Assembly (NCBI RefSeq): GCF_018986915.1 | Contig: NZ_CP076723.1 | Span: 2,761,501 to 2,825,500 of the forward strand | Direction of reading: 5' to 3' | DNA from: Geomonas oryzisoli | GTDB taxonomy: Bacteria > Desulfobacterota > Desulfuromonadia > Geobacterales > Geobacteraceae | Length of the DNA stretch: 64,000 nt | In this document: piece after piece, positions 1 through 64,000 of the stretch | Numbering within the stretch: position 1 is the first letter of the stretch | How the letters are laid out: every line of letters begins with the position of its first letter | Position numbers and translations under genes: made by a program | Notes under the pieces: model-generated | What the model was told of the DNA's origin: nothing | Seen by the model: the letters and a program-made list of their open reading frames with translations, nothing else | Databases searched by the model: none

Positions 1-437
1 GCCTGGTCCAGCTTGTTGATCAACACGCAGATGTCCTTGATACCGACCAGGGAGAGGAGCTTCGCGTGACGCCTGGTCTGCGGGCAGATACCCTCGACGG
101 CGTCCACCATCAGCACGGCGGCGTCGGCGTAACTTGCGCCCGTCAGCATATTGCGGATGAACTCGCGGTGTCCCGGCGCATCGATGATGACGTAGGGGCG
201 CCGCGCACTGGTGAAGTAGATCTGCGAGGTGTCGATGGTGATGCCGCGGGCACGCTCCTCCTCGAAGGCGTCCAGGACGAAGGCGAATTCGCTCGCCTTG
301 CCGGCGTCCTGTGAACTCTGCCGCATCTCGGCCAGACGGTCGGCCTGCAGCGCGCCGGTGTCGTAGAGCAACCGTCCAATCAGGGTGCTCTTGCCATGGT
401 CGACGTGACCGGTGATGACGATCGGAAAGGGACGCAT
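1..437 (-). CDS. cysN: Sulfate adenylyltransferase subunit 1 (CysN-type GTPase), 3' end outside window
   Basis: GTPase subunit of ATP sulfurylase. With CysD it makes adenosine 5'-phosphosulfate from ATP and sulfate, driven by GTP hydrolysis. The 145 residues visible carry the translation-factor GTPase motifs in order: P-loop GHVDHGKST (10-18), DAPGH (86-90) and NKLD (141-144). The reading frame is open to the window edge, so the C-terminal part is not visible, and I cannot tell whether a CysC (APS kinase) domain is fused to it. The ATG at 437 overlaps the TGA of cysD, which implies translational coupling. The gene ends a minus-strand run of polysaccharide genes, so the APS/PAPS could serve sulfation of the polymer; that is inference. 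Confidence 0.93.
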   Translation of the reverse strand, partial: MRPFPIVITGHVDHGKSTLIGRLLYDTGALQADRLAEMRQSSQDAGKASEFAFVLDAFEEERARGITIDTSQIYFTSARRPYVIIDAPGHREFIRNMLTGASYADAAVLMVDAVEGICPQTRRHAKLLSLVGIKDICVLINKLDQ

Positions 438-1243
438 CACATGTACCCCAACGAGCGGAGTTTCTGCATGGTGTAGAGGTTCTCCTTGTCCTGGGCGCGC
501 CCGGCCCGCTCGGACTCAGTGGTGAGCTGCAATTCCTCGATGATCTCCTCGATGCTGGCCGCGGGCGACGCGACCGGCGAGCAGCAGGGAACGCAGCCGA
601 TACTGCGGTAGCGATGCCCCTGCCGGCTCAGGTACAGATCCACCAGTGGGAGCTTTTCGCGCTGGATATAGCGCCAGATGTCCAGCTCGGTGAAGTGCAG
701 GATAGGGTGCACCCGGTAATGCTCGCTGTCGTTCAAAAAGGAGTTGTACTGGTCCCAAAGCTCGGCCGGCTGATGCTCGTAGTCCCACTGGAACTGCGAG
801 TCGCGCGGCGAGAAGTAGCGCTCCTTGGCCCTGATGCCGTGCTCATCCCGCCTGATGCCCAAGAGGATGGCCTGGAACCCCTCCCGGTCGATCAACTGCT
901 TCAGTGCGTTGGTCTTAAGTTCGGTGCAACAGTCGAGCTTGGCCCCCTGGTCCGGCCCCATGCCGCAGGCAAGCTGCTCCTCGTTTCTGGCCACGATGAC
1001 CTCGAAGCCCCACTCCTTGGCCAAGCGGTCCCGGAACTCGTACATCTCCGGGAACTTGTAGCCGGTGTCGATGTGAATCACCGGGAACGGGATCTTCCCG
1101 AAGAAGGCCTTGCGCACCAGACAAAGCAGCGTGGTCGAGTCCTTGCCCACCGACCAGAGCATGCCGGTGCGCCCCTTGAACTTCTGGTAGGCTTCGCGGA
1201 TCACGCAGATGCTTTTACTTTCCAAGGCGTCGAGGTAGTCCAT
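437..1243 (-). CDS. cysD: Sulfate adenylyltransferase subunit 2 (CysD)
   Basis: Catalytic adenylyl-transferring subunit of ATP sulfurylase, a member of the PAPS-reductase/PP-loop family. The PP-loop SVGKDST lies at residues 31-37, followed by the HIDTGYKFPEMYEFRD segment and the paired cysteines at 105-106. A Cys-rich stretch (GCVPCC) near residue 217 is typical of CysD. At 268 aa it is somewhat shorter than the roughly 300 aa of enterobacterial CysD. It is followed directly by cysN with a 4-base overlap. Upstream lie a small membrane protein and the wbpE/wbpD/wbpB genes, not the sulfate-assimilation genes one would expect for cysteine synthesis. Confidence 0.94.
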   Translation of the reverse strand: MDYLDALESKSICVIREAYQKFKGRTGMLWSVGKDSTTLLCLVRKAFFGKIPFPVIHIDTGYKFPEMYEFRDRLAKEWGFEVIVARNEEQLACGMGPDQGAKLDCCTELKTNALKQLIDREGFQAILLGIRRDEHGIRAKERYFSPRDSQFQWDYEHQPAELWDQYNSFLNDSEHYRVHPILHFTELDIWRYIQREKLPLVDLYLSRQGHRYRSIGCVPCCSPVASPAASIEEIIEELQLTTESERAGRAQDKENLYTMQKLRSLGYM

Positions 1244-1272
1244 AAAACGTCCTTTAGGCCAAAGGCCCTGCG

Positions 1273-1488
1273 CTAGTTGTCGTCAGGCCTGCGGAAGATC
1301 TTCCGCACCAGTTTCACTATGCCGTCCCTGCAGAAGACGAACCCCGCCGCTATGGCCGAGATGATCGGGAAGAGCACCTGGAAGACGTAGCCGCCGGTGT
1401 TGGGGTCGATATAGGCATGGGCATCGGTGCGATTCAGCGCCACCAGCACCAGGGCCAGCGCCGGTACCATAACAGCCGCTCTCAACAT
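1273..1488 (-). CDS. Small 'AYIDP' membrane protein of polysaccharide locus (unknown function)
   Basis: A 71-aa protein with an N-terminal hydrophobic segment that looks like a signal peptide (residues 4-18), the conserved-looking motif AYIDPNTGGY (25-34), a second hydrophobic segment (36-53) and a basic tail (KLVRKIFRR). I recall small proteins with an AYIDPGTGS-like motif in other bacterial glycan clusters, but know no function. The start at 1488 is set by AGGAGG just upstream. It overlaps the end of the aminotransferase gene by 7 bases, so it is probably co-translated. A longer upstream reading of this frame exists but runs through the aminotransferase gene and has no such ribosome site. 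Confidence 0.75.
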   Translation of the reverse strand: MLRAAVMVPALALVLVALNRTDAHAYIDPNTGGYVFQVLFPIISAIAAGFVFCRDGIVKLVRKIFRRPDDN

Positions 1489-2600
1489 GCGCCCTCCTTG
1501 GCCGCCACCCTGACCGAGTCGGCGATGCGCCGCTGGTCCTCGACGCTCAGGTAAGGGTGCATGGGGAGACTCATTACTCGATCGGCGGCCGCCTCGGCCA
1601 CGGGGAAGCTCCCCTTGCCGAGCCCCAGGCCGGAGAAGACCGGCTGCAAGTGCAGCGGTACCGGGTAGTGCACGGCCGTGGGAATACCCGCGTCGGCGAG
1701 TATCTTCTGTACGTGGCCCCGGTTCGCCACCTGCACCGTGTACTGGGCATAGACCGAGCTGCATCCCGACGCGAGGTATGGTGTCACCACCGCGTCCCCC
1801 AACAGCTCACCGTACCGTGCTCCGACGCGAGCGCGCTCCGCCACCTCGTCCGGGAACACCTCCAGCTTCGCCAACAGCACCGCGGCCTGCAGTGTATCGA
1901 TGCGGCCGTTCACACCAAGGGCGGGATGGTGGTAGCGGCGGTCCTGGCCGTGCACGCGCACCTGACGCATCCTGGCGGCCAGTTGGTCGTCATCGGTGAA
2001 GCAGGCCCCGCCGTCGCCGTAGCAGCCCAGGGGTTTGGACGGGAAGAAGCTGGTACAGCCAATGGTGGAGAGGGCACAGGAGCGCTTGCCGTGGTAGAGG
2101 GCGCCAAAGCTCTGGCAGCCGTCCTCGATCACCGGCAGACCGTGACTGGCCGCGATGGCGTTGATGGCGTCGAAGTCGGCGCACTGGCCGTACAGGCTGA
2201 CCGGCAGGATCGCCCTGGTGCGCGGTGTCAGCGCAGCCTCGATCTTGGCCGGGTCGATATTGTAGGTACGCGGGTCGATGTCCACGAAGACCGGCTTCGC
2301 TCCCAGGAGCGCGATCATTTCGCCGGTGGCGATGAAGGTGAAGGGCGAGGTGACAACCTCATCCCCGGGGCCGATTCCCAGCGCCATCAACGCGATGAGC
2401 AAGGCATCGGTGCCGCTCGCTACGGCGATGGCGTGGCGCGAACCGGTGTAGGCGGCAAGCTTCGCCTCCAACTCCCCCACTTCCGGCCCCATGATGTACT
2501 GGCCGTGGCTGAGCACAGCCCTCATCCTCTGGTCCAGGTCGGGCAGGATACGCTGCTGCTGTGTCTTCAGGTCGATGAAGTCGATTGCGCTCACGGTCAT
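1482..2600 (-). CDS. wbpE: DegT/DnrJ/EryC1/StrS-family aminotransferase (WbpE-like)
   Basis: PLP-dependent sugar aminotransferase, 372 aa, the usual family length. The PLP-binding lysine is K189 in FFPSKPLGCYGDGG, the pyridine-binding Asp is in VIEDGCQSFGA near 160, and SGTDAL lies near 62-67. In the WbpA-B-E-D pathway this enzyme converts the UDP-3-keto-GlcNAcA made by WbpB to the 3-amino sugar, with glutamate as donor. The order wbpB, wbpD, wbpE and the ATGA overlap with wbpD support that role. Related family members act on other keto-sugars, so the precise substrate is inferred from context. Confidence 0.85.
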   Translation of the reverse strand: MTVSAIDFIDLKTQQQRILPDLDQRMRAVLSHGQYIMGPEVGELEAKLAAYTGSRHAIAVASGTDALLIALMALGIGPGDEVVTSPFTFIATGEMIALLGAKPVFVDIDPRTYNIDPAKIEAALTPRTRAILPVSLYGQCADFDAINAIAASHGLPVIEDGCQSFGALYHGKRSCALSTIGCTSFFPSKPLGCYGDGGACFTDDDQLAARMRQVRVHGQDRRYHHPALGVNGRIDTLQAAVLLAKLEVFPDEVAERARVGARYGELLGDAVVTPYLASGCSSVYAQYTVQVANRGHVQKILADAGIPTAVHYPVPLHLQPVFSGLGLGKGSFPVAEAAADRVMSLPMHPYLSVEDQRRIADSVRVAAKEGAC

Positions 2601-3250
2601 GCCCCCGCCTTGAAGTTGTCGTAGAATTCCTTGCCGACGGCAAGCTCCGCCGGGAGTGCGGCCTCCTCGTCCAGGTCAAGGCAGCGCAGAACTTCTCCGC
2701 TCAACTGGTAGCGCAGCCCGCTCTCCGGGCAGGTCATGATCCCCGCGGCGTCGGGCGCGGCGAGCAGGTGTCCGTGCCTACTCATCCATCCCTTCTGGCG
2801 CGCCGGCACACCCACCATGAGGGCATAGTCGGGGACGTCCTTCGCCACCACGGCGCCTGCTGCGACAAAGGCGTAGCGCCCGATGCTGATGCCGCATACG
2901 ACGGTGGCGTTGGCGCCGATGGAGCAGCCGCGCCTGAGCAGGGTCTTCTCGTAGAGCGAGCGTCTGAGTACCTGCGAGCGCGGATTGGTGACATTGGTGA
3001 GAACGCAGGAGGGCCCCAGGAAGACGTCATCCTCTATCACCGTCCCCTCGTAGATGGAGACGTTATTCTGCACCTTCACGTTGGATCCGATGACAACGCC
3101 AGGGGAAATGACGCAGTTCTGGCCGAAGCTGCAGCGCTCGCCGATCTTCGCGCCGCTCATCACATGGCAGAAGTGCCAGATTTTAGTCCCCGCACCGATC
3201 TCGCACGGCTGATCTACGAAACTGGATTCGTGGACGAAGAAGTCAGACAC
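2597..3250 (-). CDS. wbpD: UDP-2-acetamido-3-amino-glucuronate N-acetyltransferase (WbpD-like)
   Basis: Left-handed beta-helix acyltransferase of 217 aa. It carries hexapeptide repeats (IGAGTKIWHF, GERCSFGQN, VIGSNVKVQNN, CSIGANATVV) and the loop GAGAVVAKDVPDYALMVGVP typical of the WbpD/PglD/LpxA fold. The C-terminal part (from about residue 165) has a CPESGLRY segment often appended in this group. The start is GTG at 3250, chosen because AAGGAGG lies 6 bases upstream; a longer upstream reading overlaps wbpB and has no ribosome site. It would acetylate the 3-amino group made by WbpE to give UDP-GlcNAc(3NAc)A. The gene overlaps wbpB by 8 bases and wbpE by 4. Confidence 0.87.
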   Translation of the reverse strand: MSDFFVHESSFVDQPCEIGAGTKIWHFCHVMSGAKIGERCSFGQNCVISPGVVIGSNVKVQNNVSIYEGTVIEDDVFLGPSCVLTNVTNPRSQVLRRSLYEKTLLRRGCSIGANATVVCGISIGRYAFVAAGAVVAKDVPDYALMVGVPARQKGWMSRHGHLLAAPDAAGIMTCPESGLRYQLSGEVLRCLDLDEEAALPAELAVGKEFYDNFKAGA

Positions 3251-4223
3251 GCTTGGCCTCCTTGAGCTCTTGCAGGAACTCGTGGGAAGCCGAGGAAACA
3301 CCCTGCGGCTTCGCCTCGCGGATCTCGTGGGCGAGGACGATGGCGGGGCGCGCATCTTTCAGGCCAAAGCCGTTGCCTTCCAGGGTGCGCTGGTAGACGA
3401 CGGTGTGCAGATCGGTAAAACCTTCCGAGAACTCGACCTCCTTGCCATCGACGGTGATGGAGCGGAAGGTGGAGAGGCCCTGGTCCGTAGCCGCCTGCGG
3501 CAGGTCGCTGCGGTCCACGGAAAGGAACCAGCGCACACGCGCCCGCTCCAGTTCCACTACGCCGCCGGTGCGGTGTCCGTCGGCGTGATGCACCTCGCTG
3601 TTCTGCACAGCCCCGAAGAGCCAGATGAGCAGGTCGAAGAAGTGGATGCCGATGTTGGTCGCCACCCCACCGGCCTTGTCAAGGTTCCCCTTCCAGGAGT
3701 TATGGTACCAGGGGCCTCGGGAGGTTATGTAGGTCAGGATGACGTCGTGCTTTTGCTGGTTCGGCTTGGCCTCGTGCGCGGCCGCCAGCGTGTCCTTAAG
3801 CGCTACCAGCGATGGGTGCACCCGGAGCTGCAAAATGGTGCATACCTTTTTGCCGCTCTCCGCCTCCATCTCCTCCAAAGCATCCAGGTTCCAGGGGCTC
3901 AGTACCAAGGGCTTTTCGCAAATGGCGTTGGCGCCGACGCGCAGGGCGAAACGGATGTGGGCATCGTGCAGGTAGTTCGGAGAGCAGATCGAGACGTAGT
4001 CGATCCGTCTGGCCGGGTCCTGGCGCCTGAGTTTCTCGACGTAGCGGTCGAAGCGCTCGAACTCGGTGAAGAAGGAAACATCGGGAAAAAACCGGTCCAG
4101 TATCCCGACCGAGTCATTAACGTCCAAAGCAGCCACGAGCCTGTTGTTGGTTTCCTTGATGGCCTTCAGGTGACGGGGCGCGATGTAGCCGCCTACTCCT
4201 ATCAATGCGAAGTTCTTCATCAT
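3243..4223 (-). CDS. wbpB: Gfo/Idh/MocA-family oxidoreductase (WbpB-like)
   Basis: NAD-dependent sugar oxidoreductase, 326 aa. The Rossmann glycine motif (GVGGYIAPRH, 9-18) is at the N-terminus, and the catalytic-lysine motif EKP lies at 103-105, followed by the C-terminal Gfo/Idh/MocA domain with GIHFFD. In the WbpABED pathway it oxidises C3 of UDP-GlcNAcA. The GVGGYIAPRHLKAI start is the form I associate with WbpB rather than general dehydrogenases. The start at 4223 is backed by GGGGAG six bases upstream. It lies 45 bases downstream of the 6-dehydrogenase gene and overlaps wbpD. Confidence 0.87.
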   Translation of the reverse strand: MMKNFALIGVGGYIAPRHLKAIKETNNRLVAALDVNDSVGILDRFFPDVSFFTEFERFDRYVEKLRRQDPARRIDYVSICSPNYLHDAHIRFALRVGANAICEKPLVLSPWNLDALEEMEAESGKKVCTILQLRVHPSLVALKDTLAAAHEAKPNQQKHDVILTYITSRGPWYHNSWKGNLDKAGGVATNIGIHFFDLLIWLFGAVQNSEVHHADGHRTGGVVELERARVRWFLSVDRSDLPQAATDQGLSTFRSITVDGKEVEFSEGFTDLHTVVYQRTLEGNGFGLKDARPAIVLAHEIREAKPQGVSSASHEFLQELKEAKRV

Positions 4224-4268
4224 GATAAACTCCCCTTCTTCAGCATTTTCGCGTTGCCAACTGCGTTT

Positions 4269-5552
<1,284 letters not shown>

Positions 5553-5572
5553 GATCTCCCCCATTTTTTGGG

Positions 5573-6745
5573 TTATCTGATCTGGATTGCAGATTTTTTT
5601 ATTTCTTGCAGTAGCTTCCTGTCCTTCTCAGGAAGCCGTGCGAGGTATTCCTGGACGAAAACTATAAAAACACTGCCGAAAAATGCAAACAAGGTGGAAA
5701 GTATGACGATGCGGGATCTAACTGGCCGTGTTTTCTTTACAGGTATCACGGCCTCGTCCAAAACTTGTAACGACGAAGAATCTTTCGCTTCGTTCAGCTT
5801 TGCTAGTTCATACTGCTTAGTCAGCTGTTCATATACTGCTTCTTGGGTTTTGAACTCACGCATCCGTCTTGAGTACTCCAAGCCTACTTTGGGCACCTCA
5901 CCCACAGCGGGAATGGCGCCTCCACCTGTGTTGCCGGTTAAAGCATAGATTTGGGTCTTGAGACTGCGGATGCTGCTCTGTACAGCTTTAACCTCGGGGC
6001 TTTGGTCGGTCTGTTTGCTACTTAACACAGCCAGTTGAACCTCTTTACTGGCAAGTTCCGCACGGAGCTTGGCGATCCCTTCAATGGAAGCCTTGGCTTG
6101 GGAGTCAACTGCAACAATCTGTTTTTGGAGGGAGTACGACTTCAACTCATCTTCAGCAGCTTTCAGGTCCTTTTTGACCACCTCAAGCCGCCTCTCCAAG
6201 AAGCTCCTCTCGGTCCCCGCCTTACTCAAGTTGAGCCTGACCATTGCCTTTCCCAGTTCGTCGGCAAGAGTGTTAGCCAACTGCGCGGCGAATTTGGGAT
6301 CCTTATCCTCGACTGTTATTGCAAGGATGCCATCCTTTGACGCTTGAACCTTCAGTGATCCGGCTAGAGCTATTCTGGCGTTTTCAATGGATTCACTCTG
6401 ATAAACCTTCATGAGGTCCAAGCGTCTGATAACTGCATCCGCCACGGACCTGCTTTTCAAAATGCCTTGATAAAGTTCGGTCCCTCCCCCCAACCCTGCA
6501 GCAGCAAGCCCTGTCAGTCCACCACCTTGACCGAGAAGCGCGGTCAGCCCTCCGGCAGTTTCCTTCTGTGGTGGCAGAACTTTTGTTGTCGCAGAGTAAA
6601 TATTTTGAAGGGAAAGGCTATAGCCGACAGAAGCGATAACCGCTACAACGCACACCTTTGCGATGAATAGCTTCCGCTTTAACAGGATGTGCACAAGGTC
6701 AAGCAGATTTATTTCTTGTTCCACTGTTTTCTCTTTCAAGTCCAT
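5573..6745 (-). CDS. Wzz/GNVR-type polysaccharide chain-length/co-polymerase protein
   Basis: Inner-membrane polysaccharide co-polymerase of about 390 aa. It has a cytoplasmic start, a first membrane helix (roughly 25-45, LFIAKVCVVAVIASVGYSL), a periplasmic domain with a long coiled-coil stretch (about 190-260), and a second membrane helix near the end (IVILSTLFAFFGSVFIVFV). This is the Wzz layout without a fused tyrosine kinase domain. It would set chain length together with the SLBB exporter encoded just upstream. I prefer the ATG at 6745, with AGGTG 9 bases upstream; a GTG at 6757 is possible. Confidence 0.85.
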   Translation of the reverse strand: MDLKEKTVEQEINLLDLVHILLKRKLFIAKVCVVAVIASVGYSLSLQNIYSATTKVLPPQKETAGGLTALLGQGGGLTGLAAAGLGGGTELYQGILKSRSVADAVIRRLDLMKVYQSESIENARIALAGSLKVQASKDGILAITVEDKDPKFAAQLANTLADELGKAMVRLNLSKAGTERSFLERRLEVVKKDLKAAEDELKSYSLQKQIVAVDSQAKASIEGIAKLRAELASKEVQLAVLSSKQTDQSPEVKAVQSSIRSLKTQIYALTGNTGGGAIPAVGEVPKVGLEYSRRMREFKTQEAVYEQLTKQYELAKLNEAKDSSSLQVLDEAVIPVKKTRPVRSRIVILSTLFAFFGSVFIVFVQEYLARLPEKDRKLLQEIKKSAIQIR

Positions 6746-6779
6746 ATGTGAAAGCACCTGATCGTCGGGTTAACTTGGA

Positions 6780-9539
6780 TTAGAGTCCGGCGGCAACCAA
6801 AACACCGGCAGTAACAGCTATGTTGCCAATGACTGAAGCGATATCCTTGGCACCTCTAAGCCATGCCGTCTTCTCGTACTGCCTCGGCACGATGATGGTG
6901 TCGCCGGAGTCAAGCTTCTTGCCCCAGAAGGAGTTGTAGAACATGAACTTGGAGGAGTTTGCCTGGCTGATGACCGAGCCGTCCACCTTCACCACGTAAA
7001 TGCCGTCCATGTCGGCATCGCCGGTTGGCCCGCCAACCTGCTTAATGTACCAATCGATATCCCGGCCGCGCTGGGTAACGACGGTGCTCTGGTTGTAGAC
7101 GTCCCCGATCACGTTGATGCCACCGGGGTCACTCGGGACGGTAAGCTGATCCCCCCCCTGCAGTTCGAGGTCGTACATGCCACCCTTCAGGTCGCGCAGG
7201 GAGGTGATCTCCATCAGCACGCGTCCCTCCGCCTTCTTCGCTTTCAGAATCTCTATGCTGCGCATCAGGTTGTCGAGGGTGGTCTTGGAACTGGCGACCT
7301 CTTCGGCGGAGGCTGCGGTCTGGGAAACGTTGCTCTGCAGCTTGATGATCTGGTCCTGCGCCCTGTCCAGGGCCTCGTCCATGCGCTGCTGCTGCAGCTT
7401 GCGGACGTTCTCCCTGGTAAAGCGCACCCCTTTCAGGTAGGCAAGGTCGGTGAAGCCGCCGGCGCGGGCGATGACTGAGCTGAGCCGCTCCCCCTTGTAG
7501 ATGGGATAGGTGCCGGGGAACATCACTTCACCCTTCAAGGTGACGTAACGCTCGGTGGCCTCTGCCCAGTTGGGAATGCGGCGCACGGTGAGTTCGTCGA
7601 ACGGCTCGAGCTTGATGTTTTCCTCGCCGCCTTTCAGCGCCTGCTCCAGGTTAACGGTGAGGGAGTAGGAGGTGACCGAGCCGCCATCGCGCTTGATCCT
7701 GGTGATTTCGGCACTGCCGAGATAGGCGGAGAGCTTCACGTTCCCCACCTGCATGAGCAGGTCGCGCACGGTCATGTTGTCCAGGTAACGGACCTGTCCC
7801 GGCCGTTGCACCTCACCGCTCACCTTGACGACGGGGGTCTCCTCCATCTGCTCCCGCGAGAAGATCTTCACCCGGTCGAACTCCTTGAGCTCCACGTCCT
7901 GGGCGGGATCGCCCTTCAGCGCTCCGGTGACGTCGAAGTAGACGATCTCGGGATGCAGGTCCGGCGGATAGAGACGGATGATCTGCCCCGCACCGCCGTG
8001 ATATTGCGGCAGGAGGTTGTCGCCCTGCAGAAGGGAGCTGACCTTCATGCCCGGCTTCAGCGCGTAGTCCCCGGGGCGCAGCACATGCCCCTCGAGCCTC
8101 ACATAGCCACGCAGCACGCTGTCTATGGGCAGGACGTTGACCAGGTCCATGTCCTGCATTTTGATGCCGGAGATCTGTTGCTCCGCAGCCGGCCCGCTCA
8201 GGTCCAGGTTGAAGTCCTTGACGACTTTCTTGTCGTGCGCCTCGACGCGGTACAACTGCACCCTCTGCAGGTAACCGGTCGGATTGGCGCCGCCGCCCAG
8301 GGCGAAGACATCCTTCAGCGTGCTCTCCCCCTTCAGCTCGTAGATGCCGGGACGCCTGACGTTGCCCACGATGCCGGCGACGCGGCCGATGACCGGAACC
8401 AGGATGGTGTCGCCCGGCTGCAGCCGGATGTCCTTCCCTTTGTCCCCCTTCAGGAAGAAGTCATACAGATCGACCGTCTCCATAACCTTGCCGTTGCGAT
8501 TGATCTGAATGTTGCGCAGGCTGCCGTTTTTGGTGGGACCGCCGGCGGCGGAGAGTGCGCTGATCACGGTGGAGAGCGAGCTCACGTTGTAGTCGCCGGG
8601 GGAAGCCACCTCCCCTACCACGTACACCTTGATCAGTCTCAGCTTGTCGAGGTTCACGTTGAGCTGGAAGTCCTTGTAGATGCGTGCCACGCTCCCCCGC
8701 AACAGGGCGGGGAGCTCACCGAAGGTCACCCCGGCGACCTTGACGGCCCCCACTTTGGGGAGCACGATCTCGCCGCTGCGATTAACTTCGAGCTTGTAAC
8801 TGCCGTTGACGCTGCCCCACAGGGTGACGATCAGGCGGTCGCCCGGGCCGACCAGGTAGTCGGGCCCCACCGGAACGTCGGTCTGGGCCGCGAAGGTGTC
8901 CTTGCCGCGTTTGAAGAAGCTGTAGCCGAACTGGGTCAGCTGATCCCACCCGTAAGGCTGCGCCTTGGACTTGTCCACCGTGACGGGGTTCTCCCCCATG
9001 GCCTTTTCCAGCGCCGAGGGCTCTACCGCCTGCGGCGTCCTCTTTTTGGCCGGCGCCTTGACCGTCTTCTTCTTATCCTTTTTTTCCTTCTTGTCTGTTT
9101 TGTCCTTCTTATCCTTCTCTTCCAGGGTCTGGCGTTCCTTGCTCCACTTGCCGTCCTGCATCTGCCGCTCTTCTTTGCCCGTCGAAGGATCGAAGAAGTC
9201 ACGCTCTTCCCTGCCCCGCATCTCCGTGACATCATCGGACTGTTCCTGGGTTCCCTTTGCGGGGGCGGCTTCGACAGCGTCAGAGTCTGAGCCGGCTTCA
9301 CGGACAGGCGCAGTGCGCCTGTAGCTCGACTGATCGTCGTTGCGAACGGTACCCTGGGAGTCGCCATCGGCGTCTTCGGATTTGGTGAAGTAGTCGGAAG
9401 AGATTTCGGGGGAAGCGTCATCCTCTTTGACGGCCGCGGGGGACGTATAGCCGGATGAGTCCTCGGTGATGGATGCTGAAAAGGCGGTTGCAACGGACAA
9501 AAGCGTAAGGCTTACCACAAGAAACAGAATTCTCTTCAT
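6780..9539 (-). CDS. Outer-membrane polysaccharide export protein (Wza-like, multiple SLBB domains)
   Basis: Large Wza-family exporter, 919 aa, against about 380 aa for E. coli Wza. A signal peptide (residues 1-20) is followed by a long charged low-complexity region (about 25-175) with a Lys/Asp-rich stretch near 120-145. The polysaccharide export domain follows (GPDYLVGPGDRLIVTLWG, near 225), then several SLBB domains with the recurring 'V.V.GEV..PG.Y' pattern, and a hydrophobic C-terminal helix (SVIGNIAVTAGVLVAAGL). The large size resembles extended exporters of deltaproteobacteria. The start at 9539 gives a clean signal peptide; the upstream 22 codons of the same frame look non-coding. The Wzz-like gene lies 34 bases downstream. 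Confidence 0.9.
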   Translation of the reverse strand: MKRILFLVVSLTLLSVATAFSASITEDSSGYTSPAAVKEDDASPEISSDYFTKSEDADGDSQGTVRNDDQSSYRRTAPVREAGSDSDAVEAAPAKGTQEQSDDVTEMRGREERDFFDPSTGKEERQMQDGKWSKERQTLEEKDKKDKTDKKEKKDKKKTVKAPAKKRTPQAVEPSALEKAMGENPVTVDKSKAQPYGWDQLTQFGYSFFKRGKDTFAAQTDVPVGPDYLVGPGDRLIVTLWGSVNGSYKLEVNRSGEIVLPKVGAVKVAGVTFGELPALLRGSVARIYKDFQLNVNLDKLRLIKVYVVGEVASPGDYNVSSLSTVISALSAAGGPTKNGSLRNIQINRNGKVMETVDLYDFFLKGDKGKDIRLQPGDTILVPVIGRVAGIVGNVRRPGIYELKGESTLKDVFALGGGANPTGYLQRVQLYRVEAHDKKVVKDFNLDLSGPAAEQQISGIKMQDMDLVNVLPIDSVLRGYVRLEGHVLRPGDYALKPGMKVSSLLQGDNLLPQYHGGAGQIIRLYPPDLHPEIVYFDVTGALKGDPAQDVELKEFDRVKIFSREQMEETPVVKVSGEVQRPGQVRYLDNMTVRDLLMQVGNVKLSAYLGSAEITRIKRDGGSVTSYSLTVNLEQALKGGEENIKLEPFDELTVRRIPNWAEATERYVTLKGEVMFPGTYPIYKGERLSSVIARAGGFTDLAYLKGVRFTRENVRKLQQQRMDEALDRAQDQIIKLQSNVSQTAASAEEVASSKTTLDNLMRSIEILKAKKAEGRVLMEITSLRDLKGGMYDLELQGGDQLTVPSDPGGINVIGDVYNQSTVVTQRGRDIDWYIKQVGGPTGDADMDGIYVVKVDGSVISQANSSKFMFYNSFWGKKLDSGDTIIVPRQYEKTAWLRGAKDIASVIGNIAVTAGVLVAAGL

Positions 9540-9605
9540 GCTTGGCTGTACCTCTGAAGTTTCAGGAAGGCGGGAACAGCAGTGGGGGATCAGACAGTAA
9601 CTCAC

Positions 9606-10043
9606 AAGAAAACGGGGTTATTCCTTTGTGACACTACCGTTGACTGCCCATCGTACGGGCAGAGCCGATCACAACTGCACCCAGCAAACAAAAGTCATTA
9701 CTAATGATCAGGCTCTAGTCTATATCACTTACGAGACCGGATGTAAATGCAAAAGAGCTAGCGCTGAAGCGATTATCGTCATGATGTAGCAGGGCTTTGG
9801 GCACATCAACCAAAGCATTTTTCATGCCTTTTTTTCATGTGTGCTTACACGTAAACCCATTCCGTATCGAACGGGGTGTCCCGACCTTGTCTCAGCGACA
9901 GATACAGAGTCTATCAGAAAATAAATGAGTGCAAACTATGAGTATGTTTTTTTTCTTCCGCTTCTAAGACAGTAACAGGCAGAACTGATACTCATCGATG
10001 ACATGACAAGCACCGGACGCCGACAGCAGACGAGGTGTCTGTG
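9606..10043. other. Non-coding gap upstream of the exopolysaccharide export gene
   Basis: No convincing gene on either strand, and base composition is AT-rich relative to its flanks. An imperfectly placed hairpin (7-bp arms 9794-9800 and 9810-9816, GCTTTGG/CCAAAGC, 9-base loop) is followed on the plus strand by T-rich sequence. It resembles a terminator, but no plus-strand gene precedes it. The promoter of the export operon, and possibly an operator, should lie here; I found no clear -35/-10 pair. Confidence 0.5.
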
Positions 10044-11333
<1,290 letters not shown>

Positions 11334-11527
11334 TTGACACACTCTCCTCAACGAATATTCAGACCGAGTAACCACTCAAAGACAGGTTGCTTGATCGTAG
11401 ATCCCGATGCCAAGGCATAGGCGTTTCTTTGATCCAGCTAATAGTAGGGGGGATTGTATCAGAAAATACTCAGAAAGAAACTGTGACAGAAAAAAATTTT
11501 CTCAGAAACCGGAGGGGGGGGAGACTC

Positions 11528-11567
11528 GAGGAAAAAAGAAAGGGGATGTCGAACCATCGACATCCCC
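11528..11567 (-). terminator. Rho-independent terminator of the kds transcript
   Basis: Perfect 11-bp inverted repeat GGGGATGTCGA/TCGACATCCCC with a 4-base loop (11542-11567). On the minus strand it is followed by TTTCTTTTTT. It lies about 80 bases after the stop of kdsC and so ends the minus-strand Kdo operon before the tviB copy 2 gene. Confidence 0.85.
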
Positions 11568-11645
11568 ACAATTTACAACCGGTCGTTAAACGGCTATATC
11601 CGCAGAACTCACAACTGTCTGACGCCGTCGGTCAGGCTGAGTGCC

Positions 11646-12161
11646 TTACACGTAGTACCTGGAGGTCACGCTCTCCCAGGTCCCCTGGGCCTTCAGGATC
11701 AGGTCACAGAGCTCACGCACAGCTCCCCAGCCGCCACGGTTCCTGGCAACGAAGTGGGCGAAGGGAAGCACCTCCTGAACGGCATCGGCAGGTGCGGCAG
11801 CGAAACCCACCCGCTTCAGAAGCGGTATGTCGATGACGTCGTCCCCCATGAAGGCGACCTGCTCGTCGGAAAGGCCGGTCGCCTCGAGCATCTGGCGGTA
11901 CGGCACCAGCTTGTCCAGTGACTTCTGGTAGACCTGGCCTATCCCCAGTTCCACGGCGCGGTTGTAGACCACCTGCGACTCGCGGCCGGAGATGATGCCG
12001 ACCTCGATGCCGGAGCGCTGCAGCATCTTGATGCCGTGTCCGTCCTTCACGTTGAAGAACTTGCTCTCCACACCGTTGGAATCGAAGATGATGCGTCCGT
12101 CGGTGAGGACACCGTCCACGTCGAGTATCAAGAGCTTGATCTTTTTGAGTCTTTCTTCCAT
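11646..12161 (-). CDS. kdsC: 3-deoxy-D-manno-octulosonate 8-phosphate phosphatase (KdsC)
   Basis: HAD-superfamily phosphatase, 171 aa, that hydrolyses Kdo-8-phosphate to Kdo for lipopolysaccharide. The nucleophile motif DVDGVLTDG is at residues 14-22 (D14, D16), SGRES lies in the middle, and the metal-binding GDDVIDIPLL follows. The short form without a cap domain is characteristic of KdsC. The start at 12161 follows GAGG with a 5-base spacer; a start 10 codons upstream has no ribosome site. The gene belongs with kdsD, kdsA, kdsB and pyrG on the same strand, although repeat elements and a small gene now separate it from kdsD. Confidence 0.94.
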   Translation of the reverse strand: MEERLKKIKLLILDVDGVLTDGRIIFDSNGVESKFFNVKDGHGIKMLQRSGIEVGIISGRESQVVYNRAVELGIGQVYQKSLDKLVPYRQMLEATGLSDEQVAFMGDDVIDIPLLKRVGFAAAPADAVQEVLPFAHFVARNRGGWGAVRELCDLILKAQGTWESVTSRYYV

Positions 12162-12180
12162 GAAAACCTCACAGATGCCC

Positions 12181-12260
12181 TGCTCACGCAAAGACGCAAA
12201 GGCGCTAAGAACTGCATAAACATTTAACAGGGATAAAAGCGGATACAGGGGATAAAAACG
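12181..12260. repeat. Intergenic repeat: 'gcaaagacgcaaag' (family B) followed by 'aacagggataaaag' (family A)
   Basis: Family B element at about 12183-12212 and family A element at about 12225-12260, both in forward orientation. The same B-then-A order recurs at 12598-12663, on the other side of the small coiled-coil gene, and inverted (A' after B') at 12776-12850. Confidence 0.7.
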
Positions 12261-12267
12261 TCTATCG

Positions 12268-12573
12268 CTAACTTTCCTTTACTCTGTAAATCCCGTGGTG
12301 GGCTTCGAATCTTCCCTCGAGCCCCTCCAGTTTATCCAAGACGGCATGATGTCCCTCGGCCAGTAAGGCAACCTGGTGGCCAAAAATCTCAACGGCCGAG
12401 CTGACATGCTGCTTGAACTCTTCAGTGGTAGCCTGTAGCTCCTGTCGAAAACTTTCGGAGGTGGCCTGTAGCTCCTGTCGAAAACTTTCGGAAGTGGCCT
12501 TTAGCTCCTGTCGGAACTCATCTCCCTGCCTGGCAAACAGCGCCTCAATAAACTGCCTGTCCTGTTCGTTCAC
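12268..12573 (-). CDS. Small coiled-coil protein with 11-residue repeats (unknown function)
   Basis: A 101-aa soluble protein. After an N-terminal segment (VNEQDRQFIEALFARQGDE) come three near-identical 11-residue repeats of the form FRQELxATSES, then FKQHV and an amphipathic helix. Eleven-residue (hendecad) repeats favour a right-handed coiled coil. The DNA repeats are also nearly identical (33 bases each, about 12410-12510), which points to recent tandem duplication. The GTG at 12573 is chosen because GGAGG lies 5 bases upstream; an ATG 14 codons earlier has none. Repeats of the same two families flank the gene on both sides within the kds locus. I do not recognise a family with known function. 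Confidence 0.6.
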   Translation of the reverse strand: MNEQDRQFIEALFARQGDEFRQELKATSESFRQELQATSESFRQELQATTEEFKQHVSSAVEIFGHQVALLAEGHHAVLDKLEGLEGRFEAHHGIYRVKES

Positions 12574-12597
12574 CACACCCTCCCGATATGCCCCCAC

Positions 12598-12850
12598 CCT
12601 TACGCAAAGCAGCAAAACTGCAAAAAACCTTTAAACAGGGATAAAGGGGATAAAAGGGATACATCAAAGCTAATTTTATAAAGCAACGACGCAAAGCAAC
12701 AGGAATCTCGTGTAACTACAGAAACATTAACGTTGCATTCAACGCCATGCCCACTGCTTGTTGATATGTTTCCACTGCGTCTTTGCGGCTTTGCGTTAAA
12801 TTAAAGGGTTTATGCCTTTATCCCCTGTATCCCTTTTATCCCTGTTAATT
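12598..12850. repeat. Cluster of family A/B intergenic repeats, forward and inverted
   Basis: Forward family B (12600-12622) and A (12630-12663), a partial B (about 12670-12690), then inverted B (12776-12800) and inverted A (12809-12850). The two arms could pair to form a long imperfect hairpin in RNA. No gene is visible in the 12616-12857 gap apart from these. Confidence 0.65.
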
Positions 12851-12857
12851 GTTTTGT

Positions 12858-13823
12858 CTATGCTATGCCGGCCTTCAGCAGGTCGTGCAGGTGCACGATG
12901 CCGACCGGGGCGGTGGCGTCATCGTCGGAGAAGACGAAGAGCGAGGTGATGGAGTACTGCTCCATCTGCTGCAGGGCGCGCGCGGCCAGTTCGTCGCGGC
13001 GGATCCGCTTGGCCCCCTTCTTCATCAGCGCCGATGCAGGGAGGTTGATGATGTCGAGCCCCTGCCCCAGGGCCCGGCGCAGGTCGCCGTCGGTGATGAC
13101 CCCGACCAGGGCGCCGTCTTCAGAGGTGACGCCGGTGATGCCCAACCCCTTGGAGGTGATGGTGAAGAGCGCCTCGCGCATCAAGGTGTCGGCGCTCACC
13201 AGCGGAAGTCCCTCGCCGGAGTGCATGATGTCCTCGACCTTCAAAAGGAGTCTGCGCCCAAGTGCGCCGCCGGGGTGGAACATGGCGAAGTCCTCGGCTT
13301 TGAAGCCGCGGCTCACCAAAAGCGCAACGGCGATGGCGTCGCCCATGGCCAGCGTCACGGTGGTGGATGCGGTCGGGGCGAGCCCCAGGGGGCAGGCCTC
13401 TTCCTTCACAGAGATGTCGAGGAAGATGTCGCCGCTTTTGGCCAGGGTGGAGTTGGGGTTGCCGGCCATGGCGATGAGGGAAGCGCCCAGCCGCTTGATG
13501 ATGGGAAGGATGCGCACCACCTCGTCGGTTTCGCCGGAGTTGGAGATGGCGATGACGACGTCCCCTTTCATAATCATGCCGAGATCGCCATGAATGCCTT
13601 CCGCGGGATGCAGGAAAAAGGCGGGCGTGCCGGTGGAGGCCATGGTGGAGGCAATCTTCTGGCCGATGAGACCGGATTTGCCCATGCCGGTGACGACGAC
13701 GCGCCCGGTGGTGTTCAGTATCATCTCTACGGCTTTTTCAAAGGTCCGGTCGATGGACGCTTCCAGGTTCAAAAGCGCCTCTGCCTCGACTCTGATTACC
13801 CGCTTCGCTTCTTCTAAAATCAA
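12858..13823 (-). CDS. kdsD: D-arabinose 5-phosphate isomerase (KdsD)
   Basis: Converts ribulose 5-phosphate to arabinose 5-phosphate, the first step toward Kdo. The 321-aa protein has an N-terminal SIS sugar-isomerase domain (GMGKSGLIGQKIA near 46; SNSGETDEV near 95) and two C-terminal CBS domains (about 200-320), the standard layout. The start is unusual: the best choice is TTG at 13823, which has AAGGAG exactly 6 bases upstream. The TTG two codons earlier is too close to that site and no ATG is available. kdsA lies upstream on the same strand, separated by an A-family repeat pair. Confidence 0.93.
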   Translation of the reverse strand: MILEEAKRVIRVEAEALLNLEASIDRTFEKAVEMILNTTGRVVVTGMGKSGLIGQKIASTMASTGTPAFFLHPAEGIHGDLGMIMKGDVVIAISNSGETDEVVRILPIIKRLGASLIAMAGNPNSTLAKSGDIFLDISVKEEACPLGLAPTASTTVTLAMGDAIAVALLVSRGFKAEDFAMFHPGGALGRRLLLKVEDIMHSGEGLPLVSADTLMREALFTITSKGLGITGVTSEDGALVGVITDGDLRRALGQGLDIINLPASALMKKGAKRIRRDELAARALQQMEQYSITSLFVFSDDDATAPVGIVHLHDLLKAGIA

Positions 13824-13841
13824 GATCAACTCCTTAAACCG

Positions 13842-13899
13842 TTTAACAGGGATAAAAGGGGCGGGATGTTATCCCTTTTATCCCCTTTATCCCTGTTCG
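13842..13899. repeat. Family A repeat pair in inverted orientation between kdsD and kdsA
   Basis: Forward 'aacagggataaaagggg' (from 13845) followed after about 10 bases by its inverted copy 'atcccttttatcccctttatccctgtt'. The pair can fold into a hairpin of about 20 bp in the kdsA-kdsD transcript. Confidence 0.7.
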
Positions 13900-13913
13900 A
13901 GTCGGTTTTTCTT

Positions 13914-14741
13914 TTAGGCCTGTTTCACGATGGTGTCGATGGCCTTCAGCCTGTTCAAAAGTGCCGGCAGGTCGTCCAGGCGCACCGAGTTCGGGCCGTC
14001 GCACAGGGCGCGCTCGGGATCCTCATGCACCTCCATGAAGACGCCGTCCACACCGGCTGCAACCGCGGCCCGGGACAGGAACTCCACGTACTCGCGCTGA
14101 CCGCCGGACGAGGTCCCCTCCCCTCCCGGGAGCTGGACGCTGTGGGTGGCGTCGAAGATGACCGGGAAGCCGGTGGAGCGCATGATGGGGAAGCTGCGCA
14201 TGTCGACCACAAGGTTGTTGTAGCCAAAGCTCGCTCCGCGCTCGGTGAGAATGATGTTCTCGTTCTCGCAAGAGCGGATCTTGCCGACCACGTTCTTCAT
14301 GTCCCACGGCGCCAGGAACTGCCCCTTCTTCACGTTGACCACCTTGCCGGTCTTGGCGGCGGCGACCAGCAGGTCGGTCTGGCGGCACAAGAACGCCGGT
14401 ATCTGCAGCACGTCGAGGACGTCGGCTGCGGGCTCCACCTGCTCGATGGAATGGATGTCGGAGAGGACCGGAACGCCCAGCGATTCCTTCACCTTGGCCA
14501 GGATCCTCAGCCCTTCGTCCATGCCGGGACCGCGGAAGGCGGTGACCGAGGTGCGGTTCGCCTTGTCGTAGGAGGCCTTGAAGATCAGGGGGATGCCGAC
14601 GCCGTTGCAGATGCTCATCAGGCGCTCCGCGTGGCGCAGCGTCGCCGCTTCGTTCTCAATCACGCACGGCCCGGCTACCAGCACCAGCGGCCTGTTACCG
14701 CCAATCTTTATGTTTCCTACCGAGATCTCACGAATCATCAT
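13914..14741 (-). CDS. kdsA: 3-deoxy-8-phosphooctulonate synthase (KdsA)
   Basis: Condenses arabinose 5-phosphate with phosphoenolpyruvate to give Kdo-8-phosphate. The 275-aa protein carries the family motifs GPCVIE (26-31), the [12 protein letters not shown] segment with the catalytic lysine pair, [13 protein letters not shown], and [11 protein letters not shown] near the end. Cys in GPCVIE together with the His and Glu/Asp positions suggests the metal-dependent class, though I cannot be certain. AGGAG precedes the start; two adjacent ATG codons (14741 and 14738) are possible. Confidence 0.95.
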
Positions 14742-14782
14742 TTTCTCCTATTTCGTCTCACGCCCGTTCGCTTTCACTCACT

Positions 14783-14860
14783 AAAGCCGCAAAGACGCAA
14801 AGTGACAGAGCAAACCGTTCAGTGATTTGTTCTGCGCCTTTGCGTCTTTGCGTGAGGCGG
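14783..14860. repeat. Family B inverted repeat pair between pyrG and kdsA
   Basis: Forward 'aaagccgcaaagacgcaaag' (from about 14783) and inverted 'gcgcctttgcgtctttgcgtgagg' (to about 14860), separated by about 35 bases. They could form a stem-loop within the pyrG-kdsA spacer. Confidence 0.65.
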
Positions 14861-14864
14861 ATTG

Positions 14865-16621
<1,757 letters not shown>

Positions 16622-17377
16622 TTAGCCTTTCAACTTTGCCAGCACCTTCTCCAGGTCGGCCGGGGTGTCGACGCCGATCGACTCGCACTCGGTCTCGACG
16701 ATCCTGATGCGGTAGCCGTTCTCCAGGACCCGCAACTGCTCGAGCTTCTCGGCCATCTCGAGGTAGCTCGGGGGAAGCGCTGCGAACACCGGCAGAAACT
16801 CCCTGCGGTACACGTAGAGTCCCACGTGCTTGTAACACAACAGCTTGCCGCAGCAGAAGGCATCGTCCTTCAGGTCGTTCCACTTGTCGCGGAAAAACGG
16901 CAGCGGCGAACGGGAAAAATAAAGTACGTTACCCTTCGGGTCGGCGACCACCTTCACCACGTTGGGCGACAGGAAGTCGTGCAGCGTCTTGATGCGGCAC
17001 TTGAGGGTCGCCATCGGGATGGAGGGATCCTCGAGCATCGGTGCGATGGCCTGGTCGATCATGGCCGGATCGATGAGAGGTTCGTCCCCCTGCACGTTGA
17101 CGATGATGTCGGCGTCGAGCCTGCCCGCCACCTCGGCGAGACGGTCGGTGCCGGTCTCGTGCTCCACCGAGGTCATCTCCACCCGCCCGCCGAAGGCGCG
17201 TACCGCAGCGGCGATCCGCTCGTCGTCGGTCGCCACGATCACCTCGGAAACGAGGGAGGCCTTCGAGGCACGCTCATACACATGCTGGACCATGGGTTTG
17301 CCCATGATGTCCGCCAATGCCTTCGCCTCAAAACGCGTAGAAGCATACCTGGCGGGAATTACCGCGGTTATTTTCAT
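16622..17377 (-). CDS. kdsB: 3-deoxy-manno-octulosonate cytidylyltransferase (KdsB)
   Basis: Activates Kdo to CMP-Kdo. The 251-aa protein starts [16 protein letters not shown], carries the nucleotide-binding [12 protein letters not shown], the NVQGDEPL motif and the C-terminal [10 protein letters not shown] stretch, all diagnostic of KdsB. The start at 17377 matches the family N-terminus; the ribosome site (GAGACGCC) is weak. With pyrG, kdsA, kdsD and kdsC it completes the Kdo supply set on this strand. Confidence 0.95.
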
Positions 17378-17571
17378 TTGGCGTCTCGGTACGACCCGCA
17401 CCGGTCGGGCCGGCAGCGAGTCCTGGTTGCGGTTGTGTTTTGGTGATTTTTTTGGCTGGCTTTTGCTGCGATTTTAGCCGGTGGAGCGCAGCCTGAACCT
17501 CTGGCTCCGTCCCTTGTCTGGCGGGACGAAACAAGTTACATCAAAAGAAAGGTTCGTGTCAAGGAGTGAAA

Positions 17572-18807
17572 TTAGAGGGATGCGCTCAGCTTGTCGGCCC
17601 ACGAGAAGGTCTCCAACTGGGCGGAGAGGAGCTGATCCAGTTCCAGCTCGCAGATATCCAACTGCTCGCTTACGGCGGGGAAATCCGCCTGTTCCAGCAG
17701 CTCGGCCAGCTCCAGGAGTGCCCCGAGGTCCCCCTCGTGGTGCAAGAGCGCGCTCTTCACGTTCTCCACGAGGTTAAGCTTCCCCACCAGCTCGGCCATG
17801 GAATCCTCGAACAGCACGTCGATGAGCGACAGGATGCCGACCATGAAGCCCTGGTCCGCGAGCTCGCCGGCGCCGCGGCCGCGGGAGGCGAGAATGAGGA
17901 GCTCCATCAACTTGCCGCGGGTGGCGGCCATCTCCAGAAGCGGGCTTTGCACGCCGTTTTGGTCGTTGCTGGCGTACAGCGCGAGGGTGATCCAGCGCTT
18001 GAGCTGCTCGAGCCCCAGCACGGTCAGGGCGTGGCGCAGCGTCTTGATCCGGACCCTGAGCCCCATGGCGACGGAGTTCACCAGGCGGAGCAGGTTGTAG
18101 GTGAGCCCCGGGTTCTGCTTGAAGGTTTCCTCGATCTCGGCCCAGTCCGCGTCGGACATCACCTGCTTCATGAGCTGCATCATGGTGATCTTGCCGATGT
18201 CGATCTTGTTCTGCCTGAGCACCACCGGACGCGCGAAGTAGTACCCCTGGAACAGGTCGAAGCCGAGCTGCGAGCAGAATTTATAGTGCTCGGCGTTCTC
18301 CACCTTCTCGGCCAGAAGCGTAAGCGGCCACTTCCTTAGGTTTTCCACCATCTCCGGCAGGGAGTCCGCCGCAGTCTCCAGGACATCGACCTTCACGATG
18401 TCGATGAGGCGGTAGATGTCATGGAAGGCGGGGGAATAGACGTGGTCGTCCAGGGCGAGGCTGAAGCCTAAGGCCTTCAGGGAGCGGCAGCGGTCCACGA
18501 CCTCCTGGTCGGCGACGATGCTTTCCAGCAGTTCGATCACCACGCGGTCCTTGGGCAGGAGCTCCACCGCGTCGCTCATCAGCACCTCGCGGGTGACGTT
18601 GAAGAAGCCCTTGTGACGTCCCAACACGTCCTGGATGCCGAACTGGGCGAGCGCGTTGACGATGACGCTGGCGCTGGCCATCTGCACGTCGAGGATATTG
18701 GCCGCGTTCAGGCTTTCCGGCGAGCGGAACAGGAGCTCGAACCCCATGATCTGCTGGGTCCGGTCCAGGATGGGCTGGCGCCCCAGGAAAAACTTTTCGT
18801 CAACCAT
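17572..18807 (-). CDS. EAL-HDOD (YuxH-type) signalling protein
   Basis: 411-aa cytoplasmic protein with an N-terminal EAL-like domain (FLGRQPILD, then FELLFR at 23-28, LALDDH, IVKVDV, LLAEKVEN, FQGYYFARP) and a C-terminal HDOD domain from about residue 200. This is the CdgJ/YuxH architecture. Several residues needed for c-di-GMP hydrolysis (for example the EAL tripeptide itself) are altered, so the EAL domain is probably inactive and may bind a partner or ligand. The start at 18807 has GGGG 6 bases upstream; an earlier reading runs into the repeat. It lies downstream of cheB, but 200 bases with a repeat pair separate them. Confidence 0.87.
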   Translation of the reverse strand: MVDEKFFLGRQPILDRTQQIMGFELLFRSPESLNAANILDVQMASASVIVNALAQFGIQDVLGRHKGFFNVTREVLMSDAVELLPKDRVVIELLESIVADQEVVDRCRSLKALGFSLALDDHVYSPAFHDIYRLIDIVKVDVLETAADSLPEMVENLRKWPLTLLAEKVENAEHYKFCSQLGFDLFQGYYFARPVVLRQNKIDIGKITMMQLMKQVMSDADWAEIEETFKQNPGLTYNLLRLVNSVAMGLRVRIKTLRHALTVLGLEQLKRWITLALYASNDQNGVQSPLLEMAATRGKLMELLILASRGRGAGELADQGFMVGILSLIDVLFEDSMAELVGKLNLVENVKSALLHHEGDLGALLELAELLEQADFPAVSEQLDICELELDQLLSAQLETFSWADKLSASL

Positions 18808-18823
18808 GACCAACCCCAAAAGC

Positions 18824-19000
18824 GAAACACGTTCAAGGTTCAACGTTCAACGTTCGAGAAGGATAACTGCTTCGGTCCACCCCCACCGTGACTGCGACAA
18901 TACCCACACACCAGGGAAAGTCTCAGCCACGGCACAAAGGCCCAACGTCGAACGTTGAACGTTGAACGGCCGTTGGGCGTTGGGCCGTCGGGCCGTTGGG
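18824..19000. repeat. Family C inverted repeat pair with 'gggccgttgggc' tandem tail
   Basis: 'acgttcaaggttcaacgttcaacg' (18829-18852) and 'cgaacgttgaacgttgaacggcc' (18948-18970) are inverted copies. They are followed to about 19002 by a short tandem array of 'cgttgggc/ccgtcgggc' units ending at the cheB stop. This fills the gap between cheB and the EAL-HDOD gene. Confidence 0.7.
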
Positions 19001-19003
19001 CCG

Positions 19004-20071
<1,068 letters not shown>

Positions 20072-20569
20072 TCAACAACCCCCTGATTTTCTCATCCGCT
20101 TGAGGAGAACCTCTCCGGTGTGGGAGTGGAAGATGATCTTCCTGCCGCGCTCCCCCCCCAGGTCCTGCTTGGCGACCCGCACCGACTCGTGCGCCAGCAC
20201 CTTGAGCGCCATCTCCGAGTTCTGCCGCCCCACGCTGCGCAGCCTGCCCTGGGCATCGAACATGTCGGCGCCGCCGAAGACCTTGGCCTCCAGTTCCCCG
20301 CGCAGCGCCCCCCGCTTGAGCAACCTCTCCAGCATGGCCCGGATGGCGGTATCGACGTATTTGCCGTGATGCTCATCCTGGATGCCGTCGAAGAGGTCGC
20401 CGGTGCCGGGAAGCTGGGCGTGGCAGATCGCTCCCAGCCGGAGCCGATAACTGAAGATGGTGACCGCGACGCAGGAACCGAGCAGGGTCGTCACCAGCAC
20501 AGGCTCAGAGCTTACCATTATCTGGCCCGGTTTCAGGAAGACGACCTTTCCCTGCGCGGGCGGGATCAT
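20072..20569 (-). CDS. cheD: Chemoreceptor glutamine deamidase (CheD)
   Basis: 165-aa CheD. The catalytic cysteine is C33 in LLGSCVAV and the catalytic histidine H50 in CHAQLPG; a HTGEVL segment closes the protein. CheD deamidates receptor glutamines and in some systems is tethered by CheC. No cheC is visible here. Overlaps cheR by 4 bases (ATGA) and abuts cheB. Confidence 0.93.
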   Translation of the reverse strand: MIPPAQGKVVFLKPGQIMVSSEPVLVTTLLGSCVAVTIFSYRLRLGAICHAQLPGTGDLFDGIQDEHHGKYVDTAIRAMLERLLKRGALRGELEAKVFGGADMFDAQGRLRSVGRQNSEMALKVLAHESVRVAKQDLGGERGRKIIFHSHTGEVLLKRMRKSGGC

Positions 20570-21444
20570 CTCGGCCGGCGGTACACCGTCGGGTAGACGC
20601 TCACCAACGGCACGTTGAGACCGCTCAACGTCTCCGAGTGCCCCATGAAGATGTAGGCGCCGGGTTTCATGTGACGATGGAAACGCTGCAGCAGCCGCTC
20701 CTGGGTGGGGCGGTCGAAATAGATGATGACGTTGCGGCAGAAGATGACGTCCAGCTGGTCGCGCATGCCGAAGTCCTCGTCCATGAAGTTGAGGCGGCGA
20801 AAGCGCACCTTCTCGCGCAGCTCAGGGACGATGCGCACCACGCCGCTGGAGCGGTCCTTGCTGCGCAGGAGGTACTTTTTCTTGAGGTCCATGGCGACCG
20901 GCTCGACCTGGCTCTCGGTGTAGATCGCCGTCCTGGCCTTGTCCAGCACGCGCGTGGAGATGTCGGTGGCGAGGATCCTGAAGTCGAACCCGGGATTCCT
21001 GAGGGCGAACTCGGAGAGAACCATGCAGAGGGTGTAGGGCTCCTCGCCGGAGGAGCAACCGGCACTCCAGATGGAAAGGGTCGCGCCCGGATGCCTCTTC
21101 ACCCACTCGGGAAGCACCGTCTGGGTCAGGTAATTGAAATGATCCGGCTCGCGGAAAAAGTCGGTCTTGTTGGTGGTGACCATGTCCAGCATCGGGACCA
21201 GTTCCTTCTCCATCCCGGCCGTCGAAAAGAGGAAATCGCAATAATCGGTGAAGCTGTGCATGCCGAGGCTGCGCAGCCTTTTCTGCAGGCGCGCCTCCAG
21301 CATGGTCTTCTTCACATCCGGCATCTTGATGCCGCAGGTATCGTAGATAAACCGGCTCAGCCTGCCGAAATCCCGCGCCGACAGGGTTGCGGTGTGTTCA
21401 ACGACGCAAGGTTCTTCCATGATAACGGCCCCCGCTGCATGCAT
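20566..21444 (-). CDS. cheR: Chemotaxis methyltransferase (CheR)
   Basis: SAM-dependent methyltransferase for receptor glutamates, 292 aa. The N-terminal helical domain is followed by TTNKTDFFRE (90-99), the SAM motif SAGCSSGEEPYTL (127-139), ILATDIS, and the CRNVIIYFD segment in the C-terminal half. The start at 21444 has AGGAGGGGG with suitable spacing; a second ATG lies 8 codons in. It is the first of the cheR-cheD-cheB overlap group, 24 bases after cheA. Confidence 0.94.
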   Translation of the reverse strand: MHAAGAVIMEEPCVVEHTATLSARDFGRLSRFIYDTCGIKMPDVKKTMLEARLQKRLRSLGMHSFTDYCDFLFSTAGMEKELVPMLDMVTTNKTDFFREPDHFNYLTQTVLPEWVKRHPGATLSIWSAGCSSGEEPYTLCMVLSEFALRNPGFDFRILATDISTRVLDKARTAIYTESQVEPVAMDLKKKYLLRSKDRSSGVVRIVPELREKVRFRRLNFMDEDFGMRDQLDVIFCRNVIIYFDRPTQERLLQRFHRHMKPGAYIFMGHSETLSGLNVPLVSVYPTVYRRPR

Positions 21445-21468
21445 AGGCGCTGCCCCCTCCTCTGCTTG

Positions 21469-23559
21469 TCAATTCTGTTCCGTCTCGACCGCCTGCACCA
21501 GTTGCGGGATGTCCAGGATGAGCGCCACGGTGCCGTCTCCCAGGATGGTGGCCCCGGAGATCCCCTCGGTGTCCTTGTAGGCGCGCCCGAGCGACTTGAT
21601 CACGGTCTGGTGCTCGCCGATCACGTGGTCCACCACGAAGCCCACCCGCATGCCGTTGACCTGGGTGATAACGATCTGTTCGATGTCCGGCGGCGTGCCG
21701 GTGATGCGGAAGTGCTGCCTAAGCGGAATGTAGGGAACCAGGTGCTCGCGCACGTGGGCGAGGTTCCTGCCGTGCGAGCGCGCCACGTCCTCGCGGGTCA
21801 GTTCGACGCACTCGTCGACCAGGGCCAGCGGCATCATGAAGGAGTCGTTGCCGATCTTCACCAGCAGGCTCTCGATGATGGCCAGGGTGAGCGGTATCTT
21901 CACGGTGATGCGGGTCCCCTGACCGCGCACGCTGGTGATGTCGATGCTGCCACGCAGCGCCTCGATGGCCCGCTTGACCACGTCCATGCCCACGCCACGC
22001 CCCGAGATCGAGGAGACGGTCTTGGCCGTGGAGAAGCCGGGGGCGAAGATGAGTCCGAAGAGCTCCTTCTCGGAGAGTTCGGCGCCGGCCGAGATGATGC
22101 CGCGCTCGATCCCCTTGGTGCGGATCGCCTCCTTGTCCAGCCCCGCCCCGTCGTCGGCAATGGTGATGAGGACGCTGTCGCCGGAGTGGACCGCCGCGAG
22201 GTGCACGGTGCCGCGCGCGGGCTTGCCGGCCGCCTCGCGCACCTCGGGAAGCTCGATGCCGTGGTCGATGCTGTTCCTGATCAGGTGCACCAGCGGGTCG
22301 TTCAACTTCTCGATCACCGTCTTGTCCAGCTCGGTCTCCGCCCCTTCCGTGGTCATCTCGATCTGTTTGCCGAGCTCTACGGAGAGGTCGCGCACCAGGC
22401 GCTTGAACTTGCTGAAGGTGCTGCCGATGGGGAGCATGCGGATGTTGAGGGCGCTGTCGCGCAGCTCGGCGGTCAGGCGCTCCACCTCTTCGGCGATCGC
22501 CATCAGTTCCGCGTCGTCGCGCTGGGCCGCGGTCTGGGACAGGCGCGCCTGCACCGTCACCATCTCGCCCACCAGGTTCACCAGCAGGTCGAGCCGTTCC
22601 GCCGGGACCCGGATGCTCGAGGAGGCGTCGGCTGCCTGTTTCTCCTGGCGCACCTCCTTCACGTGCTTTTGTTCCGCCAGGGCCGCCTGCACCTTCGCTT
22701 CGTTGAGGATCCCCTCGGAGACGGCGAGCTCGCCGAACCTGCGCTGCTGGGAAAGCACCGCCTTCATCTCGTCCGCGGTGATGTCCCCGCGCTCGAGGAG
22801 GATCTCGCCCAGTTTCTTGTAGTCCTGCTGCTCGTCGTAGCGGCTGTGCTCAGCCACGACCTCGATCTTCAGCTCGCAGTCGTCCTCGACGAAGATGAAG
22901 ATGTCGCGCACCGCGTTCTCGCCCTGGTCGGTGGTGAGGATCACGTCCCAGTGGACGTAGCACCCTTCCGGGTTCATCTCCTCCAGCGGCGGGAAGCCGT
23001 CGGTCTGCGCGACTACGGTGCAGGTCCCGAGCTCCTTCATCTCGGCCAGCAGGTTCAGGGGATTGGTGCCGGTGGCGAAGATGTCCTCCTGCGGCACGAA
23101 GCGGATCCGGTAGGTGACCGGGTCCTTGCGCTGCGCCTCAACCACCTCCTGCGGCTCGATAGCCGCGCTGGCGGCGCCGGCGAAGCCGGCCAGCTCGCGC
23201 AACCCGACGATGATCTCGGCGCTTGCCTGCAGGTCGGTCTCGGCGCCGCTGTCGGCGGCATCGAGCATGGCCCGGATCTGGTCGCGGGCGGCGAGGGTCA
23301 GGTTCACCAGCCGCCCGGTCACGCTGAGCTTGCCGTTGCGCACCATGTCAAAGACCGTTTCCACCTCGTGGGTGAAGCTTGCGATGTCGTCGAAGCCGAA
23401 CATGGAGCCGGACCCCTTGATGGTGTGCATGGCACGGAACACCCTGCCGATCAGGTCCTGGTCATCGGGGCGCTCCTCAAGCTCCAGAAGCGAAGACTCC
23501 AGTTCGGTAAGGAGCTCGTATGCCTCTTCCTTGAATGCCTGCCGATGTAAATCGGTCAT
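21469..23559 (-). CDS. cheA: Chemotaxis histidine kinase (CheA), with extra inserted domain
   Basis: 696-aa CheA. The N-terminal Hpt domain carries the phosphorylated histidine H45 (AMHTIKGSGSMFG). A middle region of about 150-250 has a CheA-associated fold. It is followed by a segment beginning LGEILLERGDITADEM that resembles the MshEN/GspE N-terminal domain. Next come the dimerisation helix (RLDLLVNLVGEMV), the HATPase domain (HLIRNSIDHGIE, GRGVGMDVV) and a C-terminal CheW-like domain. The MshEN-like insertion is unusual for CheA. cheY precedes it with a 4-base overlap. No separate cheW gene is in this cluster. Confidence 0.95.
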   Translation of the reverse strand: MTDLHRQAFKEEAYELLTELESSLLELEERPDDQDLIGRVFRAMHTIKGSGSMFGFDDIASFTHEVETVFDMVRNGKLSVTGRLVNLTLAARDQIRAMLDAADSGAETDLQASAEIIVGLRELAGFAGAASAAIEPQEVVEAQRKDPVTYRIRFVPQEDIFATGTNPLNLLAEMKELGTCTVVAQTDGFPPLEEMNPEGCYVHWDVILTTDQGENAVRDIFIFVEDDCELKIEVVAEHSRYDEQQDYKKLGEILLERGDITADEMKAVLSQQRRFGELAVSEGILNEAKVQAALAEQKHVKEVRQEKQAADASSSIRVPAERLDLLVNLVGEMVTVQARLSQTAAQRDDAELMAIAEEVERLTAELRDSALNIRMLPIGSTFSKFKRLVRDLSVELGKQIEMTTEGAETELDKTVIEKLNDPLVHLIRNSIDHGIELPEVREAAGKPARGTVHLAAVHSGDSVLITIADDGAGLDKEAIRTKGIERGIISAGAELSEKELFGLIFAPGFSTAKTVSSISGRGVGMDVVKRAIEALRGSIDITSVRGQGTRITVKIPLTLAIIESLLVKIGNDSFMMPLALVDECVELTREDVARSHGRNLAHVREHLVPYIPLRQHFRITGTPPDIEQIVITQVNGMRVGFVVDHVIGEHQTVIKSLGRAYKDTEGISGATILGDGTVALILDIPQLVQAVETEQN

Positions 23560-23921
23560 CCCAGCACCTTCTTTACAACCGCCATCAGTTGTTCGGGTTT
23601 GAAAGGCTTGACGATCCAGCCGGTGGCGCCGGCCGCCTTTCCTTCCTGCTTCTTGGAATCCTGGGATTCCGTGGTCAGCATGACGATGGGGATGAACTTG
23701 CAGCTCGCCAGCGCCCTGGCCCCCTTGATCAGCCCGATGCCGTCCAGGTTGGGCATGTTGAGGTCGGTGATCAGCATGTCCACCTTGGTGGTGGCCAATT
23801 TCTGCAGCGCATCCTTGCCGTCCACGGCCTCCACCACGTCATACCCACCCTGTTTCAGGGTGAAGGTCACCATCTGCCGTACGCTGGCGGAATCATCAGC
23901 TGTCATTATCACTTTGGCCAT
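23556..23921 (-). CDS. cheY: Chemotaxis response regulator (CheY)
   Basis: 121-aa single-domain receiver. The acidic residues D9/D10 and phosphoacceptor D53 (ITDLNMPNLDG), the switch threonine (LTTES) and lysine (VKPF) are all present. The start at 23921 follows AGGAGGAGAG and overlaps the STAS gene's stop (TAATG). It would carry the CheA output signal to the flagellar motor or to another target; clusters of this type in Geobacter do not all control flagella. Confidence 0.93.
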   Translation of the reverse strand: MAKVIMTADDSASVRQMVTFTLKQGGYDVVEAVDGKDALQKLATTKVDMLITDLNMPNLDGIGLIKGARALASCKFIPIVMLTTESQDSKKQEGKAAGATGWIVKPFKPEQLMAVVKKVLG

Positions 23922-24280
23922 TAGCTCTCTCCTCCTACCCAGATGCAACTGCAAGCTCGATCTTGCGGACACCCGGTGTGCCTTTGAAATCCGGCGCCGT
24001 TCGCCGCTTCACGGAAGGTGGCGTTGCCGCCGTCGAAGATATGCAGGCTCTTGCCGCTGCGCACCGCACTCTGGTGCGCCGCACACAATAGCTGCAGTCC
24101 GGTCAGATCGATGCCGGTGAGGGCGGAGACGTCCACCCGCACCTCCGGTGCCGCCCCGAGGGCCGCCAGGAGCGCGTCCCGGAATTCCCGGGCCTCGCAG
24201 ATGGTGACCCCGCCGGAAACCTTCAGGATTTCCGTTGCCCCTTGCGGGTCTTTTACCCGTTCCAACGTAACCTCGTCCAT
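23921..24280 (-). CDS. STAS-domain protein in che operon
   Basis: 119-aa STAS-type (anti-sigma-antagonist-like) protein. The pattern GGVTICEAREFRDAL, then VDVSALTGIDLTGLQLL, is the STAS strand-helix core, with the serine/threonine normally phosphorylated in SpoIIAA-like proteins falling around DLTGLQ (threonine). The last 20 residues contain two cysteines (GCPQDRACSC) and are atypical. The start at 24280 has GAGG 6 bases upstream. The gene sits between the soluble MCP-like gene and cheY, where cheW might be expected. It may add a phosphorylation or partner-switch input, which is inference. Confidence 0.8.
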   Translation of the reverse strand: MDEVTLERVKDPQGATEILKVSGGVTICEAREFRDALLAALGAAPEVRVDVSALTGIDLTGLQLLCAAHQSAVRSGKSLHIFDGGNATFREAANGAGFQRHTGCPQDRACSCIWVGGES

Positions 24281-24299
24281 ATGGATCCTCGTCCTCGAT

Positions 24300-26096
24300 T
24301 TAGAAAAGTTCCACGTTGCCGCCCAGTTCGTCCTCGTCGGCCGCCGGTGGCGGAGGCGCCGACTGTGTCGGCATCCTCCCGCCGGTGGCGGGCCCGCTCA
24401 GCGACTCGTGAATCCTGCGTTCGCTCTGCATGGTGTAGCGCTGGGCCAGTTGGTCCAGGTTCCCCGCCACGCCGGCCGGGGCCAGCCTGCGGGCTTCGGT
24501 CGCGACGCCGGAGATGGCCCGGATCGACTCCTCCAGCACCTGGGCCACCTTGCGGTGTACCGTGATCCCCGACACCACCTGCTCGATGTCGGTGGAGAGC
24601 CGGGTCACCGCGTCGTCCATCTTGTGCAGCGAGTGCTGCAGCGTGTCGTTCACCTGCCTTAGTGTCTGCACCAGGCCGGAAAGGGTCTGCACCATGCCGT
24701 GCACCTCGGACTCGAGTCCGGTGGTCTCGACGCTCACCCCCTGGCTGAGCCGGTCGGTGACCGCGATGATCCCCTGCAGCGTCCCGGAGACCGCGCCGGT
24801 ATGGTCGATGGCATCGATGGAAAGCCGCTGGATCGCCTCCGCCAGCACCCCGAGCGCCGCCCCCTCGTCACCGGTGTAGGCGGACTTGATCTGGGCGTTC
24901 AGGGCGATCAGCTTGATCTCCTCGCCGATCTTTTCGATGTCGCCCACGAAGGTGGCGATCTCCCCCACCGTTTCCGCCACGGTCGCCATGGCCACGCACA
25001 GGGCCTGGTTCACCTTCGAGCTCTCGAGGAGCGCGTCGGAGACCACCGAGATGTCCCTTTCCATGCCGGTGAAGAAGCTGCCGCCGGCCTGGTCCGCTAT
25101 GCCGGCCATGCCGCTGGTCTGGGCGGAGAGGCCCGACTGCTTCCTGGCGACTTCCCTGAGGCTATCCATGATGACCCGCACCGCGGCGTCCAGCTCGTCG
25201 GAGGCGTGGCGCAACTGGGCCATCTGCAGCTCGCAGATGGTCGCCGTCGCGTCGGCGCCGCAGCTCCCCTCGTCGAGACCGTCTTTGACCTCGGACAGCG
25301 CCTCCTGGACATGCTCGATCTGCTGGCGCACGATGTCGTGGGCCTGCATGGACATGACCACGTCGCCGATGGAGCGGTACACCTCGTCGGAGACGGCGGA
25401 GACCAGCGCCACGGAACTGGAACAGCGCGAGTTGATCTCGGTGAGGGACTGCAGACTCTTCTTGGTGCGTGCCAGCACCTCGATGACCTTGTCGTGCTGC
25501 TGGGCACCGCTCTCCAGTACCCCGGTCAGGGTCTGCTCGATTTCCCGCGCCAGGTCGTCCTTTCTTCTCATGATGAAGGCGGCCTTGTCGTTCACCTGGA
25601 CCGAAAGCTCGCCCACGTCGCTGGCCAGGGTGTCGAACCCGGCGGCGCTCTGTCCCAGCCGCGCGCTCTCGATCTTGGTGGAGATCCCGAGCATGCGCAG
25701 CACCTTGTTCACCTTCTTGAAGCCGGAGAGAGGATCACCCACCTTCTCCAGCAGGCCGAGGATCTCGCGCAGCGTCTGGGCGCTCCCCTCGATCTCGTTC
25801 TGGGCCCGGTCCACGTAGTGCCCCATGTGGTCGAGCATCTCCCCGAGGCGGTCCATGGCGCCGGTCACGTGATCGCCGGCGACCTCCCCCACCATGTCCG
25901 AGGCAAGCCCGGAGATCCCCAGGCCGCGCTGGTAGAAATCCTGCAGCCTGCCACCGATCGCCAGGAACTCGTCTTCGGTGGTCCCCGAAATCACGGCCAG
26001 TTCCGCCGCAGCCTTGGCCAAGACGCCGGACCAACCCGGCGCGAGCGCTCTGGTTTCCGATTCGAGGGCGCTGGTATCATTGCCGGCAGCTATCAT
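24300..26096 (-). CDS. Soluble methyl-accepting chemotaxis-like protein with two signalling-hairpin segments
   Basis: 598-aa, almost entirely helical, with no membrane segment. Two segments resemble the tip of the MCP signalling hairpin: one at about 128-168 (LGISTKIESARLG) and one at about 387-425 (IKLIALNAQIKSAYTG). This suggests an internal duplication. The match to canonical MCPs is partial, and I see no sensor domain. The C-terminal tail is Pro/Ala-rich and ends GGNVELF, which might be a binding peptide. It is the first gene of the che operon; AGGA precedes ATG 26096 with a 5-base spacer. It may serve as a cytoplasmic receptor or scaffold for CheA. Confidence 0.8.
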   Translation of the reverse strand: MIAAGNDTSALESETRALAPGWSGVLAKAAAELAVISGTTEDEFLAIGGRLQDFYQRGLGISGLASDMVGEVAGDHVTGAMDRLGEMLDHMGHYVDRAQNEIEGSAQTLREILGLLEKVGDPLSGFKKVNKVLRMLGISTKIESARLGQSAAGFDTLASDVGELSVQVNDKAAFIMRRKDDLAREIEQTLTGVLESGAQQHDKVIEVLARTKKSLQSLTEINSRCSSSVALVSAVSDEVYRSIGDVVMSMQAHDIVRQQIEHVQEALSEVKDGLDEGSCGADATATICELQMAQLRHASDELDAAVRVIMDSLREVARKQSGLSAQTSGMAGIADQAGGSFFTGMERDISVVSDALLESSKVNQALCVAMATVAETVGEIATFVGDIEKIGEEIKLIALNAQIKSAYTGDEGAALGVLAEAIQRLSIDAIDHTGAVSGTLQGIIAVTDRLSQGVSVETTGLESEVHGMVQTLSGLVQTLRQVNDTLQHSLHKMDDAVTRLSTDIEQVVSGITVHRKVAQVLEESIRAISGVATEARRLAPAGVAGNLDQLAQRYTMQSERRIHESLSGPATGGRMPTQSAPPPPAADEDELGGNVELF

Positions 26097-26167
26097 ATCT
26101 TTCCTTTATTCGTGAGAGGTTGGTAAGCCCGGGTCTGCAATCGGTTTCGGGACGACCTGCCCGGTTG

Positions 26168-26201
26168 AGTTATTTTATCGACACCCTTGGGCAGATCTTG
26201 A
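26168..26201 (-). promoter_or_regulatory. Possible sigma-28 (FliA-type) promoter of che operon
   Basis: On the minus strand TCAAGATC, 11 bases, then GTCGATAA. The -10 differs from GCCGATAA at one position, the -35 matches TAAAGTTT at five of eight, and the spacing equals that of the E. coli consensus. It lies about 80 bases upstream of the first che gene. The match was found by eye, and the Geobacter consensus may differ. Confidence 0.4.
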
Positions 26202-26343
26202 AGCCTTTTTCTCATGGAATCGAAAACTTCGGCAATTTAATGGGAAGTCCCCGCGCTCATTGGTGTTCTACCCCGGGCGTCGCTGCCGCCCTCGGCGGTA
26301 AAAAGAAACATCACCAATGATCTCGGGCATTTTTAACCACAAA

Positions 26344-26994
26344 AGCAGTTACGCAAAGGACGCAAAGCAGGCGCAAGGGTCGGTAAGAGGGGCTTTTTGT
26401 TGTTACCCCAAAACCAAAGCCCTCCTTGCGCCCTTCGCGGATACTCGGCGTTCTTTGCGCTACGGCTTTTTGAAAGCAGTTACGCAAAGGACGCAAAGCA
26501 GGCGCAAGGGTCGGGAAGAAAGGCTTTTTTGTTGTCACCCCAAAACCAAAGCCCTCCTCGCGCCCTTCGCGGATACTCGGCGTTCTTTGCGCTACGGCTT
26601 TTTGAAAGCAGTTACGCAAAGGACGCAAAGCAGGCGCAAAGGCCGGGAAGAAAGACTTTTTGTTGTTACCCCAAAACCAAAGCCCTCCTTGCGCCCTTCG
26701 CGGATACTCGGCGTTCTTTGCGCTACGGCTTTTTGAAAGCAGTTACGCAAAGGACACAAAGCAGGCGCAAAGGCCGGGAAGAAAGACTTTTTGTTGTTAC
26801 CCCAAAACCAAAGCCCTCCTTGCGCCCTTCGCGGATACTCGGCGTTCTTTGCGCTACAGCTTTTTGAAAGCAGTTACGTAAAGGACGCAAAGCAGGCGCA
26901 AGGGTCGGGAAGAAAGACTTTTTTGTTGTTACCCCAAAACCAAAGCCCTCCTTGCGCCCTTCGCGGATACTCGGCGTTCTTTGCGCTACAGCTT
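26344..26994. repeat. Five tandem copies of a 131-bp element with internal inverted arms
   Basis: Units start at about 26344, 26475, 26607, 26738 and 26869, each 131-132 bases and nearly identical. Within a unit, 'ttacgcaaaggacgcaaagcaggc' at the left and 'ggcgttctttgcgctac' at the right are inverted relatives, so each unit can form one long hairpin. The left arm is related to the dispersed family B repeat. The frame stays open on the plus strand across several units, but the peptide is just the repeat and I do not call it a gene. Confidence 0.85.
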
Positions 26995-27027
26995 AAAAAA
27001 AAAGGCGTCCCCGGTGAAGGGACGCCC
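26994..27027 (-). terminator. Rho-independent terminator after the dtxR-feoA gene
   Basis: Inverted repeat GGCGTCCC/GGGACGCC (27004-27011 and 27019-27026) with a 7-base loop. On the minus strand a run of nine T residues follows. It ends the iron-operon transcript about 45 bases after its last stop codon, at the border of the tandem repeat. Confidence 0.85.
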
Positions 27028-27071
27028 TTGTTGCTGCCTGGATGGTATGAGCGGGCCGAAGGCCCGGCCGG

Positions 27072-27716
27072 TTAACGCCTGACGAAGATCTCGCGGGCCA
27101 TGGCCGAGTCGATGGCGAATTCGGAGAACCCGACTCTGAAGATGTAGGAGGGAAAGGCCTGCAAGAGGGAGATCCGGTTGCCCGGGAGCACCCCCATCGC
27201 CATCAGCTTCTGCATCTTCTTGCTGTCTTCGGTCTGGATGTAGGCGATGTCGCCGTCGTCGCCCGGCTTCAACTCGGTCAGCGGCACCACGCCGAGGTCG
27301 CCGCTCTTGCGCGCCTCTTCGCAGCACTCACCCGGCGGAATGGGTTTTCCGTGCGGGCAGGTGGCCGGGTGGTTCAGCATGGTGCAGACCTTGCTGTCCA
27401 CGCCCTCATTCAACAGGTGCTCGAACTGGCAGGCCTTCACATCACCGCTTTCGCCCCTTATGTTCAAGACGTCCATCATCAGCCTCTCGGCCAGTCGATG
27501 CCGCCTGATGGTCATGCGCCCTTCCTCGCGTCCCTCCGGACGGAAGTAGATGCGCCCGCCCCTGATCTCCACCAGGGCATGCGCGGAGAGCTCGTGGTAG
27601 GCGGGATCGGAAGGATCGATCTCCATCCGGTCCAGCTCGGCGTAGCCGGCGCCCTTCTCCTCCGACTCGATCCAGAGCGCCTCCAGTATCTCTTCCGCTT
27701 TATCGCTAAGCTTCAT
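27072..27716 (-). CDS. DtxR-family metal-dependent regulator with C-terminal FeoA domain
   Basis: 214-aa regulator. The N-terminal winged helix (about 1-65) is followed by the dimerisation helix RRHRLAERLMMDVL and a metal-binding segment with cysteines (CTMLNHPATCPHGKPIPPG). From about 140 on there is an SH3-like FeoA domain (LTELKPGDDGDIAYI ... RISLLQAFPSYIFRVG). It probably senses ferrous iron and represses the feo genes. Its own FeoA domain may stand in for the missing separate feoA. It overlaps the stop of the Cys-rich mini-protein gene by 4 bases. Confidence 0.85.
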   Translation of the reverse strand: MKLSDKAEEILEALWIESEEKGAGYAELDRMEIDPSDPAYHELSAHALVEIRGGRIYFRPEGREEGRMTIRRHRLAERLMMDVLNIRGESGDVKACQFEHLLNEGVDSKVCTMLNHPATCPHGKPIPPGECCEEARKSGDLGVVPLTELKPGDDGDIAYIQTEDSKKMQKLMAMGVLPGNRISLLQAFPSYIFRVGFSEFAIDSAMAREIFVRR

Positions 27717-27895
27717 AACTTCTCCTTTTTTCCGAACATTTTCTTTAGCCCTTTAACGAGAGCCGGCTCCGGCGGGTTCTCATAATTGCAGCGGGGACAT
27801 TTTACCATCTTGCAGCCGGATGACATCGGGCAATTTTTGCACCCCACGTTCCCTTCACTCTCCGCGAACTCATGTCCGCAAAATCCGCACCTCAT
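27713..27895 (-). CDS. Cys-rich small protein of the feo locus
   Basis: 60 aa with nine cysteines or so in CGFC, CKNCPMSSGC and CPRC motifs, followed by a basic C-terminal tail (GLKKMFGKKEKL). The spacing suggests two zinc-ribbon-like knuckles or an iron-binding site. It is encoded between feoB and the dtxR-feoA gene and is probably co-transcribed. I recall Cys-rich small proteins near feoB in other Geobacter genomes, but know of no proven role. Confidence 0.7.
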   Translation of the reverse strand: MRCGFCGHEFAESEGNVGCKNCPMSSGCKMVKCPRCNYENPPEPALVKGLKKMFGKKEKL

Positions 27896-27915
27896 TGGAA
27901 CCTCTGAAAACCAAA

Positions 27916-28146
27916 CCGTTTAACAGGGATAAAGGGGATAAAAGGGATAACACAAGAAAAACCGGTGTCACGCCAAGACGCAAAGTCGCAAAGAAAAGAC
28001 AAGGCGTTGGGGGAAACCCAAAAGCTCTTTAGGTTCTTTACCTAAATGTTTTGCGCTTCTCGTACTTCTAGCGTTTTTTGCGTCTTCGCGTGAGAAACGA
28101 TTTATAGGCCTTTATCCCTTTTATCCCCTTTATCCCTGTTTGAATC
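27916..28146. repeat. Nested inverted repeat (family A-B ... B'-A') between feoB and the Cys-rich gene
   Basis: Forward A (27918-27950), forward B (27963-27990), about 75 bases of unique DNA, then inverted B (28068-28098) and inverted A (28110-28143). The mirror order makes a large imperfect palindrome of about 230 bp. No gene or other signal is visible in it. Confidence 0.75.
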
Positions 28147-28162
28147 GGTTTTAGGTGTCTCC

Positions 28163-30154
28163 TTACAGGATGTTGGTCAGGAGCAGGGCACGGTTCAACA
28201 GCCAACCGGTGCCGAAGGCAAAGGTGGAAACGAACAGGCCGATGCTGATGGCCACCTTCCAGCCCCGCTCCTTCTTCATGATCAGGAACTGCGCCACGCA
28301 GGGGATGAACAGTGTCAGGGTCACGGCGGCGACGGTCAACTGGCGCGCGTCCATCAGCCCCTTGCTCTGCAGATCGTAGAGGCCGGCAGCACCGTAGTCA
28401 CGGCGGAAGAAGCCGAAGATGAACGCCACCGCACTCTCCTTGGGCAGCCCCAGGGAGGCCATGACCGGGGTCATCGCCTCGATCATCTTCTCGAAGAAAT
28501 GGGTCACCTTACCCAGCCACAAAAGTACCGAGGCCAGGATGAACAGCGGCAGGATCTCCATGAAGTACCACTGCATGCGGGTGTAGGTCTTGGTCAAAAC
28601 GTTGGAGAACTGCGGCAGCCGCATGGGCGGGATCTCCATGTAGAACATCGGGGTGTCCCCGGGCAGCACCTTGGACGCCAAGAGACCGACCAGCAGGAAG
28701 ATGCCGAACAGGCACAGCCCCCAGACCAAAAGCGCACCGGGGGTCTTGGAGAGAAGCGACATGATCACCCCCAACTGCGCCGAGCAGGGGATCGCCAGCG
28801 CCAGCAATATCGTCGCGATGACGCGCTCGCGCACCGTCTCCAGGGTCCGGGTCACCATGGTGGCCATGGTGTCGCAGCCGAAACCGAGCACCATGGGAAT
28901 GACGGCGCGGCCGGTGAGCCCCATGGTCTTGAAGACCCGGTCCACCAGGAGCGCCAGGCGCGGGAAGTAGCCGCTATCCTCCAGAACCGAGAAGAAGAGG
29001 AAGAAGGTGGCCACGATGGGAAGGATGATGCCGACGGCGTAGCGAAAGCCCAGGGTGATGATGCCGTATTCGCCGACGAAGAGCTCCTGGATGATGGGCC
29101 AGGGGACGTTCCCCTTGACGACCTCGGTGATCCACGGGTTGAAATACTCCTCGAACCCCTTCCCTTCCAGGACGTCGACCAGGGTTCCGGCGCCGAAGAC
29201 ACCCACGAACTGGTACAGGCCGAAGTAGAGCACGATGAGGAGCAGCGGCACTCCGGTGGTCGGGCGCACGGTCAGGCGCGAGATGCGCTCGGCCAGGGTG
29301 ACCACCCGCTTCTGCGGGGTCCTGAAGGCGCCGTCCAGGACCTTCTTGACGATCGTCTTGCGCTCCATGGAGAGGTCGAGATGGAAGGATTCCCTGCGCT
29401 CGAAGCGCTTTTCCCTGACCGCCGCCTCGACCACGCCGAAGCCGTCCCCCTCGCTTGCGCGCACCAGGTCCGCCACCTCGGTGTCCCCCTGCAAGAGGAG
29501 CAGCGCCAGCGACTTCTTGGAAAGGATGTAATCGCCTTTCAGGCAGCCGGAGATCTCGGCGATGTCCCCTTCCATGAGGCGGGAGTACCCGAAGGGGGGG
29601 ATGGTGCTCGCGGTGGAGCCGGCGATGGCGGCCCTGATCTCGGGAAGGCCGACCTTCTTGGCGGTAGCCGCGCCGATCACCGGAATGCCGAGACGCTGTG
29701 ACAGCAGCGGGATGTCGATCTCCAGCCCCATGCGGGCCGCCTCGTCCATGATGTTCACCACCAGCACCACCGGAAGTTCCGCCTCGATCAGCTGCAGCGT
29801 CATGGGGAGCATCCGCTCCAGGTTGCGCGCGTCAAGCACGTGCAGCACCAGGTGCGGCCGCTCGTTAAGCAGGATTTCGCGGGCGACCCGCTCCTCCTCG
29901 GTGATGGGGAGGATGGAGTACATGCCAGGGGTGTCGATAATCTCGAACTCCTCGCCGTTGATCGCGGTGGTGCCGCGGGAGACCTCGACCGACGTGCCGG
30001 GGTAGTTGGAGACGGTTACGTAAGCGCCGGTCAGCGCGTTGAAGAGCACGCTTTTGCCGACGTTGGGATTCCCGACCAGGGCCACTTTCTTGGCGCCGGT
30101 GCTGCTGACGGTGGGTGTTTCGTGACAGGAACCCTTCTTACCGAAAAATGACAT
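28163..30154 (-). CDS. feoB: Ferrous iron transporter (FeoB)
   Basis: 663-aa inner-membrane Fe(II) transporter. The cytoplasmic G domain has GNPNVGKS (28-35), DTPG (74-77) and NIMD (about 133-136). The membrane half carries the gate motifs LGFGCDTMA and a C-terminal segment with FFRRDYGA. An N-terminal extension of about 20 residues with a Cys-His pair (GSCHE) precedes the G domain. No separate feoA is next to it; the FeoA domain is on the DtxR protein downstream. The A-B repeat palindrome lies between them. Confidence 0.95.
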   Translation of the reverse strand: MSFFGKKGSCHETPTVSSTGAKKVALVGNPNVGKSVLFNALTGAYVTVSNYPGTSVEVSRGTTAINGEEFEIIDTPGMYSILPITEEERVAREILLNERPHLVLHVLDARNLERMLPMTLQLIEAELPVVLVVNIMDEAARMGLEIDIPLLSQRLGIPVIGAATAKKVGLPEIRAAIAGSTASTIPPFGYSRLMEGDIAEISGCLKGDYILSKKSLALLLLQGDTEVADLVRASEGDGFGVVEAAVREKRFERRESFHLDLSMERKTIVKKVLDGAFRTPQKRVVTLAERISRLTVRPTTGVPLLLIVLYFGLYQFVGVFGAGTLVDVLEGKGFEEYFNPWITEVVKGNVPWPIIQELFVGEYGIITLGFRYAVGIILPIVATFFLFFSVLEDSGYFPRLALLVDRVFKTMGLTGRAVIPMVLGFGCDTMATMVTRTLETVRERVIATILLALAIPCSAQLGVIMSLLSKTPGALLVWGLCLFGIFLLVGLLASKVLPGDTPMFYMEIPPMRLPQFSNVLTKTYTRMQWYFMEILPLFILASVLLWLGKVTHFFEKMIEAMTPVMASLGLPKESAVAFIFGFFRRDYGAAGLYDLQSKGLMDARQLTVAAVTLTLFIPCVAQFLIMKKERGWKVAISIGLFVSTFAFGTGWLLNRALLLTNIL

Positions 30155-30247
30155 GACTCTACCTACCTCTTTTTAACGTTCGTTTGCCAATGAAATGCCA
30201 ATGAATGTCACTTTCATGATGGCGGGATTTTTTTCCAGCAAAAGGCT

Positions 30248-30335
30248 ATTAACAGGGATAAAGGGGATAAAAGGGATTTTGACGGAAGCCTTTGCCTCGG
30301 CCTCCATCCTGTTCATCCCTTGTATCACTGTTAAA
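30248..30335. repeat. Family A repeat pair between fur and feoB
   Basis: Forward 'aacagggataaaggggataaaagggat' (30250-30278) and a degenerate inverted copy 'catcccttgtatcactgttaaa' (30315-30336). Sequence between the arms is unremarkable. Confidence 0.6.
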
Positions 30336-30343
30336 AGCCTTTG

Positions 30344-30775
30344 TTACTTCCTGCAGTTGGCACAGAGGCCGTAAATTTCGAGGCGATGCCGCTCGATCAG
30401 AAAGCCACGGCTGTTGGCCACCTCGTCCTGCAGTTTTTCGATGGTCTCGTTTTCGAATTCTTCGATGTGGCCGCAACGGGTGCAGACCAGGTGGTCGTGG
30501 TGCTCCCCTTCGCTTACGTGCTCGTAACGGGTCTGGCCGTCGCCGAACTGCATTTCGCGGGCGATGCCGGCCTCCGCGAAGAGCTTGAGGGTGCGATACA
30601 CGGTGGCGTAGCCGATGTTCGGGTTTTTGGATCTGAGCTTCAGATACAGCTCCTCGATGCTCAGATGCCTGTCGCTGGAGAGGAAACTGTCGAGGATGAT
30701 GTCGCGCTGTTTGGTCGACTTGAGTCCCCTCTGGGACATGAAGTCGGCGAAAGCTTTTTTCTTGGCTCGTTTCAT
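30344..30775 (-). CDS. fur: Fur-family transcriptional regulator
   Basis: 143-aa Fur-type repressor. The winged helix (about 10-85) ends with GYATVYRTLKLFAEAG. The metal site HHDHLVC follows, and two CxxC pairs (CTRC and CANC) complete the structural zinc site. It would repress iron-uptake genes when Fe(II) is plentiful. It lies just upstream of feoB on the same strand. An 8-bp inverted repeat (30772-30779, 30798-30805) spans its start codon. Confidence 0.92.
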   Translation of the reverse strand: MKRAKKKAFADFMSQRGLKSTKQRDIILDSFLSSDRHLSIEELYLKLRSKNPNIGYATVYRTLKLFAEAGIAREMQFGDGQTRYEHVSEGEHHDHLVCTRCGHIEEFENETIEKLQDEVANSRGFLIERHRLEIYGLCANCRK

Positions 30776-30971
30776 GACAACCCCAATTGAAAGTGGATGT
30801 CATGATAGCGACCGGCACAGTCACTGTCAACTCTTTTTTGGGGAACTGAAGGAAATGGGGAGGAGTCTGTGTCAGCCCCCGGGAAGGGAGAGTGAACCAA
30901 GTCACTCAGCAGTCGGAGCGGCTATCGCAAGTAACTAGATATCTGAAGCAGGGAGAAAAGTGGAAGTGGTG

Positions 30972-31724
30972 TTACATGCACGGCAGTCCAGGAGGAACCG
31001 ATGCACCCCGCTCTTGCAACATTCGCAGCAGTTCGGCGCGCTTGTGACAGTCGGGAAGGTCGGGGTCACTGCAAAACCGCCGCTGATAATCGACCAGTTC
31101 GTCCAACACGTTCAACCCGTGCATGCTCTTTACGCGGAAGTCAGCGCCTTTGAGGAGCAGATCCTTTGCCCGGTCATACTCCATCTGCATAACCAAGTCT
31201 AGAAGCAGGGAGGAACCATTTTCATTGCGCGAGTTAATATCGGCCCCCTTGGCCAAAAGCATGTTGTATTGTCGCCATAGCCCTTCCGACACTGCAAAAA
31301 ATATTAATGGAACATTCTCACTTGTTAAATCCGGATCAAGCCCATACTCAAAAAGCAATTCAAGGAAAGCCGGGTCTCTCTGGAATGTCACAACAACATC
31401 AGCAGCAGCAACCCCTTCTGGAGTCTTTAAGTTGGGGTTTACTCCCAACTGGAGAAGGGCTTTAACGGCACTTTTTTGACCTAACATCAAAGCCGTCCTC
31501 AGAGGGGTGTTCTCGTAAGCCCCTACTGCATTTAGATTTCCCCCTTCTGCGGCCAGTCTTCTGAGGGTTACGATATCGCCATCCATAATTGCAGAGATCA
31601 GCTCTTTTTCTTTGGGTGAAGAAAAGTCCTCGGAATAATCTATTTCCCTCATATGCCCCCCTTTGCTGTAGACTGTTAAAATTAACAAAAGTAGTACGGT
31701 GGCGGCAGCAGTTATTTTACGCAT
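30972..31724 (-). CDS. Exported ankyrin-repeat protein (candidate effector immunity protein)
   Basis: 250-aa protein with an N-terminal signal peptide or membrane anchor (ITAAATVLLLLILTVYS, 4-20), then several degenerate ankyrin repeats (for example NTPLRTALMLGQKSAVKALL, AVSEGLWRQYNMLLAKGADI, LVMQMEYDRAKDLLLKGADF). The C-terminus has a cysteine-bearing segment (CSDPDLPDC). GAGGAGG precedes ATG 31724. It lies 17 bases behind the lipase gene and is likely co-translated. Exported ankyrin proteins are reported as immunity partners of lipase-type T6SS effectors, hence the proposal; no direct evidence is in the sequence. Confidence 0.8.
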   Translation of the reverse strand: MRKITAAATVLLLLILTVYSKGGHMREIDYSEDFSSPKEKELISAIMDGDIVTLRRLAAEGGNLNAVGAYENTPLRTALMLGQKSAVKALLQLGVNPNLKTPEGVAAADVVVTFQRDPAFLELLFEYGLDPDLTSENVPLIFFAVSEGLWRQYNMLLAKGADINSRNENGSSLLLDLVMQMEYDRAKDLLLKGADFRVKSMHGLNVLDELVDYQRRFCSDPDLPDCHKRAELLRMLQERGASVPPGLPCM

Positions 31725-31741
31725 TTAGCCTCCTCATCCTG

Positions 31742-32944
31742 TCATCGTTCCATCACCTGGAGGTCATCTGCCTTTTGCTGTTCGATACCTGCTATCACAT
31801 AAGTCACATCGTGCAACTCAATCTTCTGGATGGGATTAAGACGGTTATTGAGTCTCTCCGCCAGACCAGGATAGACCCCTTGCTCCTGATTGTTTGACGA
31901 AATTTCTTTTGCGTTTGAAAGAATTTTTATCCTGTGAATGGGCCCTCTGGCGCCATAGGTCAGTACCCCCTCTTCAAAGACAGCGCGACGACCGACAGTA
32001 GTAAGTGCTACACCTCCTACAGGAGTAGTAAACATCAGTCCTGCCATAGCCGTACGCTGAACTGCCGGCTGTTGAATACAATCTAAAATTTCTCCTTCTG
32101 CTACATAGTTATTTATTCTTTTATTTGCCACCTCGTTACTATACCGGACGCCAACTCGTTCGAGAGTTGCTGGATGTACGCCTGCGGGATCAATGGCCCA
32201 AACCGGCGAGTCTGTCACAATTCCTGCTAGCGTAGCCATACCTCCCCCCATTGAATGGCCGGTAATGTCCAGACGGCTGCCTAAAACCCTCTTCAACTTT
32301 TGAGCGGTTCTCACCGCTCGTGAATACTGGTCGGTTTCCCCTCCAAAAGCTTGTATCACATCAGCGGCTCCGTCTTTGATTCCTTGTGTGCCCCGGAAGG
32401 CAAGCACGTACCTTTCCTCACCGAAAATGCTGGCTTTACTTTTGGACAGTTCAGGATAGTAGCCATCACGGTATTCGGAGGCACGGAAAGTCTTGCGAAG
32501 CTGCGGAAAGAGTTCTTTTGTCATTCCCAGTTTTTTTAAATCCGTTGCAGATACCCTCTCCCACCCTTCCGGCGGTTCCCCTTGCCCCACCTTGTAGGCG
32601 TCCTCGGCCAACCGCGCCCGCTCAACTGCAACGTTGTTGCGCTCGAAGCGTTCCGTCGCCTGCGCCAGGGCGTCCCGCTGCCTTCCCGGTGGCATCGCTT
32701 GCAGCCGTTCCTTACCCGCTGCGAGTTTCGCCTTTCTTTCTGCGACCCGCTCGGCTTTCTTGTTTTTGGGACAGGGCTCGATCGCGGCTCCGGCGGGCTT
32801 GGCAAAAAGTTGCTTCGCCGCACGGCTCTTCGCCTCGGATAAGGTATGTGCCACTTTTTCTCCGGCCGCTTTGGCAACCATCCCGGCATAGTCGGAACCG
32901 TTTCTTGCCGCGCTGCCTATGCGGTCAAATAGCCCATCCAGCAT
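31742..32944 (-). CDS. Lipase class-3-like protein, probable T6SS effector
   Basis: About 400 aa. A Lys/Ala/Arg-rich helical N-terminal region (about 20-110) precedes an alpha/beta hydrolase domain that contains the strand YVLAFRGTQ and the nucleophile elbow GHSMGGG (S221), with a likely catalytic Asp in AIDPAG (D242) and a later His. This matches the lipase class-3 family. The sequence before the lipase domain has no signal peptide, as expected for a T6SS cargo. The DUF4123 gene just upstream is the usual adaptor. The start is uncertain: 32944 has AAGGAG with an 8-base spacer, and 32962 has GAGG. Confidence 0.8.
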   Translation of the reverse strand: MLDGLFDRIGSAARNGSDYAGMVAKAAGEKVAHTLSEAKSRAAKQLFAKPAGAAIEPCPKNKKAERVAERKAKLAAGKERLQAMPPGRQRDALAQATERFERNNVAVERARLAEDAYKVGQGEPPEGWERVSATDLKKLGMTKELFPQLRKTFRASEYRDGYYPELSKSKASIFGEERYVLAFRGTQGIKDGAADVIQAFGGETDQYSRAVRTAQKLKRVLGSRLDITGHSMGGGMATLAGIVTDSPVWAIDPAGVHPATLERVGVRYSNEVANKRINNYVAEGEILDCIQQPAVQRTAMAGLMFTTPVGGVALTTVGRRAVFEEGVLTYGARGPIHRIKILSNAKEISSNNQEQGVYPGLAERLNNRLNPIQKIELHDVTYVIAGIEQQKADDLQVMER

Positions 32945-33003
32945 ACTTCCGTCTCCTTCCATAACTGCCTCGCGGGGTATCAAGCTGCAGGTGTGTGGCG
33001 GTG

Positions 33004-33957
33004 CTATTGCCTATCTTCACTCCCCACGGCCGTTACCTCGATGAAGTCCCAAAGCCACTCTGTTTTGCGACCGCAGTCCATCTCGTAATCAAGAAGGACT
33101 TCCTGAGCGACCGGGTACTTGTCCTCGAAGTTCATCCCCAGGATCAGGGCCGCTACGATGAAGGGGGCGACGTGTGTTTCCAGCACCAGTTTGTATCCGG
33201 TGGCCCGCTCGGTCAGTTCCTCGATCAACTGCTCCAGCGTCTTGCGCGGCATCGCCTTTGTTTCAGGGAAAACGTCTTGCAGATAACGACGCATGCGAGC
33301 CACGTAGATGCTCTGTCCCAACTGTTTGAGCTGCTCCGGCCTTAAAGCTGGCGTGCCCGTTGGTTCTCTTGAAGGCTCTACTGCGAATGAATCGGCCAAT
33401 TCATCTGCCATACCTCTTTCAGCACTGTCCCGAAGAGGCACCACTCGTAGTTGCAGCACATTCTGCCGCAGAAGGAACAAGTGTACGGTTTCGGGGTCCT
33501 CATCTTCGAAAAGAAACAACCTCACTGGACCGAAGAAAGTGCTCAGTTCCTCAGCGTTACATGTCGGGAGATAGTTGCGAAGCACGGTGGGATCGTAAAA
33601 GCGGAAATACATCGGTCTCCCGTCATGCTCGATGTGAACCCACCTCCTGAAGTGCCTTTTCAAGGCGCGCAGGTCGCGCCGGGAGATACCAAAGATACCC
33701 CAGTTCTTCCCCCACCCGTTCAGCAACAGCCAGTCAGTAAAGGGTGCGTTGCGTTCGAGCGCGACAAGGTAAGGGGCGACGTGCACCATGTCCGGGCTCA
33801 CCACGCCGCGCAAGAGGCAGGTGTGCTCGGGACGATACAGGTCCAAAGATGCCGGGAGGTTCGGAACTGAAGCGCCATCGAGGACGGCGAAGACCGTGGC
33901 ACTGTCCAGACAGAACAGCTGTCCTTTCAGTGCGTTCAGATCGCCAGTGGGGATCAT
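33004..33957 (-). CDS. DUF4123-type protein (probable T6SS effector adaptor)
   Basis: 317-aa protein that I recognise as the DUF4123 family by the pattern FAVLDGAS ... WLLLNGWGKNWGIFGISRRDLRALKRHFRRW ... RPMYFRFYDPTVLRNYLP. DUF4123 proteins (Tap/Tec adaptors) load cargo effectors onto VgrG spikes in type VI secretion. The conserved part occupies about 1-170; the rest is variable, as in other members. The ATG at 33957 overlaps the preceding gene's stop. No VgrG, PAAR or T6SS structural gene is in the window, so the module is an orphan here. Confidence 0.8.
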   Translation of the reverse strand: MIPTGDLNALKGQLFCLDSATVFAVLDGASVPNLPASLDLYRPEHTCLLRGVVSPDMVHVAPYLVALERNAPFTDWLLLNGWGKNWGIFGISRRDLRALKRHFRRWVHIEHDGRPMYFRFYDPTVLRNYLPTCNAEELSTFFGPVRLFLFEDEDPETVHLFLLRQNVLQLRVVPLRDSAERGMADELADSFAVEPSREPTGTPALRPEQLKQLGQSIYVARMRRYLQDVFPETKAMPRKTLEQLIEELTERATGYKLVLETHVAPFIVAALILGMNFEDKYPVAQEVLLDYEMDCGRKTEWLWDFIEVTAVGSEDRQ

Positions 33958-34277
33958 TTGGGTGCAGGCTTGTTGGTGATCTCGGGTGGGATGTCCTCGG
34001 GGAGCGGTTGCACGGGACGGCCACATTTGCGGCAACACGCCTCACAACCGGTTTCCTTGCTGGTGTCCTCTTCCAGGTGCGGTTTCATATCCTTCTTTGC
34101 CGCTTTGCATTTCTGGCAGCAGTCACAGGCGTTTTCCTGCGTCGGGCTGACCTCTACATCACGCTGGTCGGGGAGGAACTTGCCGTTGCCCCGATGCACC
34201 AGTTCTCCGTCTCCCGCACAGGAGAGCGCGACTTGACTCAAGAGCAGCAACGCAATCGCGATCGGAGTCTTCTTCAT
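33954..34277 (-). CDS. Cys-rich exported protein (unknown function)
   Basis: 107 aa. N-terminal signal sequence (KKTPIAIALLLLSQVALS) followed by a cysteine, so it may be a lipoprotein, though ALSC is a poor lipobox. The mature part contains two clusters, CDCCQKC and CEACCRKC, that look like metal-binding or disulfide knuckles, plus a Pro-rich C-terminus. GGAGGAG precedes ATG 34277. It overlaps the DUF4123 gene by 4 bases and is the first gene of this operon. I do not recognise its family. Confidence 0.65.
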   Translation of the reverse strand: MKKTPIAIALLLLSQVALSCAGDGELVHRGNGKFLPDQRDVEVSPTQENACDCCQKCKAAKKDMKPHLEEDTSKETGCEACCRKCGRPVQPLPEDIPPEITNKPAPK

Positions 34278-34404
34278 ATCCGGCTCCTCCGGTAGTCCAG
34301 AATGGCGGAACGCTTAACATTAGCATCGTCAAATACGAAGTCAAACAGCGCTTTGAAAATGCAGCGATGAAAATCGCAGGTATTCCGGCGCGGTTTCGTT
34401 TCTC

Positions 34405-34413
34405 TGGTATACT
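34405..34413 (+). promoter_or_regulatory. Extended -10 promoter before cytochrome c gene
   Basis: TGGTATACT matches an extended -10 (TGnTATAAT) and lies about 35 bases upstream of the cytochrome start. The -35 region is weak. Confidence 0.45.
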
Positions 34414-34447
34414 CGCCGGATGAATAAACTCTAACAGGAGGTGTCAC

Positions 34448-34858
34448 ATGCAGAGGCGTTTGGTGGTAACTATGGCAATTTTGGCACTGATAACCGGCGG
34501 CGTGACAGGGTGCAAGAAGAAGAGCGAGGAGCAGGCACAACCTCCACAAAGTGTGGTTTCGACCGCCAAGTCGGCAACGACAAACGCTCCGCCGGCTCCG
34601 TCGGCGACCGGGCTCACCGGAGAACAGCTCTTCAAGCAGCATTGCGCGGTCTGCCACCCCAACGGCGGCAACACCATCACCCCGTCGAAAACCTTGAGCG
34701 CCAAAGCCATGGCCGACCGAAGCAAGATCACCAAGCCGGAGGACATCGTCAAGATCATGCGCCACCCCGGCCCGGGCATGAACAAGTTCGACGAGGGGAT
34801 GATCTCCAACGACGACGCCAAGAAAATCGGCCAGTACATCCTGTCCACCTTCCCCTGA
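34448..34858 (+). CDS. c-type cytochrome lipoprotein
   Basis: 136 aa. Signal peptide with lipobox VTGC (C22), Ser/Pro/Ala linker (about 25-55), then a single haem motif CAVCH (66-70) and candidate methionine ligands around residues 104-118 (MRHPGPGM, NKFDEGM). The pattern fits a class I mono-haem cytochrome anchored on the periplasmic or outer face. AGGAGG with 6-base spacer precedes the ATG. It could act as an electron carrier in anaerobic respiration. Confidence 0.88.
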   Translation: MQRRLVVTMAILALITGGVTGCKKKSEEQAQPPQSVVSTAKSATTNAPPAPSATGLTGEQLFKQHCAVCHPNGGNTITPSKTLSAKAMADRSKITKPEDIVKIMRHPGPGMNKFDEGMISNDDAKKIGQYILSTFP

Positions 34859-34868
34859 TCCTGATCAA

Positions 34869-34898
34869 GTCGGTGGGGGTGCAAACGCCCTCACCGAC
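34869..34898. terminator. Hairpin downstream of cytochrome gene (possible terminator)
   Basis: A 13-bp stem (GTCGGTG... / ...CACCGAC with two G-U pairs in RNA) and a 4-base loop, 10 bases after the cytochrome stop. No T-run follows, so this might be a weak or rho-aided terminator. Confidence 0.5.
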
Positions 34899-34967
34899 GC
34901 CCCTTCCGCCCTTCCTTTGTGATGCAGTTCACCTCCCCCGCGGCACCGATGTAGTAAGCTGTCCCCG

Positions 34968-35267
34968 ATGACTTTTCTACCTGCGCTCAAATCCCTCTAC
35001 GCGGCAAACGGGTTCGTCGCGGTCCTTTTGTACCTGCCACAAATAACGAGGGCATGGAGCGATCGCAACCATGCCCTTTCCCTTTCACCGGTCACCTTCG
35101 GCGGCTGGTGCATCGGCTCCTTCATCACCGCCCTCTACGCCTCTTTGCTGGTGCACGATCACATCTTCACCGCGGTGAGCATCGGCAACACCGTCGGCTC
35201 CGGCGCGCTTTTCCTAATCGTCGTTGCCAGCCGCATCGCCTCACGGCGCGATTCCTCCACCTGCTGA
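34968..35267 (+). CDS. Small membrane protein with PQ-loop motif (SemiSWEET-like)
   Basis: 99 aa with three hydrophobic helices (about 13-27, 40-60, 68-88). The first carries LLYLPQI (P24-Q25), the PQ-loop signature of SemiSWEET/PQ-loop transporters, and a typical asparagine occurs in the third helix region (SIGNTVGS). One three-helix bundle per chain is the SemiSWEET form. It is convergent with the big fusion gene (12 bases between stops). No strong ribosome site precedes ATG 34968. Confidence 0.75.
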   Translation: MTFLPALKSLYAANGFVAVLLYLPQITRAWSDRNHALSLSPVTFGGWCIGSFITALYASLLVHDHIFTAVSIGNTVGSGALFLIVVASRIASRRDSSTC

Positions 35268-35279
35268 TCCTGCTCCGCT

Positions 35280-38200
35280 TCAGCGGCAGGGAACGAACCG
35301 GACCGATTCTGCGGTCTCGCGCAGCAGGTCTCCCAGGCAGGCCAGCACGTAGTCCATTTCCTCCTCCGTGTTCGACCACCCCAGCGAAAAGCGCACCGAG
35401 CAGTGCGCCTGCTGCGGCGTGAGCCCCATGGCGAGCAGCGCGTGGGACGGGTCGGGGTTCCCCGACTTGCAGGCGGACCCCGACGACAGCGCGATCCCCT
35501 GCCGGTCCAGATGCAGCACCAGCGACTCGCCCCGTATGCCGGGGAGGTGCATGTTGAGCGTGTTGGGGAGGCGCTGCAATGCCGGCCCGTTGCGTCGTGC
35601 GCCCGGAAGCAGCCCGAGGATCCCCCGTTCCAGGCGATCGCGCAGTTCCGCCAGGCGAGCCGGCTCCCCGGCATGCAGTTTCTGCAGGGCGAGCTCCACG
35701 GCCTTGGCAAAGCCGACGATGCCGGGGACGTTCTCGGTTCCGGCCCGCAGCCCCCGCTCCTGTCCCCCTCCCGTTATGATCGGCGCAAGACGCACATCCC
35801 GCCCCAGGTAGAGCGCCCCCACCCCCTTGGGGCCATGCACCTTGTGCGAGGAAATGGTCAACAGATCCACGCCCAGCTTTTCCACGTCCAGCTCCAGCTT
35901 CCCCAGGGCCTGCACCGCGTCGCAGTGGAAGAGCGCCCCGTGACGATGGGCGAGGTCGGCGAGTTCCGCCACCGGCTGCAGCGCCCCGGTCTCGTTGTTG
36001 GCCAGCATCACCGAGACCAGCAGCGTGTCCGGCTCCAGGGCCCGCTCCAGGGTTTCCGGACGCAGCACCCCTTCCGCATCCACGGGGAGCACCGTGAGCC
36101 GGTAGCCGCCCCCCTCCAGGGCCCGGCAGGTGTTGAGCACGGCCGGGTGCTCTACGCTGCTGGTGATGAGGTGACGCCTGGAGCCGTCGCCGGCCAGTGC
36201 CGCGCCGCGGATGGCGAGGTTGTCCGCCTCGGAACCGCCGCCGGTAAATACGATGCGGCGCGCCGTGCAGTTCAGTGCCAACGCGAGGGTCCGCCGGGCT
36301 GCGTCGAGGGCGCTGCGGGCGCGATTACCCGCACCGTGGATGCTGGAGGGATTGCCGAACTCCTCGGCGAGAAAAGGGAGCATCGCCTCGCGTACCTCGG
36401 CGTGCACCGGGGTGGTCGCGTTGTGGTCCAGATAGACCAGGCGCTGCGGTGATGACTCGAGGCGCCGCACGGTTTGGGCGGTGTAACTGCAGGGAGACGG
36501 CACCGCTGTCGATGCGGCGCGCCCCTCCTGCGCTTCCTCTTTCACGATCCGGCAGAGCAGGGTCTTGTACACCGGGAATCCGGAGACGGGGTCGAAGCGG
36601 TTCGGGTCGGTGAGCTGGTTCACGTTGCACTCACGCCAGGCCTTCGGCCCGAGCGGCCCTCCCCCTCCCATCGCCGCGTCGATACAGCCGCGCGCGATAT
36701 CCTCGGTCACCTGGGCACGAAAGAGCGCCCTCCCCCGCGGCGTCTCCACCCAGACCCGCTCCCCGTCGGCCACACCGTGCTCGGCGGCGTCTTCCGCGTT
36801 CAAGGTTACCGGCGGCTCGGGCAACGGGTCGGAGAGGTCGGCCACGCCGTGGTGCTGGGTGCGGAAGTCGTGCAGGTTGCGCGCGCCTGAGTTGAACACG
36901 AGCGGGTAATCCCGTGCCAGCACCGGATCCGCCAACGGTCCCTCCCCGGGCTCGGTGTAGACCGGCAGCGACGGATAACCGTGCTCGGCCAGGATGGAGG
37001 AGGCGATCTCGAACTTGCCGCTGGGGGTGTTGAAACCTGGCCTGCCGTCCGGGCGCAGCAGCCCCTTCTCCCACTTCCTGTACTGCATCATCACGGTCGG
37101 CACGCGCGCTTCTCCCCCCGCGGCCATCACCTCTTCGAGGGTGAAGCCGGTACCCTCGAGCGCGAACCGGAGCAGTTCTTCTTCGCTTTGCGGGTAGAGC
37201 CCGCCGTAGCCCAGCCGTCTGGCGAGCTCAGCCTGGATGAAGAAGTCGTTGCGCGCTTCCCCCTGCGGCACAACCAGGCGTTCCCTCACCTTGAACAGCG
37301 GACCGTAGCGCATGTAGGAGACGTTTTCGTAGTAGGTGGTCGCCGGGAGGACGATGTCGGCGTAGGCGGAATCGGCGGTGTGGTAGCGGTTGATGGTAAC
37401 CAGAAAGTCGAGCGTGCCCAGGGTCCGGCGCCAGAGTTCCGGGTCGGGCCAGGCCGTGATCAGCGAGCCTCCGAGTACGATCAGGGCGCGGATCGGGTAT
37501 GGCTTTCCCTCCAGGACCGCCTCGGGGAGGACCGAGGCGTGCGACTCCCCGCGGTAGGAGCTGTAGACCGGGAAACGGTCACGCCCCAGCGCGCGCTTCA
37601 TGTCGGGGTTGGCGATCAGGCCTGACCGGTTCTGCGGGAAGATGTTCTCCTTCATGCGGAACAGAAGCCCGCCGGGAACGTCCAGCTGTCCCGCCAGGGC
37701 GAAGAGGATAAACACGGCACGGATGGCCTGGACGCCGCTGTCCGAATACTCCAGTCCGGAGTACATCACCGGCACGGCGCCGCGGGCGGCGGCCAGCTGC
37801 CGCGCCAGCTCGCGAATGGTCCCGGCGGGGATCCCGGTGACGGCCTGGGCCGACTCCGGGCGGTAGTGCTGCGCCAGGGCGCAAAGTTCCTCGAACCCCA
37901 CGGTCCACTCCCTGGCAAAGCGCTCGTCGTAGAGCTCCTCCTCCACCAGGACGTCGATCAGCGACAGGGCCAGCGCCCCGTCGGTACCCGGCCGGATCGG
38001 GATCCACAACGCCTCGGCCTCGCGCGCCGTCTCGCCCCGGCGCGGGTCAATGGCCACGACGCGGGCGCCGCGCTCCCGTGCCTGAAGTATCTGGCGGTGC
38101 GCCAGGGGAGGAGAGTCGGTTGCGGGGTTCGCCCCCCAAAGGACGATCAGCTCCGCCTGTTCCAGGTCCGTCTCCATGGTGGTCAGCATCTCACCCATGG

Positions 38201-38687
38201 TGACGTGCGGGGCGATCATCGCGAAGGAGACGTAGCAGAGGGCTCCCACGCCGAGCGTGTTGGGGGAACCGAACGGAAAGAGGACGCTGGAGGCGGAGGA
38301 GACCGCCGCGTCGGCGGGCTGAAACAGGTCGCACAGGGCCATGTCGAAGCTGCCCCGGCCGGTGTAGATCGCCGCCGTTTCCGGGCCGCGATCCTTTTTG
38401 AGATCCTCCAGCCGGGTCACGATGATGTCGAAGGCTTCGTCCCAGGTGATGCGCTCGAAGTCGTACCCGCCCTTAGGCCCCCGACGGCGCAACGGGTAGA
38501 GCAGCCGGTCAGGATCGTGCACGATCTGAGGCGAATGACGCCCGATGCGGCAGAGCATCCCCAAGGGAGTTCCCGCCCGAGGCTCCACGCCGACGAGCCT
38601 GCCGTCCCGGAGGGTCGCGGTGACGAAACAGCCGGCCGGGCAGATGCCGCAGAGTCCATCGCGCTGCTCCACGCCCTCCCCGGTCAT
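35280..38687 (-). CDS. Fusion of molybdopterin oxidoreductase and cysteine desulfurase (probable metallopterin-dependent ergothioneine synthase)
   Basis: 1135 aa in two parts. Residues 1-730 form a DMSO-reductase-family molybdopterin enzyme: 4Fe-4S cysteines C13, C16, C20 and C46 (CGICPAGC ... C), FGSPN at 139-143, and C151 as probable Mo/W ligand. Residues 750-1135 form a complete NifS/IscS-type desulfurase: YLDHNATTP, H847 (SVEHPA), PLP lysine K949 (SSHKVHGPKG) and persulfide cysteine C1073 (SSGSACKSG). ATG 38687 has AGGAGG 5 bases upstream and overlaps the stop of the EgtD-like gene. I infer that the desulfurase domain hands sulfur to the metallopterin site, which inserts it into trimethylhistidine. 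I recall a metallopterin-dependent ergothioneine synthase from Caldithrix of similar design. Confidence 0.9.
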   Translation of the reverse strand: MTGEGVEQRDGLCGICPAGCFVTATLRDGRLVGVEPRAGTPLGMLCRIGRHSPQIVHDPDRLLYPLRRRGPKGGYDFERITWDEAFDIIVTRLEDLKKDRGPETAAIYTGRGSFDMALCDLFQPADAAVSSASSVLFPFGSPNTLGVGALCYVSFAMIAPHVTMGEMLTTMETDLEQAELIVLWGANPATDSPPLAHRQILQARERGARVVAIDPRRGETAREAEALWIPIRPGTDGALALSLIDVLVEEELYDERFAREWTVGFEELCALAQHYRPESAQAVTGIPAGTIRELARQLAAARGAVPVMYSGLEYSDSGVQAIRAVFILFALAGQLDVPGGLLFRMKENIFPQNRSGLIANPDMKRALGRDRFPVYSSYRGESHASVLPEAVLEGKPYPIRALIVLGGSLITAWPDPELWRRTLGTLDFLVTINRYHTADSAYADIVLPATTYYENVSYMRYGPLFKVRERLVVPQGEARNDFFIQAELARRLGYGGLYPQSEEELLRFALEGTGFTLEEVMAAGGEARVPTVMMQYRKWEKGLLRPDGRPGFNTPSGKFEIASSILAEHGYPSLPVYTEPGEGPLADPVLARDYPLVFNSGARNLHDFRTQHHGVADLSDPLPEPPVTLNAEDAAEHGVADGERVWVETPRGRALFRAQVTEDIARGCIDAAMGGGGPLGPKAWRECNVNQLTDPNRFDPVSGFPVYKTLLCRIVKEEAQEGRAASTAVPSPCSYTAQTVRRLESSPQRLVYLDHNATTPVHAEVREAMLPFLAEEFGNPSSIHGAGNRARSALDAARRTLALALNCTARRIVFTGGGSEADNLAIRGAALAGDGSRRHLITSSVEHPAVLNTCRALEGGGYRLTVLPVDAEGVLRPETLERALEPDTLLVSVMLANNETGALQPVAELADLAHRHGALFHCDAVQALGKLELDVEKLGVDLLTISSHKVHGPKGVGALYLGRDVRLAPIITGGGQERGLRAGTENVPGIVGFAKAVELALQKLHAGEPARLAELRDRLERGILGLLPGARRNGPALQRLPNTLNMHLPGIRGESLVLHLDRQGIALSSGSACKSGNPDPSHALLAMGLTPQQAHCSVRFSLGWSNTEEEMDYVLACLGDLLRETAESVRFVPCR

Positions 38688-39754
38688 AGCTGCCTCCTGG
38701 GCTTGCGGAGCGAATAAATGGGGCGACGGCGCAGCAGCAGGAGTGCGAACCAGCGCCGCTCGTCGGTGAACACCCTTTCCACGCTGAAGCCGCAGCGCTC
38801 CAGGTCCGGGACCACCCGATCCAGCCGGAACTTCCTGCTGATCTCGGTCTGGACCAGTTCCCCCTGCCCGATGGTGATGGTCTTTCCCGGAGGGGTCAGC
38901 CGGAAGCTCTGCGCCCGGGTGAAACGCGCCGAGATCTCCACCAGCTCCTGGTCCCGGCGGTACCACGCTGCGTGCTCGATGGCATCGAGGTCGATGGCGG
39001 AGCCCAGTTCCCGGTTCATCCGGGCGAAGAGGTTCCGTGTGAAGCGCGCCGTGACCCCGGCCTCGTCATTATAGGCCGACTCCAGCAGTGACCGTTCCTT
39101 GACCAGGTCGAGGCCCAGGAGGAAGAAGTCGCCGGGGCGCAGCGCTGCGGCCAGCGCGCGGACGAAGCACGACATCTCTTCGGGGGTGAAGTTGCCGATG
39201 CTGCTCCCCAAAAAGGCGACCAGCACCGGGGAGAGCTGCGCCAAAAGAGGAAAAGACTCCCGGTACTGGCACTGGACCCCGACCACCTCGACCGCCGGGT
39301 ACGTGGAGCCGACCCGCTCGCAGGCGGCGCAAAGGGAGGCGGCACTGACGTCGACCGGGTAGTACCGGGTCGGTCCTTCCTGCTCCAGCCAGGCCCGCAG
39401 CAGGTGGTCCGTCTTCTGGGAGCTCCCCGACCCTAGTTCCAGTATGCGGAGGGGGCCGGTCAGCTCCCGGATTTCTGCGGCACGGGCGGCCAGTATCGAT
39501 GACTCGGTGCGGGTGAGATAGTATTCGGGCTGCCGGGTGATCTCCTCGAAAAGGGCACTCCCCTCGGCGTCGTAAAGAAAGCGGCTTTCGAGACGGCGCG
39601 GGTCGGAGCGGAAGCCGCGCACACAGGCGTTGGCGAAATCTTCTATGGGATCGGAACTAAGCGCAGGTTGCACGATGGCGGGGGTGCGTTTCAGACACGC
39701 CTCGCGCAGGTTGCGGCAAAGATGCGACTCGGGCGAGGCGAAAAAAGCATCCAT
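38684..39754 (-). CDS. egtD: L-histidine N-alpha-methyltransferase (EgtD-like)
   Basis: 356-aa SAM-dependent methyltransferase of the EgtD family, which converts histidine to trimethylhistidine (hercynine). Diagnostic segments: FLYDAEGSALFEEITRQPEYY (near 64), SAM motif ELGSGSSQKTDHLL, FLGSSIGNFTPEEM, GLDLVKERSLLESAYND. The substrate residues known from mycobacterial EgtD seem preserved: Asn in GSSIGNF, and E304/S306 in QTEIS. AAGGAGGGAGTC precedes ATG 39754. It is coupled by a 4-base overlap to the molybdopterin-desulfurase fusion. No EgtB, EgtC, EgtE or EanB-like rhodanese gene is nearby, which suggests the fusion does the sulfur step. Confidence 0.9.
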   Translation of the reverse strand: MDAFFASPESHLCRNLREACLKRTPAIVQPALSSDPIEDFANACVRGFRSDPRRLESRFLYDAEGSALFEEITRQPEYYLTRTESSILAARAAEIRELTGPLRILELGSGSSQKTDHLLRAWLEQEGPTRYYPVDVSAASLCAACERVGSTYPAVEVVGVQCQYRESFPLLAQLSPVLVAFLGSSIGNFTPEEMSCFVRALAAALRPGDFFLLGLDLVKERSLLESAYNDEAGVTARFTRNLFARMNRELGSAIDLDAIEHAAWYRRDQELVEISARFTRAQSFRLTPPGKTITIGQGELVQTEISRKFRLDRVVPDLERCGFSVERVFTDERRWFALLLLRRRPIYSLRKPRRQL

Positions 39755-39797
39755 GACTCCCTCCTTGGTTCATTATCACTTGCAAAAAGATCAAAAG

Positions 39798-39825
39798 ATT
39801 ATAAATAACTAATCTTCTGCGTCAA
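39798..39825 (-). promoter_or_regulatory. Sigma-70-type promoter of the egtD-fusion operon
   Basis: Minus-strand TTGACG (39825-39820), 16-base spacer, TATAAT (39803-39798). The match is excellent and it lies 44 bases before the EgtD start codon. It suggests constitutive or simply regulated expression. Confidence 0.65.
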
Positions 39826-39903
39826 CGAACTCAAAGTCCCCGTTGCCATGGCGCAGGGCGACGGCAGAGATCGGGAGTCAATTCGGGGCGAAGGGAGATC
39901 GAC

Positions 39904-41097
39904 ATGACAGGCAAGAACATGGAAAAAGAGGAAAATATCGAGCTGGCCGCGGAGATCATGCTGGAGTTCGCCGCACAGACCGGTCTCTCCAAGGAGAACA
40001 AAACGCCGCGGCGCTATCTCTGGACCGACGCCTTCGCGGTATGCAACTTCCTGGAGCTCCATCATCACACCCAGCAGGAGGAGTGGCTGGTGCTGGCCCG
40101 GCAGCTGGTGGACCAGGTGCATCATATCCTGGGGCAGCACCGCCCGGATGCGGCCAGAAGCGGCTGGCTGAGCGGCTTGAGCGACGAGGAGGGTGGACGG
40201 CATCCCACCCGGGGCGGACTGCGCATCGGCAAGAAGATGGACGAACGGGCGCCGGACGAGCCGATGGACGAACGACTGGAATGGGAGCGGGACGGGCAGT
40301 ACTACCACTACCTGACCAAGTGGATGCGCGCCCTGTGCCGCATCAGCCGGGCGACGGGGGAAGCCGGGTACCTGCGTTGGGGGATGGAACTGGCACAGAC
40401 GGCGCACCGGGCATTCCGCTTCAGCGCGGCGCCCGAAGGCGCTTTGGAGCTGTGCTGGAAGATGAGCAGCGACCTCAGGCGCTCCCTGGTTCCCTCGGTC
40501 GGTCAGCACGACCCGCTGGACGGGCTGGTGACCTGCTGCGAGCTCCTCTGCGCCGCCCGGCATTTCCCCGACCAGGAGTTGCCGGACCTGCAGCGGGAGA
40601 TCCGGGAGTTGACCGAGATGTGCCGCAACAGGGACTTCAGCACCAGCGACACCCTGGGGATCGGGAGCATCCTGATCGATGCCTGCCGGACCGGCGAACT
40701 GATCATCAACGACGCTTTCCAGAACCTCGCCCTTTTCCAGCGGATGGTGCACGACGCCCTTTTGTCCCTGGAGGATTGCGGCGGAGGCTTTCTGGATCAG
40801 CAAGCCAGATACCGGCTGGCGTTTCGCGAACTGGGACTCTCGATAGGGTTGAAGGGTTCCGCTCGGCTCGCCAGGCTGTTCGAGGAGTACCCGGACGTGC
40901 GAGGGGGCGAACTGGCCGCATGGCTGCAGCCCCGGCTCGAAGCCATGCTATGGTTTCACAAGATGGCCGGAAGGATAGAAAGGTTCTGGATCGAGGAGAG
41001 GAGGAAGGGGTCGGAACACTGGAAGTCCCACGGCGACATCAACATGGTGATGCTCGCGACGAGCCTGGCCCCGGGACAGTTTCTCAAAGGCAGCTGA
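39904..41097 (+). CDS. Unknown alpha-helical protein, divergent from egtD
   Basis: 397-aa soluble protein, predicted almost entirely helical and rich in Trp, His and Glu. Conserved-looking blocks are YLWTDAFAVCNFLELHHH, HRPDAARSGWLSG, HPTRGGLRIGKKM, and DGQYYHYLTKWMRAL. The alternating helical pattern with a DAF and a DGQYYHYLTKW block resembles (alpha/alpha)6-barrel sugar enzymes, but I cannot name a family. AGATCGAC precedes ATG 39904 with no strong ribosome site. It is transcribed away from egtD; whether it shares the pathway is unknown. Confidence 0.6.
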   Translation: MTGKNMEKEENIELAAEIMLEFAAQTGLSKENKTPRRYLWTDAFAVCNFLELHHHTQQEEWLVLARQLVDQVHHILGQHRPDAARSGWLSGLSDEEGGRHPTRGGLRIGKKMDERAPDEPMDERLEWERDGQYYHYLTKWMRALCRISRATGEAGYLRWGMELAQTAHRAFRFSAAPEGALELCWKMSSDLRRSLVPSVGQHDPLDGLVTCCELLCAARHFPDQELPDLQREIRELTEMCRNRDFSTSDTLGIGSILIDACRTGELIINDAFQNLALFQRMVHDALLSLEDCGGGFLDQQARYRLAFRELGLSIGLKGSARLARLFEEYPDVRGGELAAWLQPRLEAMLWFHKMAGRIERFWIEERRKGSEHWKSHGDINMVMLATSLAPGQFLKGS

Positions 41098-41196
41098 GAC
41101 CCAAACCGCACAAAATACAGCTCGTACACGAGCCACCGCAAGAGCCCCCCCGATCGGCCGAAACTCCGCTCCGGGGGGCATGTACGATGAACCGAC

Positions 41197-41412
41197 CTAT
41201 TTGCCGCCCAACGCGGCCAGCCTCTCCTGGGCCTGTTTTGCCAGCGGGCTGTCCGGGTGTTTCGTCACTATTTCCTGGTACAGCTGTTTCGCGTGTTCCC
41301 GGTTGTTCTGCTTTTCTTCGAACTGGGCCGTGTCGAAAAGTTCCTTTCCCTTATCTCCGGCGCAGCCACCAAGCGCGGCCAGCAGCAGCGCCCCCAGTAC
41401 CAGTCTTTTCAT
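41197..41412 (-). CDS. Small TPR lipoprotein
   Basis: 71 aa: signal peptide with lipobox LGGC (C17), then one tetratricopeptide-like unit (FEEKQNNREHAKQLYQEIVT) and a partial second. GGAGG lies 5 bases before ATG 41412. It is monocistronic and convergent with the gene at 39904. It probably sits in the outer membrane as a small scaffold or assembly factor; that is inference. Confidence 0.75.
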   Translation of the reverse strand: MKRLVLGALLLAALGGCAGDKGKELFDTAQFEEKQNNREHAKQLYQEIVTKHPDSPLAKQAQERLAALGGK

Positions 41413-41734
41413 CGTTGCCTCCTCCAGTCCCCACCACTGCGGGATTCTTGCCAACACTGAACATGGCACCATTACCATTAAGAACGGGCCATGTAAACAT
41501 CTTTTCCTGCTCCGGGTCACCCCCTCTTCGTTCTGCTGAACCGCCCTTTGTACAGCGACAAAGCCTCCTGCTTCATGATCGCCACTGCTGATAACTGCAG
41601 CAGCGGTGACGCCTGTCACATTCCCTTGAAAAATTAGAGATATATAATTCTATGGCACAGCATCCTGACCGTCGCCGGGACCACTGCCTCTGTCGCTGTG
41701 GCAGAGGCACAACAAGCTGGATATGGAGGTGGCT
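41413..41734. other. Non-coding gap with hairpin upstream of a lipoprotein gene
   Basis: About 320 bases between divergent genes. A perfect 8-bp inverted repeat (TGCCTCTG 41685-41692, CAGAGGCA 41702-41709, 9-base loop) lies about 25 bases upstream of the 41735 start, in the region expected for a 5' UTR. It might act in the mRNA leader. I see no recognisable riboswitch. Confidence 0.4.
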
Positions 41735-42691
41735 ATGAACATGACAGAGCTGAAGAGTATGGCCAGGATTGGTTGTGTCGCGGGCATTTTGGCCTTGCTG
41801 CCGGCCTGCGGCGGAGGAGGAGGGGGCGACCAACCGGTCGACAAGTCCAAGTACACCGGGGCGACCGCGCGGGCAAGCATCAACACCGGCAACGCAGTAG
41901 CCTTCACCACCGACGCCTACGCTGCGGGGAGCATCGGCTCGTCGGCAAACGTGATCGGCGTCGTGGTGGAGAACGACAGCAGTCCCGGCGGGAAGTTGAC
42001 CACGATCCCGGAAATCGCCGCCACGGCCCAGGGGGCCCTTGCCCAGCTCTTCACGAGAGGTGGACAGACACCTTCGCTCACGGGTGTCGCAGCCAGCAGC
42101 ACGGTCTACGGAGCAGTCGGGGGAACGGCCGCCGTAACCATGACCGTCAACGAAAGCACCGGCAACTTTACCGGAACCATGACCTTCAGCAAGTACCAGA
42201 ACGTGAGCGACGGGCCGACGATTACGGGAACCGTCACCATGACCGGTATCTACAACCCGAGCACAGGCCGGTACGATTCGATAACCATGGACTGCGCCCC
42301 GCTTTCCGCCACCACGGCCAAGGGAACGGCAACGATTTACGGCTCCTTCGCATTCAGTGTCGACGCCGCGGCCACCAGTGAAACGCTCAAGATGTCCTGC
42401 ACCGTAAGCGTCAACTCCAGCCCCAACTACTGGGTCAAGGACTGGACCTATACCTACACGGCGGGAACACTCACCATAACCGGCGTCTACTATCATCCGA
42501 GCTACGGATACGTTGAGGTGACCACACCGACACCGTTGAAGGTGAGTTCCATCTCCGGTGTACCTACCTCGGGCGTGTTCCAGGCGGCCGGCGCTCACTG
42601 CTCCAAGGCGAGGCTCACCTTCAGCTCGACGGGTTCCGCCGTCACCGCTACGGGCGGGGACGGTCAGGACTGGCAGCTCTGCAAAGAATAG
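41735..42691 (+). CDS. Secreted lipoprotein, Thr/Ser-rich beta protein (unknown function)
   Basis: 318 aa. N-terminal membrane segment with lipobox LPAC (C25), a Gly-rich stretch (GGGGGG) after it, then a Thr/Ser/Gly-rich domain of alternating beta pattern (TMTVNESTGNFTGTM, TITGTVTMTGIYNPS), typical of small-residue-rich outer-surface proteins. ATG 41735 has GGAGG 5 bases upstream, so I chose it over the ATG at 41723. A strong terminator follows. It resembles lipoproteins of unknown function common in Geobacter. Confidence 0.7.
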   Translation: MNMTELKSMARIGCVAGILALLPACGGGGGGDQPVDKSKYTGATARASINTGNAVAFTTDAYAAGSIGSSANVIGVVVENDSSPGGKLTTIPEIAATAQGALAQLFTRGGQTPSLTGVAASSTVYGAVGGTAAVTMTVNESTGNFTGTMTFSKYQNVSDGPTITGTVTMTGIYNPSTGRYDSITMDCAPLSATTAKGTATIYGSFAFSVDAAATSETLKMSCTVSVNSSPNYWVKDWTYTYTAGTLTITGVYYHPSYGYVEVTTPTPLKVSSISGVPTSGVFQAAGAHCSKARLTFSSTGSAVTATGGDGQDWQLCKE

Positions 42692-42724
42692 CGACCCCGC
42701 TTCAGCATCTGCACCTTCATCCAT

Positions 42725-42761
42725 GACGCCTCCTTCCCTCGCTGGAAGGAGGCGTCGTTTT
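42725..42761 (+). terminator. Rho-independent terminator after lipoprotein gene
   Basis: Perfect 13-bp stem GACGCCTCCTTCC/GGAAGGAGGCGTC (42725-42737, 42744-42756), 6-base loop, followed by GTTTTG. Confidence 0.88.
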
Positions 42762-42837
42762 GTCTGATCGGTACGACACTCTCTACCGGCACCGCCACTC
42801 CTTGAACAAATGGCTTTCATGCCCTAAAGTCATAGCT

Positions 42838-45800
42838 ATGCCGCCATCCGCTTTGAGACATTTCCACCCGCTGATCCAGAAATGGTTCGTCGAGAAAGTG
42901 GGACAGCCAACCGATGTCCAGCTGCGCGCCTGGGACGAGATCAGCCAGGGGCGCCACGTCCTGGTAACGGCACCCACCGGCAGCGGCAAGACCCTGGCGG
43001 CATTTTTGTGGGCCATCAACCAGTTGGTCACCGGCGCCTGGCCCTGTGGCGAAACCCGCGTCCTCTACGTCTCGCCGCTGAAAGCCCTCAACAACGACGT
43101 GCGGCGCAACCTGCTCGCGCCGCTTGGCCAGTTGCGCGAGTTCTTCGTCGCCCATGGCGAAGCGTTCCCCCCCCTCGCCGTCCAGACCAGAAGCGGCGAC
43201 ACCCCCGGCGAGGAGCGTCGCAGGATGCTGCGTCATCCCCCCGAGATCCTGATCACCACCCCGGAAAGCCTCAACATCCTGGTCACTTCCAAGGGAAGCA
43301 GGGCCACTCTCACCGGCGTGGCCACCGTGATCCTGGATGAGATTCATGCCGTCGCCGGCGACAAGCGCGGCACCCACCTTATTACCGCGGTGGAACGGCT
43401 GACGCTGTTGAGCGGCGAATTCCAACGCATTGCCCTGTCGGCCACGGTGCGCCCGCTGGAAACGGTGGCCGATTTCGTCGCGGGGCTGCGCCAGGTCGGC
43501 CAGCGCTACCAGCCGCGCCCGGTGGCGCTGGTGCGAAGCGAACAGCAGAAGCGTTTCGAGCTGGAGATCAGTGCGCCGACGGCGGTTTCTTCCGGCGCGG
43601 AGGATGAATTCTGGCCGGCCTTGGTGGACCGGTTCACCGACATCATCACCAGGCACCGCTCCACCCTGTTCTTCGCCAACAGCCGGAGAACGACCGAAAA
43701 GGTGACCCGCCTGATCAACGAGTTCTCCGGCGAGGAACTCGCCTACTCGCACCACGGTTCGCTGTCGCGCGAGATCCGGCTCGCCGTCGAAGAACGCCTT
43801 AAGCGCGGCGAACTGAAGGCGATCGTGGCGACCAACTCGCTGGAGCTGGGGATCGACATCGGCAAGCTGGAGAGCGTGGTACTGATCCAGACACCACGTT
43901 CCATCTCCTCGGCGATCCAGCGCATCGGCCGTTCCGGTCACGGCGTGGGTGAAGTCAGCAGCGGCATGCTCTTCCCCACCTACGGCATGGACTTCGTCTG
44001 CGCTGCCGTCATCGCGCACGCCATCGCCGAGGGCGAGATCGAGGAACTGCACCCGGTGCAAGCGCCCCTGGACCTGCTGCCCCAGATCATTCTCGCCATG
44101 GGGCTCCCCGAGCAGTGGCACCTGGACGAGCTCTACGATTTCCTTCGCTGCAGCTACCCATACCGCAACCTGTCCCGGCAGCAGTTCGACCTGGTGATCG
44201 GCATGCTGGAAGGAAAGTACGCCGATTCCCATGTGCCGGAACTGCGACCGCGGGTGACCGTGGACCGCCTGGAAGAAACCATCGCCACCCGCCCTGCCCT
44301 CTCCACGCTGGTCTACCTCGAGGGGGGCACCATACCGGAACGGGGCTACTTCGAGCTCCGCCTGAAGGAGACGGGGGCAAAGATCGGGGAACTGGACGAG
44401 GAGTTCGTCTGGGAAAGAAGGCTGGGGGACACCTTCGCACTCGGGGCGCAGGTCTGGCAGATCACCGAGATCAGCCACAGCACGGTGCTGGTGATCCCGG
44501 CCCGCAAGTCCCAGCAGATCATTCCCTTCTGGCGCGCCGAGGAACTGGACCGCGACTTTTTCTACTCGGAAAAGATCGCGACCTTCCTGCAATCGTGCGA
44601 GGAGCGGTTGGCGCAACGTGCAGAAAAGGGGGAAGAGAGCTTGGTCGGGGCGCTGATGCGCCACCACTTCATGGACCAGGGGGCGGCGCAGATGCTGGAG
44701 AGCTATCTAAAGCTGCAAAGGGAGGCGAGCCGGGCCCCGCTGCCCCACCGGCGCCACCTGCTGATCGAGCATTTCCGGGACCCTGTCGGCGGGGCCGATA
44801 CCGAGCAGATCATCCTGCACACGCTCTGGGGCAACGCCGTGAACCGTCCGTTCACCTTCGCGCTCACCGCTGCCTGGGAGAGGCGCTACGGGTATCCGCT
44901 GCAAGCCTTTTACAACAACGACGGCATCGCGCTGCTGCTCCCCCATGCGATGGACCAGTTGGACGAGCTCCTGGAACTGGTCACCCCGGATAACATCGAG
45001 CCCCTGCTCAGGGAATCCCTGGAGGGAACCGGCTACTTCGGGGCTCGCTTCCGGGAAAACGCGGGGCGCGCGCTGCTCCTGTCCCGGAGCAACTTCAAGA
45101 GGAGGATGCCGCTCTGGCTGAACCGCCTCCGCTCCAAGAAGCTCCTTGCCTCCGTGCTGCGCTACCGTGATTTCCCGGTCCTGCTGGAAACCTGGCGTTC
45201 GGCGCTCAAGGACGACTTCGACCTCACCAACCTGAAACGACTTCTGGAGGAGATCCAGGACGGCACCATCGCCGTCACCCGTGTTGACACCAGGGAGGCG
45301 TCTCCCTTCGCCAAGGGTCTGATCTGGCAGCAGACCAACAAGTACGTCTACGAGGATGACACCTTGGGAGGCGGTCGGAAGTCCGCCCTCGGCAGTGACT
45401 TCCTGAAGGAGCTCGCGCTCTCCCCGCACCTGCGCCCGCACCTCCCCACCGAACTGGTGCGTCTGTTCGAGGAAAAGCGGCAACGGCTGGCGCCCGGCTA
45501 CGCCCCCGATTCCGCGCGCGAGCTGATTGATTGGGTCAAGGAGAGATTGCTGGTTCCACTCGAGGAGTGGCCTGAGCTGTTACGGTCGGTGGCACGGGAT
45601 GGCGGTCCCGGCCCGGAGGAGCTGCTGCCGCAGGTCGCGGAGCGGGTGGTCCTTTTGGAGCTCTCCGGTGCTAAGGCCCCGCTGATTGCGGCGGTGGAAA
45701 TGATTCCGGAAGTCGCGCAGGGACTGGGGAAGACCAGGGAACAAATCGCTGTCTCGCCGGTGGTTGACGATGGGCGTCTACCGGGGCTGATGCAGCAGTC

Positions 45801-47343
45801 GCTTGACAGGCTCTGGCAACGAGGCACGGCTGCGGCTGACGCAGGGGACGAGGACGAACCCGGTGCCGCGAGGGTGATGGGAAAATGGCTTGGCTACTAC
45901 GGCCCGATGAAGGTGGCAGCCTTGCAGCACATACTGGGGCTGGAGGAGCGCCTGCTGCGCGACGCACTCCGGACGCTGGAGGAAACGGGGACGGTCCTGG
46001 TGGACCAGTTCACAGAGGGAGCGGCGGAGCCGCAGGTTTGTGATGCGGTGAACCTGGAGGCGTTGCTGCGGATGCTGCGCAGGTCGAGAAGACCCGCTTT
46101 CGAGGCGCTGGACCTCGCCCAACTCCCTCTGTTCCTGGCGCAATTCCAGGGGATCGTGCAACCTGGCGGCACCCCCGACGACCTGAGGGACCGGCTCGAG
46201 CAGCTGCTCGGCGCTCCGCTGCCGGTGGCCCTTTGGGAGGAAGATGTTCTCCCCGCCCGCGTCGCTCCCTATCTGGGTGCCTGGTTGGACAGCTTGATGC
46301 AGAGCAGCGACCTGCTCTGGTTCGGCTGCGGCCCCAAAAGGATCTCCTTTGGTTTCCCCGAAGATCTCGATCTGTTCCAGGACCAGGATGATGCCGGGAC
46401 GGAAGCGATGCCGGAGCATCCGTCACTGGTTCCGGCTGACAGGGGGCACTACAACCTGAGCGCGATCTGTTCCATAGCGGGAGTAACGGCGACAACGGCG
46501 ACTACGGGGCTATGGCAGGAGGCCTGGCGGGGAGAGGTGAGCAACGATTCGTTCGTCGCGGTGCGCAAGGGAATCTTGAATCGCTTCGAGCTGCCGCAGG
46601 GGGATTCGGGGCACCGCCACCAGGTGCACGGCCGGCATCCGCGGCGACTCCCCGGCAGCCGTTGGACCCGGGCCCAGGAAGGTGCCGGTAATTGGTTCCT
46701 CCTGCCGCGACCGCAAGTGGAAATCGATGTATTGGAAAAGGAAGAAAGAAACAAGGATCGCGTGCGGATACTGCTGGAGCGTTACGGCATCCTGTTCAGG
46801 GAGCTTTTGATGCGGGAGCTCCCCTCCCTGCAATGGAGCCGGCTGTTCAGGACCCTGCGCATCATGGAGATGTCCGGCGAGCTCCTTTCAGGCAATTTCT
46901 TCAGCGGCATTCCCGGACTGCAGTTCGTCTCGCAGGAGGCATACCGGCTGTTGGAGCGTGGGTTGCCCCAGGATGCCGTCTTCTGGCTCAACGCCGCCGA
47001 TCCCGCCTCGCTGTGCGGCACCGGGCTGGAGGGGTTGCGCGAAGCGCTCCCTTCCCGCATACCGTCCACCCACCTGGTCTACCACGGCCCGCACCTGGTC
47101 CTCATCTCGAGACGCTACGGAAAGGAATTGGAATTCAGGACAGATGCGGACCACCCGCAGTTGGAGAGCTACCTCGCCTTGTTCAGAACCCTGGTCAGCC
47201 GCGACTTCAACCCGCTGAAGCGCATCACCGTGGAGCGGGTCAACGGGGAGCCTGCCAAGGAATCGCCCTACGCCGCGACGCTTCGGCGCTTCGGTTTCCA
47301 GGACGCCTACACCGGATTGGAATACTGGCGGCAGTACCCGTAG
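42838..47343 (+). CDS. lhr: Large Lhr-family DEAD/DEAH helicase
   Basis: 1501-aa superfamily 2 helicase of the Lhr type. The helicase core has Walker A TAPTGSGKT (44-52), DEIH (167-170), SATVRP and RIGRSGH. The C-terminal extension (after about 550) is the long Lhr-specific winged-helix and beta-barrel region. Lhr proteins unwind RNA:DNA and DNA structures and take part in DNA repair. ATG 42838 gives a family-like N-terminus; no strong ribosome site precedes it. Only 76 bases separate it from the terminator, so its promoter must lie within that stretch. Confidence 0.88.
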   Translation: MPPSALRHFHPLIQKWFVEKVGQPTDVQLRAWDEISQGRHVLVTAPTGSGKTLAAFLWAINQLVTGAWPCGETRVLYVSPLKALNNDVRRNLLAPLGQLREFFVAHGEAFPPLAVQTRSGDTPGEERRRMLRHPPEILITTPESLNILVTSKGSRATLTGVATVILDEIHAVAGDKRGTHLITAVERLTLLSGEFQRIALSATVRPLETVADFVAGLRQVGQRYQPRPVALVRSEQQKRFELEISAPTAVSSGAEDEFWPALVDRFTDIITRHRSTLFFANSRRTTEKVTRLINEFSGEELAYSHHGSLSREIRLAVEERLKRGELKAIVATNSLELGIDIGKLESVVLIQTPRSISSAIQRIGRSGHGVGEVSSGMLFPTYGMDFVCAAVIAHAIAEGEIEELHPVQAPLDLLPQIILAMGLPEQWHLDELYDFLRCSYPYRNLSRQQFDLVIGMLEGKYADSHVPELRPRVTVDRLEETIATRPALSTLVYLEGGTIPERGYFELRLKETGAKIGELDEEFVWERRLGDTFALGAQVWQITEISHSTVLVIPARKSQQIIPFWRAEELDRDFFYSEKIATFLQSCEERLAQRAEKGEESLVGALMRHHFMDQGAAQMLESYLKLQREASRAPLPHRRHLLIEHFRDPVGGADTEQIILHTLWGNAVNRPFTFALTAAWERRYGYPLQAFYNNDGIALLLPHAMDQLDELLELVTPDNIEPLLRESLEGTGYFGARFRENAGRALLLSRSNFKRRMPLWLNRLRSKKLLASVLRYRDFPVLLETWRSALKDDFDLTNLKRLLEEIQDGTIAVTRVDTREASPFAKGLIWQQTNKYVYEDDTLGGGRKSALGSDFLKELALSPHLRPHLPTELVRLFEEKRQRLAPGYAPDSARELIDWVKERLLVPLEEWPELLRSVARDGGPGPEELLPQVAERVVLLELSGAKAPLIAAVEMIPEVAQGLGKTREQIAVSPVVDDGRLPGLMQQSLDRLWQRGTAAADAGDEDEPGAARVMGKWLGYYGPMKVAALQHILGLEERLLRDALRTLEETGTVLVDQFTEGAAEPQVCDAVNLEALLRMLRRSRRPAFEALDLAQLPLFLAQFQGIVQPGGTPDDLRDRLEQLLGAPLPVALWEEDVLPARVAPYLGAWLDSLMQSSDLLWFGCGPKRISFGFPEDLDLFQDQDDAGTEAMPEHPSLVPADRGHYNLSAICSIAGVTATTATTGLWQEAWRGEVSNDSFVAVRKGILNRFELPQGDSGHRHQVHGRHPRRLPGSRWTRAQEGAGNWFLLPRPQVEIDVLEKEERNKDRVRILLERYGILFRELLMRELPSLQWSRLFRTLRIMEMSGELLSGNFFSGIPGLQFVSQEAYRLLERGLPQDAVFWLNAADPASLCGTGLEGLREALPSRIPSTHLVYHGPHLVLISRRYGKELEFRTDADHPQLESYLALFRTLVSRDFNPLKRITVERVNGEPAKESPYAATLRRFGFQDAYTGLEYWRQYP

Positions 47344-47351
47344 CGCCCAGG

Positions 47352-48812
47352 CTACGACGTGATCCGCGCCGTGAACCCGCCCCCCTCCGCCGGTACCAGT
47401 TCCATGCTGTTTTCGATGCAGGGGATCCGGTCCTCGGCGTGATGATTCACGTAGAGGATCTGCGTGTTGCCGGTGCGCCCCAGGTGATCGATCAGTTTCA
47501 GCACCATCTCCCGGTTCACATCGTCCAGCCCCTGGCACGGCTCGTCCAGGATCAACAGGTCCGGCTGTTTCACCATGGCGCGGGCCAGCAGCACGAGCCG
47601 CTGCTCCCCGTAGGAAAGATCCCGGAAGGCGTGCTCTTTCCTGTGATCCATGTGCAAAAGCTTGAGCCACGCCAGTGCGATTTCCTGCTGGTGCAGGGTG
47701 TACTGGGAGTACATGCCGATGGAATCGTACATCCCGGAGATCACCACGACCTTCACCGTCCCGCCGACCCGATATTCCTGCTGCAGCGAGGTGGAAACCA
47801 GGCCGATGCGCTTCTTGATGTCCCAGACGCTCTCCCCGCTACCTTTTTTGCGGCCGAACAGGCTGATGTCGTTGGCGTAGGCCTGCGGGTTGTCGCCGCT
47901 GATCAGGCTCAAGAGCGTGGACTTGCCCGATCCGTTGGGGCCGCTGATCTTCCAATGTTCACCGGCTTTGACCGTCCAGTCGACACCGTTCAGGATGTAC
48001 TTCTCGCCGTAGCGCACCGTCACGTCCTTCATCTCGATGAGCGGCTCCCCCGGCACAAGCGGCGGAGCGCTGCGCGCCGTGTCGACCTCGGGCAGCGTAT
48101 CCGGCAGGGTGTAGTGAAAAGCATGGAACCGGCGCAGCGCCTCCGAGCCCAGCATCTCCTCCTTGGTCCCCGACATGAGGATGCGGCACTCCTTAAGATA
48201 AGCGATGTGGGTCGTCTCCGGCATGATCTCGCTGAAGCGGTTTAGGAGCAGCACCACCTGGATGCCGCGTTCTATGCAGCGACTGATCAGTTGCCGCAAC
48301 ACTTCCGATGAATCCCGGTCCAGCCCGTCGAAGGGCTCGTCCAGCACCAGTAGTTCCGGCTCCTGTAGAAGCGCCTTGCAGATGAGGGTCTTGCGCATCT
48401 CCCCCGTGGAGAGGAACTTGATGCCGCGCTCCAGGATCTTGGTGAAGCCAAGCTCCCGCGCCAGTTCGGTCAATCGTGTTGCATCGGCGTCCGTGCCGGA
48501 GAGAATGAACTTGTCGACGCGGGTCCCCTCGGTCACGTAACCCAGGAAATCGGAGTCATCGTTGTAGCGCTCCTTCTCCAGGATCTCGTCGATCTTTTCG
48601 AACGAGACGAAGCCCGACCGGGCCGGAACGCGGCTGGTGCCGGTAATGACCGGCAGGTCGTTGCAGACGAGTTTCCCCAACGCCGATTTCCCCGACCCGT
48701 TCGCCCCGACCACGGCCCAGTGCTGCGCTTCCGTTATCTCAAGCGAGATATCGTCGAGATACTTTCCTTCGGTTATCTTTGCTTTCACCTTCTCTAAACT
48801 GATCTCTACCAA
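47352..48812 (-). CDS. ABC-type ATPase with two nucleotide-binding domains (ModF-like)
   Basis: 486 aa with two ATP-binding cassettes: the first Walker A GANGSGKS (36-43) with LSTGEMRKTLI and LLVLDEPFDGLD, the second SGPNGSGKST with LSYGEQRLVLLARAM and LILDEPCQGLD. No membrane segment, so it is not a transporter by itself. The layout matches ModF/PhrA-type ATPases, whose role is poorly defined. The start is the TTG at 48812, with AAAGGAAAA upstream; an upstream TTG at 48839 has none. Convergent with lhr (8 bases between stops). Confidence 0.85.
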   Translation of the reverse strand: MVEISLEKVKAKITEGKYLDDISLEITEAQHWAVVGANGSGKSALGKLVCNDLPVITGTSRVPARSGFVSFEKIDEILEKERYNDDSDFLGYVTEGTRVDKFILSGTDADATRLTELARELGFTKILERGIKFLSTGEMRKTLICKALLQEPELLVLDEPFDGLDRDSSEVLRQLISRCIERGIQVVLLLNRFSEIMPETTHIAYLKECRILMSGTKEEMLGSEALRRFHAFHYTLPDTLPEVDTARSAPPLVPGEPLIEMKDVTVRYGEKYILNGVDWTVKAGEHWKISGPNGSGKSTLLSLISGDNPQAYANDISLFGRKKGSGESVWDIKKRIGLVSTSLQQEYRVGGTVKVVVISGMYDSIGMYSQYTLHQQEIALAWLKLLHMDHRKEHAFRDLSYGEQRLVLLARAMVKQPDLLILDEPCQGLDDVNREMVLKLIDHLGRTGNTQILYVNHHAEDRIPCIENSMELVPAEGGGFTARITS

Positions 48813-48839
48813 TGTTTTTCCTTTCGCACGACGAAACAA

Positions 48840-48872
48840 GGGGTGAGCACAACGTGCTCACCCCTTTTCTTT
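48840..48872. terminator. Hairpin between nifS and the ModF-like gene (possible terminator)
   Basis: An 11-bp stem GGGGTGAGCAC/GTGCTCACCCC with 3-base loop (48840-48864), T-rich on both sides. On the plus strand TTTTCTTT follows; on the minus strand TTGTTT follows. The nifU-nifS transcript probably ends here. Confidence 0.6.
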
Positions 48873-48930
48873 GGTTACCGGTATTTCAAGCCAGGTTCAC
48901 GTCCCTCCCGAAGCACTGCACGAGGCCTGG

Positions 48931-48968
48931 CGTCCCCCCCTTTCGCGAAGGGGGGACAGGGGGGATTC
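48931..48968. repeat. Family D repeat ('cccctttcgcgaaggggg')
   Basis: A short palindromic element of the type found also at 55375-55475 and 62743-62842. It lies between the nifS stop and the hairpin at 48840. Confidence 0.6.
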
Positions 48969-48971
48969 GCC

Positions 48972-50141
48972 CTACTTGTTCAAGAACTCGCGCCCAAACG
49001 GCGACATCGCGCGCAGGCGGGAGATGATGGGCGGCAACGCTTCGATTACCGCATCGATGTCGTCATCGGTGGTGAACCTGGACAGCGAGAAGCGGATGGA
49101 ACCGTGAGCGCAGGTAAAGGGAACGCCCATGGCGCGCAGCACGTGCGACGGCTCCAGGGAACCGGAGGTGCAGGCGCTGCCGGAAGAGGCGCAGATCCCC
49201 TTCTCGGAGAGCAGCAGCAGGATCCCCTCCCCTTCCACGAACTCCATGGCGATGGAGAGGGTGTTGGGCAGACGCTCGGTGCCGCCGCCGTTGATCCTGG
49301 TGTTCGGGATCAGCGCGGTCAGTTCACGCTCCAGACGGTCGCGCATCTCGCGCACGCGCCCGGCCTCATCCGCCATGTACTGCTCGGCCAGCTGACAGGC
49401 CTTGCCCATGGCGATGATGGAAGCGGTGTTCTCGGTGCCGGCCCTGCGGCCGCGCTCCTGGTGCCCGCCGACCAGCATCGGGCGGAACGGGGTGCCGCGA
49501 CGCACATAGAGAACACCGACGCCCTTGGGGGCGTGCAGCTTGTGCCCGGACAGGGAGAGCATGTCGATGGCGGATTCAGCCATGTTCAGCGGAATCTTTC
49601 CTACCGCCTGCACCGCGTCGGTGTGGAACAGAGCACCCTTCTTCTTGACGATCTTGGCGGCTTCTTCGATCGGGAAGATGACGCCGGTCTCGTTGTTGGC
49701 GTACATGAGCGAGACGATCGCGGTATCTTCGTCGACCAGCCGCTCCAGTTCGCTCAGGTCGAGTTGCCCGTTACCGTCCACGTTCAATTCGGTCACACGG
49801 TAGCCGCGCTTGGAGAGGTTGCGGCACTGGGTCAGCACCGCCGGGTGCTCGACGCGGCTGGTGATGATGTGACGCTTCTCCGGGAAGACTTCCAGCGCCG
49901 AACGGATGGCGGCGTTGTCGCTCTCGGTGCCGCAAGCGGTGAAAACGATCTCGTCCGGCAGGGCGCCCAGAAGCGAGGCGACGCGGGCGCGGGCTTCATC
50001 GACCTTCTTTTGCACCTGCCCACCGAAGAAGTGCATGGAACTCGGGTTGCCATACAGCTCGCAGAAGTAGGGACGCATCTCCTCGAAAACCCGCTCGTCC
50101 ACCTTGGTGGTGGCGTTGTTGTCAAGATAGATCTCTCTCAT
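48972..50141 (-). CDS. nifS: Cysteine desulfurase (NifS/IscS)
   Basis: 389-aa PLP enzyme that provides sulfur for Fe-S clusters. Motifs: YLDNNATTKVDE, RVEHPA (His), ANNETG, SGHKLHAPKG (PLP lysine), persulfide cysteine in SSGSACTSG. AGGAGG with 7-base spacer precedes ATG 50141. Follows nifU with a 4-base overlap. It is separate from the desulfurase domain fused to the molybdoenzyme (35280-38687). The two share the same active-site layout but are clearly different in sequence. Confidence 0.95.
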   Translation of the reverse strand: MREIYLDNNATTKVDERVFEEMRPYFCELYGNPSSMHFFGGQVQKKVDEARARVASLLGALPDEIVFTACGTESDNAAIRSALEVFPEKRHIITSRVEHPAVLTQCRNLSKRGYRVTELNVDGNGQLDLSELERLVDEDTAIVSLMYANNETGVIFPIEEAAKIVKKKGALFHTDAVQAVGKIPLNMAESAIDMLSLSGHKLHAPKGVGVLYVRRGTPFRPMLVGGHQERGRRAGTENTASIIAMGKACQLAEQYMADEAGRVREMRDRLERELTALIPNTRINGGGTERLPNTLSIAMEFVEGEGILLLLSEKGICASSGSACTSGSLEPSHVLRAMGVPFTCAHGSIRFSLSRFTTDDDIDAVIEALPPIISRLRAMSPFGREFLNK

Positions 50142-50998
50142 CCCTGAACCTCCTGTACCGTGATGTCGGGGGAAACCAGTTCGCGCAGCTTCTGCTCGAC
50201 GAACCTGGCGGTGTAGCCGGAGGAGGCGCAACCGGCGCAGGCCTTCCTGAAGGCGACCTGGACGTTGGAGCCGTCGATGTCGATCAGTTCGAGGTCGCCG
50301 CCGTCAGCCCACAGCTGCGGACGCACTTCGTTCTCCAGGGTTTCCTGGATCAGCTGCATCTTCCTGAGGTTGGTCAGTTTCGCCGGCTTCTCGACAGCCG
50401 CCTTCTTCTCTTCGCCCAGCACCTCGGCGATCAGTTCCTTGATCTTCGGGATGCAGCCGCCGCAAGCGCCGCCGGCCTTGGTGAAGTGGGTGACCTGCTC
50501 CGCCGTGGTCAGTTTGTTGGAGGCGATGACCTTCTTCAGGAAAACGTCGGTCAGGCCGAAGCATTTGCAGACCAGCTCACCCTCGCTTTCGACATGGTCA
50601 TGGCCGTGGCCGTGTGCCGGCGCCTCGACGCCGCGATACTTGGCGATGGCGACTTCCAGCGCCTCCTGCCCCATGACCGAGCAGTGCATCTTCTCTTCGG
50701 GAAGCCCGCCCAGGAAATCGGCGATCTGCTGGTTGGTGATCTCGAGAGCCTCGTCCAGTGTCTTGCCCTTCACCATCTCGGTCAGAGCCGAAGACGAAGC
50801 GATGGCGCTGCCGCAGCCGAAGGTCTGGAATTTGGCGTCGACGATGCGCTCTTTGTTCTCGTCCAGCTTTATAAACAGCTTAAGGGCATCGCCGCAGGCC
50901 AGGCTGCCAACCTCGCCGACCGCATCAGCATCCGTTATCTCGCCCACGTTCCTGGGGTTGAGGAAATGTTCTTTTACTTTATCGGTGTAGTCCCACAT
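50138..50998 (-). CDS. nifU: Three-domain Fe-S scaffold protein (NifU)
   Basis: 286 aa in the full NifU layout. The IscU-like domain has C35, C62 and C106. The central BFD-like domain has CKCFG and CGGC and holds a 2Fe-2S cluster. The C-terminal Nfu domain (about 215-286) carries CAGC. It builds and hands on Fe-S clusters. A His-rich linker (HGHGHDH) joins the first two domains. The pairing nifU-nifS without iscR/hscAB fits the NIF-type system used by many anaerobes for general cluster assembly. Confidence 0.95.
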   Translation of the reverse strand: MWDYTDKVKEHFLNPRNVGEITDADAVGEVGSLACGDALKLFIKLDENKERIVDAKFQTFGCGSAIASSSALTEMVKGKTLDEALEITNQQIADFLGGLPEEKMHCSVMGQEALEVAIAKYRGVEAPAHGHGHDHVESEGELVCKCFGLTDVFLKKVIASNKLTTAEQVTHFTKAGGACGGCIPKIKELIAEVLGEEKKAAVEKPAKLTNLRKMQLIQETLENEVRPQLWADGGDLELIDIDGSNVQVAFRKACAGCASSGYTARFVEQKLRELVSPDITVQEVQG

Positions 50999-51482
50999 AG
51001 ACCCTCCCTTCTAATTAGTCCGGTTATCATAGCGCAAAGCTTGCGAAAAGAACAACCCCTAAACGACCACAATTCACAGCGGCGTGGTAGGGTACTTGGA
51101 ATTACCTAACGTTTCCAGCAGGAACTGCAATTCCCGCTCCGCTTCAAGCCTCTTTCGGGCGAAGGGCAATGGCGAAGCGATAACTGCGGGAATATCCGAA
51201 AGAAGTTCTGCTGCGCGAGTGAGCGACTATTGCCGCCGCTTCCTCCACTGTGCCGATAACGTGACCGCCGACTGCCACACAAAAGAGCATCTGTAATAAA
51301 ATGGGACGCAGTCGCCGGCAGGTTGGAAGCCCTGCGCGACAACTGCGTCCCGGTGGATCAGGATGAGGGGACTGGCTCCGCCAGGTGCCTGTCCCCTTTG
51401 TTTGCGGAAGTAAGTTGAGCAGAAAGGAGCGTTCCGCTAAAGGGACAGGCACCTGACGGAGCCAGTCCCTTCTGCATTGCTG
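50999..51482. other. Non-coding gap with family E repeat pair
   Basis: About 480 bases between nifU and the phosphohexomutase. Contains inverted copies of a 'gggacaggcacctggcggagccagtccc' element (51366-51402 and 51438-51471). A minus-strand reading with ATG at 51290 gives 48 residues up to about 51144, but it has no ribosome site and no recognisable family, so I do not call it. Confidence 0.5.
51362..51475. repeat. Family E inverted repeat pair ('ggctccgtcaggtgcctgtccc')
   Basis: Arms at 51366-51402 and 51438-51471. Each arm is itself a hairpin (GGGAC ... GTCCC). The right arm lies just after the phosphohexomutase stop and may double as its terminator. The element recurs at 55494-55566. Confidence 0.65.
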
Positions 51483-52907
51483 TTACCCCTTGCCCAGAAT
51501 GAACTCGCGGCCGGCGTCCACCAGCGCCTGCAGACGCTCCTCGCTGGACGCCTCGCAGTACAGGCGCACCACCGGCTCGGTCCCCGATTTGCGGAACAGC
51601 AGCCAACTGCCGTCCTGGAGGATGAATTTGTTCCCGTCGACGGTGATCTTCTCCTTGACCGGCTCTCCCGCGAAGCTCGCGGGCGTGGCGGCGATCCGCT
51701 CGGGGAAGATCTCTTCCAGTTCCGGAGAAAGGGTGAGGTTGACCCTCTTGGTGAGGTAGCGGCCGACCTTGCTGTAGAGACGCTCCAACAGCGCCTTGAC
51801 CGGCATCCCTTCTCGGGCCACCATCTCGGCGACCAGCAGGCAGGCGAGGATGCCGTCCTTCTCCGGGACGTGCCCCTTGATGGTAAGCCCGGCGCTCTCT
51901 TCGCCGCCGATGATGATCTTGTCCTGGGCGATCAACTCGCCGATGAACTTGAAACCGACGGGCGTCTCGTAAACCTTGATATCGTGCATCTTGGCGACAG
52001 CGTCCACCAGGTGCGACGTGGCGACCGAACGCCCGACGCCCCCCTTCATCCCCTTGACCCGGACCAGGTAGTCAAGCAGCAGCGCAATGATGTAGTTCGG
52101 CTCGATGAAGGTACCGTCGCCGTCCACGATGCCGAAGCGGTCCGCGTCACCGTCGGTGGCGATGCCGAGAGCTATCTCCGGGTCCTGCTGTACCAGCTTG
52201 ATGAAATCCTGGATGTATTTCTCGCTCGGTTCCGGAGGGAAGCCGCCGAAGTACGGGTCGCGGTTGGCGTTCATCTGCACCACGTTCACCCCGTGCGCCT
52301 TGAGCGGTTCGGCGAGATAGCCGCGTGCGGTTCCGTAGAGCGGGTTGACGGCGATGGTGCCCAGTTTGGCGATGGCTGCGAAATCAACCTTCTTGGCCAA
52401 GTCGTTAAGGTAGTCCTGCATCGGGTCGATCTCGACCAGGAGTCCCTTCTTCACGGCCTCATCGATGGAGCACTCGTTGTAGCAGATCTCCCCCAGCATC
52501 TCGTTGGCGCGGCGTTCGATGTCGTTGGTGGTCTGCGGCAGTGCGGGCCCGCCCCAGGAGGGAGAGAACTTGATGCCGTTATACTCGGGGGGGTTGTGGC
52601 TGGCAGTGAAGTTGATGGCGCCGGCGGCCCCGCGGCGCAGGATCTCGAAAGAGATGACGGGGGTGGGAGTGTCGCGGACACAGAGGAAGGTGGTGATGCC
52701 CGAGCCGGTCAGGACGCGGGCCGCCTCACGTGCGAAGGCCTCGCCCATGAAGCGCGAATCGTACCCGACGATAATTCCCTTGCTCCCCTCGCCGTTACTC
52801 TTAACGTGGTCGGCGATGGCTTGGGTCACTACTTTGACATTCTCAAAGATGAAATCTTCACACAAGATGCCGCGCCAGCCCGAAGTGCCGAAAGTAATCC
52901 GCTGCAT
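51483..52907 (-). CDS. Phosphoglucomutase/phosphomannomutase family protein
   Basis: 474-aa alpha-D-phosphohexomutase. The phosphoserine is S103 in TASHNPP; metal loop DGDADR near 247; sugar loop GGEESAG; phosphate loop FRKSGTEP near the C-terminus. All active-site motifs are present. Glucosamine, glucose and mannose phosphates are possible substrates; GEESAG favours glucose/mannose over glucosamine. It feeds polysaccharide and lipopolysaccharide precursors. Confidence 0.9.
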   Translation of the reverse strand: MQRITFGTSGWRGILCEDFIFENVKVVTQAIADHVKSNGEGSKGIIVGYDSRFMGEAFAREAARVLTGSGITTFLCVRDTPTPVISFEILRRGAAGAINFTASHNPPEYNGIKFSPSWGGPALPQTTNDIERRANEMLGEICYNECSIDEAVKKGLLVEIDPMQDYLNDLAKKVDFAAIAKLGTIAVNPLYGTARGYLAEPLKAHGVNVVQMNANRDPYFGGFPPEPSEKYIQDFIKLVQQDPEIALGIATDGDADRFGIVDGDGTFIEPNYIIALLLDYLVRVKGMKGGVGRSVATSHLVDAVAKMHDIKVYETPVGFKFIGELIAQDKIIIGGEESAGLTIKGHVPEKDGILACLLVAEMVAREGMPVKALLERLYSKVGRYLTKRVNLTLSPELEEIFPERIAATPASFAGEPVKEKITVDGNKFILQDGSWLLFRKSGTEPVVRLYCEASSEERLQALVDAGREFILGKG

Positions 52908-53069
52908 AATCCCTCCAGGAGAATCGATAGTAAGGTCACCTCGATCTGGCAGATCCCCCGTCTGTGATCATAACCTATCGAAAACAGGAGTACAAGGTGG
53001 CCCGATAAAATAATTACTAGAGATTAATCGAGACCTCATGTAGAGTCAAGTTTTAGCGAAAAAAGTGGG

Positions 53070-53099
53070 TTGACATTTTTCTTTCGAAATTGGTAGAGT
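53070..53099 (+). promoter_or_regulatory. Sigma-70-type promoter of the PxxKW gene
   Basis: TTGACA (53070-53075), 18-base spacer, TAGAGT (53094-53099). The gene's ATG lies 45 bases downstream, with GGAGG between. Confidence 0.7.
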
Positions 53100-53143
53100 G
53101 TTCTCTATCAACCGATTACGAAGCAATTGAGGAGGCTTTAAAC

Positions 53144-53437
53144 ATGCAATGTCAAACCGTACTTCCTGGTGCCGAGTGCACTTTCTGGGGTAAACAGGGT
53201 TGTGTATTCACCGAAGGTTCCTGCCAGCTGATCGTGGAGAACTGCGAAGGCTGTGACAGGATCGTAGACGGCTCCATCGGGAAGGTTTGCAGCGCATACC
53301 CGGCTCCCGAGAAGAAGTGGGTCGGCGGTATCTGCAACTTCGCTACCCACGTCAAGGTCGAACTGAAGACCGACGACGCCAAGATCAACCCGCTCAAAGC
53401 TTCCAAGAAAGCCGCGGGCGCCAAGAAGAAGAAGTAG
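53144..53437 (+). CDS. PxxKW family cysteine-rich protein
   Basis: 97-aa small protein with eight cysteines (C3, C12, C20, C27, C34, C37, C49, C64) and the signature PEKKW (55-59), followed by GGICNFATHV and a Lys-rich tail. This matches the PxxKW family that I recall from deltaproteobacteria and related anaerobes. The function is unknown; the cysteine pattern suggests metal or Fe-S binding. A strong promoter and GGAGG upstream, and a strong terminator downstream, suggest an abundant monocistronic transcript. Confidence 0.85.
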   Translation: MQCQTVLPGAECTFWGKQGCVFTEGSCQLIVENCEGCDRIVDGSIGKVCSAYPAPEKKWVGGICNFATHVKVELKTDDAKINPLKASKKAAGAKKKK

Positions 53438-53462
53438 TACCCACCGTTATTTGCTGTACCCT

Positions 53463-53498
53463 AAAAAGGGAGGACCCAGGTCCTCCCTTTTTTTTACC
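53463..53498 (+). terminator. Rho-independent terminator after PxxKW gene
   Basis: AAAGGGAGGAC/GTCCTCCCTTT stem with 4-base loop followed by a run of T residues, about 25 bases after the stop. Confidence 0.9.
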
Positions 53499-53524
53499 TA
53501 CAATTCCAGATTTGGAGGTGCCCG

Positions 53525-53983
53525 ATGCCTTTCGACTTCCTGGCCTGCCCCGCCTGCGGGGCCAAGGTGAAACAGTACAAGAATCCGCTGCCGACTGTGG
53601 ACGTGATCGTCGAGCTCCCGGAAGGGATCGTGCTGATCGAGCGCAAGAACGATCCGCTCGGCTGGGCCATCCCGGGCGGCTTCGTCGACTACGGCGAATC
53701 ACTGGAGCATGCGGCAGTGCGGGAGATACAGGAAGAGATTTCGGTAGAGTTGGCAGAGAAGGATTTGAGGCTGCTGGGCTGCTACTCCGATCCCGCCCGC
53801 GACAAGCGCAGCCATAACATTTCGACCGTCTACGTCGCCAAGGCCACCGGCACGCCCAAAGCCGGGGACGATGCGGCCGCCTTCGCCATTTTCCCCATCG
53901 ACGCCCTACCCGAACCGCTCTGTTTTGACCACGGACGGATTCTGTCCGACTACCGCAGCAGGAAAGAGGCGGGAGAGATCTAA
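53525..53983 (+). CDS. NUDIX hydrolase
   Basis: 152-aa hydrolase with the Nudix box beginning [13 protein letters not shown] (about 51) and completed by REIQEE. N-terminal CPAC suggests a degenerate zinc ribbon. It cleaves a nucleoside diphosphate linked to another moiety; the substrate cannot be told. GGAGG precedes the ATG. The 61-bp repeat array begins 16 bases after its stop. Confidence 0.9.
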
Positions 53984-53999
53984 AATAGGAAGTAGCTGT

Positions 54000-54510
54000 C
54001 GGAGAGGCGGTTGAATTCCCAAAAGCGATGCTCAAAAGAAAAAAGTACGGGGCAAATGCATCGGAAGCGCGTTCAAAAACATTAAAATTGAAGTCGAACT
54101 CCAAAAAAAATGCGACAACTTCGAAAACCAGGCGTTGAATTGCAAAAACAAAAGTTTAAACGCAAAAATAATTGCGACAACGTCACGGACCGACGTCTTA
54201 ACTTCAAAAAAAAGAAGTTGAGCACCGAAAAGTTTTGCTTAACTTCAAAAAGTGCGCGTTAAGTTCCGAAATGAATGTTTAAACGATTAAAAAGTTGCGA
54301 AAACTTCTCGGACCTGTGTTCAACTTCCAAAAATAAAAGTTAAGCCCGAAAAAAAATTGCTTAACTTCTAAAAGCGCGCGTTAAGTTCCGAAATGAATGT
54401 TTCAAACAAAAAAAACGTGTGAAAACTTTTCGGAGCGGCGTTTAACTTCAAAAAAAAGAAGTTGAGCACCCAAAAGATCCGCTCAACTTCTAAAACTGCA
54501 TCTTGCCTTC
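54000..54510. repeat. Array of about eight degenerate ~61-bp repeats, AT-rich
   Basis: Units begin at about 54000, 54061, 54122, 54186, 54247, 54308, 54369 and 54431, with a period of 61 bases (64 in one). Pairs of units give a better period of 122. Each unit contains forms of 'gcgttTAACTTCaaaa', 'aaaaGAAGTTgagcacc' and 'ttgcgaaAACTTC', so TAACTTC/GAAGTTNA arms recur in both orientations. The stretch is far more AT-rich than the rest of the window and contains no gene of note. It lies downstream of the NUDIX gene and downstream (3') of mqnA on the other strand. Confidence 0.8.
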
Positions 54511-54525
54511 GCCTTCCCCCTCCTA

Positions 54526-55347
54526 CTACTCAAAAAACCGCAGCTCCGGCAGGCTCGGAATGAGCCCCATCTCGAAGGCGTGACGGAAGAACAGCCGCGC
54601 GCCTTCGAGGTGCGCGTCGGTCAGCTCGTATGAGATGGTCTGCCAGTAATCGACCAGCGCCTCCTCGCTCAGCCAGGCGCGCTCCTCGCACTGCGCGGCG
54701 ATCTCGGCATAGCTCGCGTAGGCGAGTTTCTTGGCCGCCACCAGGTCGTGGGCGAGTGCCGCCAGTTCGGCACGTTTCTCGCGCGCCGCCTCGCGCCGCA
54801 CGATCCAGAGGGCGAAGACGAAGGGGAGCCCGGTGAACTCGTGCCACAGCGCGCCAAGGTCGTAGCAGAAGAACCCGGAACCGGAGGCGGCCCCTTTCAG
54901 GGCGGCGTCGCCGATCAGCAGCAGGCCGGGATACCGCTCCAGCGCCTGGGCAAGCGGCAGCGTCGTACGCTCGAAACTGTTATGGAAGCCGAACTTCCGG
55001 TCCAGCAACACCTTCAGCAGGTTTACGGAGGTGTCGGACTCGGCAGTGAGTCCGATGGCGGCACCGTCCAGTTCCTCGACCGGGACCCGGGAGAAGAGGA
55101 ATACGCTCTTCACGGCACCGATGGCGCTGATGGAGAGCTCCGGCAGCAGGCAGTACTGCTCGTGCGCCATGGCGTATTCGATGGAGGAGGAAGGGCTGAG
55201 GTCAATCTCGCCTGCCCGCAGCATGGCGTTCAGTCGTGCCGGCACACCGTCGACGAATCGGTAGCCGGTACAGTCGAAATGGGAAGCGAGAGCGGTGAAG
55301 ATGGGGGTGCAGTTCGCGTACTTGATGTGTCCTATATTGATGGTCAC
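54526..55347 (-). CDS. mqnA: Chorismate dehydratase (MqnA)
   Basis: First enzyme of the futalosine route to menaquinone; converts chorismate to 3-enolpyruvyl-benzoate. The 273-aa periplasmic-binding-like fold begins INIGHIKYANCTPIFTAL, with VPARLNAML, SPSSSIEYA and the SDTSVNLLKVLL segment. The length and motifs fit MqnA rather than MqnD. Chorismate comes from the aro genes further downstream in this window. Confidence 0.92.
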   Translation of the reverse strand: MTINIGHIKYANCTPIFTALASHFDCTGYRFVDGVPARLNAMLRAGEIDLSPSSSIEYAMAHEQYCLLPELSISAIGAVKSVFLFSRVPVEELDGAAIGLTAESDTSVNLLKVLLDRKFGFHNSFERTTLPLAQALERYPGLLLIGDAALKGAASGSGFFCYDLGALWHEFTGLPFVFALWIVRREAAREKRAELAALAHDLVAAKKLAYASYAEIAAQCEERAWLSEEALVDYWQTISYELTDAHLEGARLFFRHAFEMGLIPSLPELRFFE

Positions 55348-55374
55348 GGCAAAACTCCGGGATATAAGGCTGAC

Positions 55375-55566
55375 CTATCGCTCCCCCCTTTGCGAAGGGG
55401 GGCCGGGGGGGATTTGCCTCTCTACAACCGAAAGCAAATCCCCCTAAATCCCCCTTCGCAAAGGGGGACTTTTGGATCGCTAACCAAAGGGGAGAGGAAC
55501 CTGGCGGAGCCAGCCCTTTCAAACAAAACCAGGGGGACAGACACCTGGCGGAGCCAGTCCCCTCGC
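55375..55566. repeat. Family D inverted pair and family E elements between mqnA and gcvH
   Basis: 'cccccctttgcgaaggggggc' (55381-55402) and 'aaatcccccttcgcaaagggggactttt' (55445-55472) are family D arms; 'ggaacctggcggagccagccc' (55497-55517) and 'gggggacagacacctggcggagccagtccc' (55530-55560) are family E. This fills the 280-base gap together with the terminator that follows. Confidence 0.7.
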
Positions 55567-55570
55567 AAAG

Positions 55571-55599
55571 GAAAAAGGCGAGAGGAACTCTCGCCTTTT
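55571..55599 (-). terminator. Rho-independent terminator of the acc/gcvH transcript
   Basis: 12-bp stem AAAAGGCGAGAG/CTCTCGCCTTTT with 3-base loop. On the minus strand the stem ends in a T-run (TTTTTCC), 26 bases after the gcvH stop. Confidence 0.85.
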
Positions 55600-55624
55600 C
55601 AGGTATATCTCAAGCAAGTAACGG

Positions 55625-56014
55625 TTATTCTTCGGAAACGGAGACGGTGTCCTCGTACAGCTCGGCGGACATGAGCAGGTTAAGCTCCTCCGGGTCGGCC
55701 ATCTCTATGACCACCAGCCAGCCGCCGTCGTAGGGATCGTCGTTGACGAACTCCGGTGCGGTGCCCAGTTCGGTGTTCACCTCGAGCACGGTGCCGGAAA
55801 GCGGCGCGTAGAGGTCGGCCACGGTCTTCCTGGCTTCGATGGAGCCGAAGGAATCGTCCTGCTCCAGCTCGTCCCCCGGCTCCGGGAGCTCGACGGAGGT
55901 GACGTTGCCCAGTTCCACCTGTGCGTAGTCGGTGACACCGATAACGGCGCGATCACCTTCGACGCGGACCCACAGATGCTCTTTGCTGTACTTTAGCTCG
56001 TCTGGAAAGTCCAT
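55625..56014 (-). CDS. gcvH: Glycine cleavage system H protein (GcvH)
   Basis: 129-aa lipoyl carrier protein. The lipoylation lysine is K63 in EARKTVADL, which aligns with ESVKAASDL in typical GcvH, with VTDYAQVELGN and GTVLEVN around it. It shuttles the aminomethyl group between P, T and L proteins, and in some bacteria serves as the start for lipoate transfer. The gene directly follows accC (3 bases between) and is not near gcvT or gcvP, so its role here may be linked to lipoylation or acyl metabolism. Confidence 0.88.
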   Translation of the reverse strand: MDFPDELKYSKEHLWVRVEGDRAVIGVTDYAQVELGNVTSVELPEPGDELEQDDSFGSIEARKTVADLYAPLSGTVLEVNTELGTAPEFVNDDPYDGGWLVVIEMADPEELNLLMSAELYEDTVSVSEE

Positions 56015-56017
56015 AGC

Positions 56018-57358
<1,341 letters not shown>

Positions 57359-57373
57359 GATGTCTCCGAAAAA

Positions 57374-57409
57374 CAGGTTGAGGTTGAGCTTAATCTTTAT
57401 CTCAACCTG
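57374..57409. promoter_or_regulatory. Inverted repeat in the accB-accC spacer
   Basis: Perfect 9-bp arms CAGGTTGAG (57374-57382) and CTCAACCTG (57401-57409) with an 18-base AT-rich loop. It starts three bases after the accB stop on the minus strand and ends 16 bases before accC. It may tune the accC:accB ratio or stabilise the mRNA. Confidence 0.45.
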
Positions 57410-57411
57410 TC

Positions 57412-57894
57412 TTAAAGCTTCTCCACCACGAACAGGGCGTCGCCGTACTCGACCGGCTGCGCGTTCTCCTTGCAGATCTTCACGATCTTGCACTTGAACT
57501 CGGCCTCGATTTCGTTCATGAGCTTCATCGCCTCGACGATGCAGAGGACCTGCCCCTTCTCGACGATCTGGCCGACTTCCACGAAGGGAGCGGCGTCCGG
57601 AGCCGGAGCGCGGTAGAAGGTGCCGACGATGGGGGAGGTGATCACATCGCCCTGCTCTTTCTCGGCAGCAGCCGGAGCGGCTGCGGCGGCGGGAGCGACA
57701 GCCGCAGCTGCGGTGGCGGCGACGGGAGCGGCCGGAGCGTACTGGTAGGCGACGGGCGCCTGCACCTGGAACGGAGCGGCGCTGTTGCAGCCCCTCTTGA
57801 TGACTACCTTGTCATCTGCGTTCTCCAGCTCGAACTCGGTGATGTCAGTCTCCGTTACCATCTTGATCAGCATCTTCAGGTCTTTTATATCCAC
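57412..57894 (-). CDS. accB: Biotin carboxyl carrier protein (AccB)
   Basis: 160 aa: N-terminal helical part ([16 protein letters not shown]), Ala/Pro-rich flexible linker (about 50-80) and C-terminal biotinyl domain with the biotinylated lysine K124 in EAMKLMNE. The start codon is GTG at 57894, with AAGGAG six bases upstream. It is the carrier for the AccC and transcarboxylase steps of fatty-acid synthesis. In many bacteria efp lies between pepP and accB; none is present in the 76-base gap here. Confidence 0.94.
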
Positions 57895-57970
57895 ATCATT
57901 CTCCTTTTCTTAACTTTATTGCATGGTTAAAGGCCTACCGATCGACGCCGGACAGGCCCGCCTAAAACTC

Positions 57971-59038
57971 TCAGAGGATCATCAATTCCTTGGGGACCCT
58001 GGTGATGGGCCGGCAGCAGTTCTGCTCGACCACCACGGTGTCCTCGATGCGGACACCACCCCACCCGGGGATGTAGATCCCGGGTTCGATGGTGAACACC
58101 ATCCCCTCCTGGATCACGTGCTTGCTCCGCGGCGACGCCGTGGGGTGCTCATGGATGTCGATGCCGACGCCATGCCCCAAGCCGTGCCCGAAATACTCGC
58201 CGTACCCCTTCGCGCCGATGTAGTCACGCGCCTTGGCGTCCAGGTCTCGGAAACTCAGCCCCGGATGTACGGCTTCGAGGGCCGCACGCTGTGCCGTAAG
58301 GACCGTCTCGTACACCTCGCGCTGCTTCGCGTCGGGCTGCCCCAGACACACCGTCACCGTCTCGTCCGAGCAGTAGCCGCGGTAGATGGCACCGTAGTCG
58401 ATGGTGACCAGTTCTCCAGCCACCAGCTTCTTCTCGGAAGCGCGGCCATGCGGCAGCGCGCCGCGCTCGCCGGAGGCCACTATGAAGTCGAACGACTTCC
58501 CTTCCGCTCCCCTCTCCCGCATGGCGACTTCCAGCATCCAGGCCACTTCGCTTTCGGTCATCCCGGGCTTCAGGCGCGCCGCCGTCTCCAGCAGCGCTTC
58601 CGAGGCGATCGCCGCCACGCGCTCGAGGATCTCCAGTTCGCCGGCGTCCTTCACCGTCCTCAGGCCGACCATCTCCGTGTCGGCGGAGAGGTACTCGATC
58701 TCCGGGGTCCTGGCGCAAAGCTCCTGGTAGAAAGCGACTGTGGTGGAGCCGGCTTCGAAGGCCACCCTGGCCGCGCCGCTTTGCTGCAGCAATTCGACCA
58801 GCGTATCCATCCGGTTGGAGAACTCGATAACCTTCGCGCCCGTGACCTCGGCGCCAGCCTGTGAGGTGTAACGGGAGTCGGTGAGAAACCACCCGTCGTC
58901 TGGAGAGAGTAGCAGCAGCCCTTCGCTGCCGGTGAAGCCGGCGAGGTACCGGATGTTGCTCAGATTGAGAACCAGCAACAGATCGGCATCCAGACGTTTC
59001 AGGCATTCTCGGGCCGCAAGGATTCTGTTACCTATCAT
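57971..59038 (-). CDS. M24-family aminopeptidase (Xaa-Pro peptidase)
   Basis: 355-aa metallopeptidase. N-terminal creatinase-like domain (to about 130), then the catalytic pita-bread domain with the metal ligands Asp (TIDYGAIYRGYCSDE), His (GHGLGHGVGIDIHE), Glu (FTIEPGIY) and Glu (VRIEDTV). It removes N-terminal residues preceding proline. Typical operon partner of aroQ and accB. Confidence 0.9.
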   Translation of the reverse strand: MIGNRILAARECLKRLDADLLLVLNLSNIRYLAGFTGSEGLLLLSPDDGWFLTDSRYTSQAGAEVTGAKVIEFSNRMDTLVELLQQSGAARVAFEAGSTTVAFYQELCARTPEIEYLSADTEMVGLRTVKDAGELEILERVAAIASEALLETAARLKPGMTESEVAWMLEVAMRERGAEGKSFDFIVASGERGALPHGRASEKKLVAGELVTIDYGAIYRGYCSDETVTVCLGQPDAKQREVYETVLTAQRAALEAVHPGLSFRDLDAKARDYIGAKGYGEYFGHGLGHGVGIDIHEHPTASPRSKHVIQEGMVFTIEPGIYIPGWGGVRIEDTVVVEQNCCRPITRVPKELMIL

Positions 59039-59059
59039 AATTCCGCCCGTATGACAATC

Positions 59060-59509
59060 TTATTTTCCCAGCCGTTTGGCAAGGGCGCGCAGCCCCAAAA
59101 GGTAGCTTTCCGGGCCGAAACCACAGATCTGTCCGACCGCTACCGGGGCTATGAAACTGTGGCTTCGAAAGGGCTCCCGGGCGTGCACGTTGGAGAGGTG
59201 AACCTCGACGGCCGGGAGTGCTGTTGCGGCGATGGCGTCACGGATGGCGACGCTGGTGTGGGTATAGGCGGCAGGGTTGATCAGGATTCCCTGGCACTTC
59301 CCCAGGGCTCCCTGGATGGCATCCACCAGGGCTCCTTCGCTGTTGCTCTGCACGATCTCGAGTTCCAGCGACAGCTCGGTCGCAAGCTCACGGAGCTCCT
59401 GATTGATCCCTTCCAGGGTGGTCGTGCCGTAAACGCCGGGTTCACGGACCCCGAGGAGGTTCAGGTTCGGCCCGTGCAGGACCAGGATCTTGGTTGTGGC
59501 GGCGCTCAT
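59060..59509 (-). CDS. aroQ: Type II 3-dehydroquinate dehydratase (AroQ)
   Basis: 149-aa third enzyme of the shikimate pathway. Motifs [46 protein letters not shown] and [11 protein letters not shown] are diagnostic of type II DHQases. ATG 59509 overlaps the end of the roadblock gene. The start matches the family length exactly. Confidence 0.95.
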
Positions 59510-59865
59510 TGCAGCGACTCCCGGAAGCCCGATGCCGAGCGTTTCAACAGGAAACGGGCCTTGCCGAAGTTGCCGTCGGCGGGGAGCACCAGTGCGGCGA
59601 AGAAATCTTCGCTGATGCCGCGCACGATGATGCAGCATTTCTCGGTGATGATGGAAACCTCTTCCAGCTCGCCGGTCTTCAACACGCCGACCGTCCTCTT
59701 GATCTCCTTCAGTACCGAGGCGTACTCGATGGTCATGGTCTGCACGTCCACCCCGGTACCCTCGCGCAGGTACTCGTCGATGGCGATGCCGTCGTATCCC
59801 ATGATGACCCCGCCCAGCCCGCCGCTCTCCCCGACTATCTCCTTGAGAATCCCCTTAAACCCCAT
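59506..59865 (-). CDS. Roadblock/LC7-domain protein (MglB-like)
   Basis: 119-aa Roadblock/LC7 protein. The fold is visible as [30 protein letters not shown], then a strand with [14 protein letters not shown] and [11 protein letters not shown]. This family regulates small GTPases of the MglA/Ras type. Its partner is not in the window. It is coupled to aroQ (4-base overlap) and to the TPR gene (11-base overlap) in what is otherwise a shikimate run. Confidence 0.85.
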
Positions 59866-61069
59866 CTTTTCTTCTCCTTATGTTTTCCAGCCAGCGTTGC
59901 AGCGAGCTCTCCAGGTCTTCATCGGCCGGCGCCTCATCCTGCAGCTGTGGCTGCTCCAGCGGTGCTGTTTCCAGCTGAGCCGGCGAGTCCATGCCGGCAA
60001 AAGCAGCGGGGGCGGTCGCTTCCTCCACGGTGATGGGCACCTCAATGGCAGCGGGGCCGTCATGGGCGTCGAAAGCGACTGGTGCCGACACCGCCGGTGC
60101 CGCCGATACAGCAGAGGCCGCCGGTGCGGCCGCTACAGCAGGTTCCGCCGGTGCGACCGGTGCTGCGGGAGCGGCCGACACAACCGGCGCAGCGGGAACT
60201 ACGGGGGGGGCGGCAACGGTCTGCTGCGCCGAGGCCGCCTGTTGCAGTTGCTGCTGTTCCACCAGTTCTTCGCAACGAAGCCGGTACTGCTGGTTGTCAG
60301 GGTGCGCCGCAATGAGCTCGCGGTAAATGCCCATCGCCTTTTCCAGGAACCCCTGCGAAACGTAAAGCTCAGCCAGCGTCGCCGTGGTCAGCGGGTCCGG
60401 CACGGCGCCACGCGGTTGGGACGCATCAGAAGCGGGCGTTTCGGAAACCTCTTCCAGATCCTCGATGGCCCAGATGTCTTCCGCAGCATCGGCAGAGGGG
60501 GGGACGGCAACCGCGGCAGCTGCGGCCGGCGGTTGTGAAGGCGACGCGGCGACCTCGGCCGCCGGTTCCTCGACGAACTCTTCCAGCTCCTCGATTATCT
60601 CGAGTTCTTCGAGCACTTCCTCCTCGGGTTCCGATGCCTGGGACGAGGCCGGTGCCGAGGCTATCGAACTGAGGAGCATGCTGCTCTCCATGTCTTCCGG
60701 GTCTCGCGTCAGCAGCTGCCCCAGCACCTGGCGCGCCAGAGCAACCTCTCCGAGCTCGACGTAGAGCTGGCTCAGCACTTTCATGGCCTGGATGTGGTCG
60801 GGCTTCAACTCGATCGCCGTTTCCAGGGCCTGACGCGCCTCCTGCGCCATCCCCTTCGCGTAACAGGCGTTGCCCAGCGCAACGAATCCCAACGCGTATT
60901 CCGGGTGCGCCGCACAACCTTTCTGCGCCACGGACACGGCATCGTCCAAGAGGCCGAGCTTCCGATACAGGTCGGAGAGCGGTGCGAAGCAGAGCGATTT
61001 CGCGTCCGCTGCCAGCATGTCTTCGTAGCGCTGAATCTCAGTCCAAAACGATAACGCGTCCTCTACCAT
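59855..61069 (-). CDS. Tetratricopeptide-repeat protein with long disordered Ala/Pro/Glu region
   Basis: 404 aa. Four or so TPR units (about 15-140 and 225-265) with the usual AYAKG/YVELGE spacing. A disordered acidic Glu-rich stretch (EEEVLEELEIIEELEEF, near 148) and a long Ala/Pro/Val repeat (about 280-360) follow. The C-terminal helix LESSLQRWLENI may be the partner-binding site. Co-transcribed with the roadblock protein downstream; the two may work together. Confidence 0.85.
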   Translation of the reverse strand: MVEDALSFWTEIQRYEDMLAADAKSLCFAPLSDLYRKLGLLDDAVSVAQKGCAAHPEYALGFVALGNACYAKGMAQEARQALETAIELKPDHIQAMKVLSQLYVELGEVALARQVLGQLLTRDPEDMESSMLLSSIASAPASSQASEPEEEVLEELEIIEELEEFVEEPAAEVAASPSQPPAAAAAVAVPPSADAAEDIWAIEDLEEVSETPASDASQPRGAVPDPLTTATLAELYVSQGFLEKAMGIYRELIAAHPDNQQYRLRCEELVEQQQLQQAASAQQTVAAPPVVPAAPVVSAAPAAPVAPAEPAVAAAPAASAVSAAPAVSAPVAFDAHDGPAAIEVPITVEEATAPAAFAGMDSPAQLETAPLEQPQLQDEAPADEDLESSLQRWLENIRRRKDGV

Positions 61070-61078
61070 GTCAGGCTC

Positions 61079-62158
61079 CTATGCGCAGATCTCCAGAAGT
61101 GCTTTGAGGTCGGTGACCCTTTCCATCTTGTAGGCGCCGATGCCGCGGTTGCAGATGAAAAGCAACCCCTTGTCGCGCACCTTCTTGTCGTGAGAGAGAG
61201 CCTCCACGTACTTTTCCGACGGGAACGCGGGGAGCTCGGCGGGGAGCCCCAGCGCGGCGATGAGAGCCTCGATCCGGTCCCGATCGGCCTGGTTGCAGTA
61301 GCCCAGTTGCTGCGAGATCTTCGCCGCCTGCACCATGCCGATGGCCACCGCCTCGCCGTGGAGGTAGGCCGTGTATTCGGTGAGGGTTTCGACGGCGTGC
61401 CCCAGGGTGTGCCCGTAATTGAGAACGGCGCGCACCCCCCCTTCCCTCTCGTCCACCGCCACCACCTTGGCCTTGATGGAGCAGCTGCGGGCGACGGCCT
61501 CGATCAGGGCCGTCTTGTCGCGGGACAGGAGCGCGCCGACGTTCTCTTCCAGGAACCTGAAGAAGTCGCCCTCCAAAACGGCACCGTACTTGACGATCTC
61601 GCCCAGCCCGGCGCGGAACTCCCGCTCCGGCAGCGTGTCCAGCGTCATGACGTCGATCAGCACCGCCTTGGGCTGGTAGAAGGCGCCGATCAGGTTCTTG
61701 CCGCGGGGGTGGTTGATGCCCGTCTTGCCCCCCACGCTGGAGTCGACCTGGGACAAAAGCGTGGTGGGAACCTGGACGAAGGGGATGCCGCGCAGGTAGC
61801 TTGCAGCGGCGAAGCCGGCCATGTCGCCGATCACCCCGCCGCCCAGGGCAAGGATGAAAGAGCCGCGGTCGAGCGAGGCATCGACCAGGGCGTCATAGAT
61901 CAGGTTCAGCGTGGCGCTGTTTTTATACGCCTCGCCGTCGGGGAGCGACACCAGGAGCACCTGGTACCCTGCCGACTCCATGGCGGCGCGCACGGTTTCG
62001 TAGTAAAGCGGGGCAACGGTGGTGTTGGAGACGACGGCTGCGGTGCCGGTGAGCCCCAGTTCGCGGCAGAGGGTGCCGATGGTTCCCAGTATCCCCGCGC
62101 CAAGCCGTATGTCGTAGCTTCGTTCTCCCAGCGCCACTTTTATCTGTTGGACGTTCAC
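61079..62158 (-). CDS. aroB: 3-dehydroquinate synthase (AroB)
   Basis: 359-aa NAD- and metal-dependent enzyme that closes the ring of the shikimate pathway. Motifs LPDGEAYKN, ALGGGVIGDMAGFAAA, TTLLSQVDSSVGGKTGIN, NYGHTLGHAVE. The start codon is GTG at 62158, preceded by AAGGGG with 5-base spacer; upstream reading lacks a site. It overlaps aroK by 4 bases. Confidence 0.95.
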   Translation of the reverse strand: MNVQQIKVALGERSYDIRLGAGILGTIGTLCRELGLTGTAAVVSNTTVAPLYYETVRAAMESAGYQVLLVSLPDGEAYKNSATLNLIYDALVDASLDRGSFILALGGGVIGDMAGFAAASYLRGIPFVQVPTTLLSQVDSSVGGKTGINHPRGKNLIGAFYQPKAVLIDVMTLDTLPEREFRAGLGEIVKYGAVLEGDFFRFLEENVGALLSRDKTALIEAVARSCSIKAKVVAVDEREGGVRAVLNYGHTLGHAVETLTEYTAYLHGEAVAIGMVQAAKISQQLGYCNQADRDRIEALIAALGLPAELPAFPSEKYVEALSHDKKVRDKGLLFICNRGIGAYKMERVTDLKALLEICA

Positions 62159-62670
62159 AAAGACCCCTTGCAGTAATTCAGTACCAACTCGACCACTTGG
62201 ACGATTTCCTTGCCGGTGGTGTCGATGCGGACGTCGGCATCGGCGTAAAAAGCCTCCCGCCCCTCCAGCATGGTGCGGATTTTCACGACCGAGGCATCGT
62301 CTGCCAGCAACGGCCGCTCGCTGTCGCCGCTCACCCGCTGGGCGATGGTCTCCACGCTCGCGGTCAGGTTCACGATGCAGCCGTGGCTGTGCATCACGGC
62401 CCGATTGGCCGGTGCGACGACCGCGCCGCCTCCGGTAGAAACCACCTGTCCCGAACCGGCCGCCACCCGCTCCAGTACTTTGGCCTCCAGTTCGCGGAAA
62501 GAGGGTTCGCCGTCGGCGGCGAAGATCTCCTTGATGCTCCGTCCCGCCTCCTGGACGATGACCTGGTCCAGATCGACGAAAGACCACCCCAGCCGCTGCG
62601 CCAGCACCTGTCCGACACTGGTCTTGCCGCACCCCATGAAGCCGGTGAGAAATATATTGTTGAGACTCAC
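62155..62670 (-). CDS. aroK: Shikimate kinase (AroK)
   Basis: 171 aa P-loop kinase that phosphorylates shikimate. Walker A GFMGCGKTS (10-18), DLDQVI, STGGGAV, RPLL lid region and the C-terminal ADVRIDTTGK segment. Starts after the repeat-filled 260-base gap and couples to aroB. Confidence 0.94.
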   Translation of the reverse strand: MSLNNIFLTGFMGCGKTSVGQVLAQRLGWSFVDLDQVIVQEAGRSIKEIFAADGEPSFRELEAKVLERVAAGSGQVVSTGGGAVVAPANRAVMHSHGCIVNLTASVETIAQRVSGDSERPLLADDASVVKIRTMLEGREAFYADADVRIDTTGKEIVQVVELVLNYCKGSL

Positions 62671-62675
62671 AAAAA

Positions 62676-62930
62676 ACCTCTAACGCAAAGACGCGGAGCC
62701 GCTAAGACGCAAAGGGGAACCTGATTGGCGACGATCTTCCGCTAACTGCCACTCCCCCGTCGTGAAGGGCCGGGGGGGATTTGCCTTTCCCGAACCTAAA
62801 GCAAATCCCCCTAAATCCCCCTTCGCAAAGGGGGACTTTTGGTCACTAATCGAGAAGGGGAAAGACTGAAGGTTAAACTTTTCTTCGCGACTTCGCGCCT
62901 TGGCGCCTCTGCGTTGACGCCTTTGCAGCG
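62676..62930. repeat. Family B inverted pair enclosing family D pair, between aroC and aroK
   Basis: Outer arms 'acgcaaagacgcggagccgctaagacgcaaag' (62680-62716) and 'cgcgacttcgcgccttggcgcctctgcgttgacg' (62885-62930) are family B in inverted orientation. Inside lie 'cactcccccgtcgtgaagggccgggggg' and 'aaatcccccttcgcaaagggggac' (62745-62840), of family D. No gene is visible in this 263-base stretch. Confidence 0.65.
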
Positions 62931-62933
62931 CTT

Positions 62934-64000
62934 TTAGAATTCCCGCAGGTACTCGATATAGGACGAGTAGTTCCTGGCGGTCTCGGCCACGGAATCGCCG
63001 CCGAATTTCTCCATGAAGGCGTTGGCGATCTCGACGGCGACCACGGCCTCGGCAACCACCGAAGCCGCGGGAACGGCACAGCAGTCCGAACGCTCCACGG
63101 TCGCCTCGAACGGCTCCTTGGTCAGGATGTCGACCGACTTGAGCGGCGTGTACAGGGTCGGGATCGGCTTCATGGCGCCGTACACCACGATCTCCTCGCC
63201 GTTGCTGATCCCCCCTTCCAGGCCGCCGGCCCGGTTGGTGTTGCGGTAGAAACCGGTTTTTTCGCCGCGCGCCATACGCTGCTCGTCGAAGTAGATCTCG
63301 TCGTGCACCTGGGAGCCCGGCAGACGCGCCGTCTCGAAGCCCGCACCGATCTCAACCCCCTTGAAAGCCTGGATGCTCATCACCGCAGCGGCCAGGCGCG
63401 CATCCAACCTGCGATCCCACTGCACGTGACTCCCCAGGCCCACCGGCAGGCCGGTCACCCTGACCTCGACCACACCTCCCAGGGTGTCGCCGGCGGCCTT
63501 GGCGCGGTCGATGGCCTCAACCATCTCCATCTCGGCCTTCGCGTCATAGGTATAAACAGGCGAGGAAGCGATCGCCTCCTGCAGCGCCTTGACCGGGAGA
63601 TCGGGGCGCTCCGCCTTCACTCCGCCCAACTCCACCACGCATCCGGTCACGGCGATGCCGAACCGGGCGAGATAGGCCTTGGCCACGGCCCCGACGGCGA
63701 CGCGGACCGCGGTCTCGCGGGCGCTGGAGCGCTCCAGGATGTTGCGCACGTCGTTGTGGGCATATTTCATCGCGCCGGGGAGGTCGGCGTGTCCCGGGCG
63801 GGCGCGGGTGACGCGGATGGAATCGTCGCGGTGCTCGGCGCTGACCGACATGCGCTGTTCCCAGTTGACCCAGTCCGAATTTTCCACCACCAGGGTAATA
63901 GGCGAACCCAGCGTTTCGCCCCAGCGCACGCCGGAGCGGATGCTGGCGCGGTCGGTCTCGATCTTCATGCGGCCGCCGCGGCCGTATCCTCCCTGCCTGC
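62934..64000 (-). CDS. aroC: Chorismate synthase (AroC), 5' end outside window
   Basis: Converts EPSP to chorismate with reduced FMN. The frame is open to the window edge. Visible residues begin [16 protein letters not shown], the family segment that normally lies about 40-50 residues from the N-terminus. So the true start is upstream, outside the window; the internal ATG at 63968 is not the start. Later motifs: [32 protein letters not shown], and [13 protein letters not shown]. With aroK, aroB and aroQ it covers four shikimate steps on one strand; chorismate feeds MqnA and aromatic amino acids. Confidence 0.95.

Follow-up and report, generated by a model that had tools for sequence, protein, structure and literature searches.

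The window analysed here, a 64,000-nucleotide stretch of the Geomonas oryzisoli genome (contig NZ_CP076723.1), contains a pair of overlapping minus-strand genes, described in the first-pass annotation as an EgtD-like methyltransferase gene sharing 4 bases with a fusion gene. Both open reading frames, their coordinates and the ATGA overlap were confirmed, and the TTGACG-16-TATAAT promoter proposed ahead of the pair was recovered as an exact, unique match (39825-39798, minus strand). The pair, its modules and its control region comprise:

38684..39754, minus strand: egtD (356 aa), the leading gene of the two, predicted histidine N-alpha-trimethyltransferase
35280..38687, minus strand: mes, molybdopterin/cysteine-desulfurase fusion, putative metallopterin-dependent ergothioneine synthase (MES; 1135 aa, ATG start)
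38684..38687, minus strand: 4-base ATGA overlap of the egtD stop and mes start (ORF coordinates)
36522..38687, minus strand: molybdopterin (MPT) module of MES, acetylene-hydratase-like, bis-MGD, residues about 1-722 (domain and residue alignment), with FeS cysteines C13/C16/C20/C46, metal-ligand C151, C712 conserved across the superclade and C119 in fused MES
35280..36443, minus strand: NifS/IscS-type cysteine desulfurase module of MES, residues about 749-1135 (profile and residue alignment), with PLP lysine K949, persulfide C1073, C1096 and C-terminal tail cysteine C1134
39760..39766, minus strand: AAGGAGG, ribosome binding site for egtD, immediately ahead of its ATG (by inspection)
39798..39825, minus strand: predicted promoter TTGACG-16-TATAAT (exact, unique match)
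39795..39816, no strand: palindrome AAGATTA-N8-TAATCTT overlapping the -10 box, a candidate operator (pattern search)

The palindrome has a single match in the window at up to 2 mismatches (0.01 expected). It occurs exactly in 8 of 235 loci, every time upstream of egtD; judged from contig coordinates, these come from 4 genomes, each counted twice: the present one and those of three Geomonas. The promoter block upstream of egtD is kept in Geomonas paludis, G. anaerohicana and G. propionica (L060, L085 and L089).

The egtD product scores 310.3 bits against TIGR03438, above the curated cut-off of 290.9, and matches PF10017 at 317 bits, while its PDB matches are EgtD or histidine N-alpha-methyltransferases. 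The substrate residues of the family had been noted from the sequence, and all eight histidine-binding residues are indeed kept: Y61, F69, Y78, N188, Y228, T235, E304 and S306 align with Tyr39, Phe47, Tyr56, Asn166, Tyr206, Thr213, Glu282 and Ser284 of known EgtD at a constant offset of 22. The protein thus resembles EgtD in both score and binding residues, but differs in having MES as its partner rather than EgtB or EanB.

The second gene had been read as a molybdopterin enzyme fused to a complete cysteine desulfurase, and this architecture was found: PF00384 (residues 61-490) and PF01568 (603-709) are followed by a NifS-type desulfurase (751-1123) carrying both K949 and C1073. A structure prediction had also been proposed. 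The best Foldseek match of the resulting AF2 model (alignment of 44 sequences, the window protein plus 43 of the 80 named loci described below) is acetylene hydratase (2e7z), followed by the human cysteine desulfurase NFS1; the loop 1072-1077 and the tail 1126-1135 are modelled at pLDDT < 50. Among solved structures, acetylene hydratase (2E7Z) is closest to the MPT module in both sequence and fold, and the two share a Cys-rich N-terminus and a Cys metal ligand, although acetylene hydratase lacks a desulfurase and catalyses a hydration. In NCBIfam, the C-terminal module comes nearest to TIGR03402, at 477 bits and below the cut-off of 530.75. Unlike NifS/IscS cysteine desulfurases, MES has a C-terminal tail whose last two residues are Cys-Arg or Cys-Lys, observed in 78 of 80 named MES, with the other 2 cut off. 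Across 81 aligned MES (window included), C151, K949 and C1073 are each invariant, and each FeS cysteine is present in 80, the remaining sequence lacking its start. C1134 is kept in 79, the other 2 sequences stopping at contig ends, and C1096 in 79, with another residue in 2. The MES frame contains a stop in L010 (phylum sample) and L099 (named loci), which are one and the same protein.

A metallopterin-dependent ergothioneine synthase from Caldithrix had been mentioned in the first-pass annotation; MES was in fact published in 2022 from the deep-sea Caldithrix abyssi (CaMES; PMC9516567). In that report, product formation by CaMES and its need for named residues were demonstrated, the sulfur relay and metal chemistry are a proposal, and ergothioneine was made by all four homologues tested. 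The residues named therein are Cys14, 17, 21 and 48 (FeS), Cys153 (metal ligand), Lys952 (PLP), Cys1074 (persulfide), the conserved Cys1097 and the essential C-terminal Cys1135, all nine of which are present in the fusion (PMC9516567). Alignment revealed 61% full-length identity, over 1130 residues, a value measured against the MES of a Caldithrix abyssi MAG (L117; 1136 aa) whose residue numbers fit the published enzyme at all nine positions. The likeness to CaMES thus extends to the order of the domains, the length (1136 aa in CaMES, 1135 here), the named residues and a co-encoded EgtD, whereas the host here is a relative of the iron-reducing Geomonas that also encodes OvoA. The egtD gene lies upstream of mes. 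This order is shared by 41 of the 60 named loci that contain EgtD, but among the 13 other fused loci in the phylum sample it occurs just once.

Two overlapping sets (at least 2 genomes in common) were used to place the pair in a wider context: 395 sampled genomes of the phylum, and 80 named loci that represent the best 80 of 396 relatives. The window protein was placed in a tree with 20 of the 80 named MES and, from the phylum sample, 13 fused and 12 unfused proteins; 13 of the 16 MPT-B loci known at that stage and four Mo enzymes of the same genome were also included. Of the 13 fused proteins other than that of the window, 12 were part of alignment A1. The fused MES are monophyletic (34/34, support 0.963), with the Caldithrix sequence inside the clade, and stand apart from the outgroup of four further Mo enzymes from this genome.

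The proposed co-occurrence survey linked the fusion to EgtD: EgtD scores above the cut-off in 14 of 14 phylum-sample genomes with fused MES and adjoins MES in 13 of 13 other fused loci, and EgtB above the cut-off occurs in 0/14, compared with 3 of 7 genomes that have EgtD but no MES match. EgtD lies inside the examined stretch in 60 of the 80 named loci; of the genomes of the other 20, 17 encode EgtD above the cut-off and one reaches 287.6 vs 290.9 bits, while 2 of the 80, both titled MAG, have no EgtD match. MES and EgtD distances are correlated with r 0.719 for 53 sequences (of 61 with EgtD, > 300 aligned letters being required), the largest value in 2000 permutations being 0.13. In four congeners that lack MES, egtD and mes are both absent at the same site. 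The pair is not retained intact everywhere: in the congener G414, EgtD is kept, but the match beside it covers only MES residues 1-73. The distribution is patchy, with MES present in 7/19 genomes of the genus and 14/48 of the family, and in 0/16 phylum-sample genomes that belong to the same family, order or class, this genome excepted. With upper E limits of 1e-180 for MES (phylum sample and genus/family counts) and of 1e-12 for methyltransferases of the 395 phylum genomes, these counts miss fragments and distant forms.

With respect to other thiohistidine routes, EgtB had been reported as not nearby, and the genome as a whole has no EgtB match above the curated cut-off. The single weak match (171 bits vs a cut-off of 360) was rejected as EgtB and is OvoA, the O2-dependent ovothiol synthase; the same protein scores 161 bits against SenA (cut-off 420). 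There are 17 rhodanese-domain stretches in the genome; five ORFs at 4 of these loci were checked by NCBIfam, one of them also against PDB, and none of the five is named EanB.

What is observed here is the homology, the residues kept, the shared clade, the co-occurrence and the order of the genes. Since the testable CaMES features are all present, the sequences form one clade and EgtD accompanies fused MES in 14 of 14 genomes, the best reading is a two-gene O2-independent pathway, as the first-pass annotation had supposed, with egtD and mes very probably constituting a complete route to the antioxidant ergothioneine that uses cysteine as sulfur donor and a metallopterin mechanism. The two-gene anaerobic mechanism itself is not new, the enzyme class having been published (PMC9516567, 2022). 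By analogy with the Caldithrix enzyme, from which we infer product formation, residue need, relay and metal chemistry, EgtD would trimethylate the histidine alpha-amine with three S-adenosylmethionines, giving hercynine (TMH). The PLP-dependent C-terminal domain (K949) would transfer cysteine sulfur to C1073 as a persulfide, and the flexible tail cysteine C1134 would pass it on to the bis-MGD Mo/W centre, which C151 holds in place. Attack of the imidazole C2 of TMH on the metal sulfide would then yield ergothioneine.

The pair could instead make another thiohistidine or a selenohistidine such as selenoneine, and cysteine desulfurases in general can act on selenocysteine, which counts for this option. 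We nevertheless consider it highly unlikely, as all four MES homologues tested made ergothioneine (PMC9516567) and the required residues are kept here.

Alternatively, the fusion might serve respiration or catabolism as a Mo enzyme of the thiosulfate reductase, formate dehydrogenase or acetylene hydratase type, with an incidental EgtD neighbour and a desulfurase that matures only its own cofactor; in both sequence and fold, the MPT module does have acetylene hydratase, thiosulfate/polysulfide reductase and formate dehydrogenase as its relatives. The tree, the placement check that had been called for, puts the fusion in the Caldithrix clade, although its comparison is with four Mo enzymes of the same genome rather than with a named respiratory enzyme or acetylene hydratase. 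We reject this explanation as extremely improbable on the basis of the tree, the constant presence and adjacency of EgtD and the joint absence of egtD and mes at the same site in four congeners; moreover, published relatives of the same architecture make ergothioneine (PMC9516567).

Assignment of the pair as an ergothioneine pathway would place this third ergothioneine route in named strains, with Geomonas, Geotalea, Citrifermentans and Pelotalea records among the best 80 of 396 relatives. Since such strains exist beside members of the same genus without the cassette at the same locus, a role of ergothioneine without oxygen can be tested by comparing close relatives. The additional presence of OvoA means that one organism would encode two thiohistidine routes, one that needs O2 and one that does not.

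The 12 unfused sisters of MES present a different picture: none is found in a genome with an EgtD match (0/12), and 6 have a methyltransferase directly upstream. One such methyltransferase was tested, and its best PDB relatives are OvsM, OvoM and OvoA, 5-seleno-/5-thiohistidine N-methyltransferases. It differs from these in having an N-terminal Trm112-like domain and a molybdopterin enzyme, not a sulfoxide synthase, as partner; against ovoA_Cterm it scores 113 bits, and a second sister methyltransferase 89, both below the cut-off of 170. An MPT enzyme adjoins 23 of 44 places with a below-cut-off methyltransferase (22 from the local-alignment tally, with L192 added from coordinates). Other members of this methyltransferase family, in stretches where no MPT enzyme was found, have an M19 dipeptidase and/or a radical-SAM/PqqD-like gene as neighbour and keep most of the same residues, which weakens the sister methyltransferase as proof of ovothiol. 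That OvoA is absent from genomes carrying the MPT-methyltransferase pair is not informative, since the ovoA_Cterm cut-off is passed by no more than 13 of the 395 genomes; one of these, G088, has such a pair.

The arrangement of unfused sister and methyltransferase suggests a putative O2-independent ovothiol-type pathway, in which the metallopterin enzyme would put sulfur on histidine and the methyltransferase would methylate an imidazole nitrogen. More tentatively, it is possible, if doubtful, that the MES superclade represents a wider metallopterin sulfur-inserting family. Its unfused members (the MES sister clade and the more distant MPT-B), located directly downstream of an OvoM/OvsM/OvoA-C-like methyltransferase, might then allow ovothiol or a close relative of it to be made without O2, MES being the branch that fused the desulfurase and switched to EgtD. 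For ovothiol, the available text of PMC12631010 describes only the OvoA route; if true, the unfused sisters would extend metallopterin C-S chemistry to this thiohistidine.

The gene pair, egtD for a histidine methyltransferase and mes for a molybdopterin (MPT)/cysteine desulfurase fusion, is a further instance of the published metallopterin-dependent ergothioneine synthase (MES) type, in what we infer to be a Geomonas relative. The features concerned are the following.

39754-38684, minus strand: egtD, 356 aa; TIGR03438 310.3 bits (cut-off 290.9)
38687-35280, minus strand: mes fusion gene, 1135 aa; overlaps egtD by ATGA
39825-39798, minus strand: promoter TTGACG-16-TATAAT; exact match, unique
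39795-39816: palindrome AAGATTA-N8-TAATCTT (7-8-7), overlapping the -10 box; candidate operator

The first-pass annotation had described an EgtD gene and an MPT/desulfurase fusion overlapping by 4 bases behind this promoter, and both the overlap (38684-39754 and 35280-38687) and the promoter were borne out. Its reading of the pair as a two-gene anaerobic ergothioneine-type system was also supported, the enzyme class having been published in 2022 (PMC9516567). In domain profile searches the fusion matched PF00384 and PF01568, both molybdopterin domains, and a class V aminotransferase domain, for which NifS is the top NCBIfam model (477 bits, below the cut-off of 530.75). The desulfurase module of MES shares 48% identity with a second cysteine desulfurase encoded in the window, at 49023-50147.

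The Caldithrix abyssi MES was described as combining, in one chain, a module resembling acetylene hydratase and a cysteine desulfurase; the residues named there are Cys14/17/21/48, Cys153, Lys952, Cys1074, Cys1097 and Cys1135 (PMC9516567). A locus titled Caldithrix abyssi MAG (L117, HyVt-577; the strain may differ from that of PMC9516567) encodes 1136 aa with all nine residues in register. The link to Caldithrix drawn in the earlier annotation was upheld by alignment: the window fusion is 61% identical to the L117 protein across 1130 residues and keeps all nine (C13, C16, C20, C46, C151, K949, C1073, C1096 and C1134). They are fixed in 81 sequences (the window and the best 80 of 396 relatives, hereafter the named loci), save for C1096, replaced in two, and gaps in truncated rows. 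The closest of these named relatives are Geomonas, at 89%; the window belongs to a genome of 4.85 Mb in one contig. The genus as delimited in the genome survey also takes in Citrifermentans bremense, whose coordinates agree with those of G407. The window EgtD keeps Y61, F69, Y78, N188, Y228, T235, E304 and S306, ligand-surrounding residues named in PMC8593015. Position 306 (equivalent to the carboxylate-binding Ser284) is Cys in 9 of 61 sequences, Ser in 46 and Gly in one, with five gaps, across the window and 60 MES-linked EgtD.

An AF2 model built from the window MES and 43 named MES (mean pLDDT 82.5), as the annotation had proposed alongside the alignment, gave acetylene hydratase 2e7z as top Foldseek match, followed by the human NFS1 cysteine desulfurase. 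Confidence is below 50 in nine segments, among them the loops that carry the metal ligand (148-158) and the persulfide cysteine (1072-1077), the linker (720-745) and the C1134 tail (1126-1135); this fits, but does not prove, a mobile sulfur relay. For the Caldithrix enzyme, desulfurase activity of the C-terminal module and ergothioneine production in vivo were shown; Cys153, Lys952, Cys1074 and Cys1135 are required, the Cys1097 effect is only two-fold, and the persulfide relay and metal-sulfide chemistry are proposals (PMC9516567). By analogy, sulfur in the window MES would follow the same path, via a persulfide relay to a metal sulfide. Two further cysteines are candidates, on conservation, for the metal-side end of such a relay. 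C119 is present in 81/81 fused MES (window and best 80 of 396) and is lysine in 6/6 methyltransferase-linked sister proteins. C712 is present in the same 81/81, in the 6 + 6 unfused and 13 MPT-B (a more distant unfused clade) proteins aligned; its column holds three gaps and one valine in four other Mo enzymes of the genome. The L117 equivalents are residues 121 and 714, numbers absent from the main text of PMC9516567.

Upstream of egtD, an AAGGAGG was seen by eye 3' of the promoter. Geomonas paludis, G. anaerohicana and G. propionica keep the promoter block ahead of egtD, and the DNA farther upstream, over the stretch compared, diverges. The palindrome may be an operator: allowing up to 2 mismatches it matches once in the window (0.01 expected), and exact copies occur in 8 of 235 loci examined, every one upstream of egtD. 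Judged from contig coordinates, these represent four genomes (our own and three Geomonas), each twice.

The fusion was counted at E <= 1e-180 in a phylum sample of 395 genomes. Of the 26 matches, 14 are fused proteins, counting the one from our own genome, and 12 are unfused, with the molybdopterin part alone. EgtD adjoins MES in 13/13 other fused loci, downstream in 12. The survey outlined in the annotation, for the fusion with EgtD and without EgtB, agreed with it: EgtD is above cut-off in 14/14 fused-MES genomes of the sample and EgtB in 0/14. The EgtD profile matched in 0/12 genomes with unfused proteins. Seven genomes have EgtD (slightly below its cut-off in one) without a MES match; EgtB is above cut-off in three, two more have near full-length EgtB matches below it, and G198 has two pieces in one frame. 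Among the named loci, at least two of which (L099, L115) coincide with phylum-sample members, EgtD lies within the stretch examined in 60/80, upstream in 41. In the remaining 20 genomes, profile searches placed EgtD over cut-off in 17 and at 287.6 bits in one, leaving it unmatched in two. Titles of these best 80 of 396 span Gemmatimonadota, Actinomycetota, Planctomycetes genera, Nitrospira, Myxococcales, Bacteroidetes, archaea and others. Many are MAGs, and some of the hosts may not be strict anaerobes, in tension with the 'exclusively' of PMC9516567.

MES occurs in 7/19 genomes of the genus and 14/48 of the family. Four congeners that lack MES (G403, G405, G408, G420) have the cytochrome c gene (34448-34858) next to the gene at 39904-41097, with both EgtD and MES missing from that site. 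The 39904-41097 protein (397 aa, no Pfam match) is found in 12/19 genus genomes (E <= 1e-60) and flanks the cassette or the empty site. Congener G414 (L232 4877-6160) keeps egtD, and next to it only residues 1-73 of MES are matched; the synthase gene there seems to have decayed. Distances of MES and EgtD correlate across 53 sequences (r 0.719; permutation maximum 0.13 among 2000).

The genome also encodes OvoA, a 5-histidylcysteine sulfoxide synthase of 710 aa (G000:C1:4576881-4579013; L034 1330-3462), scoring 705 bits with TIGR04344 (cut-off 400) and 347 bits with TIGR04345 (cut-off 170). The N-terminal model is above cut-off in 19/19 genus and 26/48 family genomes. OvoA requires O2, and the genome, with OvoA and EgtD/MES, therefore holds O2-dependent and O2-independent thiohistidine pathways in one organism. 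The OvoA reaction is described as an oxidative coupling (PMC12631010). In G371 (L152) and G325 (L164), ovoA_Cterm is above cut-off in frames of just 263 and 364 aa, and OvoA appears to be split or its N-terminal part replaced.

Among the literature matches listed, there is no report of MES in Geobacterales, although the supplementary genome list of PMC9516567 may already include them; a Geobacter thiol paper mentions ergothioneine and ovothiols merely as common thiols (PMC9874932). The sister enzymes of MES are a distinctly more novel lead than the window pair itself. In an MPT tree built on 716 columns from 63 sequences, fused MES form one clade (0.963). Its sister group is a clade of six unfused proteins (support 1.0, and 0.996 for the two together); MPT-B (13/13, 1.0) lies outside MES and every unfused sister. 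The six sister genes lie 9-26 bp downstream of a methyltransferase gene (313-318 aa). PDB top matches of the one methyltransferase tested (L035) were OvsM (2.7e-26), OvoM (3e-20) and OvoA (3.3e-17), with the next general methyltransferase at 4.8e-7. MES-superclade MPT enzymes lie directly downstream of such OvoM/OvsM-like genes at:

L035 4049-7225; L036; L037; L039; L040; L041; L182-L185
L187, L192, L194-L197, L199-L202, L208-L210

An N-terminal Trm112-like domain was found in the methyltransferases scanned. Below-cut-off methyltransferase places number 44 in the 395 genomes, with an MPT enzyme within 400 bp in 22, plus one more by coordinates; the methyltransferase occurs in 18/20 genomes with an MPT-B match of at least 53% identity, against 4/29 with only more distant matches. 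From sequence, these pairs are a candidate O2-independent ovothiol-type pathway, for which the literature matches listed, mostly open-access, hold no report. All six sisters end in a ..LGCVG tail, and its conserved cysteine might take up sulfur delivered by a desulfurase encoded apart.

Several observations weigh against this pathway. In the stretches examined, the remaining six of the 12 unfused sisters lack a methyltransferase neighbour of this kind. The MPT-linked methyltransferases are below the curated cut-off (ovoA_Cterm is the top NCBIfam model for the two tested, L035 and L040, at 113 and 89 bits against 170), and MPT-B and the unfused sisters are only 27-31% identical in full-length comparisons. 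Same-family methyltransferases beside M19 dipeptidase and/or radical-SAM/PqqD-like genes also retain most of the same residues. The family stands behind a radical-SAM/PqqD-like gene in L188, L191, L203, L204, L206, L207, L211, L212, L214 and L217, which might be a route by way of a peptide to some methylated residue, and an M19 dipeptidase gene is downstream in L188, L191, L211, L212 and L214 (likewise L213 and L216).
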